Source of the DNA: Bacillus sp. ISL-37
GTDB lineage: Bacteria > Bacillota > Bacilli > Bacillales > Cytobacillaceae
Length of the DNA: 64,000 bases
NCBI RefSeq assembly: GCF_018613315.1
Contig: NZ_JAGGQL010000001.1
Location: 1-64,000, forward strand
Direction of reading: 5' to 3'
Each line of letters starts with the position of its first letter. The stretch's first letter is position 1. A program made the position numbers and the translations under genes. Under the pieces are notes generated by a model that saw only the letters and a program-made list of their open reading frames with translations, had not been told where the DNA came from and ran no database searches. This document shows positions 1 to 64,000 of this stretch, piece after piece.

Positions 1-17
1 AGTTTCTCGACAGCCTG

Positions 18-46
18 AAGCAGGCTTAAATTGCCTGCTTGTTTTT
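18..46 (+). terminator. Rho-independent terminator of a gene upstream of the window
   Basis: An 8-bp stem (AAGCAGGC 18-25 with GCCTGCTT 33-40) with a 7-nt loop is followed by GTTTTT on the plus strand. The opposite strand has no T-run, so it probably ends a plus-strand gene lying left of the window. Confidence 0.6.
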
Positions 47-65
47 CCTTTTGGATTCTACTTAA

Positions 66-644
66 TTAGACCTTAAACATTCCACCGAAACCTTTGACGA
101 GCGAAGATACCTGGGTCACGGCATTCATCATCTGTCCTGCAGTATCTACCATTTTATTGACATCCAAATTGCCATCCTGGCTTTTGAAAGAGTTCATGAT
201 GGATTGCAGGCCAGAAGGCTGCTTAGGCATGAAAGCATATTGTGGATATGGGTTGAAGTTCTGATAATCTGCTTGCGGGTTATAGTACCCGTAGATAGGG
301 TCACCCTCAGGCTCAAGCGGGTTTTGGAAAAGCATCTTAGAATAGTCATTCTTGCTTCCAGCCATCGGGTTAGGCTGATTCCAATAAGGATTCCCTTGTT
401 GCATATTTGGATTCATAGGGTTGCCCTGCTGCATATATGGATTCACCGGTTTCTCCTGCTGCGTATATTGGTTTTGCCAATTTCCTGGCATCGCATTCCA
501 ATATGGATTGTTATACTGTTGAGGGAGCGGTTGCTGCCGGTTCAAACCTTGGTTATTCCCATATAAAAAATTCGGATCGTGATTATATTGATATTCCCAC
601 CATTGTGGATGATTGGTATTGGTCTTATTCCTGCGGCCAAACAT
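66..644 (-). CDS. yppG: YppG family protein, Asn/Gln/Pro-rich
   Basis: A 192-residue low-complexity protein. The N-terminal half is rich in Asn, Gln, Pro, Tyr and Trp, with near-repeats of QQGNPMNPNMQQGNPYW type around residues 70-95. The C-terminal 45 residues look like a compact amphipathic segment. No signal peptide or membrane helix is visible. The composition resembles Bacillus spore-coat-associated proteins, but function is not established here. The start at 644 is chosen because GGAGGAGG lies 9 bases upstream; an ATG at 671 would place that ribosome site inside the gene. It diverges from yppF, as expected for the yppG-yppF-yppE neighbourhood of B. subtilis. Identity rests on composition and position. 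Confidence 0.75.
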   Translation of the reverse strand: MFGRRNKTNTNHPQWWEYQYNHDPNFLYGNNQGLNRQQPLPQQYNNPYWNAMPGNWQNQYTQQEKPVNPYMQQGNPMNPNMQQGNPYWNQPNPMAGSKNDYSKMLFQNPLEPEGDPIYGYYNPQADYQNFNPYPQYAFMPKQPSGLQSIMNSFKSQDGNLDVNKMVDTAGQMMNAVTQVSSLVKGFGGMFKV

Positions 645-835
645 GGCGAACATCCTCCTCCAAGTTTTCATTACGATATTATATGTTATTGCCGCCCAGT
701 TGGTGATAAGGCTGGAAGGTACTTCCGTTTTTGTCTAACAATGAAATATGTTGTCGGAAGTTTCAATTTTTGAAAAATAGAAGACCATTCCAATTTCATG
801 ATACGATTATTTCAAATGATGGAGGAGGATGAAAA

Positions 836-1033
836 ATGAACGTTCACGAACTAAAAAATCTATTTGCTGAGACAAAAGAATACACTCCGGAACATGTAAA
901 TGAATTGCTCGATTTTACTAAAAAATCGTACATTCAGAATGAAATTACCATTATAGAATACCGGAATCTGGTTCGTGAGCTGGAATTGCAAGGAGCTTTC
1001 ATTCCCGAGGATCAGAAAGAATTATCCATATAA
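836..1033 (+). CDS. yppF: YppF family small protein
   Basis: A 65-residue, acidic, mostly helical protein preceded by a strong GGAGGAGG ribosome binding site. It has no membrane segment or recognisable catalytic motif. Its place between yppG and yppE matches B. subtilis yppF, a family of unknown function. It is convergent with yppE and shares a hairpin terminator with it. Identity is by position and size, with moderate sequence resemblance from memory. Confidence 0.75.
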   Translation: MNVHELKNLFAETKEYTPEHVNELLDFTKKSYIQNEITIIEYRNLVRELELQGAFIPEDQKELSI

Positions 1034-1040
1034 AAAGATT

Positions 1041-1064
1041 GAAGCACCAGTTCTCTGGTGCTTC
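1041..1064. terminator. Bidirectional terminator between yppF and yppE
   Basis: A perfect 10-bp stem (GAAGCACCAG 1041-1050 with CTGGTGCTTC 1055-1064) and TTCT loop. T-rich tracts follow on both strands, so it can end yppF (+) and yppE (-). Confidence 0.8.
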
Positions 1065-1071
1065 TTTACTT

Positions 1072-1452
1072 TCACTTTCTTGTTTTCTCGACGGCAATGA
1101 TCATGCTGTTCAATATGAATTCAACTGACTGGATTTGATCAAGGAATCTTTTTTTGCTTGTTTCAGGAAAAAAAGCCTGGACAGAAATGACTTCCAAATA
1201 GTCCGCCGCTGTTTCAATTTGATTAGCATGAAGATTCTTTGGTCTATTTTCCCTAATCCATTGGCCTGCTGATTCTCTCCACGCATCTGCTGCCAATTTC
1301 ACCTCATCAGCGAATGGCTTAACTTCTGAATGAAAATCACCCCTTACTCCCTCTTCCTTTGAGAGTTGAAATCGTTTATGAGCCGTTTCCACATCAACCA
1401 GCAGTTTTTTGGATAATGTAAGAATGTTATTTTCTATTTCCACTTTAATCAC
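1072..1452 (-). CDS. yppE: YppE-like DUF1798 protein
   Basis: An approximately 126-residue soluble, all-helical protein that I read as the YppE/DUF1798 family, whose B. subtilis member has a solved helical-bundle structure and no known function. The motif ETAHKRFQ near the N terminus and WIRENRPKNLH in the middle are the most distinctive stretches. The open frame reaches 1515, but an ATG there would overlap the upstream gene's terminator and lacks a ribosome site. I therefore prefer a GTG at 1452 or 1443; neither has a strong Shine-Dalgarno sequence, so the start is uncertain. It sits convergent to yppF and downstream of the yppD-like gene. Confidence 0.7.
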   Translation of the reverse strand: MIKVEIENNILTLSKKLLVDVETAHKRFQLSKEEGVRGDFHSEVKPFADEVKLAADAWRESAGQWIRENRPKNLHANQIETAADYLEVISVQAFFPETSKKRFLDQIQSVEFILNSMIIAVEKTRK

Positions 1453-1513
1453 ACTTTCTTTATATCTATTTATTTTTTGTTCATGTTTATGATCTTTCTT
1501 AATGACCTTATAC

Positions 1514-1546
1514 AAAAAAGTAGCCTTCTGTTAAGAAAGCTACTTT
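1514..1546 (-). terminator. Terminator of the yppD-like gene
   Basis: On the minus strand a 13-bp stem (1534-1546 with 1517-1529, one G-U pair) and 4-nt loop is followed by TTTTTT. It lies 25 bases after the stop of the 1572-1826 gene. Confidence 0.75.
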
Positions 1547-1571
1547 AAAGATGAATCCATTCTAATATAAA

Positions 1572-1826
1572 TTAAAAACTCAATTCAAGTTTTAGAGAGG
1601 ATTGCTCAGATTTTGCTTGTAATTCAGATTTTATCAACTTAGGCAGCTTGCCTTCCATTCTATCTAAAAAAATGCCTGTTTCTCTTAATTGTGATGAATG
1701 TGTCAGGCACATTGTTTCCCGGACTTCCATTAAAGATTCATGCAGGTTGATATCCGTCTCTTCAAGGCTATGGGCCATATCAGTCAACATCCCTAAAATC
1801 TCTTCTTTTTCAATTCCTGGTCTCAT
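1572..1826 (-). CDS. Small helical protein, positional YppD candidate
   Basis: An 84-residue acidic protein with no membrane segment; the pattern of Leu/Ile every 3-4 residues predicts helices. GGGAGAG lies 8 bases upstream of the ATG and a good terminator follows, so expression is likely. It occupies the place of yppD in the B. subtilis order, but I do not recognise the sequence well enough to assert the symbol. No function can be inferred. Confidence 0.6.
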   Translation of the reverse strand: MRPGIEKEEILGMLTDMAHSLEETDINLHESLMEVRETMCLTHSSQLRETGIFLDRMEGKLPKLIKSELQAKSEQSSLKLELSF

Positions 1827-2036
1827 CGGTCAATCTCTCCCAACTATAGTTATTTTAAGGTCTGGCAGTATGCACCCTGCTGAACGACAACGAATCCTCT
1901 ATAAGGAAATATAGGAACATAACTTGTAAATTCTACTTCTTGCTGAAACCTCCTTCACCGTTGACAAAACTAGAAGGAATTCGCCAAACAAAGTGCTTTT
2001 CAGCATCAATCTTTACAGCCTTCGACATTCAATTGC

Positions 2037-2066
2037 CGAATGAAAAAACAGCAAATGAACAAACTA
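2037..2066 (+). promoter_or_regulatory. Possible sigma-G promoter of sspM
   Basis: CGAATG (2037-2042) and CAAACTA (2060-2066) are separated by 17 bases, resembling the forespore sigma-G consensus. The predicted start would leave a very short leader, with the ribosome site at its 5' end. The match is imperfect. Confidence 0.35.
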
Positions 2067-2084
2067 ATCTCGGGAGGTGTTCAC

Positions 2085-2192
2085 ATGAATAAAAAACAAC
2101 AAAAAACCGCGCAGCAGCCTAATAAAACCGCTGAGAAGAAAACAGGGTATGGCGACAAAAAGCTGGAAGGACCAAACCGTCCGGCAGAGTGA
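2085..2192 (+). CDS. sspM: Small acid-soluble spore protein M (SspM)
   Basis: A 35-residue Lys/Gln-rich peptide beginning MNKKQQKTAQQ and ending DKKLEGPNRPAE. The C-terminal KKLxGPNRP signature is that of minor small acid-soluble spore protein SspM of Bacillus, made in the forespore. GGGAGGTG precedes the ATG by 7 bases. It lies between the yppD-like gene and yppC, as in B. subtilis. A decayed copy of the 130-bp intergenic repeat and a strong terminator follow. Confidence 0.85.
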   Translation: MNKKQQKTAQQPNKTAEKKTGYGDKKLEGPNRPAE

Positions 2193-2196
2193 ACCA

Positions 2197-2270
2197 TAAA
2201 GCGGAAGAGCCTCAATCAGCCGCAGCTTGACAAGCGACTCGAGGGGCTTTGCGCAATAGCTGGATTAAAC
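2197..2270 (+). repeat. Decayed copy of the 130-bp structured repeat
   Basis: Segments match the ends of the intact copies at 17519 and 45825: AGCGGAAGAGCCTC at the left, then CGACTCGAGGGGCT and AGCTGGATTAA at the right. The central part is missing. It lies directly after sspM and runs into its terminator. Confidence 0.65.
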
Positions 2271-2302
2271 AAAAAGCAAGGAGATCCCTTGCTTTTTTGT
2301 TT
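2267..2302. terminator. Bidirectional terminator between sspM and yppC
   Basis: A 15-bp stem (2267-2281 with 2287-2302, one bulged T) with a 5-nt loop and T/A-rich flanks on both strands. It serves convergent sspM (+) and yppC (-). Confidence 0.85.
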
Positions 2303-2305
2303 GGA

Positions 2306-3298
2306 TCAATTTGAATTGAATAAATCCTTCACCGATATCATGGCATGTAATTGTTTTTGCTTTTTTTTGTACCATTCCGTCAAATGAACAGGATGCCTGT
2401 GGTTGAGTTCCTGGCTAAACCACTTTTTGTGAAATTTTCTCTCCTTATACCAGTCACCTTGTTGATGGAAATGATGCTGAATGATTGGATAGGTACAGCG
2501 AAGGAATGGCGTATCTCTTTTTTTTTCGAAAGGAAAGTACTGTTCATAATCATGTCTTGAAGCAGTATGTTCTGTTTGGACTGCGAATTCCAGAAATAAC
2601 GGATAATACCTGTGGTCAAATAATATTGACGCAAGCCGCTTTCCAAGGTTTATTCTTTTACTGACGGATTTAAATCCATTTACACTCGCCCCGTAGAGTT
2701 CTCCCTCACACGTTGGAAACAGGACCGTACTGAAATGCAAATAATCTTCGAAGGAAAACATCATTGTGTTAAATACTCTCTTTTTATATACCGGATGCCT
2801 TATAACAGGATTATTGATCACATTCTGTTCATTGATTATCAAAGCTGTCATCAGCCTTTTTTTATCTCCCCGCTCCCAAAATACCTGCCATTCTTTTCCC
2901 ATAAACGTTGATACATCAAGGAATTTCAGCAAGTGAAACATTGGTGTGCTTTTTTTCGTCGAATAAGAGTATAAAAGGAGCTGCGAAAAGGCATCGCGGA
3001 ATATCAGCCAATTGGCTCTTTCATATGTGAGGAACAACCGTTGGCGTATAGGAAGATCCAGCATCTTGGGGAACCAATCTCCCTCAAGGTCGCACATATT
3101 ATAGCCGCCATTCCTTGAAACCATGCTGGCCAGGAACGCCCAAATCATTTCGGGATATTCCAGATAAAAATTAAGATACGCTCTAGTTCTTGAGATGTTG
3201 TCCAAATTTAGATGGTCAGTTTCCAGCCTTATTTTTTGTATGATCTCGGCTTCATGGTCAGACAGCAGATGAAATTGAGGATTTTGGGTTATTGACAC
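2306..3298 (-). CDS. yppC: YppC, DUF2515 family protein
   Basis: A 330-residue soluble protein of the DUF2515 family, function unknown. The N-terminal region carries NISRTRAYLNFYLEYPE and FLASMVSRNGGYNM, which resembles my recollection of B. subtilis YppC (RTEAYLQFY, AHMVSRNGGWNM). No signal peptide or catalytic signature is visible. Start is a GTG at 3298; AAGG is close upstream, so the exact start is not secure. It is divergent from recU, as in B. subtilis. Confidence 0.85.
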   Translation of the reverse strand: MSITQNPQFHLLSDHEAEIIQKIRLETDHLNLDNISRTRAYLNFYLEYPEMIWAFLASMVSRNGGYNMCDLEGDWFPKMLDLPIRQRLFLTYERANWLIFRDAFSQLLLYSYSTKKSTPMFHLLKFLDVSTFMGKEWQVFWERGDKKRLMTALIINEQNVINNPVIRHPVYKKRVFNTMMFSFEDYLHFSTVLFPTCEGELYGASVNGFKSVSKRINLGKRLASILFDHRYYPLFLEFAVQTEHTASRHDYEQYFPFEKKRDTPFLRCTYPIIQHHFHQQGDWYKERKFHKKWFSQELNHRHPVHLTEWYKKKQKQLHAMISVKDLFNSN

Positions 3299-3380
3299 AC
3301 CTTTTCTCTTCCTTTTCTATAGGTTCTTTATAGGGTGAATTGAAATGAGGCTTTTTATTCAACCAAAAACCGTTGATATT

Positions 3381-3389
3381 TGGTATGAT
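3381..3389 (+). promoter_or_regulatory. Likely extended -10 promoter of recU-ponA
   Basis: TGGTATGAT provides an extended -10 (TGnTATGAT) about 27 bases before the recU start. No convincing -35 lies upstream, which is common with extended -10 elements. Confidence 0.4.
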
Positions 3390-3415
3390 ATAGAGTAGTC
3401 TGCGAGGTGGTCAGC

Positions 3416-4033
3416 TTGATATTCAATTATCCAAATGGTAAAAAATATACGCCAAATGCAAATAAAGAGCCCGCAAAAAAAGCCAGTGTGCAAAAAAATG
3501 CAGCCTATAGTAATAGAGGAATGACATTGGAGGAGGACTTGAATGAAACAAACTCCTACTATGTTGACCGGGGCATAGCGGTCATCCATAAAAAACCGAC
3601 ACCCGTTCAAATCGTTAATGTGGATTATCCGCGCAGGAGTGCAGCTGTTATAAAAGAGGCATACTTTAAACAAGCTTCTACTACAGACTATAATGGAGTT
3701 TACAAGGGAAGGTATATTGATTTTGAAGCTAAAGAGACTAAGTTTTCAACATCGTTCCCATTGAAAAACTTCCATGAACATCAGATTGTCCATATGAAAG
3801 CTGTGCTTGAGCAAGGAGGTATATGTTTTGTCATCCTCCGCTTCTCCTCGGAAGAAGAGATCTACATGCTGGAAGTGAGCCATTTGCTGTCTTTCTGGGA
3901 AAGAATGCAAAATGGCGGCAGGAAGTCAATCACAAAGGAAGAAGTCATCGAATTCGGCCATCAGATACCCCTTGGCCTTCACCCAAGGATTGACTATATA
4001 AAAGTTATCGATTATCTTTATAAACTTAGTTAG
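3416..4033 (+). CDS. recU: Holliday junction resolvase RecU
   Basis: A 205-residue Holliday-junction-specific endonuclease that resolves recombination intermediates and aids chromosome segregation. The nuclease core is visible as [15 protein letters not shown] (32-46), [11 protein letters not shown] (89-99) and IDFEAKET (101-108). D91, D102, E104 and K106 are the probable metal-binding/catalytic residues of the restriction-endonuclease-like fold. The TTG at 3416 is chosen as start: GAGGTGG ends 5 bases before it and the resulting N terminus ([11 protein letters not shown]) matches RecU proteins. A GTG at 3407 is in frame but overlaps the ribosome site. It precedes ponA by 32 bases, the conserved recU-ponA pair. 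Confidence 0.96.
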
Positions 4034-4065
4034 TGTTTTTATTGCGAGAAAGGAATGAACTATAA

Positions 4066-6612
4066 ATGGCACAAAAACCTCAAACTAGAGAGGAGCGCCG
4101 AAGACAACAGGCAGCCAAGACTAAGAAAACAAAAGGCAAGAAAGCGAATAAAGGAATGTTCAAGAAAATTTTCCTTACGCTGATTGCCCTTGGCATCATC
4201 GGCATGTTGACCGGAATCGCTACCTTCGCATTCATGATACAGGATACTCCAAAACTTGATGAGTCCTTGCTCAAAGACCCTATATCTTCTAAGATCTATG
4301 ATAAAGATAAAGAGCTTGTAACAGAAGTAGGCTCGCAGAACCGGGATTATGTAGCTTATGAGGATATACCAAAACTAGTGGAAAACGCCTTTTTAGCGAC
4401 AGAGGATGTAAGATTCTATAAACATAATGGTATCGACGTAATCCGTCTTGGAGGGGCCGTTATAGCAAACATAACTGACGGCTTTGGATCCGAAGGTGCT
4501 TCCACCATTACACAGCAAGTTGTCAAAAACTACTTCCTTGGCTTTGAAAAAACGATCTCAAGGAAAGCACAAGAAGCATGGCTAGCTTACCAGCTTGAAC
4601 AAAAGTATACAAAGCAGCAAATCTTTGAAATGTATGTAAATAAAATTTATATGTCAGAGAATATGCACGGTGTCCTGACTGCATCAAAGACATACTTTGG
4701 TAAAGATGATTTAAGTGAGCTTGAGCTTCATGAAGCCGCTCTGCTTGCAGGTATGCCTCAGAGCCCTAATAATTACAATCCTTTTACGAACCCTGAAAAA
4801 GCGGAGAAGCGAAGGAACACTGTATTATATCTGATGCATCAGCACGGGATCATTTCACAGGAAGAGAAAGAAAATGCACAAAAGATCCCTGTTGAATCCA
4901 GCCTTGTTAAGGAAGAAAACAGAAAGAATAAGAATGAAGAACCCTTCGATGCTTTTGTTGACATGGTAATCGAGGAAGTAACAGAAAAAACCGATTTTGA
5001 TATTTTTTCCGATGGACTTGAAATTTATACAACACTAGATCAAAATGCACAAAAACATGTAGAGAACATCCTTAATACAGATGCTGCTGTGCAATTCCCT
5101 AATGATGAAATGCAGGCCGGCATTACGCTGCTTGATACGAAAACCGGGGAAATACGCGCAATTGGCGGCGGCAGGAAGCAGCAGGTAAAGCGAGGCCTCA
5201 ATTACGCCATCGATGTAACAAGACAGCCAGGATCAACCATTAAGCCAATCCTTGACTATGGACCTGCGATCGAGCATTTGCGTTGGGGTACCTACCATAT
5301 GCTTGAAGATAAACCTATGACCTATTCAAACGGAGATCCAATTGGAAACTGGAACGACAAATATAACGGCATCATGACAATGAGGATGGCCCTGGCAAAA
5401 TCGATCAACATCCCTGCCCTACAGGCCTTTCAGGCAGTAGGTCTTGATAAGGCAAGAGAATTCGGGGTTAAACTTGGTTTAACACTGAATGATCCTTTTT
5501 ATGAATCAGCTTCGATTGGTGCTAAAGAAATAGCTCCAATTGAAATGGCTGGTGCATATGCAGCCTTTGGTAACAATGGTTTCTTTACGGAGCCATACTC
5601 AGTCAAAAAGGTTGTACTCCGTGACAAGACAGAAATTGATCTAACACCTGAGACTGAAGTGGTCATGAAAGATTACACTGCCTTCATGATTTCCGATATG
5701 CTGAAGACGGCGATCAAACAAGGTACAGGAGCAACTTACGCAAACATTCCAAACCTTCATGTTGCCGGAAAGACAGGAACAACGAACTACACACCGGAAG
5801 ATATCAAAAAATGGGGAATTAAAAATGGCGGTGTCCCTGATTCTTGGTTTGTAGGCTATACAACAAGATATACTGCATCCGTTTGGACTGGTTATAGCGA
5901 CAGAAAGACGGCACTGTACGGTAATGAACAAAAAATATCACAGACTTTGTTCAAGAATCTGATGACCTATGTATCTAAAGACGTAGATACACCTGACTTT
6001 ACTGTTCCAAAGAGTGTTGAAAGAGTTAAAATCGAAAAAGGTACGATGCCTGCAAAGCTTGCAAGTGAGTATACTCCAAAGGATGAAATCCTTTACGAGT
6101 GGGCTGTAAAGGGCAATGTTCCTAAGGAAACTTCCAAGAAGTTTGAAAAGCTTGAAACTCCTTCAAAGCTTGAAGCAAAATACGATGAATCGAAAAATGA
6201 AATCATCCTGAGCTGGGAATTCAATCAGGAGAACAAAGAGGATATCCAATTCGAGGTTACCGCATCCCTTGATGAGGGTCCTGAGCAACCACTGACCACT
6301 ACAGCAGAGACAGGATTAAAAATCGCCAATGCAGTTCCAGGCGGAATTTATTCATTCAAAGTCACAGCGATACGTGATGAACAGCGTTCTGATCCAGCCA
6401 CCCTTAAAGTCGAAGTTCCAGAACCACTCCTGCCAGAACCAGAAGATGGCGAGAATGAAAATGAAGAAGATGAGAATGAAGTAGGAAATGAAGATGGCCA
6501 AGGTAATGGTAATGGTAATGGTAATGGTAACGGTAACGGAAATGGAAATGGTGACGGTAACGGCGACGGAAATAATAATGGGAACAACAATGGTGATGGG
6601 GATGACGATTAA
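4066..6612 (+). CDS. ponA: Penicillin-binding protein 1A/1B (class A)
   Basis: An 848-residue bifunctional glycosyltransferase/transpeptidase that polymerises and crosslinks peptidoglycan. A basic cytoplasmic tail (1-33) precedes a transmembrane helix (about 34-57). The GT51 domain carries ATEDVRFYKHNG with catalytic E113 and GASTITQQ. The transpeptidase domain has STIK (catalytic S390, K393), SIN (446-448) and KTGTT (569-573). A fibronectin type III-like segment lies at about 690-780. The C terminus is an acidic stretch followed by a Gly-Asn/Gly-Asp repeat tail, encoded by a slippage-prone simple repeat (about 6500-6600). AAAGGA lies upstream of the ATG. It is cotranscribed with recU and ends at a strong hairpin. 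Confidence 0.97.
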   Translation: MAQKPQTREERRRQQAAKTKKTKGKKANKGMFKKIFLTLIALGIIGMLTGIATFAFMIQDTPKLDESLLKDPISSKIYDKDKELVTEVGSQNRDYVAYEDIPKLVENAFLATEDVRFYKHNGIDVIRLGGAVIANITDGFGSEGASTITQQVVKNYFLGFEKTISRKAQEAWLAYQLEQKYTKQQIFEMYVNKIYMSENMHGVLTASKTYFGKDDLSELELHEAALLAGMPQSPNNYNPFTNPEKAEKRRNTVLYLMHQHGIISQEEKENAQKIPVESSLVKEENRKNKNEEPFDAFVDMVIEEVTEKTDFDIFSDGLEIYTTLDQNAQKHVENILNTDAAVQFPNDEMQAGITLLDTKTGEIRAIGGGRKQQVKRGLNYAIDVTRQPGSTIKPILDYGPAIEHLRWGTYHMLEDKPMTYSNGDPIGNWNDKYNGIMTMRMALAKSINIPALQAFQAVGLDKAREFGVKLGLTLNDPFYESASIGAKEIAPIEMAGAYAAFGNNGFFTEPYSVKKVVLRDKTEIDLTPETEVVMKDYTAFMISDMLKTAIKQGTGATYANIPNLHVAGKTGTTNYTPEDIKKWGIKNGGVPDSWFVGYTTRYTASVWTGYSDRKTALYGNEQKISQTLFKNLMTYVSKDVDTPDFTVPKSVERVKIEKGTMPAKLASEYTPKDEILYEWAVKGNVPKETSKKFEKLETPSKLEAKYDESKNEIILSWEFNQENKEDIQFEVTASLDEGPEQPLTTTAETGLKIANAVPGGIYSFKVTAIRDEQRSDPATLKVEVPEPLLPEPEDGENENEEDENEVGNEDGQGNGNGNGNGNGNGNGNGDGNGDGNNNGNNNGDGDDD

Positions 6613-6641
6613 TCTCCCTTCCAGAACTCAATAACAACGAT

Positions 6642-6682
6642 AAAAAACAAACGTCCTGACTCAATCAGGACGTTTGTTTTTT
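6642..6682. terminator. Bidirectional terminator between ponA and ypoC
   Basis: A perfect 18-bp stem (6642-6659 with 6665-6682) with loop CTCAA; the arms end in A and T runs, so it works in both directions. The ypoC stop codon (6661-6663) lies in the loop region. Confidence 0.92.
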
Positions 6683-7038
6683 GCTCTATTTAAGGCCACT
6701 TGTTTAGCGGACTGCTTTTCCTGTTCAGCGAACAATTCTGCAAGTTGTTTATAAGAATGAAAAAGTTTGGGTCTTGATACGATAAAATTAAGCCTTTCCT
6801 CAACATTCACCGGCTTAATCTTACAATCTTTAATACAATACTTATCCGGACTCAGGCTATTTGAAATAATAAGAAACTGTTCAAATAATTCTATCGCCCT
6901 CATCATCAATGGCAGTGCCCTATCGCTATCTCTGTTCTTGAAGTGGATGTCTAGTTCAAACTTGCACTGGTCCCATTCACTGAGGACCCTCTCCACTGCT
7001 TGTACATAATCCTGAAAGGAAATATCTGTTCTTTCCAT
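6661..7038 (-). CDS. ypoC: YpoC family protein
   Basis: A 125-residue soluble helical protein of the YpoC family, function unknown. A Lys/Arg-rich C terminus (NRAKNKRPD) follows a helical core. It starts at the same base where nth ends, so the two are translationally coupled, matching B. subtilis dnaD-nth-ypoC. Its stop lies inside the shared terminator with ponA. Confidence 0.85.
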   Translation of the reverse strand: MERTDISFQDYVQAVERVLSEWDQCKFELDIHFKNRDSDRALPLMMRAIELFEQFLIISNSLSPDKYCIKDCKIKPVNVEERLNFIVSRPKLFHSYKQLAELFAEQEKQSAKQVALNRAKNKRPD

Positions 7039-7688
7039 TACGCTTTGGCTCTCATTCTTTTTTTACCCTCTCTGCATACATCCAGTAAAGGACATGTTTC
7101 ACACTTGGGATTCTGGGCTTTACAATGGTATCGTCCAAAGAAAATCATCCTGTGATGCGTAATGGACCATTCTTCCTCAGGAACCTTTCTCATCAATGTC
7201 TTCTCAACCTCAAGAACTGAATCCTTCCAGCGGCAAAAAGCCAGGCGTTTGCTGACCCGCTCCACATGTGTATCAACTGCAATGGCAGGTATCCCGAAAG
7301 CGACTGAAACCACGACATTGGCTGTTTTACGCCCAACGCCAGGAAGCTTCGTCAATTCATCCCTGTCCCGCGGAACCTCACCGCCATACTCATCAATAAT
7401 CATTCTGGAAAGCTTTTGGATGTTTTTCGCTTTATTGCGATATAATCCAATTGACCGGATGTCCTCTTGCAGTTCTTCCAATGAAACACTCAAAAAATCC
7501 TCAGGACTTTTGTATTTTTGGAATAAGTTTTTGGTCACCTTATTCACCAGGGCATCAGTGCACTGAGCAGATAGGGCGACTGCAATGACAAGTTCAAAAG
7601 GATTTGAGTGAACCAGCTCGCAATGGGCATTAGGAAACATCCTACCCATTTCATCAAGGCAAAACCGGATTTGCTGTTTATTTAACAT
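7038..7688 (-). CDS. nth: Endonuclease III
   Basis: A 216-residue DNA glycosylase/AP lyase that removes oxidised pyrimidines in base-excision repair. The helix-hairpin-helix LPGVGRKTANV contains catalytic K121, and AVDTHVERVSKRL contains D139. A [4Fe-4S] cluster loop has the canonical spacing C189-x6-C196-x2-C199-x5-C205. The ATG at 7688 is preferred because GGTGAG lies 4-5 bases before it and the N terminus MLNKQQIRFCLDE matches the family; in-frame GTGs at 7697-7700 would overlap that site. It lies between dnaD and ypoC. Confidence 0.96.
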   Translation of the reverse strand: MLNKQQIRFCLDEMGRMFPNAHCELVHSNPFELVIAVALSAQCTDALVNKVTKNLFQKYKSPEDFLSVSLEELQEDIRSIGLYRNKAKNIQKLSRMIIDEYGGEVPRDRDELTKLPGVGRKTANVVVSVAFGIPAIAVDTHVERVSKRLAFCRWKDSVLEVEKTLMRKVPEEEWSITHHRMIFFGRYHCKAQNPKCETCPLLDVCREGKKRMRAKA

Positions 7689-7756
7689 ATATCTCACCAC
7701 ATTTCTAAATTTACGACTTTCAATACAATTAAGACATCACACCTCGAAAAGAACCT

Positions 7757-7785
7757 AAAAAAAGAGAGAATAGATGAATTCTCTC
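7757..7785 (-). terminator. Terminator after dnaD
   Basis: A minus-strand 8-bp stem (GAGAGAAT/ATTCTCTC, 7778-7785 with 7764-7771) with a 6-nt loop, followed by seven T residues. It starts 8 bases after the dnaD stop, suggesting dnaD and nth are at least partly uncoupled. Confidence 0.8.
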
Positions 7786-7792
7786 GTTACAA

Positions 7793-8500
7793 TTACTGTT
7801 CAAGCCAGTTATAAAAGGGAACAGGATTCGCAGAAACTTTGGGTTCTTCCTTCCCTGTCTTTTGAGCACTCTGGTGCTGCCTGAATTTCCTTCCATAACT
7901 TTTGGCTTGTTCGATCGTCTTGATCCCATTCTTCTTCCATTCAAAAAGAATCCGGTCTATGTACCGAAAATTCAATTTGCCAGAAATGACAGCTTCTCTT
8001 AATGCAGCTTTAATGATGATAGGGTCATGGTGATCATCATCCATCCACATTGCCAGAGACTCACATTCAAATGGTGATAACGGCCGGCCGAATTCCCTCT
8101 CAAATGCTGTATATAAATCCGTTTCTTCCTTCTGGTTGGTCATCTCTTTTTCCTGTTTCCGTTTGAGCATAAACTGATCAAACAGCTTTTCCCATAACGG
8201 TTCCAGGGAATATTTTTCATATCTGATTCCGTCCGTAGAATTCCCGTCACTTATCGATATAAACCCTCTTTGAATCAGTGCTCGGAGCAAATCTGTACAT
8301 TCGAAAGCCGATATCGTCATGCGGGCTGCAAGTTCCGTAGGCGTAGGAAATTCATTTCCTTTTTCAGAAAAATAGAATACATGAAGTAATAATGCTAATT
8401 CTTGTTCGTTCAATCTCATTTCTTTGTACTGCGTAAGCAATACAGCAGGAATCGTAACATTCCCCTCTTTCAGCCAATCTAACATATCTGCTTTTTTCAT
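7793..8500 (-). CDS. dnaD: Replication initiation/primosome protein DnaD
   Basis: A 235-residue protein that helps load the replicative helicase (with DnaB and DnaI) at oriC and restarting forks. The N-terminal winged-helix oligomerisation domain (about 1-115) and C-terminal DnaB/DnaD domain (about 130-200) are both present. The latter includes the YxxxIxxxW signature (YIDRILFEW) followed by KKNGIKT. The C terminus ends PFYNWLEQ, typical of DnaD. Start at 8500 follows AGAGGTG by 6 bases; an upstream GTG at 8509 overlaps that site. In B. subtilis asnS precedes dnaD, but here aspB is the next gene upstream. Confidence 0.95.
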   Translation of the reverse strand: MKKADMLDWLKEGNVTIPAVLLTQYKEMRLNEQELALLLHVFYFSEKGNEFPTPTELAARMTISAFECTDLLRALIQRGFISISDGNSTDGIRYEKYSLEPLWEKLFDQFMLKRKQEKEMTNQKEETDLYTAFEREFGRPLSPFECESLAMWMDDDHHDPIIIKAALREAVISGKLNFRYIDRILFEWKKNGIKTIEQAKSYGRKFRQHQSAQKTGKEEPKVSANPVPFYNWLEQ

Positions 8501-8643
8501 TCCGGACACCTCTTTTCATAGTATAGCATGAACAAGCCCGGCTGGTAATAAAATAGAAAAAGATTAAAAAGGGGAATAAGTCGAAAAATAGCAATAAAGA
8601 AAGCTTTACCAACAAAATAAAACAAACTTCCCTAAAATACAAC

Positions 8644-8666
8644 AAGGCCCGCAATGTACGGGCCTT
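8644..8666 (-). terminator. Probable terminator after aspB
   Basis: An 8-bp GC-rich stem (AAGGCCCG 8644-8651 with CGGGCCTT 8659-8666), followed on the minus strand by TTGTTGTATTTT. The T-tract is interrupted. Confidence 0.6.
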
Positions 8667-8719
8667 ATCCTTTGGTGTGTAATTTCTAAATAATTTCAGA
8701 AATCACTCGAACTTCGATA

Positions 8720-8745
8720 ACGGAGAATCAGCCTTGATTCTCCGT
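8720..8745 (-). other. 11-bp hairpin just after the aspB stop codon
   Basis: A perfect inverted repeat (8720-8730 with 8735-8745, loop GCCT) begins 8 bases after the aspB stop but is not followed by T residues on either strand. It may stabilise the aspB mRNA 3' end or form a composite terminator with the hairpin at 8644. Confidence 0.55.
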
Positions 8746-8753
8746 CTGATGAT

Positions 8754-9941
8754 TTAAGCCTTGCTTTCAACAAATTGATGAATTCTGCTGATTGCTTCCT
8801 CCAACTGTTCAAGGGATGTAGCGTATGACAGGCGCATATAGTCTGGAGCCCCAAACCCCGAGCCAGGAACTACCGCAACATTCGCTTCTGTCAGCAATAC
8901 TTCTGCAAACTCATCCACATCCTTGCAGCCCGTCATAAGAGCCGCTTCTTTTGCATTTGGGAAGAGGTAAAATGCTCCCTGAGGCTTTATACAGCTGATT
9001 CCCGGTATTTCATTCAGCTTGCCATGGATGATTTCAAGTCTTTCCTCAAACGCCGTACGCATTGTTTCTACAGCATCCTGGGACCCTGCGTAAGCTGCAA
9101 TCGTTGCATACTGGGCAGGTGTCGTTGGATTTGACGTGCTATGGCTTGCCAGGTCAGTCATTGCCTTGATAATTTTACTGTTACCAGCTGCATAACCGAT
9201 TCTCCAGCCTGTCATTGAATGGGACTTGGAAACACCGTTGATGATGATCGTCTGCTTTTTAAGCTCTTCTGAGAGTTCAGCAATTGAGATATGCTCAGCA
9301 TTTTCATAAATTAATTTTTCATAAATCTCATCAGAAATAATCAAGATACCCTTATCAAGACATACATCACCAAGAGCCTTCAATTCCTCTCTGGAATATA
9401 CCATTCCGGTAGGATTGCTCGGGGAATTGATGATGACCGCCTTTGTCTTGTCGGTGACCTTTTCCTTTAGTTGTTCAGGAGTTATTTTGAAGTTGTTCTG
9501 TTCAAGCCCTTCCACGTAGACAGGATTTCCTCCTGCAAGCTTCACCTGCTCAGGATAGCTGACCCAATAAGGAATCGGAATGATCACTTCGTCACCTTCA
9601 TCAAGAAGTACTTGGAACAGGGTGTACAAGCCATGCTTAGCGCCACTTGTTACGATGATTTCATTCAACTGATATTCAAGCCCTTGATCACCTTTTAACT
9701 TCACTGCGATTTCTTTTTTCAACTCCGGCAGACCGCCAGATGGTGTGTACTTAGTGAAACCCTCATTCATTGACTTAACAGCAGCATCAATAATATGCTG
9801 CGGCGTATTGAAGTCAGGTTCTCCCGCTCCTAGACCTATCACGTCTTTCCCTTGCGCCTTCAATTCTTTTGCTTTTGCGGTAATTGCCAAAGTTGATGAA
9901 GGAGTGAGTGCTCCCACTCTGCTGGCTAATTGGATCTCCAT
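8754..9941 (-). CDS. aspB: Aspartate aminotransferase
   Basis: A 395-residue fold-type I PLP enzyme interconverting aspartate/2-oxoglutarate and oxaloacetate/glutamate. Visible landmarks are NSPSNPTG (172-179), SDEIYEKL (203-210) and the PLP lysine K239 in GVSKSHSMTGWRIGY. The start at 9941 gives MEIQLASRV with AGGAGGT 6 bases upstream; the open frame extends further but without a ribosome site. It follows ypmA-ypmB as in B. subtilis, but the usual downstream asnS is missing and two hairpins occupy the gap to dnaD. Confidence 0.95.
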   Translation of the reverse strand: MEIQLASRVGALTPSSTLAITAKAKELKAQGKDVIGLGAGEPDFNTPQHIIDAAVKSMNEGFTKYTPSGGLPELKKEIAVKLKGDQGLEYQLNEIIVTSGAKHGLYTLFQVLLDEGDEVIIPIPYWVSYPEQVKLAGGNPVYVEGLEQNNFKITPEQLKEKVTDKTKAVIINSPSNPTGMVYSREELKALGDVCLDKGILIISDEIYEKLIYENAEHISIAELSEELKKQTIIINGVSKSHSMTGWRIGYAAGNSKIIKAMTDLASHSTSNPTTPAQYATIAAYAGSQDAVETMRTAFEERLEIIHGKLNEIPGISCIKPQGAFYLFPNAKEAALMTGCKDVDEFAEVLLTEANVAVVPGSGFGAPDYMRLSYATSLEQLEEAISRIHQFVESKA

Positions 9942-10041
9942 CCCTTTACCTCCTATTTTTTGCACGTGGCTATGATTGAATATTTAATAATATCGTATTG
10001 TCCAACATTTGATCTTGATTCAAAAATTTGCCGAATGAGAA

Positions 10042-10527
10042 TCACAAATTATCAATGGCCCTCAGTTTTTCACCTGTATCGAAATCGACATAATAATAAT
10101 TTATTGTGTCGTTGTTGTTTCGGTAAAAAATTTCCCATGCCGGCCTGTCCGTCTTTTGGATTCTAGCCATGCCGAGCCTTACTTCAATAATTTCATTCGG
10201 ATTTTTTTCCTGATATAGTTTATTTAAAGCTTCTTTTTTCGTGATACCATTTTTCGCATTTCTCGTGATGACTTCGCTGTTTTTTTCATTGATCCAAACA
10301 TAAACATCTTCCCGTTTTGCATTTTTTCCCGTCATCACATAATAAGTCTCTTCACCACTATACAAACTGAAGTTTGTAAAATCTGAAAGGTTAGTTTCTT
10401 CTGACGCAATTTGGACAGCCTCTTTTTCTGCTGCCTTCACTGGCTCAACCGCGTTTAAGTATACATTTACCAGAATCCCCACAATTGTAACAATAATGAG
10501 AATACTGAAAAATATCCATTTCTTCAC
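10042..10527 (-). CDS. ypmB: YpmB/TseB-like DUF5590 cell-wall elongation factor
   Basis: A 161-residue bitopic membrane protein: a short cytoplasmic start, one transmembrane helix (about 4-26), then an extracellular PepSY-like/DUF5590 domain. In B. subtilis this protein (renamed TseB) has been linked to cell-wall elongation and the transpeptidase PBP2A; that role is family knowledge, not visible here. It lies between ypmA and aspB, the conserved order. Confidence 0.87.
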   Translation of the reverse strand: MKKWIFFSILIIVTIVGILVNVYLNAVEPVKAAEKEAVQIASEETNLSDFTNFSLYSGEETYYVMTGKNAKREDVYVWINEKNSEVITRNAKNGITKKEALNKLYQEKNPNEIIEVRLGMARIQKTDRPAWEIFYRNNNDTINYYYVDFDTGEKLRAIDNL

Positions 10528-10599
10528 ATGTATCCCCTTCTTTATGTATGCTCAATTCAATGCTTTTACATATATTAATCAAGACAGCAGCTTAATTAA

Positions 10600-10770
10600 T
10601 CAAGTGCGATAAATGGTGAAAATTGCTTTTTCTTTATCATCCTGATCCAATGCAAGACCGAACATGAGGTCATCACGCTTTAAAGTCCTGTTTAGTGCAT
10701 CTACAATTTTATACAAATCAGGACTATTCTGGATCTTTACTGTCGATACTACTTCAATTTTGCTTTCCAT
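10600..10770 (-). CDS. ypmA: YpmA, DUF4264 family protein
   Basis: A 56-residue soluble protein starting MESKIEVVSTVKIQ, of the YpmA/DUF4264 family, function unknown. Start at 10770 follows GAGAGGAAG; the longer open frame has no ribosome site. It heads the ypmA-ypmB-aspB run. Confidence 0.85.
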   Translation of the reverse strand: MESKIEVVSTVKIQNSPDLYKIVDALNRTLKRDDLMFGLALDQDDKEKAIFTIYRT

Positions 10771-10931
10771 GCCCGCTTCCTCTCCTCTCACACAATTTTT
10801 GTCATCTATATATGAGCGTTCAGCTGGCAACAATACAATTAACACCACTCATTATATCAGGAGATGGTCCTCACTGGTAAGAGTATTGCTGACACACAAA
10901 AAAACTTTTCTAGTCCAAACATCAAAAATGG

Positions 10932-10955
10932 CTGCGCAAAATATGCGCAGTTTTT
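10932..10955. terminator. Hairpin terminator between the MBL-fold gene and ypmA
   Basis: A 7-bp stem (CTGCGCA 10932-10938 with TGCGCAG 10944-10950). TTTTT follows directly on the plus strand and CCATTTTT on the minus strand. The only adjacent upstream gene is the minus-strand MBL-fold gene. Confidence 0.55.
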
Positions 10956-11000
10956 CTTTAGCCCGTTTTATGATTTTCGGGACCTACATCCAATTAATTA

Positions 11001-11831
11001 TTACTCTTCACTCAAGATTGTAATGACATCATAGGTTGAATCTGTAAGCTTAATTGTAACAGTACCATGCTGCTTTGTGAAATAAACATCAATCCAGGCT
11101 TCATGCAGCATCTCAACTAAATCCGGATCAGGTTTAACTGAATTTGATTTGAAGATGACTGCTAGCTGAGGGTCTAGATGCTCGATCAGCAAATCTGAAA
11201 AAGAACCTTTTGCAGCAAAAAACGGCAATTTGACAATATTGACATTCTTCAATGGTTCTGCAAGAAATGCTTGTTCAGAAGCATGACTAGCTGAACTAAC
11301 ATAAAAAATTTGATGATGAAAAAATTGAAAAGAAATATCTGTGCCTTCATTCTCTTCACTGCCATCGAAAATGACTTCTGCAGTCAAACCTGGCATTAGC
11401 TTTAACAAATCTCCCTGCTTCCAGCTTTGAACTTTCACTTCAGTCGGGATTGTGACTCCTGCCAAAACCTGATTACCAGCTTTCCCTGTAAATATCCTGC
11501 GGACATTATATTTTTGGATTATTTGATCGAGGTTTTCCTGCCCAGCATTCGCCGTCAAAATAATCGTCGATAAATCATTTACATGAAAAAGAGCAAGCAG
11601 CCGCTCAAGCTCTTTGATTGTGCCAGTGCCACCAGTATTCACTAGTATATTCTCGCCATTAGCATGCTGAATCAGTGCGGCCTCTCCATCGCTTATTGCT
11701 AAGAATGTAAAAGCCAATTCGTTTCTTTTCAGATTGACATCTACCCCTTCAACCTCAACGGGAGCAGAAGGAGATTCATAAGGGAAATAATACCAATTCA
11801 TAAATGCCAGGATTGCTAATAACAGCTTCAT
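11001..11831 (-). CDS. ComEC-like metallo-beta-lactamase-fold protein lacking the metal motif
   Basis: A 276-residue protein with an N-terminal hydrophobic segment (about 3-15), so probably exported or membrane-anchored. The body resembles the extracytoplasmic metallo-beta-lactamase domain of ComEC/Rec2. ISDGEAALIQHANGENILVN corresponds to the usual GQGDAxLI...GxxILID start, and a late segment near PQLAVIF corresponds to the typical LKVxHHGSxxS region. The HxHxDH metal signature is absent: the equivalent place reads ILTANAGQENLDQI. Catalysis by the usual di-zinc mechanism is therefore unlikely. Start at 11831 follows GGAGGAG by 5 bases. I know no counterpart between dinG and ypmA in B. subtilis; function unknown. 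Confidence 0.75.
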   Translation of the reverse strand: MKLLLAILAFMNWYYFPYESPSAPVEVEGVDVNLKRNELAFTFLAISDGEAALIQHANGENILVNTGGTGTIKELERLLALFHVNDLSTIILTANAGQENLDQIIQKYNVRRIFTGKAGNQVLAGVTIPTEVKVQSWKQGDLLKLMPGLTAEVIFDGSEENEGTDISFQFFHHQIFYVSSASHASEQAFLAEPLKNVNIVKLPFFAAKGSFSDLLIEHLDPQLAVIFKSNSVKPDPDLVEMLHEAWIDVYFTKQHGTVTIKLTDSTYDVITILSEE

Positions 11832-11902
11832 GTACACTCCTCCAATTACTTCTAGCTTTAGAGTGCGTCATTTAGCTGAAATTATAAAAAGCTTTTAAAA
11901 AA

Positions 11903-12086
11903 AGGCTGTTTGTAAAGATTGTTGTTAAAATCCTAAAGCCGATTTTAACGTGATATATACTCATTTTGCATGTCGGTATTAAGCTTGCATGCTCTTTTCT
12001 CATAAGAAGCGTCAACTCTACGAGGGAATTTAGGTAATTCACTCCAATTTTGTATTCAATAGCAACAAATTTTGAGAAAAGAGCCT
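11903..12086 (-). repeat. MITE-like 185-bp repeat, copy A
   Basis: Ends read AGGCTG at the left and GAGCCT at the right. A 9-bp hairpin (11924-11932 with 11941-11949) and a 12-bp long-range inverted repeat (GCTCTTTTCTCA with TGAGAAAAGAGC) are shared with copies B-D. Its right end lies 40 bases from the dinG stop. No coding potential. Confidence 0.85.
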
Positions 12087-12125
12087 AAAAAAAGAAGTTC
12101 AATGTTGGTCTTTCGCGCAACAGTT

Positions 12126-14921
12126 CTACAGCCAATCATGAATCATGTCGACTATTTCTGTTATAGATCTTTTTTCAACTGGAACGCCAGGTACCGATTG
12201 TAAAAAAGCACTTCCGTATGATGTGGTAACAAGCCTTCGATCAAAGATTAGAATCAGGCCTCTATCGTTTGAGGTACGGATTAGTCTTCCAAAGCCTTGT
12301 TTAAATCTCAGGACGGCTTCAGGGAGGGACAATTCAGAGAAAGGGCTGCCACCGTTTTCCTTGATCAAAGCACACTTTGCAGCTGTTATTGGTTCATCTG
12401 GTGGTGTAAATGGAAGCCTCACGATTATTAAGCATGATAGATCCTCACCCGGAATATCAACACCCTCCCAGAAACTGCTGGTCCCGAATAAAATGGCTTT
12501 ATCGAACCGTTTGAAGTTCCTGGTAAGTCTTGTCCTGCTGCCTGCAGTAATCCCCTGGGCAATTAAAATAAACTCTTCAAGCAGGCCGCTCTCCTTGATT
12601 AGCTCATAAGACTTTTTCAGCATCTCATGAGAAGTGAACAAAATCAGCATCCGGCCTTTAGTTGCTTCTGCAATCGAGATGATATGTTCCGTAATGGCCG
12701 CGACATAGTCATCATTAGAAACAGACTTAATATCCGGCAAGTCATCAGGCACAATGAGCTTGACCTGAGACTCATAGGAAAATGGCGATGGAATTTGCTT
12801 TTCCATCAGTGTAGTTCGCAGTCCCAATTCCTTTTTGACAAACGTGAAGGAATTATTAACAGAGAGGGTTGCAGATGTAACAACTACACTTCTTTTTTTC
12901 GCAAAAAATTGTTCTGCCAAATAATCAGATACATAAACAGGGCGGGAAAAAATTGTCGTTGAATTTTGCAAAGCCCTCATATCTGCCTCAATCCATCTCA
13001 CATATCCGCTTTCGTCCATAAAAAGGGTTCTAGCCGTAATACGGATTTTTTCCAAATCTTCTGTAACCGAAACAACCTCTTCAAGGATTGATTGCTGCAC
13101 GCCTGTATAACGATGAGGGCTTTTTCCCGCCTCATCCAGCCTTCCTTCCAGAGCGGTGATTAAATCCTTTAAGTGGAAATAAAACCTTTCTGCGGTTGTT
13201 TTCAATGCAGTCCATATCCGGTTATCTTTGTCCGGAACCATGCTTGCATTCAATTTGCTTCCATAAGATTTATTCTTCAACGCTTTTCTTGCATAAGTTC
13301 CTGCAAGCTTGAAGAGTTCTTCTGTTTCATATACCAAATCAGATATCAACTGATTGATTTCAAATGTATGAAGCCTGCTGCTTCCCAGATCGCCGTTATT
13401 ATTGTTCAGCAATGTCTCCAACTTATAGAATAACTGGTTTTGGTCATATAAACCAAGCTGATTAAGTACTAGCCTGACAGCCAGATAATCCAGTGACTTG
13501 CCAAAATACTTTCCTGCCGCCTTTTCGAATTGATGACCTTCATCAAGTACTGCATAGTCATAATTCGGCAGCGGGCCCTTCTCTGAAACAAGGTCGGCTA
13601 GCAGCATTGAATGGTTAGTGATCAAAATATCCGCATTATGCGCTTTTTCGATTGCCCTTTGATAAAAATCATAATCCTCCCAGTGCTTCGTCTTGAGGAA
13701 AAGCGCGCGTTCATTTTTCACTTTACTCCAGAAGAGCATGCCCCCGCTAGATAAATTGAGTTCATCATAGTCACCAGTTTCTGTTTGCGTAAGCCAAACA
13801 AGGATCTGCATTTTAGTAAGGGCTGTATCGTAATTCTCTTCTACCTCCCTCAGGGAGTGCTCAAACCGGGCCATGCTGATATAATTGTTCCTGCCTTTAA
13901 TCAACGATGCATTTATGGTTGTTCCCAATACCTGGCCCAGTTTTTGAATGTCATTGAATAACAGCTGTTCCTGAAGCTGTGTTGTGTAGGTACTGATTAC
14001 AACCGGATTATTACTCTCCAATGAAAAAATTGCTGCTGGGATCAAATAACCAAGGGACTTTCCTACACCCGTTCCCGCTTCAACCAAAGCATGGCCATTC
14101 TTTGAGAATGCTTCACGAACGCAGTCCATCATCTCGAACTGTCCATGCCTGATCTCATAGCCAGTAAATGCCTTTTGAAGTAAAGACATCTTTTCCTCCA
14201 CTGATTCTGGATACGCAATAGCACTTTGGTTAACTTTGCGGATCGCCGCTCTCTTTTTCAAGGCAATCCCACGGTAAACCTCGATATCTTCAGGTAAAAC
14301 CTCAAGTCTGCTCTCCTTCACACTCAATACATCATCAAAAATTAAGTGGAGGTCGCTCTTAAGCCCCTCTGAAAGCTTTGCCAGTTCCTTGACTGTGACC
14401 AAAGGCAACGCTTTTATATCCTCAAGCATGATCAGAAGCAACTCTGCCGTCACTTGAGCATCACTATCGGCCTGGTGAGGGCGGTCATGGTGCAAACCTT
14501 CCCTTGCGGCCAAATCAGTCAGTTTATAACTGTCAGCAGTCGGATACAGGATTCTTGCCATTTCCACGGTATCTATAACAGGACCATAAAAACCTTCCTG
14601 TCCTGAATTTAATAATTCTTCTTGTAAAAAGGAAAGATCAAATAAGACATTATGAGCCACAAAATAAGCATCTTCAAGCATATCAGAAACCTGCGGAGCG
14701 ATTTCCTCAAATAATGGAGCATCCTTCACCATTGAATCAGAAATACCGGTCAACTCTTCAATGAATGCAGGAATCTCCTGCAATGGATTGACAAGCGAGG
14801 AAAATCGGCCAGTAATTTTTCCATCCTCAATGATCACTGCTCCAAATTGTATAATACGGTCACCCTTTTTAGGGGAATTGCCCGTTGTTTCTAGATCTAC
14901 AACCACAAATTTTTGGCTCAT
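12126..14921 (-). CDS. dinG: DinG family 3'-5' exonuclease/helicase
   Basis: A 931-residue fusion. The N-terminal DEDDh exonuclease domain (1-165) has the full set D9, E11 (VDLETTG), D95, H149 and D154. The superfamily 2 XPD-like helicase domain (about 250-931) has Walker A GTGVGKS (282-288) and a DEGH box near 455. The E. coli DinG iron-sulfur cysteines are not present: no cysteine lies between Walker A and the DEGH box. That is the Gram-positive type, where S. aureus DinG was shown to act as a nuclease. A role in DNA repair is inferred from the family. It lies between panD and the MBL-fold gene. Confidence 0.93.
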   Translation of the reverse strand: MSQKFVVVDLETTGNSPKKGDRIIQFGAVIIEDGKITGRFSSLVNPLQEIPAFIEELTGISDSMVKDAPLFEEIAPQVSDMLEDAYFVAHNVLFDLSFLQEELLNSGQEGFYGPVIDTVEMARILYPTADSYKLTDLAAREGLHHDRPHQADSDAQVTAELLLIMLEDIKALPLVTVKELAKLSEGLKSDLHLIFDDVLSVKESRLEVLPEDIEVYRGIALKKRAAIRKVNQSAIAYPESVEEKMSLLQKAFTGYEIRHGQFEMMDCVREAFSKNGHALVEAGTGVGKSLGYLIPAAIFSLESNNPVVISTYTTQLQEQLLFNDIQKLGQVLGTTINASLIKGRNNYISMARFEHSLREVEENYDTALTKMQILVWLTQTETGDYDELNLSSGGMLFWSKVKNERALFLKTKHWEDYDFYQRAIEKAHNADILITNHSMLLADLVSEKGPLPNYDYAVLDEGHQFEKAAGKYFGKSLDYLAVRLVLNQLGLYDQNQLFYKLETLLNNNNGDLGSSRLHTFEINQLISDLVYETEELFKLAGTYARKALKNKSYGSKLNASMVPDKDNRIWTALKTTAERFYFHLKDLITALEGRLDEAGKSPHRYTGVQQSILEEVVSVTEDLEKIRITARTLFMDESGYVRWIEADMRALQNSTTIFSRPVYVSDYLAEQFFAKKRSVVVTSATLSVNNSFTFVKKELGLRTTLMEKQIPSPFSYESQVKLIVPDDLPDIKSVSNDDYVAAITEHIISIAEATKGRMLILFTSHEMLKKSYELIKESGLLEEFILIAQGITAGSRTRLTRNFKRFDKAILFGTSSFWEGVDIPGEDLSCLIIVRLPFTPPDEPITAAKCALIKENGGSPFSELSLPEAVLRFKQGFGRLIRTSNDRGLILIFDRRLVTTSYGSAFLQSVPGVPVEKRSITEIVDMIHDWL

Positions 14922-15151
14922 TCTTCAATACACCTCTAACATTCAGTCAAACAAAAACGTATCATAAAAAATGCGAAAGTGAAAGCGGGATAGTGTCTGT
15001 ATCGTCCCATCTATTAGATTCAATACTTATAGTCCTGCTTATATTATTGCCATTCTAAAAACTTTTGGATATCTTTTTGTCGTTGTTTATCCTTTTGTAT
15101 ACACATTCTTACACCAAAGAGCGTTCTTGAGATTTGCTTAAGAACTGTATG

Positions 15152-15179
15152 AAAAAACTCCCGATAGTACGGGAGTTTT
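15152..15179 (-). terminator. Terminator of the panBCD operon
   Basis: A 10-bp stem (15170-15179 with 15154-15163), loop of 6, with the minus strand ending in a T-run. It starts 7 bases after the panD stop. Confidence 0.85.
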
Positions 15180-15185
15180 CTTGTT

Positions 15186-15572
15186 TTATAGGAATACCGT
15201 TCTTTCAGGTTCAGCATGAAGCATTTCTACAATACGGTTGTTCTCATCCATCAACGCTACTTTTGGCTGGTGAGACGGAATCTTCTCTTCAGAGACAAGC
15301 GCATAGGAAATGATGATCACAACGTCACCTTCATGCACTAGACGGGCTGCTGCACCGTTCAGGCACACTACTCCGCTTCCTCTTTCCCCCGGAATAATAT
15401 AAGTTTCGAAACGCGCGCCATTATTATTATTGACAATTTGAACCTTTTCATTAGCTACCATTCCGACTGCGTCCAGAATATCGCTGTCGATCGTGATGCT
15501 GCCGACATAGTTCAAATTGGCTTCAGTTACTCTTGCTCGATGTATTTTAGCATTCATCATGGTGCGGAACAT
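15186..15572 (-). CDS. panD: Aspartate 1-decarboxylase proenzyme
   Basis: A 128-residue pyruvoyl-dependent enzyme converting L-aspartate to beta-alanine for pantothenate. The self-cleavage site is visible as YVGSIT, with Gly24-Ser25 giving the pyruvoyl group. [17 protein letters not shown] and [10 protein letters not shown] complete the active site. The length is standard. It is the last gene of panB-panC-panD, 23 bases after panC, and is followed by a terminator. Confidence 0.97.
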
Positions 15573-15595
15573 GGAATATAATCCCCCTATATAAG

Positions 15596-16450
15596 TTATT
15601 CTACCTCTAAATCTATAATGGTATTGTCAATCAGTCTTGCTTTCGAGAACTTCACCGCAAGAGCAATGATCACTTTACCCTTCAAAGTATCCAATTCCCC
15701 CAGTTCAGGATAGGAATAGATCTCCACATAATCAACTGTACCTGTCGTATTCTCATGGATATGATGTTTCATCATTCCAACAAGTTCTTCAGGATTTCTT
15801 AAGCCTCTCTCAATGGCGAGTCTCGCCATCTCCAGACTTCTGCTAAGTTCAACTGCCTGCTGTCTTTCATCTTCACTTAAATAGACATTTCTCGAACTTT
15901 TTGCAAGTCCATCTTCTTCACGTACTGTTTCAACTGGAATCAATTCTATCGGAAAATTGAAATCCTCGATCAGGCCATCGACCACTGCGACCTGCTGGGC
16001 ATCCTTGAGGCCAAAATATGCCCTCGTTGGCTGGATGATATTAAACAGCTTGATTAAGACAGTCGCTACTCCGTCAAAATGCCCAGGCCTTGATTTGCCG
16101 CAAAGGACATTTGTCCGGTCAACAACCGATACTTTTACCGAAGCATTTTCTGGATACATTTCTTCAGCAGAAGGATAGAAGATAAAATCTATCCCCTGAT
16201 CCTCCGCAATGTTATGGTCGCGTTCAAAATCACGTGGATAGGCATCCAGATCCTCCGTAGGACCGAATTGAAGGGGATTCACGAAGATGCTCAGGACAAC
16301 AACGTCATTCTCTGGACGCGCCCTCTTCATCAATGATATATGGCCTTCATGCAGAAAACCCATGGTTGGTACATAACCAATGGATTTACCTTCAGATTTT
16401 ACTTTTTGCATCTGTTCCTGCATCTCGTTGATTGTTCTTATGATTTTCAT
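15596..16450 (-). CDS. panC: Pantothenate synthetase
   Basis: A 284-residue ATP-dependent ligase joining pantoate and beta-alanine. The nucleotidyltransferase HIGH-like motif is in [15 protein letters not shown], with [19 protein letters not shown] and the KSSRNVYLS loop (KMSKS equivalent) further on. It overlaps the end of panB by 4 bases (ATGA), with GGGGGGAAAG as ribosome site inside panB. Confidence 0.97.
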
Positions 16451-17283
16451 TCTTTCCCCCCATACAATGCCTGCAATTCTTCTTCCTTCATGGTAAAGCT
16501 ATGTTTATCTTCTGGGAAAGCCTTATGCCTTACTTCTGAAACATAGGCACTGAGCCCGGAAGAGATTAGTTCATTTACATTCGTGTATTGTTTCACGAAC
16601 TTCGGTACCCTGTCCACACCATAGGTGATGATATCATGGTATACAAGCACCTGTCCGTCAACCTCTGCTCCAGCTCCGATACCAATCGTCGGAATCGTGA
16701 GGGCCTGGCTGACCTGTTCAGCAAGCTGTTTAGGGACACATTCCAACACAACAGCAAAGGCACCTGCCTCTTCGCATTTTTTTGCGTCATCAATTAATTT
16801 CTTTGCCGCATCAGCGCTTTTCCCCTGGACTTTATATCCACCGAGTACCCCGACAGACTGCGGAGTGAGGCCAAGATGTGCTACTACGGGAACTCCTGCC
16901 TTCGTCAGTGCGTTTATATGGTCAATGACCTCATCAGCACCTTCTAATTTCACAGCGTTTGCCCCTGTTTCCTGCATGATTCTCGCACTGTTTATAAGCG
17001 TGTCCTTAATCGACAGATGATAACTCATAAATGGCAAATCGACAACAATGAATGTATTGCCTGCTCCTCGCCTGACAGCTTTTGAATGGTGGATCATGTC
17101 CTCCATTGTCACTGGTATAGTCGAGTCATAGCCGAGCACGACCATTCCAAGGGAATCGCCTACAAGGATTAAATCAGCTTCAGCCTGTTCGGCATGCTTG
17201 GCTGAAGGATAATCATAGGCTGTCACCATAACGATCTTGTTGCCTGTTTGCTTCATTTTCAAGAAATCAGTTGTTTGTTTCAT
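16447..17283 (-). CDS. panB: 3-methyl-2-oxobutanoate hydroxymethyltransferase
   Basis: A 278-residue TIM-barrel enzyme that adds a hydroxymethyl group from methylene-tetrahydrofolate to 2-oxoisovalerate, the first committed step to pantothenate. Landmarks: [29 protein letters not shown] (metal ligand Asp), and [16 protein letters not shown] precedes the ATG. A leader with a promoter and a hairpin terminator lies upstream, pointing to attenuation. Confidence 0.97.
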
Positions 17284-17493
17284 TTTCGTTCCTCCCTTTT
17301 TCTGAAGAGGAGATAAAACAATCCATCAATGCCAGACACTAAAAAAGGGCCCATCTATGCCAGAAGGACCCTTTGAAGCCTGTACTTGTTTCATCCCTCT
17401 GTCCCAGTCCGCTACCGGATCCAGGCAGAATTATTTTTTTATAAAATACATCAACAAGGTGCAGTTCTCTCGATACCGCCCAGATTGATTATA
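17284..17493 (-). promoter_or_regulatory. panB leader, candidate attenuator/riboswitch
   Basis: A leader of about 190-200 bases between a sigma-A-like promoter and panB. It contains a potential long hairpin with GCCTG/CAGGC at its base, then the terminator-like stem at 17345-17373, then the ribosome site. Leaders of pantothenate operons are known to carry the structured 'pan' RNA motif. I cannot confirm this leader matches that motif from sequence alone. Confidence 0.4.
17341..17374 (-). terminator. Leader terminator upstream of panB
   Basis: On the minus strand AAGGGTCC (17373-17366) pairs with GGGCCCTT (17352-17345), one G-U pair, followed by a T-run. It sits about 60 bases before the panB start, downstream of the promoter, so it would act within the leader. 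Confidence 0.6.
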
Positions 17494-17516
17494 GCAAAAG
17501 ACTGCTTTTTTGGCTA
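17488..17516 (-). promoter_or_regulatory. Probable sigma-A promoter of panBCD
   Basis: Minus-strand TATAAT (17493-17488) lies 17 bases from TAGCCA (17516-17511), a weak -35 (4 of 6). It abuts the 130-bp repeat. Confidence 0.45.
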
Positions 17517-17518
17517 CA

Positions 17519-17649
17519 GAACAAAAAGCGCAAGCGCCTCGTTCAGCCCCGACAAGCGGTGGAGGGCCGACCGGTGAAGTCGTTCTTTGACTTCATTGGG
17601 CGGACCGAAGCGACTCGAGGGGCTAGGCGCTGGAGCTGGATTAAGAAAA
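17519..17649. repeat. 130-bp structured repeat, intact copy 1
   Basis: A 131-bp element running from GAACAAAAAGCGCAAGCGCC to GGCGCTGGAGCTGGATTAAG. Nested inverted repeats predict one long branched stem-loop in either transcript. It aligns with 45825-45954 along its whole length, with paired changes in the arms. It lies between birA and the pan promoter. No coding potential. Confidence 0.85.
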
Positions 17650-17704
17650 ATCACATAGTTATCCACAACGAAATTGTTTTATAATTCCCTATACAACAAC
17701 TAAA

Positions 17705-18700
17705 TTAACCTTCTATCTGGATATCCGCGGAGTAAATGTTATGAATTTCCCCTGCTGAATCCTCAATCAAAAGTACTCCGTCTTCAGTAATCCCGGTGGC
17801 TTTCCCTTTGATTTCTCCAGTTAGGGTCCTTGCAGTGATCTGTTTACCGATGCTTATAGCGTAGCTTTCCCACATCAGCTTTATCGGAAAAAAGCCTTTT
17901 TCGAGATAAAGTAAATACAGTTTTTCTAATCTTTCAAGTATCGTCCTGATTAACTTTTCCCTGTCTATGATTTTTTCAGATTCAATGGAGAGCGACGAAG
18001 CGATTGTTCGGATATCTTCAGGGAAATCTTCTATGCCTGTATTGACATTGATGCCGATTCCAATAATGATTGAATTAATCCGATCTGATTCAGCCTGAAG
18101 CTCGGTAAGGATTCCGGTAATTTTCTTGCCGTTAATGAGAATATCATTCGGCCATTTTATTTCAGGCAGTAAGCCTGTTACTTCCTCTATAGCCTGCACC
18201 ACACCGACTGCAGTGATCAATGTCAGCTGCGGAGCCTTCGGTATAGGGATTTTCGGCCTGAGGATGATGCTCATCCAAATACCTGTATATTTTGGGGAAT
18301 GCCACTTACGGTCCATCCTCCCTCTGCCAGCAGTTTGCTCTTCGGCAATCACCACAGTTCCCTCTTCAGCATTATCATAAGCCAGTTTATACGCAATTTT
18401 TTGAGTGGATTCTACGCTGTCATGATAGTGCAGATTCCTTCCTAGGAATTCAGTGTTTAAACCAAGGGTTATTTTATCTGCAGACATATTGTCAGGGATT
18501 GAAATAATTTTGTATCCTTTTCTTCTGACCGCCTCAAATTCAAAGCCTTCCTTGCGAAGCTCCTCGATATGCTTCCACACCGCCGTACGTGTGCAGCCCG
18601 CAATGTCAGCCAGATGTTGGCCTGATAGATATTCAGTTTCATTCCTCGTAAAAGCATCGATCAATTTTTTTCTGATCTCAGATTGGACGCGTTCAGCCAT
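17705..18700 (-). CDS. birA: Biotin operon repressor / biotin-protein ligase
   Basis: A 331-residue bifunctional protein. The N-terminal winged helix (about 10-70, GCTRTAVWKHIEELRKEGF) binds DNA. The ligase domain has GRGRMDRKWHSP (biotinyl-AMP loop) and KWPNDILING with the catalytic Lys. A C-terminal SH3-like domain follows (about 280-331). It biotinylates acyl carriers and represses biotin genes. The start at 18700 overlaps the end of cca by 40 bases; AAGGAG lies 11 bases upstream, so a slightly later start is possible. Same order as B. subtilis cca-birA-panB. Confidence 0.95.
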   Translation of the reverse strand: MAERVQSEIRKKLIDAFTRNETEYLSGQHLADIAGCTRTAVWKHIEELRKEGFEFEAVRRKGYKIISIPDNMSADKITLGLNTEFLGRNLHYHDSVESTQKIAYKLAYDNAEEGTVVIAEEQTAGRGRMDRKWHSPKYTGIWMSIILRPKIPIPKAPQLTLITAVGVVQAIEEVTGLLPEIKWPNDILINGKKITGILTELQAESDRINSIIIGIGINVNTGIEDFPEDIRTIASSLSIESEKIIDREKLIRTILERLEKLYLLYLEKGFFPIKLMWESYAISIGKQITARTLTGEIKGKATGITEDGVLLIEDSAGEIHNIYSADIQIEG

Positions 18701-19869
18701 TCCCTTATTTTCTCCTTCTCATTTGGCACGATGCCATAGATTACAGAACGTTCGATTTCCTCAAGAAACTCGCGCAGCCAGGGACCAGGCTGTTTATCCA
18801 GCCAGCCCATAACATCATTCCCAGTTACGTTCAATTCTTTTCGATGCTTGATCGGAAGCCGCTCATGCAATTCCCTGATTTTTTCGGTGCTGCCAACAAT
18901 ATTTTGCAGGGACGCAAACACTTTTTCAGCGCTAATTGCATCTTCCAATCCTGTGTTATAAACCAATTCCGGATTCCATTCATTTTTAAGGCGATGCAAT
19001 AACAACGCATGAATATGCTTGATTCGTTTAATTTTTTGAACTGGAAGTTTCCATTCTCTTAGGAATTCTTCAATTTCTTTATCTTTCAAACCTAATTCAA
19101 ACACCAGCAGGACCCAAGATTCAACCAGTTGGAAATTCTCTCTTAGATGCCTTGAAAAGCGTATTACTTCATCACGATACCCTTTTAACCCTGGCAAATA
19201 TTGAATCATGCCACTATTGGCCAATAATTGGACTGCTTCGCTTCTGCCTGGCCCATTAAGCAATTTTTCGAATTCAACAGTTTTGCGTTCTACCGCTATG
19301 TTCTCCAGTAGATGACAGTGATCTGTAAGAGATTCTAAAGTCTGCTTTCCAATTGTAAAAGATAATTGTGACTGGAATCTAACAGCCCTAAGCATCCTCA
19401 ATGCATCTTCACCGAAACGTTCATCTGGATTGCCTACTGTCACAATTTCTTTTTTGTTTATCGCTTCTTTGCCAGCAAAAGGATCGATCATGTTCCCTTC
19501 TTTGTCCATAGCCATTGCATTCATCGTGAAGTCACGCCGCTGTAGATCCTCATTTAATGACCGGATGAAAGAAACCTTATCTGGCCTGCGGAAATCTGTG
19601 TAGTTTTCTTCGGAACGGAATGTCGTTATTTCATAATGTTCGCCTTTATAATGGACGAGAATCGTTCCATGTTCAATTCCCACATCATTGGTTTTAGGAA
19701 AAATCCGTTTTAACTCCTCAGGTAACGCAGAGGTTGCGATATCAACATCGGATATTTCGCGACCGAGGATATGATCCCTGACAGAGCCGCCGACAAAATA
19801 CGCTTCATACCCAGCATTCTCTATTAACTTAAGGACAGGCACTGCCTGTATGAATGGCTGACCTATCAT
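18661..19869 (-). CDS. cca: CCA-adding tRNA nucleotidyltransferase
   Basis: A 402-residue class II nucleotidyltransferase that builds or repairs the 3' CCA of tRNAs. The head domain carries GGSVRD and the DxD pair in [19 protein letters not shown] and the [12 protein letters not shown] motif (nucleotide recognition) follow, then the helical body and tail. It overlaps bshA by 4 bases and birA by 40, a tightly coupled run. Confidence 0.95.
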
Positions 19870-21005
19870 CGTTGATCCTGGCCAACGATATTATAGTAGA
19901 TGTTTTCGTATTTAGATACGATTTGTTCAGCACTGAAGCTTTTTTCTGCCCTTTCTACCGATTTCTCAGCAAAACGCTTGTGGGTTTCAGGGTTTGAGAG
20001 TATATTAACAGCGTTTTCCGTTATTTCTTCGATATTTCCTAATTCGCATATGTAACCCGTCTCTCCGTCCACAATCACTTCCGGAATCCCTCCTACATCC
20101 GTACCGATACATGGTACACCGCAAGCCATCGCTTCTAAAGCTACCAATCCGAAGCTTTCCTTTTCTGACAGAAGAAGCATCAAATCACTTAATGAATATA
20201 GCTCCTCTACCCTCTCCTGTTTTCCAAGCAGCAGGACTTTGTCGCGAATCCCCAGCTCACTTGCAAGATTGCAAACAGTTTTCATTTCTGGTCCATCTCC
20301 AACAAGCAAAAGCTTGGCCGGCATTTTTTCTGCGATGCCTGCGAATGCTTTGATTACATCCGGAACTCTTTTAACAGGGCGGAAATTGGATACATGGATG
20401 ACCACTTTTTCTTCAGGAAGGATTCCATATTCCTTTCTTAGTTCTGAGGAATCTGTCCGTTTGTTGATACGAGTATCTATGAAGTTGTACACACAGCCAA
20501 TTTCTTTGTCCGGTTTGATCAAGTCATAAGTCTGCTGGATAAGCGAATTGGACACAGCTGTAACGTAATCCGATTTTTCAATCCCGAACCGTATGGCATC
20601 AGTGAGTGACGGATCGTATCCAAGTACAGTAATATCCGTACCATGCAGGGTGGTGACAATCTTCAGATCACGTCCGCTCATCTGGCGGGCCAAAATGGCA
20701 CAGACAGCATGAGGAATCGCATAATGGACGTGAAGAACATCTAAATTCTCCAAAACTGCGACCTCTGCAATCTTGCTGGCCAAAGCAATATCATATGGAG
20801 GGTATTGAAAGACAGAATATTGATTGACCTCAACTTCATGCGAATAAATATTTCGGTACATTTTTTTCAGGCGGAAGGGAAGGCTCGAGGAAATGAAATG
20901 AATCTCATGACCTTTCTCCGCCAGCAGCTTCCCGAGTTCTGTTGCGACAACACCAGAACCACCTACCGTCGGGTAGCAAGTGATACCTATTTTAAGTTTC
21001 TTCAT
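19866..21005 (-). CDS. bshA: N-acetyl-alpha-D-glucosaminyl L-malate synthase BshA
   Basis: A 379-residue GT4 glycosyltransferase joining N-acetylglucosamine from UDP-GlcNAc to L-malate, the first step of bacillithiol synthesis. The N-terminal Rossmann domain begins [19 protein letters not shown]. The nucleotide-sugar motif [19 protein letters not shown] lies in the C-terminal domain. It overlaps both bshB1 and cca by 4 bases, so the bacillithiol genes share the dapB operon. Confidence 0.96.
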
Positions 21006-21718
21006 TTTCCTTCCCCTAACAAATCCTTATGGATTAACAATGGTTTTTTGGACATAAAGCCTTCGGCATAAGCGACGCCAGCTTCCTTGCCAAATAATTT
21101 CTCGCGTGCTTCGACTGTTTCGATGTAGCCGTTCACAAGCGGGGTGTCAAAAGTTCCTGCCCCTTTCATGAATTGGCTATCGTAAGCATTTAGTGCATTG
21201 ATTTTTAAATGGATATAATCCGATACATCAACTAGAAAATCAGGTTTGTGGAATCCATTGATCATATAAAAATATAAAGCTTTTGCCCTGTGTTGCTTCA
21301 GCCCGTCCTCTTCATCATATTTTCTTACTGCTGCCGAAAAGACCGCCTCCTCAACAAGGCGGGCACAGCTGCCATGGTCAGGATGACGGTCATCAAAATA
21401 AGGTGCAAAAACTATGTCCGGAGTATTTCGCCTGATCACTCTAACAATTTTCCTTATGTATTCTTCCTTTAAGAATAAGCCTCTGTCAGGCAAGTCAAGT
21501 GCTTCCCTCATCTTCACTCCAAGAATGCCGGCTGCTTCTTTTGCTTCTCGGCTCCTGATCTCTACCGTTCCGTTTGAAGACATCTCTGCTTTGGTCAAAT
21601 CACAAATCCCGATAGATTTTCCTTCAGCAGCATATTTTGCGATTGTACCGCCCATCCCGATTTCAACGTCATCAGCATGGGCACCAAACGCCAGTATATC
21701 AAGCTTCATTGCTTCCAT
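21002..21718 (-). CDS. bshB1: Bacillithiol biosynthesis deacetylase BshB1
   Basis: A zinc-dependent LmbE/PIG-L deacetylase of about 238 residues that removes acetate from GlcNAc-malate. The metal motif [12 protein letters not shown] and the DDRHPDHGS motif are intact. Several in-frame starts overlap the end of mgsA. The ATG at 21718 has GGTGATG nearby and gives [12 protein letters not shown]; the ATG at 21709 (MKLDILAFG) is equally typical of the family. Confidence 0.95.
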
Positions 21719-22130
21719 GTTCATCACCAGTTTCTTCTTTCACTATATTTCGCCAATCCAGGTCTCCTCTTTCAATCCCTTTTACGAGAATCTCAGCTGT
21801 TCCCATATTGGTCGCCAGCGGAACAGAATATACATCACATAACCGAACGAGGGCAGTCACGTCAGGTTCATGCGGTTGAGCAGTTAATGGATCCCTGAAA
21901 AAGAACACTGCATCCATAAGGTTATTGGCAATCCGTGCGCCAATTTCCTGGTCACCGCCAAGAGGACCGGATTGAAACCTTGTCACTTCCAAACCCGTTG
22001 CTTCAATAATCCTCAACCCTGTTGTGCCGGTTGCGAATAATGTATGCTCTTCAAAAATCTCCTTATAAGCGACAGCGAAACCCACCAGATCATCTTTCTT
22101 TTTATCATGTGCAATTAAGGCAATGTTCAT
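21699..22130 (-). CDS. mgsA: Methylglyoxal synthase
   Basis: A 143-residue enzyme converting dihydroxyacetone phosphate to methylglyoxal plus phosphate. Family landmarks are ALIAHDKKK (phosphate site), [21 protein letters not shown] with the catalytic Asp, and [15 protein letters not shown]. It lies 10 bases after dapB, and its end overlaps bshB1. Neighbouring bacillithiol synthesis fits detoxification of methylglyoxal. Confidence 0.96.
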
Positions 22131-22140
22131 GGTTTCTCCC

Positions 22141-22941
22141 CTATTCTAAGATATTCTCTAATCCGTAAACAAAAGCATCCATTTTCATGACTGTATCAAC
22201 CGCAAGCTTTACTCCAGACATAAAGGAGCTTCGATTGTAGGAATCATGGCGGATCGTCAATGTTTGTCCGTCAGCACCGAATAATACCTGCTGGTGGGCA
22301 ATCAGTCCAGGAAGCCTTACTGAATGTATGTGCATACCTTCATAGTCCGCACCGCGGGCACCTTGAATTGTTTCCTTTTCGTCAGTATGTCCCTGTGTTT
22401 TCGGTTCGCGTACATCAGCTATCATTTGTGCCGTTTTCACTGCTGTACCCGATGGCGCATCAAGCTTCTGGTCGTGGTGCAGTTCAATGATCTCAACGTC
22501 ATTGAAATACTTGGCAGCCATTTGCGAGAATTTCATCATCAAAACGGCTCCGACTGCAAAGTTTGGAGCGATGATACAGCCTGTTTCCTGTTCGGCGCAA
22601 AGCTGTTCAAGTTCATCAAGGTCTTCCTTACTGAACCCTGTAGTCCCTACCACTGGGCGAACTTTATATTTCAATGCGGTCTTTGTATGGAACATGCCTA
22701 CTTCAGGTGTCGTCAGGTCAATAAGTACATCTGGCTCAACTTCCTGGAGACATTTCTCGAAATCTGTATAAATTAAGGCATCACTCGCTGGAAAGCCCTC
22801 GAGCTCACCAACTTTCATTCCTTCATATTTCCTGTCAACAACTCCCACGAGTTCATATGTATCCGTCCCGAGCACAAGATCGACAGCCTCTTTACCCATT
22901 CTTCCTCTTGGTCCTGCAATAACAATCTTTACTTTTTCCAT
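22141..22941 (-). CDS. dapB: 4-hydroxy-tetrahydrodipicolinate reductase
   Basis: A 266-residue NAD(P)H-dependent reductase in the diaminopimelate/lysine pathway, needed for peptidoglycan and dipicolinate precursors. The dinucleotide motif [11 protein letters not shown] is at the N terminus; [15 protein letters not shown] holds the catalytic His and Lys. AAAGGAGA precedes the ATG. It lies 14 bases after ypjD. Confidence 0.97.
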
Positions 22942-22955
22942 ATATTTAGTCTCCT

Positions 22956-23288
22956 TTAACTGTCTTTTCTCGTCCAGCGGTCTTTGTCCCTTGTATTGAA
23001 CTTTTCCATGACCATGTTATGTGCTTCTTCTAGGTCTATATTTAAAGAGTTGGCAAAACAAATCATCACAAATAGCATATCTCCCAGCTCTTCTTCAATT
23101 GTCTTTTCTTTTTCATCATTTTTCTTTGGCTTTTCACCATAATAATGGTTTACCTCACGAGCCAGCTCCCCGAGCTCCTCGGTCATGCGTGCAGTCAAAG
23201 CAAGCGGACTGAAGTAACCTTCTTTAAATTGGCTTATATATGTATCCACTTCTTGCTGGAGTTCTTTCATCGTTTTCTTTCCACTCAA
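22956..23288 (-). CDS. ypjD: MazG-like nucleotide pyrophosphohydrolase YpjD
   Basis: A 110-residue single-domain MazG/dUTPase-superfamily protein, expected to hydrolyse a nucleoside triphosphate to monophosphate and pyrophosphate; substrate unknown. [19 protein letters not shown] and [18 protein letters not shown] carry the acidic metal-binding residues. The TTG at 23288 gives [14 protein letters not shown], close to B. subtilis YpjD in sequence and length (111 residues), with GGGTGAG upstream. First gene of the dapB cluster. Confidence 0.9.
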
Positions 23289-23328
23289 GAAACTCACCCA
23301 ACCTTTTTATGTATGTTTATCTATATCG

Positions 23329-23357
23329 ATGTTAGCTTAATGAAGGTACTTTGACAA
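23329..23357 (-). promoter_or_regulatory. Sigma-A-like promoter of ypjD-dapB-mgsA-bsh cluster
   Basis: Minus-strand TTGTCA (23357-23352), 17-bp spacer, TAACAT (23334-23329). It is 40 bases upstream of the ypjD start and no other good candidate is nearby. Confidence 0.5.
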
Positions 23358-23482
23358 ATATTTTTATTTCAAACTAATCATAGGCAATCACTAATAGAGC
23401 ATTTCTCAACCTAATACTCTCATCACAATACAGGACTTTGAACATAGAATATTGCGACTCTTTATGCCCCTCCTGTAAAAGA

Positions 23483-23511
23483 TTGCCCTTGTTGGTTATA
23501 TTTTATATAAT
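23483..23511 (+). promoter_or_regulatory. Sigma-A promoter of ypjC
   Basis: TTGCCC (23483-23488), exact 17-bp spacer, perfect TATAAT (23506-23511), 55 bases before the GTG start. Confidence 0.65.
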
Positions 23512-23565
23512 ATAAGCGCTTTACCAGGTAATTTTTAGTCGTACTAAAATTAGGAGGAATTCATC

Positions 23566-24438
23566 GTGTTTAACGGCCTAAAAATCAAAAACATCTTTTT
23601 CATTTTGCTTGGTGCGGCTATTTTCTCATTCGGCCTCGTTCATTTCAATATGCAGAATAACCTGGCAGAAGGTGGTTTCACCGGAATTACACTTTTGCTT
23701 TATTTCGTATTTGGCTGGTCTCCTTCCATCACTAACCTATTATTGAACTTGCCGCTTTTTTTCATAGGCTGGAAGCTGCTTGGCCGGAATGTATTTATTT
23801 ATACAATCATAGGAACAGTAGGAGTCTCCATCTTTCTGGCTATATTTCAAAAATATCAAATCGAGATGCCCTTATATGAGGACTTGTTTTTAGCGGCCCT
23901 GTTTGCGGGAGTGTTCATCGGGATCGGCCTTGGGATTATCTTCCGTTACGGAGGAACTACGGGCGGAGTCGACATTATCGCAAGACTGGCGCAAAAGTAT
24001 GTTGGTTGGACAATGGGCAGGACAATGTTCATGTTTGACTTTGGTGTCATTACACTTTCGCTTATTACATATTTGAATTATCGTGAAGCCATGTATACAC
24101 TTGTGGTCGTCTTTGTAGGGGCCAGGGTGATCGACTTTATGCAGGAAGGTTCATACGCTGCCAGAGGAGCTATGATCATCTCGGAGAAAAACGAGGATAT
24201 CGCAGCCAAAATCATGAAAGAAATGGACCGCGGGGTCACCAGCCTGAAAGCGGTAGGCTCTTATACTAAATCAGAAAGAGATGTTTTATACTGTGTAGTT
24301 GCCAAGAATGAAATCGTCCGATTGAAAAGTGTCATTAATTCAGTAGACCCCCACGCATTTGTATCGGTTACCGTTGTACATGATGTCCTTGGAGAAGGAT
24401 TTACGCTAGATGAAAATAAACTGCCTCTTGAAAGATAA
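23566..24438 (+). CDS. ypjC: YitT family membrane protein (YpjC)
   Basis: A 290-residue membrane protein with five to six hydrophobic helices in residues 1-190 (DUF161/YitT), including RYGGTTGGVDIIARL. A C-terminal cytosolic DUF2179 domain follows (about 205-285, MDRGVTSLKAVGSYTKSERDVLYCVV). Function unknown. GTG start preceded by AGGAGGAATT. It lies on the opposite strand from its neighbours, in the ypjA-ypjD block. Confidence 0.9.
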   Translation: MFNGLKIKNIFFILLGAAIFSFGLVHFNMQNNLAEGGFTGITLLLYFVFGWSPSITNLLLNLPLFFIGWKLLGRNVFIYTIIGTVGVSIFLAIFQKYQIEMPLYEDLFLAALFAGVFIGIGLGIIFRYGGTTGGVDIIARLAQKYVGWTMGRTMFMFDFGVITLSLITYLNYREAMYTLVVVFVGARVIDFMQEGSYAARGAMIISEKNEDIAAKIMKEMDRGVTSLKAVGSYTKSERDVLYCVVAKNEIVRLKSVINSVDPHAFVSVTVVHDVLGEGFTLDENKLPLER

Positions 24439-24440
24439 AA

Positions 24441-24464
24441 AAATCCGGATGATTATCCGGATTT
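24441..24464. terminator. Bidirectional terminator between ypjC and the zinc peptidase
   Basis: A perfect 10-bp stem (AAATCCGGAT/ATCCGGATTT), 4-nt loop, T-runs on both strands; it serves convergent ypjC (+) and the 24468 gene (-). Confidence 0.9.
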
Positions 24465-24467
24465 TTT

Positions 24468-25148
24468 TTATTCTTCACTACTAGTCATTCCTGTGTAAAT
24501 CATTACTAAACGAACAAGTTCAAGTACTGCAACAGCTGCTGCAGCTACATATGTCAAAGCTGCTGCATTCAATACTTTCTTTGTTTCTCTTTCTTCATCA
24601 TTCCTGATGATTCCAGCAGAAACGACCTGCTCCATTGCACGGTTCGATGCATTGAATTCAACCGGCAAAGTTACCAGTTGGAACACAACAGCCGCGGCCA
24701 TGAAAAGGATACCTAGTAAAAGCAAACCGCTTAATTGAGCAAAAATCCCAATTAGAATCAGAATCCAGGAAAAGTTTGAACCTAGGCTTGCCACTGGAAC
24801 AAGCGCATGGCGGAACCTTAGGAACGAATAATCCTCAGCATCCTGGATCGCATGGCCAACTTCGTGAGCAGCAATTGCAGCTGCTGCGACAGAATGGCCA
24901 AAAAAGTTATCTGAAGATAAACGTACAACCTTTGAACGCGGGTCGTAGTGATCACTTAAATAACCTCTGGTTTCTTCGACACCAACATTATATAAACCGT
25001 TATCATCGAGAATTTTACGAGCCACCTCTGCACCCGTCATTTGGGACGAAGAAGCCACCTGTGAATATTTCTTGTATGCTCCTTTTACCTTGAATTGAGC
25101 CCATAACGGGATCAAAATAATAAGCGCAAAATAGATTATTATAGACAT
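24468..25148 (-). CDS. Membrane zinc metallopeptidase, YugP-like
   Basis: A 226-residue membrane protein: an N-terminal helix (about 2-18), a soluble stretch with the zincin motif AAHEVGHAIQDAEDY (H95, E96, H99), then a helical pair at about 120-165 and a C-terminal helix near 195-218. It belongs to the neutral zinc metallopeptidase family related to B. subtilis YugP. The substrate is unknown. I do not recall this gene between ypjB and ypjC in B. subtilis, so it appears to be an addition here. Confidence 0.9.
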   Translation of the reverse strand: MSIIIYFALIILIPLWAQFKVKGAYKKYSQVASSSQMTGAEVARKILDDNGLYNVGVEETRGYLSDHYDPRSKVVRLSSDNFFGHSVAAAAIAAHEVGHAIQDAEDYSFLRFRHALVPVASLGSNFSWILILIGIFAQLSGLLLLGILFMAAAVVFQLVTLPVEFNASNRAMEQVVSAGIIRNDEERETKKVLNAAALTYVAAAAVAVLELVRLVMIYTGMTSSEE

Positions 25149-25209
25149 CTAGTACCTCCCCTTACATCTCATGATGTTATCACTATTTTATAAATAGTAG
25201 AATACGATG

Positions 25210-26007
25210 TCAATTCCTATGTTCTTTTTGGACATTTTTCTTTTTATCATGGTCGCCTTTATATTTTCTCCAGCCTACATAGGACAATGTAAGGATAATG
25301 ATGCTTCCAGTTGAAATCATTACCCACCACAGTGATGGGTCTGCTTCATCCTCCGTCATATCATCAAAGATATTCTGCAAATCCGATTCAAGCAATTCAA
25401 GTTCTTCCTGGCTTGAAGCTTCTTGCAATACCTGAGGCCGGTACTGATCGATAAAGCTGACTTTAGCATCAACTTTCTGGATTCTTTCTGGATTGATGTC
25501 AATCTTCAGGCTTGGATAAATCACATTGTATAATGACAGGAATGAATTAAGGTTCGCATGAAATTGGTCATTGTCACCCTCATATGCAGCAGTCTTCATA
25601 TCATTGAAAACCGTCATGATGGGCCCTTCCATCTCTGTCCATAATGGCTGGTGAGTAGAAGCAATTGCGTCAATTACAAGCCTGAATTTTGTAACTCTGT
25701 TCATCCTTTCAGCATGTCCCAAATCAGCGTTTGCTACCGCCTCAACCGCTTCATCATGTGCCACAGTAATAATTCGCAGTTCATCCATAGTAAATGGCCG
25801 TCCATCTCCTGTTACTAGCAAGAATTCTTCTGAAAAATGATTCAACAATCTGTTAGCATCGTCATAACGGTGCAGTTTCACCATTTGCAGTGCTTGGTCT
25901 GATATATTATCCAGTTCTTCAACAGGCGACTGTGGTTCTGCGTATGCTGCAAACGGCGCAATCAATAACAAAAGCACCGAAATGATTATAAAATATTTTG
26001 CTCTCAT
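25210..26007 (-). CDS. ypjB: Sporulation protein YpjB
   Basis: A 265-residue exported protein: cleavable signal peptide (MRAKYFIIISVLLLLIAPFAAYA), a helical extracytoplasmic body, and a C-terminal transmembrane helix (about 228-247) with a basic Lys-rich tail. The family is annotated as sporulation protein YpjB; mechanism unknown. Start at 26007 has GGGGGGACAGG just upstream, whereas the longer frame has none. ypjA follows upstream, 69 bases away. Confidence 0.87.
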   Translation of the reverse strand: MRAKYFIIISVLLLLIAPFAAYAEPQSPVEELDNISDQALQMVKLHRYDDANRLLNHFSEEFLLVTGDGRPFTMDELRIITVAHDEAVEAVANADLGHAERMNRVTKFRLVIDAIASTHQPLWTEMEGPIMTVFNDMKTAAYEGDNDQFHANLNSFLSLYNVIYPSLKIDINPERIQKVDAKVSFIDQYRPQVLQEASSQEELELLESDLQNIFDDMTEDEADPSLWWVMISTGSIIILTLSYVGWRKYKGDHDKKKNVQKEHRN

Positions 26008-26076
26008 TCCTGTCCCCCCTCTAAATACTATTAAAATGTATGAGAGGGTGGACAAGGTTAGACCAAAATTCAAGGG

Positions 26077-26682
26077 TTATCTTGATCTTTTTAGTGAAAG
26101 TGTGAATCGATCTGGCCGCAGCGCGAAGTAATATCCAACGGCTATTGAGAAAATACTTAACCAAAATGTAAAGTACCCGATCTGGTCCATATACAAATCT
26201 AGTGTATGGTACCTTGGCATCATTTCAAAAACATAATCAATGATTTCATTATGAAGAAGTACAACTGCAGCTACAATCAAATGCCATGGTTTTATTCGAT
26301 AAAAAGGAGCATATAAGACACCTTCCACTGCCATCGCAAAATGGGATGCCATCAGCATAAGCCCAATCCAATCAAGCTGACCAGAAACGAAGAATACCAT
26401 TAAATTCATCACTACCGCCCAAAGGCCATACTTGACTAGGCTAACCATAGCCAATGCTTCCATAAGCGGCCAGTTTTTCCCCATCAGAAATGCCCCTAAA
26501 ACGAAGACAAAGAACAAGCTTGCAGTCGGGCTATCCGGTACGAAAAGAAGAAATTTCGGTGGCGTATCGACAAGCTGCCACTTGTACCAATAGTACCCGT
26601 AAGCTGTCCCGAAAACATTCACCCAAAATAACAGCCATAATACAGATCTATTCCCTAGCAAAGGGTATATTTTTTTTATCAT
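26077..26682 (-). CDS. ypjA: YpjA, DUF1405 membrane protein
   Basis: A 201-residue integral membrane protein with about six hydrophobic segments and many Trp/Tyr residues, of the DUF1405 family. Function unknown. The ATG at 26682 has TTGGAG 9 bases upstream, while a TTG at 26697 would use that site as coding. It lies between qcrC and ypjB as in B. subtilis. Confidence 0.87.
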   Translation of the reverse strand: MIKKIYPLLGNRSVLWLLFWVNVFGTAYGYYWYKWQLVDTPPKFLLFVPDSPTASLFFVFVLGAFLMGKNWPLMEALAMVSLVKYGLWAVVMNLMVFFVSGQLDWIGLMLMASHFAMAVEGVLYAPFYRIKPWHLIVAAVVLLHNEIIDYVFEMMPRYHTLDLYMDQIGYFTFWLSIFSIAVGYYFALRPDRFTLSLKRSR

Positions 26683-26892
26683 TTTGACGATCTCCAATCC
26701 AAGTTTTCTATCACTATTATTACAGTTTATAGAAAATAATCCAAGTTTTCCTTGTCTGATTTTACAAAGGAGTTAATCAAAAGTTTTTCACTTAAATGAT
26801 TTTCAATTCCCCTCCCTGTAGAGTGGTTATCTGCCAAAAACTCATTTGAATATGTACATTACAGGTCCAGCGTGTAAACTGCGGATAAGCAT

Positions 26893-26927
26893 AAAAAAGA
26901 ACCTGCAAGTTTCCTTACAGGTTCTTT
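26893..26927 (-). terminator. Terminator of the qcrABC operon
   Basis: A 10-bp stem (26918-26927 with 26896-26905), 12-nt loop, and T-run on the minus strand, 7 bases after the qcrC stop. Confidence 0.85.
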
Positions 26928-26933
26928 GACATA

Positions 26934-27692
26934 CTATTCGCTAAGACCGTCGATGAATTCAGCAAGAGTCTGAAGTTCTTCGTCCGTTCCTTTAAAGACT
27001 GCAGGCATGCTTCCTTTACCATTTTGGGCAACATCGGCAATTTCTTCAGCATTCATTTTTGAATCTAACAGACTAGGCGCTGCAGCACCACCGGCAAGTT
27101 CTCCGCCATGGCAGGAAGTACATGTCTGAGCCTGTGCAATTTTGTATCCATCTGAGTTCTTGTCAATTTCGACATCCACAATCTGTCCCTGTTTCTTGGC
27201 TGCTTCCCAGTCATGGTGATCAACTGATTCCCAAGTGAGATAGAAAATAGCAGCGATTGACAACAGCATAAAGCCTGTCGCAAGCGGACGCTTTGACGGG
27301 CGGCGCTCAGGTCCGCGGTCAATAAATGGAGCCAGCATTAGCGCTCCAAATGCAAGACCCGGGATAACTAAAGCCCCAATTACAGTATATGGACCAGAAG
27401 CGTAAGAATACTTAAGCAATTGATATAAGAATAAGAAATACCAGTCTGGCAGCGGGATATATGCTGTATCCGTAGGATCGGCAATCCTCTCAAGCGGAGG
27501 CTGATGAGCAATTGTCAGGCTCAAGAATCCAATTAGGAAAACAGCACCAACCATCCATTCCTTCAACAGGAAGTTAGGCCAAAACGCTTCCGTTTTGCCA
27601 GGGTATTCCGAGTAATCTTTCGGAATATTAGGCTTTCGTTCTGCAGGGACACGTGAGTCTCCTACGAACTTCATACCTTTACCACGATGCAT
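26934..27692 (-). CDS. qcrC: Menaquinol:cytochrome c reductase cytochrome b/c subunit
   Basis: A 252-residue fusion typical of Bacillus bc complexes. The N-terminal part is the subunit-IV-like half of cytochrome b, with three to four helices and the conserved PLPDWYFLFLYQLLKY (Qo-site region). A C-terminal cytochrome c domain carries one covalent haem site, CTSCH, with an axial Met probably in KGSMPAVFKG. Third gene of qcrA-qcrB-qcrC. Confidence 0.96.
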   Translation of the reverse strand: MHRGKGMKFVGDSRVPAERKPNIPKDYSEYPGKTEAFWPNFLLKEWMVGAVFLIGFLSLTIAHQPPLERIADPTDTAYIPLPDWYFLFLYQLLKYSYASGPYTVIGALVIPGLAFGALMLAPFIDRGPERRPSKRPLATGFMLLSIAAIFYLTWESVDHHDWEAAKKQGQIVDVEIDKNSDGYKIAQAQTCTSCHGGELAGGAAAPSLLDSKMNAEEIADVAQNGKGSMPAVFKGTDEELQTLAEFIDGLSE

Positions 27693-27759
27693 CGAGCAAT
27701 CCCCTCCTTTTTCCGTATCATTGGCGAATCTCTATTCGCACAACTATTTCATTCGAATT

Positions 27760-28434
27760 TTACAATGGACCAGAAATACCTTGCTTACGAATCATCAAGA
27801 AGTGAGCTCCCATTAAGCCTAATAGTGCAGCAGGCAGGAAGAATACGTGGATCGCGAAGAAACGAGTCAAGGTTTGTGCACCAACGATCGTTGAATGTCC
27901 GGAAAGTAATGTTTTAATATATGGCCCAATCAATGGGACAGCTTCTGCAATCTGCAATGTAACTTTTGTTGCGAATAATGCTTTCATATCCCATGGAAGC
28001 AAGTATCCTGTCAAGCCAAGAGCCAACATTACGAAGAAAATTAAAACTCCGACAACCCAGTTCAATTCACGAGGTTTCTTATAAGCGCCCTGGAAGAACA
28101 CGCGAAGCGTATGTAAGAACATCATAACGATGACAAGGCTCGCACCCCAGTGATGCATTCCGCGGACAATTTGTCCAAACGCTACCTGGTTTTGAAGATA
28201 ATAGACAGATTCCCATGCATTCTTGATGTCCGGCACATAATACATTGTCAGGAACATTCCGGAAAGAATCTGAATCACAGTGATGAAAAACGTCAGACCG
28301 CCAAAGCAATACACGAACGCAGAAAAGTGGTGCGCCGGGTTAACGTGCTCAGGAACCTCATGGTCTGCGATATCGCGCCACAAAGGCGTAATATCTAAAC
28401 GCTCATCTACCCAATCGTAAATTTTGTTTAACAA
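27760..28434 (-). CDS. qcrB: Menaquinol:cytochrome c reductase cytochrome b subunit
   Basis: A 224-residue cytochrome b6-type protein with four transmembrane helices. His pairs on helices II and IV bind two b haems; visible segments are RGMHHWGASLVIVMMFLHTLRVF and FFAIHVFFLPAALLGLMGAHF. It transfers electrons from menaquinol. It starts 3 bases after qcrA. Confidence 0.96.
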   Translation of the reverse strand: MLNKIYDWVDERLDITPLWRDIADHEVPEHVNPAHHFSAFVYCFGGLTFFITVIQILSGMFLTMYYVPDIKNAWESVYYLQNQVAFGQIVRGMHHWGASLVIVMMFLHTLRVFFQGAYKKPRELNWVVGVLIFFVMLALGLTGYLLPWDMKALFATKVTLQIAEAVPLIGPYIKTLLSGHSTIVGAQTLTRFFAIHVFFLPAALLGLMGAHFLMIRKQGISGPL

Positions 28435-28437
28435 AGA

Positions 28438-28944
28438 TTACGCCCCCTTTCGTGGTTCGGCTTTTCCTACATAAAGGAACCCGTCTTTTTCTTTGGTTGG
28501 ATATACATCCAATGGTGCCAACGGCGGTGTGCCTTTCACGTTCATTCCATCCTTTTCGTAAAGGCCGTAATGGCAAGGACAGAAGAACATGTTCGGATTT
28601 TTCTTATCCGTATTCCAGTCTACAACACAACCAAGGTGTTTACATACTGGTGACAGGGCAACAATCTCCCCGCCTTCGTTCTTGAATACCCAAGCAGTTC
28701 CAGTTTCTTCTGATTCATACCACGCATCTTTTTGTGTGAAGCTAAAGTTTACTTTTTGCGGTTCATTTGTAATATCTGCGATCTTCAATGGAGTCGCGAT
28801 AAAATCTCCCGCATCTTCACCCTTAAGTACAGGATCAACGGCAAAACGAACCATTGGCATCAGCATCCCTGCAGCCATGAAACCGCCTACACCTGTTAGA
28901 GTATAGTTTAAGAATTGACGTCTTGAAACACGATGCTTACTCAC
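28438..28944 (-). CDS. qcrA: Menaquinol:cytochrome c reductase Rieske subunit
   Basis: A 168-residue Rieske protein. An N-terminal arginine-rich segment RRQFLNY and hydrophobic helix (about 12-32) suggest Tat-type membrane insertion. The [2Fe-2S] site is formed by CKHLGC and CPCHYG. First gene of the operon. Confidence 0.96.
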   Translation of the reverse strand: MSKHRVSRRQFLNYTLTGVGGFMAAGMLMPMVRFAVDPVLKGEDAGDFIATPLKIADITNEPQKVNFSFTQKDAWYESEETGTAWVFKNEGGEIVALSPVCKHLGCVVDWNTDKKNPNMFFCPCHYGLYEKDGMNVKGTPPLAPLDVYPTKEKDGFLYVGKAEPRKGA

Positions 28945-29100
28945 GCTATTCCCCCCTCTATTCCCAAGTTAAGTCCCCAACGGACATAATTTAAACACAT
29001 TTTAAAACTAGGACATAACCATGATATATCAATCTCATTACAAAATCAATATAATACTATGTTGAAAACATATTTCGCAGTGATAAAAATAACATCAAGA

Positions 29101-29556
29101 TTAATCCTCTTGCCATTTCTCCGTAAACAAAGATAATAGCTGTTTCACCTGGTCCTCCACGATGGCCACCTTTTGCTGCTCCTGCATATGCTCTAAAGAC
29201 AATGACGGCAGCCATAACAGGTTACCAGTTAACTCCTTCTCTTGCTGCCTCCAGCTGCTGTCAGAGGTAACATAAAACACATGCTTGAACTGCTTGTCCA
29301 ACAAAGTGTTCTCCCATTCCTTCAGGGCTTTTATGCTAGCTTCATGTCCTTTTATGTATACAAAATCAGGAAATAGGAAGATACGCCCCTTAAACTGCTT
29401 TTCAAGCTGTGTAGTAAGGATTCCTATGAATTCTGCCATCGAGGCATTTTGTTTCATGTCATCCCCGAAAGAAACTGGCAATAGCGGCACGATCGCCGTG
29501 TCAACATATTCCGCCGCTGTCTGGTACATCTCAACATCTGCTGCCACCCATCTCAT
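29101..29556 (-). CDS. ypiF: YpiF, DUF2487 family protein
   Basis: A 151-residue soluble protein beginning MRWVAADVEMYQTAAEYVDT, of the YpiF/DUF2487 family, function unknown. No catalytic motif is evident. It lies upstream of qcrA as in B. subtilis, but the tandem palindromic array separates it here from ypiB, its usual neighbour. Confidence 0.85.
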   Translation of the reverse strand: MRWVAADVEMYQTAAEYVDTAIVPLLPVSFGDDMKQNASMAEFIGILTTQLEKQFKGRIFLFPDFVYIKGHEASIKALKEWENTLLDKQFKHVFYVTSDSSWRQQEKELTGNLLWLPSLSLEHMQEQQKVAIVEDQVKQLLSLFTEKWQED

Positions 29557-29730
29557 AAAACCAACTCCATCATTCTATTAGGCCGCTGTCGTTTCTACTT
29601 AAATGAGTTACATAAGATACTCTACGACGAAAAGCCTGCTATTCACTCCATACCTATAATATCACGATTAAAACTCGTTTTCGAATGGTTTGTCAGGTTA
29701 GGACTTTTCCGCGGCTCCTCCATTGCGTTT

Positions 29731-30435
29731 TGTTTGAAGTGAGGTTTGGTTCGGACATTTCGATGGTCACTGCCTTGTGGTTTTGTCCGAAGTGAGGGTC
29801 GGTTCGGACATTTCAACGGACCTTCCCTTGTGTTTTCTCCGAAGTTGTATCAGGTTCGGACATTTCAACTGTCTCTTCCTTGTGTTTTGTCCGAAGTAGG
29901 ATTAAGTTCGGACATTTCAACAGCCTCTCCCTTGAGTTTTGTCCGAAGTAGGGTTAGGTTCGGACATTTCAACAGCCTCTCCCTTGAGTTTTGTCCGAAG
30001 TAGGGTAAGGTTCGGACATTTCAACAGCCTCTCCCTTGAGTTTTGTCTGAAGTAGGGTCAGGTTCGGACATTTCAACTGTCTCTTCCTTGAGTTTTGTCT
30101 GAAGTAGGGTCAGGTTCAGACATTTCAACCGCTCCCACCTTGAGTTTTGTCCGAAGTTGGATCAGGTTCGGACATTTTAACAGCCTCTCCCTTGAGTTTT
30201 GTCTGAAGTTGGATCAGGTTCAGACATTTCAACCGCTCCCACCTTGAGTTTTGTCCGAAGTAGGATCAGGTTCGGACATTTCAACTGTCTCTTCCCTTGT
30301 GTTTTGTCCGAAGTAGGATCAGGTTCGGACATTTCAAGGGGCCTTCTCTTGTGTTTTGTCCGAAGTGAGGGTCGGTTCGGACATTTCAACGGACCTTCCC
30401 TCTGGTTTTGTCCGAAGTAGGATCAGGTTCGGACA
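29731..30435. repeat. Tandem array of 14 palindromic 52-53 bp units
   Basis: Fourteen direct repeats; right arms begin at about 29750, 29803, 29855, 29907, 29959, 30011, 30063, 30115, 30167, 30219, 30271, 30324, 30375 and 30428. Each has an 8-base arm TGTCCGAA, an 11-base loop (typically GTAGGGTCAGG), the arm TTCGGACA, then ATTTCAAC and a C/T-rich linker of about 20 bases ending in TTTTG. Units 8 and 10 change both arms together (TGTCTGAA/TTCAGACA), keeping pairing. The 989-bp gap between ypiF and ypiB contains nothing else recognisable. Confidence 0.95.
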
Positions 30436-30515
30436 TTTTCACACCAGCCCGTTCAGTTCTTGTCCAAAAGAAAGTGATTTTGCACCAAATCAGCGACTCA
30501 AGTGCTAATACCAGG

Positions 30516-30547
30516 CAAAATAAAAAGCCTGCTATCAAAAGCAAGCT
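30516..30547 (-). terminator. Terminator after ypiB
   Basis: Minus-strand AGCTTGCT/AGCAGGCT stem (one G-U pair) overlapping the ypiB stop, followed by TTTTATTTTG. Confidence 0.65.
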
Positions 30548-31100
30548 ATAACGAATTGACTGCGCCCAATCTTTTTAATTGTTCTGTGAGATGTTCGAAG
30601 GCTTCCTGGTCCTGGCTGTCCAGCGCTTCATCGATCAAGGTAAGCAGTTTATCTTTTTGGAATTTTTGAATACTCTCCTCAAGAAATCTCTCTGCTACCA
30701 TCTTGTCACTTTCACTGATTTGGAGCTGGCCTGGAACATAAGGGTTTTCTTCCAGCACGGCCGCAAACTGGTGGGCTTTGTTTGAAGCGTGGAAATTCAA
30801 TTGGATGTAAATTTCTTCTTCCCTGTTCAAACGAATGTCGTGAAAAGACTTTTCAGCATCTGTCGTCATCACGTTTTCTTTGAAGAAGCGGAATGGTACT
30901 TCTTCCACGCAATGGGTCGACATCACTAATCCCCTTGGACAATATTGTGCATTTTCCACAAAGTGCACCTTTTCCATCAGCTGGTCATGGCTCATCAAGT
31001 AGTTAAGGATCCAAACGCATTCCCGCCTTTTAAGCTGGTAATGGTTTAAAAACCAGCGGATAAAATCCTTTTTCTCGTTGACAGATACAGGGGTTGTCAT
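30546..31100 (-). CDS. ypiB: YpiB, UPF0302 family protein
   Basis: A 184-residue soluble protein of the UPF0302/YpiB family with an N-terminal helical domain ([23 protein letters not shown]) and acidic C-terminal helices. The family has been implicated in post-translational control of membrane-lipid/LPS or cytochrome bc proteins only tentatively; treat function as unknown. Start at 31100 follows GAGGAGGG. It is 42 bases downstream of ypiA. Confidence 0.85.
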
Positions 31101-31142
31101 TTTTGAATCCCTCCTCTGCATAACTCAAATTTTTTGTTAAGG

Positions 31143-32417
31143 TTACTGATTCTCCGTCATGCGTTCCAACAATTCACGGAATTCTTCATTGCCAGGTTCT
31201 TTTTCAACTAACTTACTAAAAATTTCGGCGGCGGCGTCCATTTTTCCTTCTTCAATTAAAAAATATCCGTAGTCTGTCAAAAATTCTTTGTTGTCTTTAA
31301 AGAAAGTATATGCGAGTTGGTATTTGTTTAATGACTGTGAAAAATCTTCAATTTGCTGGTAAGCTACTGCTTCATCCCAAAGAATTTGTGGTTCCTCTTC
31401 TTCTTCGTGGATGTCAGCTGCCCGCACAAGCTCAAGTACATCTTCATAGCGTTCCTGCTTGAGCAGCAGTTTGTTCAGGACAAGGACTCCTTCCATGAAT
31501 CCTGGATCAAGAGCGATTGCCTCACGAAGCAATTTTTCTGCAGCTTCTTCATCAGGAATTTTGAGTGCTAATTTGCCACCATAAAAGTATAAATCCTTAT
31601 TGAACTCATCCTGCTCGATTCCCTGCTTCACTGCATCGAATGCCTCTTCGACCATTTCTTCTCGCTCATAAGCTTTGGCAAGATAGAGGTAAAGAGAATG
31701 GTATTCAGGATCAAGAGCTTTTAGTTCCTCAAACTTATCGATTGCTGTTTTATTATAGCCTGCCTGCAAGGCTGTAAAAGCAAAGCCGAACATTGTATTA
31801 ATTTCCAGTTTTTGCTCAAGCGCTTTTTCATAAAAATGGAGTGCCTCCTCAAACGATCCGCCTGCACTTAACGCTTCGGCCATTCGCTGGTTGATGTTCA
31901 CTCCGCCAATCTCTTCATGTGACTTAAGCACCGTTTCGTAATACTGGATGGCTTCAACCAGTTTACCCTGGGAAGCGTACAGCTCACCAAGAGCAAAATC
32001 AATGACCGGCTCATCCGGTAAAAGCCTTTTAGCTTGAAGCAGCTTCTTTTCACTCACTTCAAACAGACCTTCCATCTGGTACAGGTCAGCCAATAGAAGC
32101 AGCGCTTGAGGAAAAGAAGGGTCCTCTTCGTCAACTTTTTCAAGCGAAAGCATTGCCTCTTCCTCTTTGCCCATTTCGATCCGGGTTTCAGCGAGCAAAA
32201 CATGGAGTTCGCCCTCATCCGGATAATTCTTTAATAGACTCTCGATTAAGGCCTCCGTTTCTTCCATGAAACCAAAGCGGAATAACTCCTCTGATAGGAG
32301 GAATTTTTCTTCGTCGCTGCCATTCTCGAGAATTCTTTGATAAGCAGCCATTGCTTTTTCAAGCTGTCCATTTTCGATATAATTTGTAATTTCTTCTACT
32401 GCGACCATCTCTATCAT
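31143..32417 (-). CDS. ypiA: YpiA tetratricopeptide-repeat protein
   Basis: A 424-residue acidic protein made almost wholly of tetratricopeptide repeats, about 11-12 helical pairs with the W/LG/Y/A/F/A/P pattern (for example the repeat near PVIDFALGELYASQGKLVEA). It is likely a cytosolic interaction scaffold; no partner is known. Two nearby ATGs (32417, 32408) could start it. It precedes ypiB, as in B. subtilis. Confidence 0.88.
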   Translation of the reverse strand: MIEMVAVEEITNYIENGQLEKAMAAYQRILENGSDEEKFLLSEELFRFGFMEETEALIESLLKNYPDEGELHVLLAETRIEMGKEEEAMLSLEKVDEEDPSFPQALLLLADLYQMEGLFEVSEKKLLQAKRLLPDEPVIDFALGELYASQGKLVEAIQYYETVLKSHEEIGGVNINQRMAEALSAGGSFEEALHFYEKALEQKLEINTMFGFAFTALQAGYNKTAIDKFEELKALDPEYHSLYLYLAKAYEREEMVEEAFDAVKQGIEQDEFNKDLYFYGGKLALKIPDEEAAEKLLREAIALDPGFMEGVLVLNKLLLKQERYEDVLELVRAADIHEEEEEPQILWDEAVAYQQIEDFSQSLNKYQLAYTFFKDNKEFLTDYGYFLIEEGKMDAAAEIFSKLVEKEPGNEEFRELLERMTENQ

Positions 32418-32493
32418 CCTATCCTTACTTTAGGCTAATCTATATTTGCCAGTTTGCATACAGCTGTCTAACCAGCAATGCCTGAAGAGTTTT

Positions 32494-33399
32494 TTAGTAA
32501 TTGTCTGTAAAAAATCCTGGTGTCTTAATTATAACATTCTCTCCCTTTCCTGGCCGATAATAAACCTCGGAACCCGCGCGAATGACTTTTCCCTTGTCCA
32601 CAGTCACCGCAAGATGCTTCGATTGAAAAAACAACCCATGCTCATCACGGTATTTTGTTTCGGGGCATCGAGTATAGAGATTATAGCTGAGTTCTCCTCC
32701 ACTATGCAGATTTGATTTTTCAGGGAAGATTCCTGTCTTCTTTAAAATCGACCTTGACACGGGGCCTAGATTCACTAAGTCTTCATACACAGCGGGAACC
32801 TTCTCTTTTTTCATCAAGTCGCTCCAGACATTGAGCTGCAGCTGTCTCCCTTTTTTATGCTTACTTTCAGGAAAGATTGGAATGATTGGGCAGTTATAAG
32901 GAAACAGCGCTTCCTTGATCCATCCCCATGGCATCGTATTCAGAGTGTTCATCTCGTCGATCTCCAGAAAAACCGCTGGGACTTTCATCTTCTTACACTT
33001 CCGGATAAATCCGGGATTCAGTAACCGCGGCGGAATGCTGACCCCCAGAACAAAATCGATAGGGCTGTCTAACAAATCACATTTCGCCTGCTTAAGCTTT
33101 TCTTCGAGCTGCCGTTCAAATTGGATCTTTACTGTTGTGAATACAACAGTGCTGCCCTTTAGTATAAAATTATTCAGGTAATATTCTTTTCTCTCTTTAA
33201 AAGATTCTTTTATAGGGAGGTTCGTATCAAAGAGGACATGGGTTGGGGTCATTATATAGTTGTCAGCATCCATCCTCATGTAGTTATAACGTTCAAATTT
33301 GGACGTTGTCGATATGATTCGCTGGTCCTCCACCAGCATACTTGTATCTGTGAAAGCTTGTCCCTTCAAGAGATGGACATTATCTATAATGTAAGCCAT
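32494..33399 (-). CDS. Unrecognised protein with amidohydrolase-like N terminus
   Basis: A 301-residue soluble protein. The opening (MAYIIDNVHLLKGQAFTDTS...VEDQRIIST) resembles the small beta-sandwich of dihydroorotase/allantoinase-type amidohydrolases. The following MTPTHVLFDTNLP stands where those enzymes have PGxxDxHxH, but the metal-binding histidines are absent. The middle could form part of a TIM barrel (VVFTTVKIQ, DFVLGVSIPP, AVFLEIDEM). The C terminus again resembles the sandwich (HLAVTVDKGKVIRAGSEVYY). A non-catalytic homologue is plausible but unproven. AAAGGAGTGG precedes the ATG. It sits between aroA and ypiA. Confidence 0.75.
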   Translation of the reverse strand: MAYIIDNVHLLKGQAFTDTSMLVEDQRIISTTSKFERYNYMRMDADNYIMTPTHVLFDTNLPIKESFKERKEYYLNNFILKGSTVVFTTVKIQFERQLEEKLKQAKCDLLDSPIDFVLGVSIPPRLLNPGFIRKCKKMKVPAVFLEIDEMNTLNTMPWGWIKEALFPYNCPIIPIFPESKHKKGRQLQLNVWSDLMKKEKVPAVYEDLVNLGPVSRSILKKTGIFPEKSNLHSGGELSYNLYTRCPETKYRDEHGLFFQSKHLAVTVDKGKVIRAGSEVYYRPGKGENVIIKTPGFFTDNY

Positions 33400-33496
33400 A
33401 AAACCACTCCTTTATCGGTCTTATGACAAACTATGCAGAAATTCCGAGAATATAACGACAGCAGTCCTTTTTATAGCGAAGGCAACCTTTTTTAAA

Positions 33497-33540
33497 GGCT
33501 CTTTTCTCAAACTTTGTTGCTATTGAATACAAACAACCCT
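33497..33540 (+). repeat. Internally deleted copy (E) of the MITE-like repeat
   Basis: About 44 bases in inverted orientation. The first 31 bases match one end of copies A-D (GGCTCTTTTCTCAAACTTTG and on), and the remainder (TACAAACAACCCTTTT) matches the opposite end of copy A. About 140 internal bases are missing. It lies between the 32494 gene and aroA. Confidence 0.7.
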
Positions 33541-33551
33541 TTTAAAAGACA

Positions 33552-33582
33552 GAAGGCCATCCATTTATCATGATTGGCCTTC
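33552..33582 (-). terminator. Probable terminator after aroA
   Basis: An 8-bp stem (GAAGGCCA/TGGCCTTC) with a 15-nt loop, followed on the minus strand by TGTCTTTT; 14 bases after the aroA stop. Confidence 0.6.
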
Positions 33583-33595
33583 AGACATATATTGT

Positions 33596-34888
33596 TTATT
33601 TTCGCACCAGTGAATACAAGTCATCAAAAAAACCAGGATAAGAAACGGCGACCGCTTCACTTTGTTCAAGTGTGACATCACTTTTGCAGAGCAGGGCAGC
33701 GATGGACAGCATCATTCCAATCCGGTGGTCTCCATGTGCTGATACAATCCCGCCATCAAGGCTTTGTTTCCCCTGTATAATCATGCCATCATCTTTAGCC
33801 TCAATGTTTGCTCCAAGCTTCTTGAGTTCATTCACAACAGTATCAATTCGATTTGTTTCCTTAACCTTTAATTCCCCTGCATCCTTAATGATCGTCTTTC
33901 CCTCTGCCTGCGTTGCCAGTAAAGCAATAACCGGGATTTCATCGATTAATCGGGGAATCAGATCACCTTCGACTATTGTTCCCTTGAGTTTAGAATGCTT
34001 AATTCTTATATCCCCAGCAAGTTCAGCTGCTTCACTTTCGTATGGTTCGATAATGAAATCTGCTCCCATTGCTCTAAGCACATCGATTATTCCCGTTCTT
34101 GTCGGGTTCAAACCAACATTCCGGAGTATGATATCACTCCCAGGCACAATTGCGGCCGCCACCAGAAAAAAGGCAGCAGATGAAATGTCACCAGGTACAT
34201 TTATATGTGTACCCTTTAGCATTTGTCCGCCAGTTACCTTTACAGCATCACCATCACGCTCTACTTTGCCGCCAAACTGATTGATCATGCGCTCAGTATG
34301 ATCCCTTGTTTTCACTGGCTCAATAACGATTGTCTCACCTTCAGCCTGCAACCCGGCAAGGAGGATCGCAGACTTCACCTGCGCGCTTGCTACTGGCAGT
34401 TCATATGTAATTCCTTGTAATTTTTGGCCTTCCACGGTCAGCGGAGTGAATTCGCCATTATTCCTTCCCGTAATACTTGCACCCATTTTGCCAAGAGGAA
34501 GAGTCACTCTAGTCATCGGCCTTCTGGCAATCGAATCATCACCTTCAAGGGTTGATGTGAAAGGCAATCCCGAAAGGATTCCCATCATCAGCCTGATGGT
34601 TGTTCCAGAATTCCCGACATACAGCGTATCCTCAGGCTGACTCAACCCGTCCGTACCATTTCCGGTAACTGTAACATCGCTCCCATTCTGGACAATATCG
34701 ACACCAAGCTGACGGAAGCAGGAAATCGTGCTTAAACAGTCTTCTCCGGGCAGGAAGTTTTCGATACGGGTAATTCCATTGGCAATGGAGCCGAACATGA
34801 CTGCTCTATGCGAAATTGATTTATCGCCAGGTACTTTAACCTGACCTTCCAAAGTGTTACTATTTGTCAAAAGTGTTTTTACGGACAT
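33596..34888 (-). CDS. aroA: 3-phosphoshikimate 1-carboxyvinyltransferase (EPSP synthase)
   Basis: A 430-residue enzyme joining phosphoenolpyruvate to shikimate-3-phosphate. Signatures: [11 protein letters not shown] with catalytic Lys, [15 protein letters not shown], and the C-terminal [10 protein letters not shown]. It is called aroE in B. subtilis. Last gene of the aro-tyr-his cluster, 17 bases after tyrA. Confidence 0.97.
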
Positions 34889-34905
34889 ATTTCTGCTCCT
34901 TCAGT

Positions 34906-36012
34906 CTACTTTCCAAGAGACATATCATAGTCAGTATTTTTTCCAATGCATTCCTTGGCCCTGGCACGGTCTTCAGGTGTCTGGAAGCTGATCACCAGGA
35001 CGCCGTATATATCTTCACGAGTTTCTATGATTCTTATATTGGTTATACTGATATTTTCAACTGCCAAGTATCCCGTGATTTCAGAAATCACCCCTGGATA
35101 GTCGGGAACATCTACGAACAGGTCATAAAAACTAGGAATAGCTCCTTTGTCGCTTACAGGAAGACCATCCCGGTATTTTTTTGCCGAATCAAAGAAATCA
35201 TAGATGCTATCTCTATCATTAGTAATCAATAATTCTTTTACCCGTCCCATTTCATCCTGCCAGTCAGTTAACAGAGAAATGAGGACCTCCCGGTTTTGAA
35301 GAGAAATATCCCTCCACATTCGCGGATTACTTGATGCGATTCGTGTGATATCCCTGAACCCGCCAGCCGCCAAGCGGTTGACGAGAGGGTTACCTTCATC
35401 CGCCCTTGACGCCTGGTGGACAAGGGAAGCAGCTATGATATGCGGAAAATGGCTGACCACCCCTGTAAGATAATCATGCTCTTCGGGTGAAACATCGAGG
35501 AACTTGGCCCTCGTGCCAGAAAGCCATGCTTTTAGTCGCTCCACCGTCTCATTTCTGACCATTGTATCAGGTGTGAGAAGATAAAATGCATTTTCAAAAA
35601 GGATCTTCTTTGCTGCGGCAACACCGCTTTTATGGGAACCAGCCATTGGATGGCCGCCAATGAATGCAATCCCTTTTTCCCTCAAACTAAATGCCTTCTT
35701 TGAAATGTACCCCTTCGTACTGCCTGTGTCGGTAACAATGACTTCCTCTTTCAGTTGCAATGAAGCTAAAGATTCAATAATGCTTCCGGTGGTCAATACC
35801 GGAGTCGCTATAATGATTAAATCCGCCTTCGGAGCTTCCATTTCAATACTTCCAGCTGCCCGGTCAATGATACCCAGCATCATGGCCAGGTCCATTTGAT
35901 CTCCGTCCGCATCAAATCCGATGAGCTCTGCCCCCGGATGCTGAGATTTAATACACATCGCCAGAGAGCCGCCAATCAAACCAAGACCAATGATCAATAC
36001 GCGGCCTTCCAT
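34906..36012 (-). CDS. tyrA: Prephenate dehydrogenase with ACT domain
   Basis: A 368-residue NAD-dependent enzyme making 4-hydroxyphenylpyruvate for tyrosine. The Rossmann motif GLGLIGGSLA is at the N terminus; GGHPMAGSHKSG holds the catalytic His region. A C-terminal ACT domain (about 295-365) is the likely site of tyrosine feedback. Start at 36012 has AGGGTG about 9 bases upstream; a GTG at 36021 overlaps that site. It follows hisC. Confidence 0.95.
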   Translation of the reverse strand: MEGRVLIIGLGLIGGSLAMCIKSQHPGAELIGFDADGDQMDLAMMLGIIDRAAGSIEMEAPKADLIIIATPVLTTGSIIESLASLQLKEEVIVTDTGSTKGYISKKAFSLREKGIAFIGGHPMAGSHKSGVAAAKKILFENAFYLLTPDTMVRNETVERLKAWLSGTRAKFLDVSPEEHDYLTGVVSHFPHIIAASLVHQASRADEGNPLVNRLAAGGFRDITRIASSNPRMWRDISLQNREVLISLLTDWQDEMGRVKELLITNDRDSIYDFFDSAKKYRDGLPVSDKGAIPSFYDLFVDVPDYPGVISEITGYLAVENISITNIRIIETREDIYGVLVISFQTPEDRARAKECIGKNTDYDMSLGK

Positions 36013-36025
36013 ACGTTCCACACCC

Positions 36026-37129
36026 TTATTTAGATATTACAGTATCAACATTCAAATATTCTTTTATAATCTCAATTACACCTAGGTTTTGCTCCTTTGA
36101 GCCAATTGTAATCCTTACACATGTAGGGAATCCGAGCGCTGTACCGGAACGAACGATATATCCTCTTTCAAGCAGGAATTGAAATACCTCCTGACCGTCC
36201 CTTTTAAAGTCAATCAAGATGAAATTCCCCTGTGACGGATAATAACTCAATCCAGCGCTATCACAAAATTGGTAAAATTGCTCTAAACCAGCTTTGTTTT
36301 CTCTTTTGCATTCTTCAACAAAATCCTGGTCATCAAGTGCTGCAATGGCCGCAGCTTGTGCCAATGAGTTTACATTGAACGGCTCCCTGACAGGCTCAAG
36401 TGCTGAAATTGTGTCCTCATGGGCAATTCCATAACCAACCCTAAAGCTGGCAAGCCCATATATTTTTGAAAAAGTTCTTAGGATAATTAGGTTTTGGTAT
36501 TGCTTAAGCAATCTCAAAGAATCATGAAAATCTTCCGCGGTCACATATTCGAAGTAGGCTTCATCCAGCACGACAAGCACATGACTTGGCACACGTGCCA
36601 TAAAAGCTGTCAATTCTTCTTCGGTTATATAAACCCCCGTTGGATTATTCGGAGAGCATAACCAGACAACTGTGGTCCGATCATCAATAGAAGCAGCCAT
36701 CCCATCCAAATCATGTGCACCATTTACCAATGGGATTTCTGTTATTTCACAGCCCTCGATAACACCATTGTGTTTATACTGAGGAAATGTTGGTGCAGCC
36801 ATCACAGTTTTCGTCTCAGGTGTGAGCAGACCCCGGGCAATCATCTGGATAATTTCATCTGATCCGTTGCCAAGAATGATCTCTCCTTCTTTTACACCCA
36901 GATGGTCTGCTAGATGTGTACGAAGTTCGGTAGCATACCCATCGGGATAAACTGAAAATTTACCAGCATAGTCCACGATCTCGTTTTTTACTTTTTCTGA
37001 AGATCCAAACGGATTCTCATTTGAAGCCAATTTCACAATCTCTGATAATCCATACTGCCTTTTTACTTCGGAAATCGATTTACCAGGCTGATATGGTTTT
37101 AGCTTTAAAAGCTGCTCTTTCCATCTCAT
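36026..37129 (-). CDS. hisC: Histidinol-phosphate / aromatic aminotransferase
   Basis: A 367-residue fold-type I PLP aminotransferase that in B. subtilis serves both histidine and Phe/Tyr synthesis, explaining its place among aro genes. Landmarks: LASNENPFGSS, CSPNNPTGVYIT, LDEAYFEYV and TFSKIYGLASFRVGYG with the PLP Lys. Start at 37129 follows GAGGTGGAT by 3 bases. In B. subtilis trpA precedes hisC; here aroH does. Confidence 0.95.
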   Translation of the reverse strand: MRWKEQLLKLKPYQPGKSISEVKRQYGLSEIVKLASNENPFGSSEKVKNEIVDYAGKFSVYPDGYATELRTHLADHLGVKEGEIILGNGSDEIIQMIARGLLTPETKTVMAAPTFPQYKHNGVIEGCEITEIPLVNGAHDLDGMAASIDDRTTVVWLCSPNNPTGVYITEEELTAFMARVPSHVLVVLDEAYFEYVTAEDFHDSLRLLKQYQNLIILRTFSKIYGLASFRVGYGIAHEDTISALEPVREPFNVNSLAQAAAIAALDDQDFVEECKRENKAGLEQFYQFCDSAGLSYYPSQGNFILIDFKRDGQEVFQFLLERGYIVRSGTALGFPTCVRITIGSKEQNLGVIEIIKEYLNVDTVISK

Positions 37130-37154
37130 CTTATCCACCTCGACTATTCTACTC
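37125..37154 (-). promoter_or_regulatory. NAG-triplet cluster over the hisC ribosome site (possible TRAP site)
   Basis: Reading the minus strand: GAG, UAG, UAG, GAG with spacings 0, 2, 2, then AAG and GAG flanking the hisC start. TRAP binds (G/U)AG triplets spaced 2-3 bases. The cluster is shorter and less regular than proven sites. Confidence 0.25.
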
Positions 37155-37233
37155 TTTAATCCGCTATCTAATTAAAGCGATAAAGAACATGTATTTATCA
37201 TACACTGTTTGGCGCTCAGGAAAAAGTATAAAT

Positions 37234-37590
37234 TTATAGATCAGGTCTAAGTCCAGAAGCTCCATCAAGATAAATGTGCTTGACCTCTTCCTGTGTTTTT
37301 TCAGTGTTGAAATGGATCATGACTCTGATACACTTCTGTAGCGAGCCGGGGACGGATAATTCTTGCATGCACATAACTGGAACATACGTCCAGCCAGCTA
37401 AATTCCTTAATGCCCTTGCCGGAAAGGCTGCATCAACATCATCAGTTGCTGAAATGAAAATTGAAGCAACTTGATCCGGAGCGATATTATTAGAAACGAT
37501 AGCTTCTTTTAAAAGCCTTTCAGTCGCAGAAATGATTTCCTGCTCATCATTCTCGTTTACTGTAATAGCTCCTCTTACTCCCCTAATCAT
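37234..37590 (-). CDS. aroH: Chorismate mutase AroH
   Basis: A 118-residue trimeric AroH-class chorismate mutase converting chorismate to prephenate. IRGVRGAITVNEND holds the active-site Arg; FPARALRNLAGW and VPVMCMQELSVPGSLQKCIR complete the site. It lacks the last several residues of the 127-residue B. subtilis enzyme, ending at LRPDL. It starts 2 bases after aroB. Confidence 0.95.
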   Translation of the reverse strand: MIRGVRGAITVNENDEQEIISATERLLKEAIVSNNIAPDQVASIFISATDDVDAAFPARALRNLAGWTYVPVMCMQELSVPGSLQKCIRVMIHFNTEKTQEEVKHIYLDGASGLRPDL

Positions 37591-37591
37591 C

Positions 37592-38677
37592 TTACTCCCC
37601 CTCTTCTACAAACTTCTTCAGGTTCATCATCAATACTTTTTCCTCTATTTCAATGAGTGCAGGAACTCCAATCTTCTCTAGTAAAACGAAACGAATCGTA
37701 TTGTTTACAGCTTTTTTATCCTGTTTCATTCTTTCGATCAGCTGCTCATTAGCAAGTCCGGCTGGGATTGAAGTTTCGTACCCTAGATTCTTAAGCCAGA
37801 TTTTGAATGCTTCTCTATTAAAATCAAGCCCTAGCAATTGTGTGCTCAACTGAAGAGAAAATAGCATACCAATGGCTACTGCTTCCCCGTGTGTCACTTT
37901 TCCATAACCTGCTTCTGCTTCAATTGCGTGGCCTAGTGTGTGCCCAAAATTCAAAAATGCACGAATTCCGGTTTCTCTTTCATCCTCTGCGATAACAGAA
38001 CCTTTAACTTGGATGCCTTTTGTCAAAAACTCAAGCAACTGTGAGTCATTCGTATTATCCAAAGACTGAATTTCTTCCCTAAGCCAGTAATAGAAGTTTT
38101 CATCGCTTATTAACGAGTGCTTGATTACTTCAGCAAAGCCAGACCGTACTTCATGTTCAGGTAGGGTCTTCAGGTAATCGAGATCGTAAACAACAGCATC
38201 GGGTTGATGGAATGCTCCAATCATGTTCTTGCCTAATGGATGGTTGACCGCTACTTTTCCTCCCACCGCACTGTCATGTGCAAGAATAGTGGTCGGGACT
38301 TGTATGAAGCGAATCCCCCTCATATAAGTAGCGGCGACAAATCCTGCTAAATCTCCTACGGCCCCTCCGCCAAAAGAGATGATCAGCGATTTCCTGTCAA
38401 GTTTATTTTCAAGCGCTGTTGAAAGGCAATCTTTATATACATCGAATGTTTTCGCCTGTTCTCCTGATGGGACGATTTTCTCAATAATCCCTTCCAGAGC
38501 AGTATGTTCGTGGAATGAATCAAGATGATGCTGTGCCACTGTTTCATCAGTAATGACCATGATAGATGTGTAACTGTCTTCAGCACCATGAATAATATCG
38601 CGTAATTGCTGAATTGCACCTTTTCCGATGTGTACTGGATAAGATTTTGTGCTTGTATGGATATTCACTTGCAGCAT
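37592..38677 (-). CDS. aroB: 3-dehydroquinate synthase
   Basis: A 361-residue NAD- and metal-dependent enzyme forming 3-dehydroquinate from DAHP. Landmarks: PSGEQAKTFD, FGGGAVGDLAGFVAATYMRG (NAD), and zinc ligands in GHTLGHAIE and KVTHGEAVAIGM. It lies 2 bases after aroC and 2 bases before aroH. Confidence 0.97.
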   Translation of the reverse strand: MLQVNIHTSTKSYPVHIGKGAIQQLRDIIHGAEDSYTSIMVITDETVAQHHLDSFHEHTALEGIIEKIVPSGEQAKTFDVYKDCLSTALENKLDRKSLIISFGGGAVGDLAGFVAATYMRGIRFIQVPTTILAHDSAVGGKVAVNHPLGKNMIGAFHQPDAVVYDLDYLKTLPEHEVRSGFAEVIKHSLISDENFYYWLREEIQSLDNTNDSQLLEFLTKGIQVKGSVIAEDERETGIRAFLNFGHTLGHAIEAEAGYGKVTHGEAVAIGMLFSLQLSTQLLGLDFNREAFKIWLKNLGYETSIPAGLANEQLIERMKQDKKAVNNTIRFVLLEKIGVPALIEIEEKVLMMNLKKFVEEGE

Positions 38678-38679
38678 CT

Positions 38680-39852
38680 TTAAAAATCCCTCGCAGTCCT
38701 TCTTTGCTCTTCGATTGATGCCTTCAGTGTGTCAAATCGATCCGCATAAAATTGGTCTACGATAGCAGAGGCAAGCTCCCAGGCAACAACGCTTTCCGCA
38801 ACCACTGCTGCTGCAGGGACAGCACATGCATCAGAGCGTTCAATGCTCGCGGCAAAAGGTTCCTTTGACTCGATATCGACACTCATCAATGGCTTGTAAA
38901 GAGTCGGGATTGGTTTCATTACCCCACGGACAACAATTGGCATGCCCGTTGTCATCCCGCCTTCAAGCCCTCCAAGCCGGTTCGTTTTCCGGTAGTAACC
39001 CCGTCCCTCTTCCCAGGCTATCTCATCATGGACCTGGCTGCCAGGCCTGCTGGCAGCTTCAAAACCGATCCCAATCTCAACTCCTTTGAAAGCATTGATG
39101 CTCATAATGGCCGCAGCAAGCTTTCCATCAAGCTTGCGGTCATAATGAACATAACTGCCCACTCCAGCGGGCATTCCCTCTGCAATCACCTCAACAACAC
39201 CGCCAATAGAGTCTCCATTTTGCTTAGCGTCATCAATTGCTGCCATCATCTTCGTTCCTGCATCTGAATCGAAGCATCTGACTGGAGAAGCTTCTGTTAT
39301 TTCTTTAAGCTGTTCCAGTGATGTGAAGTCTTGCTTTTCAGCTTTAACTCCACCGATTTCAACAACATGGGCAACTAACTCGATACCCAGCAGTGACAGT
39401 AGTTTCTTTGCGGCAGCACCCGCTGCGACCCTGACAGTCGTTTCTCGGGCAGATGAACGTTCAAGAACATTTCTCATATCTCGATGCCCATATTTAATCG
39501 CGCCGTTTAAGTCTGCGTGACCAGGACGGGGACGAGAAATTATCCTTTTCACTTCATCAGCGGATTGTTCATCGAGCGGTTCCTGGCCCATAATCCCGGT
39601 CCAATGCTTCCAATCATTATTTTCAACAACCAAGGCTATCGGCGAACCTAATGTCAGTCCATGCCGAATTCCTGAAGTGATCTGCACCTGATCCTTTTCG
39701 ATTTGCATTCTTCTTCCGCGGCCGTAGCCTTTCTGCCGGCGAGCAAGCTCTTTGTTTATATCTTCTGCTACTAGCGGCATGCCTGCTGGCATCCCCTCTA
39801 TAATGGTTGTTAGCTGCGGTCCATGTGATTCTCCCGCTGTTAAATATCTCAT
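38680..39852 (-). CDS. aroC: Chorismate synthase
   Basis: A 390-residue FMN-dependent enzyme forming chorismate from EPSP. N-terminal GESHGPQLT, the FMN-site [28 protein letters not shown] region, and the DxDxR-like C-terminal region are intact. It is called aroF in B. subtilis. First gene of the aroC-aroB-aroH-hisC-tyrA-aroA run. Confidence 0.97.
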
Positions 39853-40046
39853 ACACTTTCTCCCTTCAACTCGCTAAAGGATTTGTTTTACTATATCATA
39901 CAGTTCAACAGAAATAAATTAAAAATTTCGAAATATGTATTATTCCTTTTCAAGAATGAAGTCATTTTATCATGAAGCATGTTGAGTCGCAAAAAACAAT
40001 CTTCCTCTTAACACTTCACATGAAGAAATTGAATCCCATTCATTCG

Positions 40047-40084
40047 AAAAAAAGCAAGGAGGAGCACGGAATCCCGGCTCCTCC
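40047..40084 (-). terminator. Terminator of cheR
   Basis: GGAGGAGC/GCTCCTCC stem, extended by CCG/CGG with one bulge, followed on the minus strand by TTGCTTTTTTT; 3 bases after the cheR stop. Confidence 0.8.
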
Positions 40085-40086
40085 AT

Positions 40087-40941
<855 letters not shown>

Positions 40942-40972
40942 TCATATATCCGGAGAGCTATAAAAACGTCCC

Positions 40973-41009
40973 GAAAAAGAAAAAGGACACTTGCTTTTCA
41001 CAAGTGTCC
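40973..41009 (-). terminator. Terminator of ndk
   Basis: A perfect 9-bp stem (GGACACTTG 40985-40993 with CAAGTGTCC 41001-41009), T-rich tail CTTTTTCTTTTT on the minus strand. Confidence 0.85.
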
Positions 41010-41045
41010 GGAGTTTATTTAATAGATTAGCCGCTTACGCTTTTC

Positions 41046-41492
41046 TTAGTAAACCCACTCGTTGATTAATTTGCTGTATTCAGCTAGTTCTTCTTGTTTG
41101 AAGAATAGTCCGATTTCACGTTCAGCGCTTTCTGGTGAGTCAGATCCGTGAATTACGTTCTTGCCTACAGTCACACCGAATTCTCCACGGATAGTTCCAG
41201 GAGCTGCATCCTTAGGGTTTGTAGCACCCATCATCTGGCGTGCAGTTGCAATTACATTCTCGCCCTGCCATACCATAGCGAATACTGGTCCTGAAGTGAT
41301 GAAGTCTACTAATTCGCCGAAGAATGGACGCTCTTTATGTTCGCCATAATGCTCTTCAGCAAGTTCTCTTGGGATGTTCATAAGTTTTGCGCCAACTAGC
41401 TGGAAGCCTTTCTTTTCGAAACGAGCTACAACTTCACCGATCAGGTTGCGTTGTACTCCGTCAGGCTTGACCATCAAATAAGTCTTTTCCAT
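41046..41492 (-). CDS. ndk: Nucleoside diphosphate kinase
   Basis: A 148-residue enzyme exchanging gamma phosphates among nucleotides. [19 protein letters not shown] and [18 protein letters not shown] with the phosphorylated His are typical. Start at 41492 follows AGGAGTGG; the in-frame GTG at 41501 overlaps it. Confidence 0.97.
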
Positions 41493-41583
41493 GAGTTCCA
41501 CTCCTATTTCTTATATGTATGTGAACCGCTTACAAAAGCAATCCTTAGAAATAGTATCATTTTTTTGAAAAATTCGCAACTTG

Positions 41584-42546
41584 CTAATACTTGCGTTTTC
41601 CAATGAATTTCGCGATATCACGCAATGACTTATTTGCCTTATTGGACGGAAGTTCATCAAGGATTGCCAGGGCTTTATCCAGATAACGATCACTGATCTC
41701 CAGTGATTTTTCAATCGCACCTGATTCCTGTACAAGCTTCAGGATTTCATTCAGTTCTTCTCCTGGCATGCCTTCATGGACAGTCCTAATCTGGCTCTTG
41801 ATGTAGTCATCCTGCATTGCGTACAGTACAGGAAGAGTGATATTACCCTGGAGAAGGTCACCGCCAGCCGGCTTACCAAGTTCCTTTTCTGTACCCGTAA
41901 AATCTAGCACATCATCAGTAATCTGGAAGGACATACCGACATAGTAGCCAAACTTATACAATTTACGATGATCCTGCTCCGGAACACCTGCCACCACTGC
42001 ACCCAGCTGGCAGCTTGCGGCAATAAGAAGTGCTGTCTTCCGCTTGATTCGCAACAAGTAATTACGCAGGTTTTGATCAAAATTATATTTATCTTTTATT
42101 TGTTCAATCTCGCCAACGCTTAGTTCGACGATAGTATCTGAGAGAATCTGGTGGGCTGTTGGATTTTCAATGTCAGTCATAAGCTCCAGTGCCCTGGCAA
42201 AAATATAATCCCCTGTATACATCGCAATCCTGTTATCCCATTTCGCTTTGATTGTCGCCTGCCCTCTACGCAATTCAGCATCGTCGATGACGTCATCGTG
42301 CACAAGGGAGGCCATATGGATGAGCTCCAGGGAGACAGCGACATCCTTGATGATTTCAATATCGTAATCACCGAATTTACCACCAAGGAGAACAAAAACG
42401 GGTCTGATCCGTTTCCCGCCAGCCTTAAGCAAATGAAGGCTTGCCTGTCTGAGCAGCTGGGAATCCGCCTGGATTGCTTCTTCCAGCTCTCTTTCAATCA
42501 ATGTCAAATCAGAATTCAAATATGTATATAATAGCTTCATCTTCAT
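41584..42546 (-). CDS. hepT: Heptaprenyl diphosphate synthase component 2
   Basis: A 320-residue trans-prenyltransferase subunit that, with HepS, makes the C35 side chain of menaquinone-7. The first Asp-rich motif is DDVIDDAELRRG and the second is ITDDVLDFTG; GGKRIRP and the chain-length region are present. It ends GKRKY like the B. subtilis protein. It is separated from menG by 395 bases, whereas the pair is usually adjacent. Confidence 0.96.
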   Translation of the reverse strand: MKMKLLYTYLNSDLTLIERELEEAIQADSQLLRQASLHLLKAGGKRIRPVFVLLGGKFGDYDIEIIKDVAVSLELIHMASLVHDDVIDDAELRRGQATIKAKWDNRIAMYTGDYIFARALELMTDIENPTAHQILSDTIVELSVGEIEQIKDKYNFDQNLRNYLLRIKRKTALLIAASCQLGAVVAGVPEQDHRKLYKFGYYVGMSFQITDDVLDFTGTEKELGKPAGGDLLQGNITLPVLYAMQDDYIKSQIRTVHEGMPGEELNEILKLVQESGAIEKSLEISDRYLDKALAILDELPSNKANKSLRDIAKFIGKRKY

Positions 42547-42563
42547 ATTTATCCACCCAGCTT

Positions 42564-42695
42564 TTACATCCTAGATATCCATTGATGAAACTGCAGCATT
42601 TTCCTTTCCGCAGCCTCAATGCAATCAGGAGATTTCTTATATGCTCGGAGCTTTCCATCCAGCCCAGCTAATAGGTTACTTTCTTTTGGAACCAA
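42564..42695 (-). CDS. Possible small ORF upstream of hepT
   Basis: A 43-codon frame with a TTG start reads as a hydrophilic, helical peptide (LLAGLDGKLRAYKKSPDC and on), with an acceptable amino-acid composition. There is no well-placed ribosome binding site and no known homologue, so it may be chance or the remnant of a gene. Confidence 0.15.
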   Translation of the reverse strand: MVPKESNLLAGLDGKLRAYKKSPDCIEAAERKMLQFHQWISRM

Positions 42696-42840
42696 TCTAT
42701 ATACAGGTCACTCCGTTAATCCGTAACAAAGCAACAACACTAAACAAAACAGGCTGACCTTCCTTGCCGAGCGAAAAAGAAAAGGACAGCCATTGTTTAT
42801 TGAATATAGTATCAGAATGTATATTCATCTGAAAGAATGG

Positions 42841-42941
42841 TCCAGCTCCAGCGCATTGCCAGCCTTCGACCTAGAAACGGCTCCGATTATCGAAAGAAGC
42901 CACTCAAGGTGTAGTCTTTTACCAGTACGCTTGCGCTTCTC
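42841..42941 (-). repeat. Decayed copy of the 130-bp structured repeat
   Basis: In inverted orientation: TCCAGCTCCAGCGC at the left and CGCTTGCGCTTCTC at the right match the ends of the intact copies. The centre is diverged. It directly abuts the menG stop codon. Confidence 0.65.
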
Positions 42942-43643
42942 TTATTTGCGGCCGATATGTACGGCAGCTACTCCACCGCTATATGGTTTATATTCAACGC
43001 TCACGAATCCTGCTTCAGAGAACATTTTCGCTAGCTCTTTCATACCTGGGAAATCCTTTGCGGATTCCTGGAGCCAGGAATACTCATCATAGCTCTTCGC
43101 GAACAGTTTGCCGAACATCGGCATGATAAACCTGAAGTACAATCTGTAAGCATGCTTAAAACCTGGCATTGTAGGCTGGGAAGTTTCCAGGCATACTGCC
43201 ATACCGCCCGGCTTTAGGACTCTGTACATTTCACGAAGCACCTGATTGTAATCAGGGACATTCCTCAAACCAAAACCAATAGTGACATAGTCAAAGCTAT
43301 TATCCTCAAATGGGAGCTCCATTGCGTTCCCATGGATTAGTGCTGCCTGATCCAAATTGCGGGCCTGCAATTTCTCCTCGCCAATCTTCAGCATATTTTT
43401 GCTGAAATCAAGTCCGACCACATCGCCATCTCTGCCTGCTGCTTCTGCAAGCGCAATTGTCCAATCAGCGGTACCACAGCACACATCAAGTGCTTTGGCT
43501 CCTTTTGGGACATTCATCTTTTTCATTGTGTCATTGCGCCATTTTATATGCTGCTGAAAACTGATGACAGAATTCATCTGGTCATAATTTTCATAGATTT
43601 TTTCAAAGACTCCATGAACACGTTGTTCTTTCGATTGCTGCAT
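42942..43643 (-). CDS. menG: Demethylmenaquinone methyltransferase
   Basis: A 233-residue UbiE/MenG SAM methyltransferase, last step of menaquinone synthesis. [20 protein letters not shown] (SAM motif I), GLDFSKNML and the post-II region [16 protein letters not shown] are clear. It lies 4 bases after hepS, forming hepS-menG-hepT. Confidence 0.96.
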
Positions 43644-43647
43644 TGCA

Positions 43648-44484
43648 TTACCCTTCTTCCGCGAAATTTTTAGACATGGTCTGGTGCTGCCCGGAGATCA
43701 GGTCTAACCGTTCTATCAGCAAGCTGTTCATCCCTGGCAGCTTCTTTAACGCTGAATTAATCTTCGTCATTGAAAATTCAATATATCGTGTGCAAATTGT
43801 TAAAAGGTATTTTTGCTGTTCAGAAGAAATTTCAGTTGTACTCTGGTCCACTTTTGGCAAAGCAATTTTTTTCAGTGCATTGAAAACCAGCGAACTACCG
43901 TTTTTAATGAACTTCGTTTCTTCAGATAGCATCCTCTTGACAAAAAGCCAGTTAGAAGCGAATTCAAACCATTCAGCCGCATCAAAATGATCAGCGACCT
44001 TGCCTAAAAGAGACGACTCGATTAATTTTACACTTTCCATTAATTTATCGATCGCTTCAGTTTCTTTTTGATACAGCGAAATTTTGTGCTCATTGACTTC
44101 TTTTACACCTGAAGCCAATCGCTTGATCATTTCTATATCATCCATATCAGCCAGCAGCTTGTAGTATAGTCCGCTGAAATAAATTCCAGCTAGAACTGTC
44201 AACTGGCGGCGCTTATGGGTTTCATCCTCTTCACCTGGTTGTGAATTATGGACATGCTCATGGGTATCAAGGGCAATTTGCAGGAGCATTGCAGTCACAG
44301 TGTAATTCTTTGCTCTATCCTGATCTACCTCCTGCTGTTCCAGCAAGGAAGTAAGCAACAAGAGCCGGTCATCATCTATAAATGGAGATTTTACATGCTC
44401 CCGCAAATAAGGATGTGAAAGTTTTTCGAGAAGAAGCTCTCTGGTGCCGTCTAATTTGTTTTGTAAATCTAGCAAATAAATCAC
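43648..44484 (-). CDS. hepS: Heptaprenyl diphosphate synthase component 1
   Basis: A 278-residue small regulatory subunit of heptaprenyl diphosphate synthase. [11 protein letters not shown]-type segment ([18 protein letters not shown]), [20 protein letters not shown] and [11 protein letters not shown] match B. subtilis HepS; it lacks Asp-rich motifs as expected. A GTG at 44484 is the likely start, with AAGGGG 7 bases upstream. Confidence 0.93.
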
Positions 44485-44742
44485 CCTTGTTCCCCTTATT
44501 TATGTTGGATTGCCGGCGACATTGTTCAATCAGGAAAGCCAGCAATATGCAGATAGCTGGTTGTCTCTAAAACAGACATAAAAAAAGCGCCTAAATAACT
44601 AGTTTGCAGTTGTACCGAACATTCCAAGGCAGTGACAATTATATCACAAATAGTGAAAACATGAACGAGATATTATAAATTAAACCCTATTTGAGATGAA
44701 TTGAGCTTGATTTTGTAACAAAATAGTTGGTTTTTGAATTTA

Positions 44743-44976
44743 TTACTTCTTCTCACTCACTATTTCACCAAATGGTGTGACAATTTTTGCATGTCCCCTG
44801 ATTTTAATGGCTGATGTATGTTCTGTGAACTGGGCAATCATAACTTCTCCCTGATCAAGCTTCTCTGAGTGATGGAATCGAGTGTCTGTTCCTCTAGTAA
44901 GACCAATCACGTTCACACCATCCTCGATGGCCTTAATCACTACATAGTCCGTGTTAACACCTTGTTTCTTATCCAT
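44743..44976 (-). CDS. mtrB: Trp RNA-binding attenuation protein TRAP
   Basis: A 77-residue subunit of the 11-mer ring that, with bound tryptophan, wraps (G/U)AG-repeat RNA to attenuate trp transcription or block translation. [28 protein letters not shown] and [17 protein letters not shown] carry the Trp pocket and the RNA-binding Lys/Arg residues. It follows folE (mtrA-mtrB of B. subtilis). The trp operon is not in its usual place in this window. Confidence 0.97.
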
Positions 44977-45057
44977 TATTATCCCCCTTACAGGAAAGAA
45001 TATGTCGAGTCCGGGACGGACCCGTTAAGTCGCAGTTATGTTTGTTTATGTATAGCA

Positions 45058-45086
45058 AAAGGCTAAAAGAATTCCTTTCAGCCTTT
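45058..45086 (-). terminator. Possible terminator between folE and mtrB
   Basis: A 12-bp stem (45075-45086 with 45058-45069, one G-U pair) with a short T-run on the minus strand, 50 bases after the folE stop. Confidence 0.5.
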
Positions 45087-45134
45087 GAAAACTTTTGAAT
45101 GTTACTTTACGAAAAACTTCATTGCTACAGTTCT

Positions 45135-45701
45135 TTAACCTTTTATCAATGAGAGAATTTCAGCTCTTGCGTTTACATCCTCTGCTAGAGTTCCTCTTAC
45201 AGCAGATGTAACTGTTTTTGAGCCGGGTTTCTTGACTCCTCTCATTGTCATGCACATATGTTCCGCTTCTACCACTACCATGACACCATGGGGATCCAGC
45301 TTTTCCATTATGGAATTCGCAATAGTAGAAGTGATCCTTTCCTGTAACTGAGGTCTTTTCGCTACTGCTTCCACAGCTCTTGCAAGCTTGCTAAGTCCTG
45401 TAACCTTGCCTCCACGTGGAATGTACGCGACATGTGCCTTGCCGAAGAAAGGAACAAGATGATGTTCACACATTGAATAGAAAGGGATATCCTTGACCAA
45501 AACAAGTTCCTCATGGTCCTCACCAAAAATGGTTTCAAAATATTCTTTAGGATCCTGGTTCAACCCCGAGAAAACTTCCTCATACATCTTCGCGACCCGC
45601 TTGGGAGTATCAAGCAAACCTTCCCTGTTTGGGTCTTCACCAACTGCCTCTAATATTAAACGCACCGCATCTTCGATTTGGGCACGATTGACGTTTGACA
45701 T
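45135..45701 (-). CDS. folE: GTP cyclohydrolase I
   Basis: A 188-residue FolE1 (MtrA) that converts GTP to dihydroneopterin triphosphate, first step of folate synthesis. Zinc ligands lie in [12 protein letters not shown] and [32 protein letters not shown] is typical. It is upstream of mtrB as in the B. subtilis mtr operon. Confidence 0.97.
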
Positions 45702-45824
45702 CTGCGTTTCCTCCTATGATCCGACAATCTCATTATAATCTTGCATAGTTAAGCAACTAATTGATTATAATATTTTCATCTTAGCATAACCAATTCTCAG
45801 CAGGCAAAACTTAATATTCCATAA

Positions 45825-45954
45825 GAACAAAAAGCGCAAGCGCCTTGTTCAGCTCCGACAAGCGCTGGAGGGCCTGACAGTGAAGACGCTCTTTGACTTC
45901 ATTGACAGGACCGAAGCGTCTCGAGGGGCTAGGCGCTGGAGCTGGATTAAGAAA
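45825..45954. repeat. 130-bp structured repeat, intact copy 2
   Basis: A 130-bp element matching 17519-17649 throughout. Differences are concentrated in paired arms: AGACGC with GCGTCT here against AGTCG with CGACT in copy 1. Located between folE and the hbs terminator. Confidence 0.85.
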
Positions 45955-45979
45955 ACTTCATGGAGTTATCTACAACTCA

Positions 45980-46013
45980 ATAAGAAAAAGGCCGCGAACG
46001 GGTCGCGGCCTTT
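45980..46013 (-). terminator. Terminator of hbs
   Basis: A perfect 11-bp GC-rich stem (46003-46013 with 45987-45997), loop CCCGT on the minus strand, followed by TTTTTCTT, 35 bases after the hbs stop. Confidence 0.88.
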
Positions 46014-46047
46014 AGGGTTTAGCATACGCTCAGTGCGTCGTATGTAA

Positions 46048-46320
46048 TTATTTCACTGCATCCTTAAGCGCTTTGCCAGGTTTGAAAGCAGGCACCTTGC
46101 TTGCAGAGATTTCGATTTCATCACCAGTTTGTGGGTTGCGTCCTTTACGGGCAGCGCGCTCACGAACTTCGAAGTTACCAAAACCGATTAATTGTACTTT
46201 GTCCCCATCTTTTAATGCATTTAAGATTGAATCAAAAACAGCGTCAACTGCTTTTGTTGCATCTTTCTTAGAAAGCTCACTAGCTTCTGCAACTGCATTG
46301 ATAAGTTCTGTTTTGTTCAT
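46048..46320 (-). CDS. hbs: HU-type nucleoid protein HBsu
   Basis: A 90-residue histone-like DNA-binding protein. [14 protein letters not shown], the [21 protein letters not shown] beta-arm and [16 protein letters not shown] are diagnostic. Start at 46320 follows GGGAGGAGGTGAA. A perfect 13-bp palindrome lies about 100 bases upstream. Confidence 0.97.
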
Positions 46321-46423
46321 GCCATTCACCTCCTCCCAAAGAGATCCCATTGCTCAGAAATTAAGCATCTTACTACATTTCTAAACAAAACATATGAATT
46401 CTATACGTTGCTGGAAGATTTTA

Positions 46424-46452
46424 TTATCATAGTTTTAAAAAAACTATGATAA
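46424..46452. repeat. Perfect 13-bp palindrome upstream of hbs
   Basis: TTATCATAGTTTT (46424-46436) pairs with AAAACTATGATAA (46440-46452) across three A residues. No T-run suitable for minus-strand termination follows it. It may be an operator or an mRNA leader structure of hbs. Confidence 0.6.
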
Positions 46453-46498
46453 AGAAACCTTAAATCGCTTGAAACCCTGTTATATAAGGCTTTGTAAG

Positions 46499-46696
46499 CT
46501 ACAACGCTAATTCTGTTAAAAGATTATCATAATGTTTTACTCTTATCAAGATAATTTCAAGAAATAATGGGAATCTTTTCTTCTTTGAAACATAATTGTA
46601 ATATGTTGACCCTAATTTATTACCCGTAACAAGCAGTATCAAACATACAATAATGAATTTTATGCCTTTTCTCCTGATTACGCAAGCAGTCAACAA
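46499..46696 (-). CDS. Doubtful small membrane ORF upstream of hbs
   Basis: A 65-codon frame with one hydrophobic segment (IKFIIVCLILLVTG) and a basic second half. AGGAGAAAAGG precedes an ATA codon rather than an ATG, and upstream starts are TTG without a clear ribosome site. I see no family. It could be a decayed gene or chance. Confidence 0.2.
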   Translation of the reverse strand: MLTACVIRRKGIKFIIVCLILLVTGNKLGSTYYNYVSKKKRFPLFLEIILIRVKHYDNLLTELAL

Positions 46697-46814
46697 GGTC
46701 TTTAATCATATTTTACTGAAAGTAAGTTATATTAGAAGATTAATTTTGGTCCAAAGTTACTTGTAAATCAACTAGATAGAGTGAAAATCAATCTCTTCTG
46801 GCAGACAAAACAAA

Positions 46815-46999
46815 ATGCTATTCACGTAAAGATTTTTGTTAAAATCCTAAAGCCGATTTTAACGTAATATATACCCATTTTGCAGGTGGGTATTAAGTTT
46901 GCATGCTCTTTTCTCATAAGAAGCGTCAACTTCACGAAGAAATATTGGTGATTCAATCCATTTTGTATTCAATAGCAACAAAGTTTGAGAAAAGAGCCA
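46815..46999 (-). repeat. MITE-like 185-bp repeat, copy B
   Basis: Shares the fully conserved hairpin (GTTAAAATC ... GATTTTAAC) and the 12-bp long-range inverted repeat with copies A, C and D; the left end is diverged. Its right end is 30 bases from the spoIVA stop. Confidence 0.85.
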
Positions 47000-47002
47000 A
47001 AC

Positions 47003-47024
47003 AAAAAGACTCCCAAAAGGAGTC
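47003..47024 (-). terminator. Terminator of spoIVA
   Basis: GACTCC/GGAGTC stem with loop TTTTG and TTTTT on the minus strand, 5 bases after the spoIVA stop; copy B of the repeat begins just beyond. Confidence 0.75.
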
Positions 47025-47028
47025 AAAA

Positions 47029-48507
47029 TTATAATATGATTGCTATTAATCCACCGGAACCTTCGTTGATGATTCTTTCCAGCGTCTCTTTTAATTTATA
47101 ACGGGCATTTTCTGGCATCAGGCTCAATTTTGCTGAAATTCCTTCTCTGACGATTGAGCTTAAGCTTCTTCCAAAGATATCAGAATTCCAAATTGACAGC
47201 GGATCATCTTCAAAATCCTGCATCAAGTATCGAACGAGCTCTTCACTTTGTTTCTCGGTCCCAATAATTGGCGAGAATTCAGATTCTACGTCCACCTTGA
47301 TCATATGGATTGAAGGGGCTACTGCTCTTAAGCGAACACCGAAACGCGCCCCCTGGCGGATGATTTCTGGCTCTTCCAGGCTCATGTCCGTCAGTGAAGG
47401 TGAAGCGATGCCATAACCTGTCTGCTTAACCATTTTCAGCGCATCAGAAATCTGGTCAAACTCTGTTTTTGCATAGGCAAACTCCTGCATCAACTCAAGC
47501 AAGTGATCCTTGCCGCGGATCTCTACTCCTACGATTTCTTTAAGAATCTCGTCATAAAGGTCATCCGGAGCAAACAGGTCGATTTCTGCTATACCCTGCC
47601 CCATTTCGATACCCGCCAGTCCAGCCCTGTCGATGTACTCAAAATCGCTGAATTGATGTACGACCCTGTCTACATCACGCAGCCTCTTAATGTCCTTCAC
47701 AGTCTCCTTGACAGCTTCCTGATAGCTCTCACGCAACCAGTGGTTTTCGCGGAGCACCATTACCCAGCTTGGCAGATTGACGTTCACTTCCAGGACAGGG
47801 AATTCGTACAGAGCTTCCCTCATCACACTGAGAACATCTGATTCCCGCATGCTTTCAACACTCATTGCAAGCACAGGAATATCATATTTATCAGCCAATT
47901 GGGAACGAAGTGTTTCCGTATTGGGGTGATAAGGCTGGGCGCTGTTGATCACCATAATGAACGGCTTGCCGACTTCCTTTAGTTCCTCAATTACTCTTTC
48001 CTCTGCCTCAATATAATCTTGTCTTGGGATTTCCCCAATTGTCCCATCTGTCGTAATGACGACACCGAGTGTAGAGTGTTCCTGAATAACCTTCCTTGTT
48101 CCAATTTCTGCTGCTTCATGGAAAGGGATTGGCTCTTCATACCAAGGCGTATTGATCATCCTCGGCCCATTCTCGTCCTCATAACCCTTTGCTCCCGGAA
48201 CTGTATACCCTACGCAATCTACGAGCCTGATATTTACATCCAGACCATCATCAACGTGCACGGATGCTGCCTGGTTAGGCACGAATTTCGGTTCAGTGGT
48301 CATGATTGTTTTACCTGCTGCGCTCTGTGGCAGCTCATCAAGCGCTCTGGCCCTTTCAGCCTCGTTATTGATATTAGGTAAAACCACCAGTTCCATGAAT
48401 TTTTTGATAAAAGTGGATTTTCCAGTGCGGACCGCACCTACAACCCCCAGGTAAATATCGCCGCCAGTCCTCTCGGCAATATCCTTAAAAATATCTACCT
48501 TTTCCAA
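47029..48507 (-). CDS. spoIVA: Stage IV sporulation protein A (SpoIVA)
   Basis: A 492-residue cytoskeletal ATPase that polymerises on the forespore surface as the base of the spore coat. The TRAFAC-like Walker A is GAVRTGKST near residue 25, with RLVDCVGYTVPGAKGYEDENGPRM downstream. The C-terminal domain needed for membrane/SpoVM localisation is intact to SGGLIAIIL. A sigma-E-like promoter lies about 70 bases upstream. Confidence 0.98.
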   Translation of the reverse strand: MEKVDIFKDIAERTGGDIYLGVVGAVRTGKSTFIKKFMELVVLPNINNEAERARALDELPQSAAGKTIMTTEPKFVPNQAASVHVDDGLDVNIRLVDCVGYTVPGAKGYEDENGPRMINTPWYEEPIPFHEAAEIGTRKVIQEHSTLGVVITTDGTIGEIPRQDYIEAEERVIEELKEVGKPFIMVINSAQPYHPNTETLRSQLADKYDIPVLAMSVESMRESDVLSVMREALYEFPVLEVNVNLPSWVMVLRENHWLRESYQEAVKETVKDIKRLRDVDRVVHQFSDFEYIDRAGLAGIEMGQGIAEIDLFAPDDLYDEILKEIVGVEIRGKDHLLELMQEFAYAKTEFDQISDALKMVKQTGYGIASPSLTDMSLEEPEIIRQGARFGVRLRAVAPSIHMIKVDVESEFSPIIGTEKQSEELVRYLMQDFEDDPLSIWNSDIFGRSLSSIVREGISAKLSLMPENARYKLKETLERIINEGSGGLIAIIL

Positions 48508-48574
48508 GTGATCCCCTCCCGATCATAGAGTTAGTGGGAATAAATTCATCCAAATTAGTAATCTGGGACAGTAT

Positions 48575-48605
48575 ATATTTATGATGTTGTCCTATACCAA
48601 TATGA
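48575..48605 (-). promoter_or_regulatory. Sigma-E promoter of spoIVA
   Basis: On the minus strand TCATATT (48605-48599), 15-bp spacer, CATAAATAT (48583-48575). This fits the mother-cell sigma-E consensus and the known sigma-E control of spoIVA. Confidence 0.6.
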
Positions 48606-48695
48606 CAATTTTTTATTTTTTTACCCCCTTAATTTTAATTTCAAAAAAGACTCCTTCAATTCCCATTTATGAGAACAATCGTTATCTTTTTAAAG

Positions 48696-48740
48696 ACAAA
48701 AAAACCCTACTTCTACAATATATTTTGCAGAAACAGGGTT
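48696..48740 (-). terminator. Terminator downstream of yphF
   Basis: A 16-bp stem with three G-U pairs (48725-48740 with 48703-48718) followed by a T-run on the minus strand, 72 bases after yphF. The rest of the 304-bp yphF-spoIVA gap holds the spoIVA promoter and leader. Confidence 0.75.
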
Positions 48741-48811
48741 ATGACTAATTTATTAGAAATGCAGAAGCTCATTGTTCGCCCATACAAGCAGCGACTTGTG
48801 AACTTCCTATT

Positions 48812-49525
48812 TTATTCCTTTACTAAAAAGACCGGTTCATTGGTCTCATTATCGATGGTATATGGCAAAGAATATGCTGGTACGAACATGGAATTATCTA
48901 CGAGAATGTCTCGAATATCCTCACCCTCTGCAAACTCTTTCTTTGACGATTTAATAGCCTGGTAGAGGTCACTCCGGTAATCAACATAAATTTCGCCATC
49001 AGTCGAAATGATAAAATGCAGGTTCTGGTTTGTGAATGGGCTTATGACGACAGGCTCTTCTTTATAGCCAATCTTTTTAAAATCAAGAGTATACACATTT
49101 TCTGCGATCCGTTCCTTAAAAGGTGGATATCCAGATGCATTGATTCTCATTTTTATCTCACGGATTGTCTCTGCCATTCTTAAATCGAGCAGCTTCACAG
49201 TTGGATCTGTTTCAGCATCTACAAGGACATATTGAAACAGGCCTCCATTTTCATATGCATTTCCTGGTGCCTCAGCAATAAATCTTGGAACGATTTTTTT
49301 AAAATCTATTGGATACTTTTGATAAATCGGTGTCTCTAAATCCTTTGTCTTGATTGGCAGCAAGCCGCTATTTGCCTCCTTGTACTGGTCAACAGCAGAC
49401 TGGACACTATCAAGCTGGTCCTTATAGGGAACCTGATTCTGTACAAGTTTTTCTTCCGGATACATACAGCCTGTCAATGTGAGTAATACCAGGATGACTG
49501 GCATAAAAATACGGATTTTGTTCAT
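48812..49525 (-). CDS. yphF: YphF lipoprotein
   Basis: A 237-residue lipoprotein of the YphF family. The signal peptide ends in lipobox LTGC with lipidated C20; the remainder is an extracytoplasmic domain of unknown function (DYRSDLYQAIKSSKKEFAEG near the end). Start at 49525 follows AAGGG; the longer frame overlaps yphE. It lies 28 bases after yphE, in the conserved gpsA-yphE-yphF-spoIVA order. Confidence 0.88.
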   Translation of the reverse strand: MNKIRIFMPVILVLLTLTGCMYPEEKLVQNQVPYKDQLDSVQSAVDQYKEANSGLLPIKTKDLETPIYQKYPIDFKKIVPRFIAEAPGNAYENGGLFQYVLVDAETDPTVKLLDLRMAETIREIKMRINASGYPPFKERIAENVYTLDFKKIGYKEEPVVISPFTNQNLHFIISTDGEIYVDYRSDLYQAIKSSKKEFAEGEDIRDILVDNSMFVPAYSLPYTIDNETNEPVFLVKE

Positions 49526-49553
49526 TGATCCCAACCCTTTAATCCTATGTATT

Positions 49554-49754
49554 TTATTCGCTCGTCGGACCGCTGAAAACAACAAAAAAGATTATCAGCC
49601 CTGCTAAGATCATCAGCACATAGGCTATGATCGCCGTTGCAATTTTGAAGAAGCCTTTTAACTTATAACGGCTTAAATAGATGGCAAACAAAGACAGAAT
49701 CATACTGCCCATGCCAACAAAAGAAATGTACATTTTCAATAATGCGGGTGACAA
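49554..49754 (-). CDS. yphE: YphE, DUF2768 membrane protein
   Basis: A 66-residue protein with two hydrophobic helices (about 8-27 and 37-60), of the DUF2768 family; function unknown. The TTG at 49754 is supported by AGGGAGGGG 7 bases upstream. It precedes yphF. Confidence 0.85.
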   Translation of the reverse strand: MSPALLKMYISFVGMGSMILSLFAIYLSRYKLKGFFKIATAIIAYVLMILAGLIIFFVVFSGPTSE

Positions 49755-50008
49755 AATAAACCCCTCCCTTTTCCGAGAAGTATTATATCATATACAGCAA
49801 TTATGCAAGCAAAAAAGTCCCTTATGTAAGCAAAAAAAAGCTGAAGTAAAGAAGGGGCGGACAACTTTACCTCAGCCTACATGACTAAATACCCTAACAC
49901 CCAGTTCAAACCACCAGTTTGCTTCGTTGCATCTTATGCAAGCGGTGCAGAAATCGCATCCTCGAATGCCTATATTGGCAATATTATTCATTAGAAAATT
50001 TTTCTAAC

Positions 50009-51055
50009 TCAGATTTTACCTCCGAGGACGTCAGCCAGGTCTTCCATCTCGTGGGTTTTCTCTCGGGACATCAACCCATCAACAGCGTCCTTAGGATTGA
50101 CGTCATTGAAAAGGATATTATATAGCGCATTTGTTATCGGCATATTGACACCATATTTTTCAGCAAGCTGATATGCCGCCTTCGTCGTCCTTACACCTTC
50201 TACGACCATCCCCATATTCTCAAGGACCTCGTCAAGGTTCTGACCCTTGCCAAGCAGATTTCCAGCCCGCCAGTTCCTGGAATGGACGCTCGTACAAGTG
50301 ACAATCAAATCCCCTATCCCTGTCAATCCTGAAAAAGTCAAAGGACTTGCGCCTATTTTGACACCAAGACGGGCTATTTCAGCAAGCCCCCTGGTGATCA
50401 AAGCAGCCTTGGCATTATCTCCGTAGCCTAATCCATCTGAAATCCCGGCAGCAAGAGCAATAATATTCTTAAGTGCCCCGCCAATTTCCACACCGATTAA
50501 ATCCGGATTTGTGTATACTCTAAAGTTATTATTGATAAACAAATCCTGGATTTTTTCAGCCGCTCCCATATTTTTCGAGGATACAGTAACCGTCGTCGGA
50601 TGGCGCAGGCTCACCTCTTCGGCATGGCTTGGACCGGATAAGACTACAACGCTTTCTAATAAGCCCTCAGGCATTTCTTCTTCAATCATTTCAGATATAC
50701 GAAGCAAGGAGTCCGGTTCGATTCCCTTGCTGACGTGGACAATTACCAAGGGTTCAGAAGTAACCTTAGTCATCTTCCGGATTACTTCACGGATTGCTTT
50801 TGTAGGGACAGCCATAACCACTGTTTTGATCCCCGCTAGTGCCTCCTGAAGAGATGAATACCCAATGATGGTTGCTGGCAGAGTAATTTCAGGAAGATAT
50901 TTCTTGTTGGTATGGTGATGATTGATTTCATCAATTTGCACTGGATTGTGCCCCCAAAGACGAACCTCATGGCCATTGTCGGCGAGGACCATAGCCAAAG
51001 CCGTTCCCCAGCTTCCAGCTCCAAGAACAGCTATTTTCTCACTCTTCCTTTCCAT
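50009..51055 (-). CDS. gpsA: Glycerol-3-phosphate dehydrogenase [NAD(P)+]
   Basis: A 348-residue enzyme reducing dihydroxyacetone phosphate to sn-glycerol-3-phosphate for phospholipids. [20 protein letters not shown] (dinucleotide), [12 protein letters not shown] and the catalytic Lys region [27 protein letters not shown] are clear. It lies 19 bases after der. Confidence 0.97.
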
Positions 51056-51074
51056 TTAAACCACAACCTTTATA

Positions 51075-52385
51075 TTATTTTCTTTGTCTTGCAAAAATCT
51101 TGATTGGTGTGCCTGTGAAATCAAAGGCATCCCTGATCCTGTTCTCAAGGAATCGTTCATAAGAAAAATGCAATAATTCGGGTTCATTGACAAAGACAAC
51201 AAAAGTAGGCGGCTTTACCGATACCTGTGTCGCGTAATAAACCTTTAGTCTCTTCCCTTTGTCTGTTGGAGTAGGATTCATCGCAATAGCGTCCATGATG
51301 ACTTCATTCAAGATGTTGGTCTGCACCCTCATCGCATGATTTTCACTTGCCATATCAATCATCGGCATCAAAGTGTGGATCCTTTTCTTTGTTTTTGCCG
51401 ACAAGAAGACAATTGGTGCATAGCTCAGGAACTGGAAGTGAGCACGGATTTTATCCTCATACTCCTTCATTGTCTTTTCGTCTTTTTCAATTGCATCCCA
51501 TTTGTTCACAACAATGATAACTGCGCGGCCTGCTTCTTCGGCATAGCCGGCAATATGCTTATCCTGTTCGATAATACCTTCCTCGGCATTGATCACAACA
51601 AGGACAACATCGGAGCGCTCGATAGCCCTTAATGCCCTTAAAACACTGTATTTTTCAGTCGTTTCATACACTTTTCCTTTTTTGCGCATACCCGCGGTAT
51701 CAATAATGACATACTTTTGCCCATCGTAGGTTACTTGCGAGTCAATCGCGTCTCTAGTTGTACCCGCGATATCACTGACAATTACACGGTCTTCTCCAAG
51801 AATCGCATTGACCAAAGAAGACTTCCCGACATTTGGCCGGCCGATCAATGAAAATTTGATCGCATCTTTATCATATTCGTCTTCCTTATCCTTTGGAAAA
51901 TGCTTTGCCGCTTCATCAAGCAAATCACCCAAACCCAGCCCATGGGAGCCAGAAATCGGGAAAGGTTCTCCAAATCCCAGAGCATAAAAGTCGTAAATCA
52001 TGTCTCTCATTTCTGGGTTATCAATTTTATTGACCGCGAGGACAACTGGCTTGTTGGAGCGATAAAGGATTTTTGCTACTTCCTCATCAGCTGATGTTAC
52101 TCCCTCTCTGCCGTTTACAAGAAAAATGATAACATCTGCCTCATCAATGGCAATTTCAGCCTGCTGGCGGATTTGATCCAAAAACGGCTCGTCCCCTAAA
52201 TCTATCCCGCCAGTATCAATAATATTAAAATCATGTGTCAGCCATTCAGCTGAACTGTATATACGATCCCTCGTTACTCCAGGAATATCTTCAACGATCG
52301 AAATACGTTCACCAACGATTCGGTTAAAAATCGTAGACTTGCCGACATTCGGACGCCCAACGATAGCTATCACTGGTTTCGTCAT
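51075..52385 (-). CDS. der: Ribosome biogenesis GTPase Der (EngA)
   Basis: A 436-residue essential GTPase for 50S maturation with two tandem G domains: first P-loop GRPNVGKST near residue 10, second GRPNVGKSS near 182; each has its DTxG and NKxD motifs. A C-terminal KH-like domain follows (from about 350). Start at 52385 gives the exact B. subtilis length and has AAGGGTGAT upstream. Confidence 0.98.
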
Positions 52386-52496
52386 GAACATCACCCTTTC
52401 AAAATTCTATTTGTGCAGGTCATGGACCCGGGCCATAACAATTTCAAACTCAAAATTCTATAGTTCTCATTATTAATTTAATGCCTTGACGACACT

Positions 52497-52530
52497 TATA
52501 AAATAAACCCTTCTTGATATACAGAAGGGT
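52497..52530 (-). terminator. Terminator before der
   Basis: An 8-bp stem (ACCCTTCT/AGAAGGGT, 52523-52530 with 52507-52514), then TTATTTTAT on the minus strand. It separates the yphA-yphB-52587 operon from der. Confidence 0.65.
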
Positions 52531-52586
52531 CTGGCTTAATCAGTTTATCAAAAGATGCCTTAAACAGGCAATGAAAACATTTCTTG

Positions 52587-52772
52587 TCAGTGTTTTACAA
52601 TAATATATAGGTCTTCCGTCAAGGAATGGGCGATTCCATCCAGGATTGCTTCGAGGTTTGCAGCGACCTTCTCCATTTCTTCCTTTGAATCACAATGAAA
52701 AACAGCGGTTCCGGATGGTATTTTTTTAGGGTTCGTTGTGATGGCGGCAAGGACGAATTTCTCAAGCATCAT
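52587..52772 (-). CDS. Small partner protein of YIEGIA (capping subunit type)
   Basis: A 61-residue protein (MMLEKFVLAAITTNPKKIPSG...). Its context and pattern fit the small protein encoded next to YIEGIA genes, which I recall being named a capping complex subunit for YIEGIA. It overlaps yphB by 4 bases, implying coupled synthesis. No catalytic motif; identification depends partly on context. Confidence 0.7.
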   Translation of the reverse strand: MMLEKFVLAAITTNPKKIPSGTAVFHCDSKEEMEKVAANLEAILDGIAHSLTEDLYIIVKH

Positions 52773-53662
52773 TGAGCCCCACTCCCTTCATTGCTCTTTT
52801 TTTCAGAAGGCATCCTGATTGCGTTCTCCAGTGTTGGCACATCACCAATCACCGTTATCGCACGCTCGATATCCCGTTCCTGTGGCAGCACGAACACTCC
52901 TACTCTGCCATCGTCCAGATCCCTTTTAGCCAGCGGTACGAGTGCAGGTGTTCCTGAATCACGATAAACTCCAAGCGCAGTTGACAAATCGTGCAGCACC
53001 GCCTGTCTCTGTCCAAGGTTCGCAATTGTGGAACGAGCATTCATGTTTTTGGGCTTTAAAATAAAACCCATACCATAACGAAGTACTTCTTTCTGCCTTT
53101 CAGGAAGACCGATATTCATAATATAAATATTATCAACATAAAGGCCGGCGCCATCAAACCGTGGTTCCATGTATTCGATTTCAACGATATCCTTAAGCTT
53201 TCCGCCTGACATCAGCTTATGGGAGATAAGCACCGCAATAATCGCGGCAATGATTCCAGCCCAAATGTTAAAAATCAGGTATGCGAGTGTGCTGACAAGC
53301 GAGGTGAAAATCACCAGGTAATTGCGGCTCTCAAAAGCAATCGCAATCCCCTCGATATAGGTTTTTCCCCGGGAAACGAGTTCATAGCTATCGAGTTCGG
53401 TAAGCGTATTTCGCTCCATATTCCTGACTTCCCTGAATTGTGACGCTGCCAGGGTCAAGAATGTAATGGCCGTGAATTCCTCCTCCATGATTGCAGGACC
53501 CGCAACCGTGCCAAGTCCCGCTGCAATGAATCCGAGAGCTACATGAATGATTTTCCCATGCAAATACGTTGGATACTGACGATAATCGGTCCTTAGCATA
53601 AAAAGTCTCGATAACGTCCCTATAGCAATTCCGAATACGATTGGTAACGTGTATTCATTCAT
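52769..53662 (-). CDS. yphB: YIEGIA family membrane protein (YphB/SeaA)
   Basis: A 297-residue membrane protein with helices near 5-20, 40-60, 108-130 and 132-148. The family signature is literal here: GKTYIEGIAIAFESRNY near residue 96. The C-terminal half is a soluble domain (about 160-290). B. subtilis YphB has been linked to spore envelope assembly (SeaA). It overlaps yphA and the small downstream gene by 4 bases each. Confidence 0.9.
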   Translation of the reverse strand: MNEYTLPIVFGIAIGTLSRLFMLRTDYRQYPTYLHGKIIHVALGFIAAGLGTVAGPAIMEEEFTAITFLTLAASQFREVRNMERNTLTELDSYELVSRGKTYIEGIAIAFESRNYLVIFTSLVSTLAYLIFNIWAGIIAAIIAVLISHKLMSGGKLKDIVEIEYMEPRFDGAGLYVDNIYIMNIGLPERQKEVLRYGMGFILKPKNMNARSTIANLGQRQAVLHDLSTALGVYRDSGTPALVPLAKRDLDDGRVGVFVLPQERDIERAITVIGDVPTLENAIRMPSEKKSNEGSGAQ

Positions 53663-54270
53663 GAAGTCTTTTGTTCCTCCCCTTCAACTTGGTTTATTGT
53701 ACTTCCCGACATGACCGCAATTATTGATTCAATAGCTGACCAGGCAATAAGCAATCCTAGAGATATGAACAATATGTCCATAAAAACCATGGATGCAGCA
53801 GCATATGGAAAATTAAATTTCCACAGAATCGCAGAAAATAATATATCACCCTGCGAAAAGCCTGAAATCAGAGCCAATATACGATCATGTCCATCTTTAT
53901 GTAACAGGACTGCCAGATAAAAACCTGCCGCTCCAAGCATAATTTTTCGATCGAATAACACCCAGACCGGGTCGAATAATTCGAACATTAAAAAACTCGT
54001 ATAGGCAAGCATGATAATAAATGAAGTTAAAAATAAATATAAAAATGAGCCTGTCTTTTTTCGCCTGGTTTCCCAAAAAATAAAAAAGGCAATCGCAAAA
54101 GCAGATAGATGAAGCTCAAATATAAAGACATCAACTGTAAATGGTGCCGCTAAAATGACGGCAAGCAACATAGCAGTCCATTTCAACCGAAGCGGATTAT
54201 CTTTATTCATGAAGAAAGTAGTCCAAATCCAACCAATCCATGCCAGCCAATAAAAGTACAACCCTTCCAT
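53659..54270 (-). CDS. yphA: YphA membrane protein
   Basis: A 203-residue integral membrane protein with about six hydrophobic helices spread over residues 5-190 and a short charged tail. Function unknown. First gene of yphA-yphB-52587, all overlapping by 4 bases, which suggests they act together, probably in sporulation. Confidence 0.85.
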   Translation of the reverse strand: MEGLYFYWLAWIGWIWTTFFMNKDNPLRLKWTAMLLAVILAAPFTVDVFIFELHLSAFAIAFFIFWETRRKKTGSFLYLFLTSFIIMLAYTSFLMFELFDPVWVLFDRKIMLGAAGFYLAVLLHKDGHDRILALISGFSQGDILFSAILWKFNFPYAAASMVFMDILFISLGLLIAWSAIESIIAVMSGSTINQVEGEEQKTS

Positions 54271-54481
54271 TCAACCCCTCCTATCATTTCCATTATGGTA
54301 ATCACTTATGTAATTTAATCTTTTTTGCATAAAGTTTTTCACCTGTTCCATGTTAAGAAAAGCAGTATATTTATTACAGCTGGGAAACTGTTCTAGATTA
54401 ATGGACAAATCACAGGAATAGGTCTGTTTATCCGGACAAATCTCTGTAAGGCTTTTATTTTAATGACCAGGAGGTAATGAT

Positions 54482-54625
54482 ATGGGCAAAGACAGACGGG
54501 AAAAGAAACTTAAGAAGAGCGGACGAGTGGAGTCTGACCGTGACCAGGCACTGCACTACCCAGGAGCAGCCAAAATGCAGAGCCCTGAAGAAGCTCGTTC
54601 CTTAAATGACGGCAAGTATAGCTAA
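54482..54625 (+). CDS. ypzI: YpzI family small protein
   Basis: A 47-residue highly charged peptide beginning MGKDRREKKLKKSGRVESDRD and ending SLNDGKYS. AGGAGGTAATG lies 4-9 bases before the ATG, and a strong terminator follows. It matches the YpzI family by sequence pattern and by location between yphA and fni; function unknown, possibly spore-related. Confidence 0.75.
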   Translation: MGKDRREKKLKKSGRVESDRDQALHYPGAAKMQSPEEARSLNDGKYS

Positions 54626-54690
54626 AAACGCGACCGATGGACAGGTTATGACTTGCTGACCATTATGTTAGGTTATAATCAACCAACACG

Positions 54691-54731
54691 CAGAAGGGCC
54701 CCCTGCAAAAGCAGAGGGCCCTTCTGTTTTT
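54691..54731 (+). terminator. Terminator of ypzI
   Basis: A 16-bp stem with one mismatch (54691-54706 with 54711-54726), loop AAAA, followed by TTTTTATT. Confidence 0.85.
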
Positions 54732-54743
54732 ATTCTTAGATTA

Positions 54744-54928
54744 AGTTTGTTTTCGTGAAGGTTGTTGTTAAAATCCTAAAGCCGATTTTAACGTAATACA
54801 TACTCATTTGCAGGTCGGTATTAAGTTTGCATGCTCTTTTCTCATAACAAACGTAAACTTTACGAAGGAGTATAGGTAATTCAATCAAATTTCGTATTCA
54901 ATAGCAACAAAGTTTGAGAAAAGAGCCT
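54744..54928 (-). repeat. MITE-like 185-bp repeat, copy C
   Basis: Same internal hairpin and 12-bp inverted repeat as copies A, B and D. Its right terminus GAGCCT reaches 54928 and overlaps the fni stop codon (54927-54929). Confidence 0.85.
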
Positions 54929-55988
54929 AGATTATTTTTTTCCTTCTAGCAAAAGCCTTCGTATTAATACCTCTTTGTTCAAGCCAATGATGCGTATCTC
55001 CTGATATGACCATTGGCACGTTTTTTAGCTCCTCAATCGTATGTACACCTAGTGCTGTCATAATGACAATAATTTCATCTTTTAACAGATGGATTTCCTC
55101 GATTAGATCTTCTGTTCCATTTTCCATCAAAGTCTTTAGCAAGTAGCCAGCCATTGCGGCACCATCAGCACCTAATGCAAGCGCTTTAACAATATCGAGG
55201 CTAGTCTGTATTCCTCCTGAAGCGATAACGGAAAGTTCTGGTGATGTGGACTTTGTTTCAATTATGGAGGCAGCAGTCGGAATTCCCCAATCCTCGAAAA
55301 ACGTCAACAAACGGTTCCTCCGCTTATTTTCAATTTCCGCAAAATTGGTACCTCCAAATCCGCCAACATCAACATAGCGTATTCCTGAAGAAAAAAGTCT
55401 AGCTGCTGTCTCGGCACTTATGCCAAAACCAACTTCTTTCACGATTACTGGAATTCCCACACTCTGTTGGATTTCAATAATCCTCGTTAACGCACCGACA
55501 AAGTTTCTGTCTCCCTCAGGCATGGTCAATTCCTGTACTACATTCAAATGAATTTGCAGTGCATCTGCCTGGAGCATATCGATTGCGGCTTTTGCCTGCC
55601 CGACAGTTGCCTCACTGCCCAGATTGGCAAGGATAATACCGTCAGGGTGCATTTCCCTGACTACTTCATAACTTCTTCGTTCGTCCGGATCCTTCAGTGC
55701 AGCCATTTGCGATCCAACTGCAATCGCAGATCCTGTCTCTCTTGCCGCTACAGCCAATTCACGGTTGATACGGTAAGTTCTCTCCCCGCCGCCGCCTGTC
55801 ATTGCATTTATAAAAATTGGCGAACTTAAAGAAAGTTCGCCAATTTTAGTTTCAAATTTTACTGAATCAAGATTTGATCCAGGCAAGCTTTGGTTTACAA
55901 ACTTAATATCGTCAAAACCGGTTATCCGCTTCTGTCCTGTTTCGAGGGCATATTGTATATGGTCCCATTTACGTTTTGATCTTGACAC
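54927..55988 (-). CDS. fni: Type 2 isopentenyl-diphosphate delta-isomerase
   Basis: A 353-residue FMN- and NADPH-dependent isomerase interconverting IPP and [50 protein letters not shown] and [21 protein letters not shown] (phosphate binding) are clear. The stop codon TAG is partly supplied by the end of repeat copy C, so the last residues (RRKKII) may have been altered by that insertion. Confidence 0.96.
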
Positions 55989-56000
55989 TATTTATCACCA

Positions 56001-57140
56001 TTACTGTTTAAGATTCTTTAGCTTGTCTCCGATCATATCACCTAAGCTGAAACCTTTTGTTTCTTCAGGAAGTTCATAGTCAAAAGCTTCATTACCTTCT
56101 CTTTCCTCGAACTCCTTCATGCTAAGTGATAGTCTTTGGTCTTGCTTGTTTACGTCAAGCACCTTTACTTTTACAGTCTGCCCTTCTTGAAGGACTTCAT
56201 GCGGTGTGCCGATATGCTTATGAGAAATTTGCGAAATATGGACAAGTCCTTCAACCCCAGGGAATACTTCGACAAATGCACCATAAGAAACTAGACGTTT
56301 CACAGTGCCTTCTAGAGTGCTGCCCTTAGGAGCTTTCTCAGCAATGTCTGCCCATGGTCCAGGCAGTGTTTCTTTGATTGAAAGCGATATACGCTCATTG
56401 TCACGATCAACGCTCAATACTTTAACTTGAACCTGCTGGCCTTCCTGAACAACATCAGATGGCTTTTCAACATGCTCATGAGACAGCTGTGAAATATGGA
56501 CAAGACCATCAACTCCACCGATATCCACAAACGCACCAAAGTCAGTGATTCTTTGTACTGTACCCTCAATAACCTGTCCGGACTGGATGGCCGCAAGCAA
56601 GTCCTGTTTCTTCTTGCCTTGCTCTTCTTCCACGACAGCTCGGTGTGAAAGGATCAGGCGGTTCTTCTCCTGGTCAAGCTCTACGATTTTGAAGCTGAGC
56701 GTTTTCCCTTTGTAATCAGAGAAATCTTCCACAAAGTGGGATTCCACAAGAGATGCCGGAACAAAGCCGCGTACGCCAAGGTCAACTACCAGACCGCCCT
56801 TAACGACATCTTTTACTTCTGCCTCGAAAACTTCTCCACTTTCAAACTTGCCTTTAAGTTCTTCCCAGGCTTTCTCAGCATCTACTTTTCTCTTTGAGAG
56901 AATTAAAGCTTCTTCCTCAACTTTTTGAACTTCGAGCTCCAACTCATCACCGACAGATACTGCATCTTCAGCTTTTTCAACATGAAGGCTTGATAGTTCA
57001 CTAATCGGGATGATGCCATCGAGCTTGCTTCCTTCGATATCTACTAAAACTTGCTTTTCTTCCACTTTCGTTACCTGGCCTTTGACACGGTCGCCAGCCT
57101 CAAAGTTTTTTACCTCGATTTGATTCATATCTTCTGACAT
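56001..57140 (-). CDS. ypfD: 30S ribosomal protein S1 homologue YpfD
   Basis: A 379-residue protein with four S1 RNA-binding domains (about 12-85, 105-170, 190-260, 275-345), shorter than the six-domain E. coli S1. Repeated FGAFVDIGGVDGLVHISQLS motifs mark domains 3 and 4. It binds RNA; in Bacillus it is not essential for bulk translation. AGGAGGAGT precedes the ATG. Confidence 0.95.
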   Translation of the reverse strand: MSEDMNQIEVKNFEAGDRVKGQVTKVEEKQVLVDIEGSKLDGIIPISELSSLHVEKAEDAVSVGDELELEVQKVEEEALILSKRKVDAEKAWEELKGKFESGEVFEAEVKDVVKGGLVVDLGVRGFVPASLVESHFVEDFSDYKGKTLSFKIVELDQEKNRLILSHRAVVEEEQGKKKQDLLAAIQSGQVIEGTVQRITDFGAFVDIGGVDGLVHISQLSHEHVEKPSDVVQEGQQVQVKVLSVDRDNERISLSIKETLPGPWADIAEKAPKGSTLEGTVKRLVSYGAFVEVFPGVEGLVHISQISHKHIGTPHEVLQEGQTVKVKVLDVNKQDQRLSLSMKEFEEREGNEAFDYELPEETKGFSLGDMIGDKLKNLKQ

Positions 57141-57294
57141 ATGTACTCCTCCTTAATCCATGACTGCTGCAAATATATGCTTTGTGGCGAAAAGCCACTT
57201 AAAAAACACATTAATTAGTCACTAAGTGAAAATTCTAAAAATATCTCTTCTTAATAACTTCTTACAAACAGACATTTTTGTCAAGCAAGAAACA

Positions 57295-57882
57295 TTACTT
57301 ATATTTGTTAATAAGTTCTTGGATTTCACTCATGATCAAGTCAGTTGTCTGTTCTGCATTTAACTTCTTTTCCTTGATTGATACCATATCGATAGGCTTT
57401 CCATATACTACCTTCAATTTCTTGAATGCTTTGTATGGACCGATGATTGCGCATGGAACAACATGAGCATCAGAGCGGAGCGCAAAGAAGCCTGCTCCCG
57501 CAAGTCCCTTACCCATTTCACCTGTCTTGCTTCTTGTTCCCTCTGGAAACAATCCTAAAACCTTTCCATCCTTTAAAATTCCGAGGCCTTTCCTTAAAGC
57601 TTCCCTGTCACTCATACCTCTTTTGACAGGGAAAGCATTTAGGTGAGGAACAATTTTCCCAAGTACAGGGACAGCGAAAAGCTCTTCCTTCGCCATGAAA
57701 TAGACGGGACGGGGTGCAGTAATCCCGACTACCGGGGGATCTAGATTATCAATATGATTGGCACATAACAACACGCCGCCATCAGCAGGCATATTTTCTC
57801 TGCCAATCACCTCAATCCGATAAATTGGTTTTAATACTGTATTTACTAAAGACCTTGCAAACGAATAAACCGTCAATTTCAC
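57295..57882 (-). CDS. plsC: 1-acyl-sn-glycerol-3-phosphate acyltransferase
   Basis: A 195-residue membrane-associated acyltransferase making phosphatidic acid. The catalytic HX4D motif is NHIDNLDPP, and [10 protein letters not shown] binds glycerol phosphate. An N-terminal hydrophobic stretch may anchor it. It overlaps cmk by 4 bases. Confidence 0.93.
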
Positions 57883-58553
57883 CCGATCCTTTCAAGCGCC
57901 AAACCCATGATTTTGTCTACCACATCTGTAATCGACAAAGATGTTGTATCAATTTCAATTGCATCATCTGCCTTTTTCAAAGGGGCTACTTCCCGCTCCG
58001 AATCAATCTTGTCACGCGCGGCAATTTCTTCTTTCAGCTTTTCCAGATCAGATAGGAATCCTTTCTGGATATTTTCTGCATGTCGGCGCTGTGCCCTTTC
58101 CTCAACACTTGCAAGTAAAAATACCTTCACCTCGGCATTCGGCAATACATGGGTGCCGATATCCCTTCCATCCATCACCACGCCGCCATCAACTGCAAAC
58201 TGCTGTTGGCGTTTGACCATCTCTTTCCTGACAAGTTCATGCACAGCTACATATGAAACTTGATTGGTAACTTCCGCACTCCTAATCTCATTGGTGACCT
58301 CGATCCCATCAAGCAAAACCTTTTGGCCTGACTCTCCAGGCATTAGCTCGATTGATGTATTGTTTAAGATCTCAATCAACTCTGCTTCGTTGTCCAGGCT
58401 GGCTCCTTTGTTCAAAGCCTTGTATGTAAGTGCTCTGTACATCGCACCTGTATCGATGTAAATATAAGTCAGTTTTTCGGCTACAATTTTGGCAACCGTA
58501 CTTTTTCCTGCTGCTGCAGGACCGTCTATGGCAATTGAAATTCGTCTACTCAT
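57879..58553 (-). CDS. cmk: Cytidylate kinase
   Basis: A 224-residue kinase phosphorylating CMP/dCMP. Walker [12 protein letters not shown] lies at residues 8-18; [21 protein letters not shown] and the LID region RAQRRHAE follow. Start at 58553 follows AGGAGGAAAT and gives the B. subtilis length. Confidence 0.97.
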
Positions 58554-58731
58554 ATTTCCTCCTGGGTACACTCCTTGTTGTTACTAGATATACTCTTATA
58601 TTTTAACACAAAAATCTTTTAATCCTCGTCATTCAACACTTTTTTTAAGGCACTTTTCAAAACTTGTCCTGTACCCCTATCAAGAGGAATATTCCAGGCT
58701 TTTGATATTTTAAAAACTCTTTTTTTAAAAA

Positions 58732-58919
58732 AGGCTGTTTTTCGTAAACATTGTTGTTAAAATCCTAAAGCCGATTTTAACGTGATAAAAGGCTATTTTG
58801 TAGGTCAATATTAAGTGTGCAAGCTCTTTTCTCATTATAAGTTTTAATTTTGTGAAGAAAACATAGGTCATTCAATCCTATTTTGTAGTCAATAGCAACA
58901 AAGTTTGAGAAAAGAGCCT
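58732..58919 (-). repeat. MITE-like 188-bp repeat, copy D
   Basis: Best-defined termini: AGGCTGTTTTT at the left and AAAAGAGCCT at the right form an imperfect terminal inverted repeat. It is flanked by A/T-rich tracts and carries the shared hairpin and 12-bp inverted repeat. It fills most of the 409-bp gap between cmk and ypfB. Confidence 0.87.
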
Positions 58920-58935
58920 AAAAAAAGGCTTAACA

Positions 58936-58967
58936 TAAAAAGTAAGCAGGCTTAGCACCTGCTTACT
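58936..58967 (-). terminator. Terminator of ypfB
   Basis: A perfect 10-bp stem (AGTAAGCAGG/CCTGCTTACT) overlapping the ypfB stop, then TTTTATG on the minus strand. Confidence 0.8.
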
Positions 58968-59145
58968 CTTTGCTCCTGAATGAATTCAGGACTTCTGAAT
59001 GATTATTGTCCGTAACACCCTCGTATTGAGTAATTTGTTTAAATTCAGGAAAAGCATTGAATTCATGGAAAAATACTTGGGCAATAACCAAGAAAATAAA
59101 TTGAATGATAGCGATCTTGATTAAGATTCTTTCAAATGTTTTCAT
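58963..59145 (-). CDS. ypfB: YpfB, DUF5359 family protein
   Basis: A 60-residue protein with one N-terminal transmembrane helix (about 7-27) and a short extracytoplasmic tail, of the YpfB/DUF5359 family. Function unknown. It lies between motI and cmk as in B. subtilis. Confidence 0.85.
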   Translation of the reverse strand: MKTFERILIKIAIIQFIFLVIAQVFFHEFNAFPEFKQITQYEGVTDNNHSEVLNSFRSKE

Positions 59146-59207
59146 CTTTAATGCTCCTGTAAAAACTTTTATTCTAGTATTGGAGCATTTCCAGGTTTTT
59201 ATTCCTT

Positions 59208-59867
59208 TTAGACAGGAAGCCCTTTTTTCTTCATTTCAAGTTGTCTTTCGAAGCAGAACCTTAGAAGCACCTGCCTGTCGGTGCCCGATGAGTCAAAAAA
59301 TTGAACAGAAGCTTTGTTCATATGTCCTTGACCATCGATGATCCGGACAACCTTACCACGGAACTTCCTGTATTCAAATTCTCCATTTTGCATTGGAAGG
59401 ACAAACCAGCACTCAATCTCCATCCCCTGCTTTAAACTGCTGTTTTTATCAATCAACAATGCAGCCCCTCCTGCACTGACATCATCAGTAACTGTGGTAA
59501 ATGGAGCGAATTCTCCCTTGCCAGAGTAAACAGCAACATCTACAGAGGTTTCCACCCGGACAAATTGCCTTCTCTGAATCTTGATAAGGCGCTCCCTTCC
59601 CGGATATGAAAGAATCACCATCGGAATGTTAAGTTTGATTCTTCCTTTAACCTCAGTGTCAAAATAATAATGAGAACCTGATTCGGTTACAAAATTAGCT
59701 TTCAAAGGTGTACCCTCAAGCAAGAACACTGTTCTGTTCGTATTCAAATTTACAGGATAATCAATATACAGATCATTTCCTTTACGCTCAACCAGTTTAC
59801 ACTTATATTGTTCAAAACTGTCGGAATACTTATGTTCAAGGATTATGTTATCACCGATTTTTATCAT
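59208..59867 (-). CDS. ypfA: PilZ-domain c-di-GMP receptor (YpfA/MotI)
   Basis: A 219-residue protein with an N-terminal YcgR-like domain (about 1-95) and a C-terminal PilZ domain. The c-di-GMP motifs are intact: RQFVR (R100, R104) and DVSAGG (D129, S131, G133-G134). In B. subtilis this protein (MotI/DgrA) inhibits flagellar motility by acting on MotA when c-di-GMP rises. Start at 59867 rather than the longer Lys-rich frame; the ribosome site is weak. Confidence 0.92.
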   Translation of the reverse strand: MIKIGDNIILEHKYSDSFEQYKCKLVERKGNDLYIDYPVNLNTNRTVFLLEGTPLKANFVTESGSHYYFDTEVKGRIKLNIPMVILSYPGRERLIKIQRRQFVRVETSVDVAVYSGKGEFAPFTTVTDDVSAGGAALLIDKNSSLKQGMEIECWFVLPMQNGEFEYRKFRGKVVRIIDGQGHMNKASVQFFDSSGTDRQVLLRFCFERQLEMKKKGLPV

Positions 59868-60041
59868 AGCTAATCCACTTCCCCACTTCTGTCTATGCTG
59901 TTTTTTAATTTTTTTTTTCTTGGTAAACTGTTCTCTATATATCATATTTATTATGACATGTCGGACTAAGCTGGTGCAATAGTCCTTTAATGGATTATTT
60001 TTACAAAAAATATATTAACAAATGTGTTTTTGCCTTTATAT

Positions 60042-60070
60042 AAAAAATAGGGAAAGCGCTTTGCTTCCCC
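60042..60070 (-). terminator. Terminator of sleB-ypeB
   Basis: Minus-strand GGGGAAGC/GCTTTCCC stem (one G-U pair), then TATTTTTTATA, directly after the ypeB stop. Confidence 0.75.
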
Positions 60071-61420
60071 TTAAACGACGTCTTCATATACTTGTTCAGC
60101 GTTATGAAGTTTTTCTACTTTTTCTTCTGTACCGTCTTCTGCATTGATATAAATCCTGAAGGTATCATTGCCGAGAACTCCGGTGAATTCATAGCATAAC
60201 ACCTCTTCATTCAGGTCGTTCAGGATTATTGCTTTTTTCTCATCCATTACTTTGAGGTTTGGATTGACTTTCTTTTTTGCTTCTTCTATTTCAATACCTG
60301 CTTGCGGGATTTCCCTTGCTTTATGGGATTTCAAATAATCCTCAGCTGAGAAGCCGATCACATCGCCGTTATCCAATGCAACCTTCATATTGATTGCATC
60401 TGGATAAACTCTTACGCCATCCTGGGTACCTACGAATGTAAAAACTCCAATGTTATCATATTGAGCGCTTTCGAAGAGATCAAGGTTTTCAAAATTGTGA
60501 TCCTTTAAAAAGGCAATTGCCTTATTAGAAGCGTCATTGAGACTAAGCTTTTGATTCTTCACATCCCGATCCAGCAGGAACCAGATTGGATAGCCGCCCT
60601 TTTTGGTTATATCCATACTCGCTTCCAGATTTGTTTCAGGATTTTGGATCGATACACTGAAAAAACCATAATCCGACCCTTTGCCGCTTTCGGTTACTTT
60701 TACTTTACCCCCGTTTTTGACCGGGGTATATTCTTTGGTAATCTGGACCGCTTTTTCTTTTGATATCTTTTCGCCAGGCAGCTTTTTAAAGTTTTCATCC
60801 TTTTTCTGAAGGTTGATTTGTGCTGGCCCGAAATCTGTTTCCGTATAGCCTTCTACTGTTTTTTCAACAGTCTTGAACCCATCAATGATGGTATTGTCAG
60901 TTTGTCCCTTTTCAGTCGCAAGGGCTAGCTCTACATCCATCCAGCGAAGATTATTTTCCAGTACCATATGCTGGACTTGCCTTAAATCCTGCTGAATTTC
61001 ACCTGATTGCTCATAAAGGGTCTTTAGCGTCGAATATTCTTTTTCTGTTAATGGTTCTTTATCCAGATCACGAATCGCTGCTTTATAACTAAAATTCCCT
61101 ATATTCGCTAAAAACTCTTCCGTTTTATTGAAAGGCAAAAGTGTCAATGGAAGCTGACCGACATCATTATGGGCCTGTGATGTGATCTTCCATACTTCCG
61201 CAAGTTGAGGCGATAATGAACTTCTTGAGTTCATCGCAAGTGTTGTACCAATTTTATCGTTCAGTAAATCAATTTGATATGTCAAGTCATGAAAAGCCCT
61301 TTGATAATTGTTTTCCGCATTGATCAGTACTGCTGTTTTTTCCCTGTGCTCTTGATAACCCCAGAATGCTGTTCCGGCAATTCCAACAACTAGGACTGCT
61401 ATGGCTATTCCTCTTAGCAA
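60071..61420 (-). CDS. ypeB: Germination protein YpeB
   Basis: A 449-residue spore inner-membrane protein required to stabilise and localise SleB. An N-terminal transmembrane helix (about 4-24) precedes a helical domain (to about 200) and C-terminal PepSY-type repeats (three, about 220-445; for example EKAVQITKEYTPVKNGGKV). It starts 12 bases after sleB; the two are a conserved pair. Confidence 0.96.
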   Translation of the reverse strand: MLRGIAIAVLVVGIAGTAFWGYQEHREKTAVLINAENNYQRAFHDLTYQIDLLNDKIGTTLAMNSRSSLSPQLAEVWKITSQAHNDVGQLPLTLLPFNKTEEFLANIGNFSYKAAIRDLDKEPLTEKEYSTLKTLYEQSGEIQQDLRQVQHMVLENNLRWMDVELALATEKGQTDNTIIDGFKTVEKTVEGYTETDFGPAQINLQKKDENFKKLPGEKISKEKAVQITKEYTPVKNGGKVKVTESGKGSDYGFFSVSIQNPETNLEASMDITKKGGYPIWFLLDRDVKNQKLSLNDASNKAIAFLKDHNFENLDLFESAQYDNIGVFTFVGTQDGVRVYPDAINMKVALDNGDVIGFSAEDYLKSHKAREIPQAGIEIEEAKKKVNPNLKVMDEKKAIILNDLNEEVLCYEFTGVLGNDTFRIYINAEDGTEEKVEKLHNAEQVYEDVV

Positions 61421-61432
61421 TTCAACTCACCC

Positions 61433-62212
61433 CTATTTACAAAAAATATGTTTTCCAATCTTTTTGATTTGCGGTCGTGACCAAATCCAGGCGCTGGTTG
61501 CTGTATCGGGATTAAAATAGTACATAGCATTGCCAGTAGGATCCCAGCCATTGATGGCATCAAGGACAGCTTTTTTTGCAGTCTCATTTGGCGTTAGCCA
61601 GATTTGGCCATCAGCCACTGCTGTAAATGCCCTCGGTTCGAATATTACCCCTGATATTGTATTCGGGAATGTGGCACTGTCCAGACGGTTCAAGATTACC
61701 GCCGCAACTGCTACCTGTCCGGTATACGGTTCACCCCTGGCTTCTCCATAGACCGCATTAGCCATAAGCTGAATATCATTCTGCGAGAACCCATTTGGTG
61801 TATTTGTTGCAGCTGCTGGTTTTGGTGCGGACTGGGTTTGAGTGCCACCACCTGCTGTGCCCCCGCCTGTTTTTTCGCCGCCCCAGGCAATTTTCGCATT
61901 TGGCGTCGCCTTCGCAAGCTTAAGTTTTGTTTTCCATCCTGCAACTCCATCGATTTCCAGACCGAACTCGTATTGGAAATTTCTTAGAGCCCAATAGGTT
62001 CCCCATCCGAATACTCCGTCGATTTTGCCATTATAAAAACCAATGTGCTTAAGACGTGACTGGAGTTCAATTACATCCTCTCCTGTCGAACCCTGCTGCA
62101 GCACCTGGCTCGTAAAGGCCTCAGCCCTTTGATCCACCTCGCTAAATTGTACAAAAGAGATGATCAAAGCCAACGCGGCCATCACCTTCAAGATAGACCG
62201 ATAATTCTTCAT
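61433..62212 (-). CDS. sleB: Spore cortex-lytic enzyme SleB
   Basis: A 259-residue lytic transglycosylase that degrades spore cortex during germination. A signal peptide (1-32), a peptidoglycan-binding domain (about 36-100, LQQGSTGEDVIELQSRLK), a Gly/Thr/Ala-rich linker (110-140) and a hydrolase_2 catalytic domain (142-259) follow in order. The catalytic Glu is E157 in AVYGEARGEPYTGQVAVAA. Start at 62212 has GGGGGTTG upstream. Confidence 0.96.
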   Translation of the reverse strand: MKNYRSILKVMAALALIISFVQFSEVDQRAEAFTSQVLQQGSTGEDVIELQSRLKHIGFYNGKIDGVFGWGTYWALRNFQYEFGLEIDGVAGWKTKLKLAKATPNAKIAWGGEKTGGGTAGGGTQTQSAPKPAAATNTPNGFSQNDIQLMANAVYGEARGEPYTGQVAVAAVILNRLDSATFPNTISGVIFEPRAFTAVADGQIWLTPNETAKKAVLDAINGWDPTGNAMYYFNPDTATSAWIWSRPQIKKIGKHIFCK

Positions 62213-62289
62213 TGAATGCAACCCCCAAAGATGTGAACTTAAAAGATTGCTTTTATTTTTTGTTAAGAGTTGACTTTTATTCCACAAAA

Positions 62290-62322
62290 CAAAAAAACCC
62301 TCCATTTTTTAAGAATGAAGAG
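62290..62322 (-). terminator. Terminator of prsW
   Basis: Minus-strand CTCTTCATT pairs with AATGGAGGG (G-U pairs included), followed by a run of seven T residues, 5 bases after the prsW stop. Confidence 0.7.
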
Positions 62323-62326
62323 TTTT

Positions 62327-62998
62327 TCAGATTGGAAATTGCTTCTCAATATGCTGCAGAGTCAATGTTCTCGCTTTTTTAACTTTTCGCAGACCAAGCC
62401 ACCAAAGGAATATCATAAATGGAACTATCAACACGAGCCAGTCTTCCCTGGTCATCAGGATGAAATCATACATCCCGTGAAGAAGGATAGGCACTGTTAA
62501 CGAAAGCATGATCCACTTCTTTTGCACCACCGGTGAAAACTTCGCCTTACCTATATAGTAACCCATTATGACTCCAAAGAGAGCATGGCTCGAAACAGGC
62601 AACAGCGCCCTGCCAAGTGCGTCCTGAAGACCATTGGCGAGCAGATAAAAAATATTTTCAGCCGATGCGAAGCCCAGGGACACAGCCACACTGTAGATGA
62701 CTCCATCATAAGGTTCATCAAAGGAAATATGCTGGAAAATCGTGTAATAAAGGATAAACCATTTAAAGAATTCCTCTAAAAGGCCAACCGTCCCGAATGC
62801 TTTTATAAAGTCATCCTGGAACAATCCCTCAACAGAGAGTACATACTGAATGAACATAAGCGGAAATACAAGCAATGCACCGAATATAAACATTTTAAAC
62901 ACCAGGGATAGCGGCTCTGACCCATATTGGTCCCTTAAATAAAAATAACTTAACAGCGCCAGACCCGGAGCTACCCCGGCAGTAACTATTCCCAGCAT
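62327..62998 (-). CDS. prsW: Site-1 protease PrsW
   Basis: A 223-residue polytopic membrane protease (about seven helices) that in B. subtilis cleaves anti-sigma factor RsiW to release sigma-W under envelope stress. The catalytic EExxK-type motif is EEFFKW (75-80), with GFASAENIFYL and a conserved His region HALFGVIMGYYIG. Start at 62998 follows AGAGGA by 6 bases. Confidence 0.93.
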   Translation of the reverse strand: MLGIVTAGVAPGLALLSYFYLRDQYGSEPLSLVFKMFIFGALLVFPLMFIQYVLSVEGLFQDDFIKAFGTVGLLEEFFKWFILYYTIFQHISFDEPYDGVIYSVAVSLGFASAENIFYLLANGLQDALGRALLPVSSHALFGVIMGYYIGKAKFSPVVQKKWIMLSLTVPILLHGMYDFILMTREDWLVLIVPFMIFLWWLGLRKVKKARTLTLQHIEKQFPI

Positions 62999-63100
62999 AT
63001 GCTGTCCTCTTTTCAATTTGTTTTTTTAATCGTATCATGTAATTAGAAGAAAGAAAATGGATTATTATTCTTTCTCACTGGTCTTTCGGAGGTAATAGTT

Positions 63101-64000
63101 TTGAAGAAGAATATTTTATTGATTCATACTGGCGGTACCATTTCCATGAGCGAGGATACAAGTGGAGCAGTAAAACCAGGGACGAATAACCCTTTGACAC
63201 AGGGAACCGATCATTTATCCAGTTTGGCTGACCTTGTTGTTGAAGAGCCCTTCAATTTGCCCTCTCCACATATTACACCAAAAGAGATGATGGAGTTAAA
63301 ATACATCCTGGAGGATTATGATAAAAAGGGCAACATTGACGGAGCCGTAATCACCCATGGAACAGATACACTTGAAGAGACAGCATATTTCCTGGACCTC
63401 ACCTGCCAGGCCAGCTTCCCGGTCGTCGTTACTGGCGCCATGCGGTCAAGCAATGAAATCGGATCTGATGGACTCTATAATTTAATTTCGTCCATAAGCG
63501 TTGCTTCCAGCCCAGAGGCAAAGGGTAAGGGTGTCCTTGTTGTCCTTAATGACGAGATCCATACGGCAGTGAACGTCACCAAAACGCATACTAGCAATAT
63601 CTCAACCTTTCAAAGCCCGCAATACGGCCCGATTGGCATTGTGACAAAAAGGGGTGTTCTTTTCCACCACACTCCAACTAAACATGAAAACTATCCTGTT
63701 CAGGACATCAAAAAGAAAGTGTCACTGATAAAAGCGCACGCGGGAATGGACTCATCCCTGCTCAAAGCGTTACTCGAATTAAAAGTTGATGGAGTGGTGA
63801 TCGAAGCTCTTGGACAAGGCAATCTCCCACCCGCAGCGCTTGAGGGTGTAAAAGACTTCATTAAAAACAATATTCCTGTCGTCATTGTTTCCAGGAGCTT
63901 TGCAGGCATTGTCCAGGATGTTTATGGCTATGAAGGCGGAGGCAAGCACCTGAAGGAATTGGGCGTCATCTTCTCAAACGGCCTGAATGGACAGAAAGCA
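63101..64000 (+). CDS. ansA: L-asparaginase, 3'-truncated by window end
   Basis: The first 300 codons of a type I/II asparaginase hydrolysing asparagine to aspartate and ammonia; the stop lies beyond the window. LIHTGGTISM has the nucleophile Thr, and ITHGTDTLEETAYFL has the second Thr-Asp pair; GAMRSSNEIGSDG follows. TTG start with GGAGGT 7 bases upstream. No signal peptide, so cytosolic. It is divergent from prsW. Confidence 0.93.
   Translation, partial: MKKNILLIHTGGTISMSEDTSGAVKPGTNNPLTQGTDHLSSLADLVVEEPFNLPSPHITPKEMMELKYILEDYDKKGNIDGAVITHGTDTLEETAYFLDLTCQASFPVVVTGAMRSSNEIGSDGLYNLISSISVASSPEAKGKGVLVVLNDEIHTAVNVTKTHTSNISTFQSPQYGPIGIVTKRGVLFHHTPTKHENYPVQDIKKKVSLIKAHAGMDSSLLKALLELKVDGVVIEALGQGNLPPAALEGVKDFIKNNIPVVIVSRSFAGIVQDVYGYEGGGKHLKELGVIFSNGLNGQKA

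Follow-up and report, generated by a model that had tools for sequence, protein, structure and literature searches.

A 52-bp tandem palindrome array between ypiB and ypiF, and the placement and orientation of related arrays in Bacillales

The locus and the repeat class to which it belongs

The window analysed here (64,000 nucleotides of contig NZ_JAGGQL010000001.1 of Bacillus sp. ISL-37, a genome that we infer to be that of a Mesobacillus) carries 14 head-to-tail repeat units between ypiB and ypiF (Table 1). Each unit consists of a 27-bp palindrome, TGTCYGAA-N11-TTCRGACA, in which 8-bp arms (TGTCYGAA/TTCRGACA) enclose an 11-bp centre, followed by a 25-bp linker. Units start at 29732, 29784, 29836, 29888, 29940, 29992, 30044, 30096, 30148, 30200, 30252, 30305, 30357 and 30409, a spacing of 52 throughout except for a single 53. 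TRF reports a period of 52 with 12.7 copies, 86% matches and a score of 838 at 29780-30438, while its 104/156-bp periods extend the array to 29693 and reveal internal higher-order repeats. Both arms are intact in 12 of the 14 units and one arm is damaged in the other two; the broken left arm at the ypiF end and an extra relic at 30461 indicate that the edges of the array decay. In the direction of transcription, the array starts ~90 bp past the predicted ypiB terminator, which is shared by the other Mesobacillus species read, and stops short of the predicted ypiF promoter. Elsewhere in the window, TRF finds two short tandem repeats, one at 387-471 with a period of 30 bp and one of GGTAAY type (6/18/24 bp) at 6494-6573.

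Table 1. Coordinates of the array and its flanking features in the window
Feature	Position	Strand	Basis
52-bp tandem palindrome array, 14 units	29731..30435	-	TRF, unit listing, window GC skew -0.11
Unit at the ypiF edge of the array; left arm eroded, right arm TTCGGACA intact	29731..29758	.	Unit listing
Unit 3; left arm with one substitution (TCTCCGAA)	29836..29862	.	Unit listing
Last intact unit; 90 bp to the ypiB terminator	30409..30435	.	Unit listing
Fifteenth, broken relic unit in register (TGTCCAAA...)	30461..30487	.	Unit listing
Intrinsic terminator predicted immediately past the ypiB stop, AGCTTGCT-TTTGAT-AGCAGGCT TTTTATTTT	30526..30547	-	
Predicted ypiF (-qcrABC) promoter, TCGAAA-17-TATTAT, TG before the -10	29656..29684	-	Conserved in Mesobacillus
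ypiF (DUF2487), downstream of the array	29101..29556	-	Pfam PF10673
ypiB (UPF0302 + IDEAL), upstream of the array	30546..31121	-	Pfam PF08864/PF08858

The original prediction, which described 14 palindromic units at this place, is confirmed by TRF and by an in-register listing of the units; it was also right about the 11-base loop, the C/T-rich linker on the plus strand, the non-coding character of the array and its location between these two genes. Its statement that the array fills a gap agrees with several relatives without an array, which have only about 100-110 bp there. It could name no described element with such arms, but the array is a member of a class of 52-nt tandem repeats, the published description of which it fits. 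These repeats were found in about 30% of Bacillus species, with a constant length and a variable sequence, and were suggested to work through small RNAs or a polymerising nucleoid protein (Subirana and Messeguer; PMC8161180). As in that class (Subirana and Messeguer 2020, 2021), the period is 51-53 bp, the unit is non-coding and present in at least four regular copies, each genome holds many arrays of constant length and different sequences, and families have their own characteristic short signals, often together with their reverse. The arms and centre length of the published B. alkalitelluris family 71_52_7 (TGTCTGAAGTaGCCTnGnGTTCGGACAGc...) equal those of the ypiB-ypiF array, and B. selenatarsenatis, listed as rich in 52-nt repeats, carries the orthologous array. 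Moreover, in the families published for B. coagulans, B. litoralis, B. thermoamylovorans and B. alkalitelluris, several consensus units contain TGTC-N19-GACA. The 2021 paper states that sequences are not conserved between species and is silent on orientation, terminators and palindromes (PMC8161180), whereas a shared TGTC-N19-GACA frame, replication polarity and placement after terminators are described here which, together with a constraint on the arms, go beyond what that paper describes. CRISPR loci resemble the array in having a palindromic repeat, here of 27 bp, and a spacer of constant length, but the linkers within an array are near copies of each other, not unique spacers, and there are tens of arrays per genome.

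Abundance, turnover and geometry of the arrays

The arm and loop motif (two mismatches at most) occurs 310 times in the 4.74-Mb draft genome, as against five times for a reversed-pattern control, and the 310 copies sit in arrays, several of them at contig ends. This search had been proposed in the original prediction, which fared well in that units are not scattered singly, but less well in that the position of the array is kept in part of the genus only. At the DNA level the array has matches in 18 of the 21 genomes from the window's genus and in none of 20 from outside it; its arms and geometry recur across about a dozen named genera, including Mesobacillus, Neobacillus, Cytobacillus, Evansella, Texcoconibacillus, Natronobacillus, Calidifontibacillus, Robertmurraya, Bacillus (B. 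methanolicus) and Peribacillus. Within the order, 69 of the 399 genomes and 30 of the 135 genera sampled contain doublets, defined as two TGTC-N19-GACA frames 25 bp apart (one hit for the reversed control), and the lack of a match in the other 330 genomes implies that the frame is dispensable. Outside the order, doublets were present in 3/229 sampled genomes, all three of one family. Carriage of the arrays by phages was rejected on the background level of doublets in viral contigs (19 chance-like instances in 2.9 million).

An unbiased TRF scan of half of the complete genome of a relative (G015, a Mesobacillus) detected 50 arrays with a period of 52-53, 28 of which carry TGTC-N19-GACA in at least two units. 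The remaining 22 were scored as lacking it, most of them being built of other palindromes (e.g. GGGCACA/TGTNACC) or belonging to a 53-bp CCCTTAT family. A frame universal to all 52-bp arrays was thus rejected: the common denominator is the period, and the TGTC-N19-GACA frame defines the largest superfamily. It also follows that a single protein cannot serve all arrays. In 2.4 Mb of G015 there are 49-50 arrays of several families, arrays make up about 1.2% of the sampled Mesobacillus genome, and a Mesobacillus genome holds roughly 50-100 intergenic 52-nt tandem arrays. Draft assemblies are broken by them, several contigs of the window's genome ending in arrays. Records titled 'Chryseobacterium sp. 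ISL-80' (JAGGQZ...) also bear these Bacillales arrays (L059, L069, L086, L088, L102, L103, L107 and L113); JAGGQZ010000014.1 and a contig from the window's genus (C6 of G013) are both 258,916 bp long, and the organism name on those records looks wrong.

At the ypiB-ypiF site itself, an array is present in 8 of 15 informative Mesobacillus genomes, and the position is thus shared by no more than part of the genus. The number of units among the Mesobacillus genomes read is 14, 10, 23, 12, 6, 3, 3, 2 or 0, and the flanking terminator and promoter are conserved across them. In G008 the gap (L149) holds, in place of the TGTCYGAA array of its relatives, a different 53-bp array with ACCCTTAT/ATAAGGGT arms, and the site in G032, from another family, holds a 52-bp array with TGTCCGTCAT/ATGAAAGACA arms. 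Hot spots common to different genera were looked for, but there were few shared gene neighbours, near the estimated chance number. A site that is kept only in part of a genus, with 0 to 23 copies, leaves room for the neutral expansion that the original prediction had named as its alternative.

The geometry is far stricter than the sequence. In 109 named loci, which were found with loops of 9-14 and linkers of 20-30 permitted, 790 of 797 units have an 11-bp loop and 578 of 597 close neighbouring pairs a 25-bp linker, although loops and linkers vary in sequence from array to array. Drift in sequence to such a degree without insertions or deletions would not be expected under neutrality. This near-invariant 27+25 bp geometry, maintained in about a dozen named genera with differing loops and linkers, favours the multi-site DNA element phased by five helical turns that had been predicted. 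Within arrays, heterozygosity is 0.029 for TGTC/GACA vs 0.176 for the linker, and lower for the arms in 106 of 107 arrays; outer arm positions are thus about six-fold less variable than linkers, which suggests that units are maintained individually. The one variable arm position, 5 (C/T), and its counterpart 23 (G/A) are independent (Fisher p 0.64 over units and p 1.0 over arrays), which fits recognition of a TGTCY half-site better than selection on a paired stem, and in a search for compensatory stem covariation only the first flanking pair (columns 28-52) stood out, not 5/23. In addition, the stems of one family (in G018), TGTCAAGA/TTGTGACA, are imperfect throughout.

Placement after terminators and orientation along replication

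Among 76 arrays for which both neighbouring genes are known, these genes are co-directional in 45 cases, convergent in 25 and divergent in 6. According to gene and terminator calls made by simple scripts, a predicted terminator lies between stop codon and array at 56 of 101 facing gene ends, a frequency about equal to that at control gene ends (116/246), vs only 12 of 101 beyond the array. Because terminators precede them, the arrays would mostly lie outside mRNAs. At the locus in the window, the ypiB terminator (30547-30526) likewise comes before the array, which is not the arrangement of a structured 3'-UTR RNA, inside the transcript and ahead of the terminator.

The original prediction made no mention of replication polarity. 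On four complete chromosomes (G140, G015, G018 and G010), 84 of 89 positioned arrays are oriented with respect to replication, with flips at dnaA and dif (binomial 1.4e-19), although the Mesobacillus arrays are partly shared by descent and the 89 are thus not all independent. In G140, which belongs to another family of the order and has dnaA at 0 and dif at 2.581 Mb, 28 of 29 arrays conform and the flip occurs at dif: between 0.2 and 2.33 Mb, 17 of 18 arrays have GTTTTGTC-N19-GACAYTT on the minus strand, whereas between 2.65 and 4.33 Mb all 11 have it on the plus strand. A blind two-orientation EM on 31 arrays of G015 agrees with the chromosome arm, as set by dnaA (4.411 Mb) and dif (1.885 Mb), in 29 cases. 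The two exceptions are both blocks of the ypiB-ypiF array, in which the loop is reversed, yet the flanks and the purine-rich strand conform. Polarity was recovered in this genome by EM on whole units or on palindromes only, but not when four flanking bases were added to the palindrome, probably owing to flanks that vary between subfamilies; in the named loci, T-rich flanks alone were too crude a criterion of orientation. The GGGCACA family of G015 is likewise polar (8/8), as are 20 of 22 arrays of the TGTCAAGA family in G018, with flips at dnaA (4.462) and dif (2.203), and all seven listed arrays in G010. The window conforms as well: its plus-strand GC skew is -0.11 and the purine-rich reading strand of its array (GAAA-TGTC..GACA-AAAC) is the minus strand, the leading strand as judged by GC skew. 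A counter-example is the coagulans-like chromosome G236, which is mixed (7 of 12 positioned arrays conform). Also in G236, two 52-bp arrays with different arms abut in opposite orientation (C1:320315-321284).

Gene direction does not explain this polarity, and neither does base composition by itself. Arrays between co-directional lagging-strand genes (3/3) and convergent arrays follow replication, and the leading strand has a purine excess of 0.228 within arrays (47/49) vs 0.039 in array-free intergenic DNA (456/684). The same G015 sample (L205-L324) also contains 24 tandem arrays with a period of 20-21 bp, which belong to another published Bacillus class; their purine-rich strand is the leading one in 19 of 24, a weaker bias than that of the 52-bp arrays. 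The polar orientation of the arrays in both chromosome arms, which is not clean in G236, resembles that of KOPS/SRS and other replichore-polar motifs, which flip at the origin and dif, but those are scattered octamers, not tandem 52-bp arrays. The SpoIIIE SRS octamer GAGAAGGG, which in the genome sample occurs at 0.023 per kb on the leading and 0.007 per kb on the lagging strand, was found 0 times in 28 kb of arrays, and a role as SRS guides is therefore disfavoured. Chi-like AGCGG is only mildly enriched in arrays.

A possible role in chromosome handling

Any account of the arrays has to accommodate their strict geometry, their place after terminators and before promoters, the constraint on arms within arrays and, on the tested Mesobacillus and G140 chromosomes, their polarity. 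Our preferred reading, to which we would give a probability of about one half on the strength of these sequence patterns, is that they are replication-polar, helically phased DNA-binding arrays for a putative host protein. Each 27-bp TGTC-N19-GACA dyad would be a double-stranded site for a dimer of this protein and, since dyads lie five helical turns apart, dimers would align on one face of the DNA and might bind cooperatively along the array. Through its asymmetric flanks and linker the array would be directional with respect to the fork, and once bound it may thus act in a process that itself runs from ori to ter, candidates being chromosome organisation or segregation, or fork passage. Units would be gained, lost and homogenised via slippage or unequal recombination, and may survive in post-terminator DNA because no transcript is disturbed there.

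The main competing explanation is that of a polar replication satellite with no function. If replication slips on the template of the lagging strand and only one orientation is stable or expands, polarity would result, and arms would persist because intact palindromes template duplication. Much of the turnover described above is what such a satellite would leave behind (a copy number that ranges from 0 to 23 at a single site in closely related genomes, arrays in decay, an array in G008 whose arms are quite unlike those found at this site in its relatives, internal 104/156-bp higher-order repeats and a patchy distribution), and it could account for the polarity too. On its own, however, it leaves unexplained why one 52-bp length and an identical 27+25 frame are found with unrelated linkers in 30 genera, and expansion driven by pairing would sit oddly with a non-covarying arm position and with the imperfect stems of the TGTCAAGA/TTGTGACA family. 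We therefore regard it as possible but rather doubtful as the whole explanation.

Transcribed structured RNAs, either 3'-UTR hairpins or small RNAs acting as transcript stabilisers or protein sponges, are one of several options proposed by Subirana and Messeguer and were also entertained in the original prediction. Each unit is able to form a hairpin, and 52-nt repeats appear in B. coagulans RNA-seq, i.e. are transcribed (PMC8625621). Yet arrays tend to follow terminators, their orientation tracks replication next to lagging-strand genes too, the sense strand shows no clear excess of variants that allow G-U pairing (17 vs 11 arrays), the variable arm position does not covary and an Rfam search of the array gave nothing above threshold, only chance matches, all of which makes an RNA role very unlikely. 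Orientation along replication, together with a place past the stop of transcription, suggests chromosome handling rather than such a role.

REP/BIME elements are intergenic palindromes downstream of genes that are depleted between divergent genes. The arrays are like them in being palindromic, intergenic, frequent between convergent and rare between divergent genes, and the action of a RAYT or IS200/IS605-type Y1 transposase on the single-stranded lagging-strand template would jointly explain palindromes, intergenic sites and replication polarity. Mobilisation of this kind nonetheless seems highly improbable: neither the window's genome (G000) nor the array-rich G015 has a match to Y1_Tnp (PF01797), which is common in array-free genomes, and the units form strict 52-bp head-to-tail, replication-polar arrays instead of dispersed singlets or alternating pairs.

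If the arrays are indeed protein-binding sites, a broader and more tentative proposal can be made, which we hold to be conceivable rather than probable, namely that TGTC-N19-GACA arrays, and probably other 52-bp families too, form the DNA side of a system for chromosome handling in Bacillales that has gone unrecognised, with a putative dedicated binding protein whose specificity has drifted between genera. Chromosome-handling arrays, phased and replication-polar, would then sit between the transcription units of these bacteria. The 52-nt repeats have so far been enigmatic, being constant in length and supposedly without sequence conservation. Their frame, their place after terminators and their orientation turn them into a testable question, i.e. 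which protein binds TGTC-N19-GACA and which ori-to-ter process needs the array.
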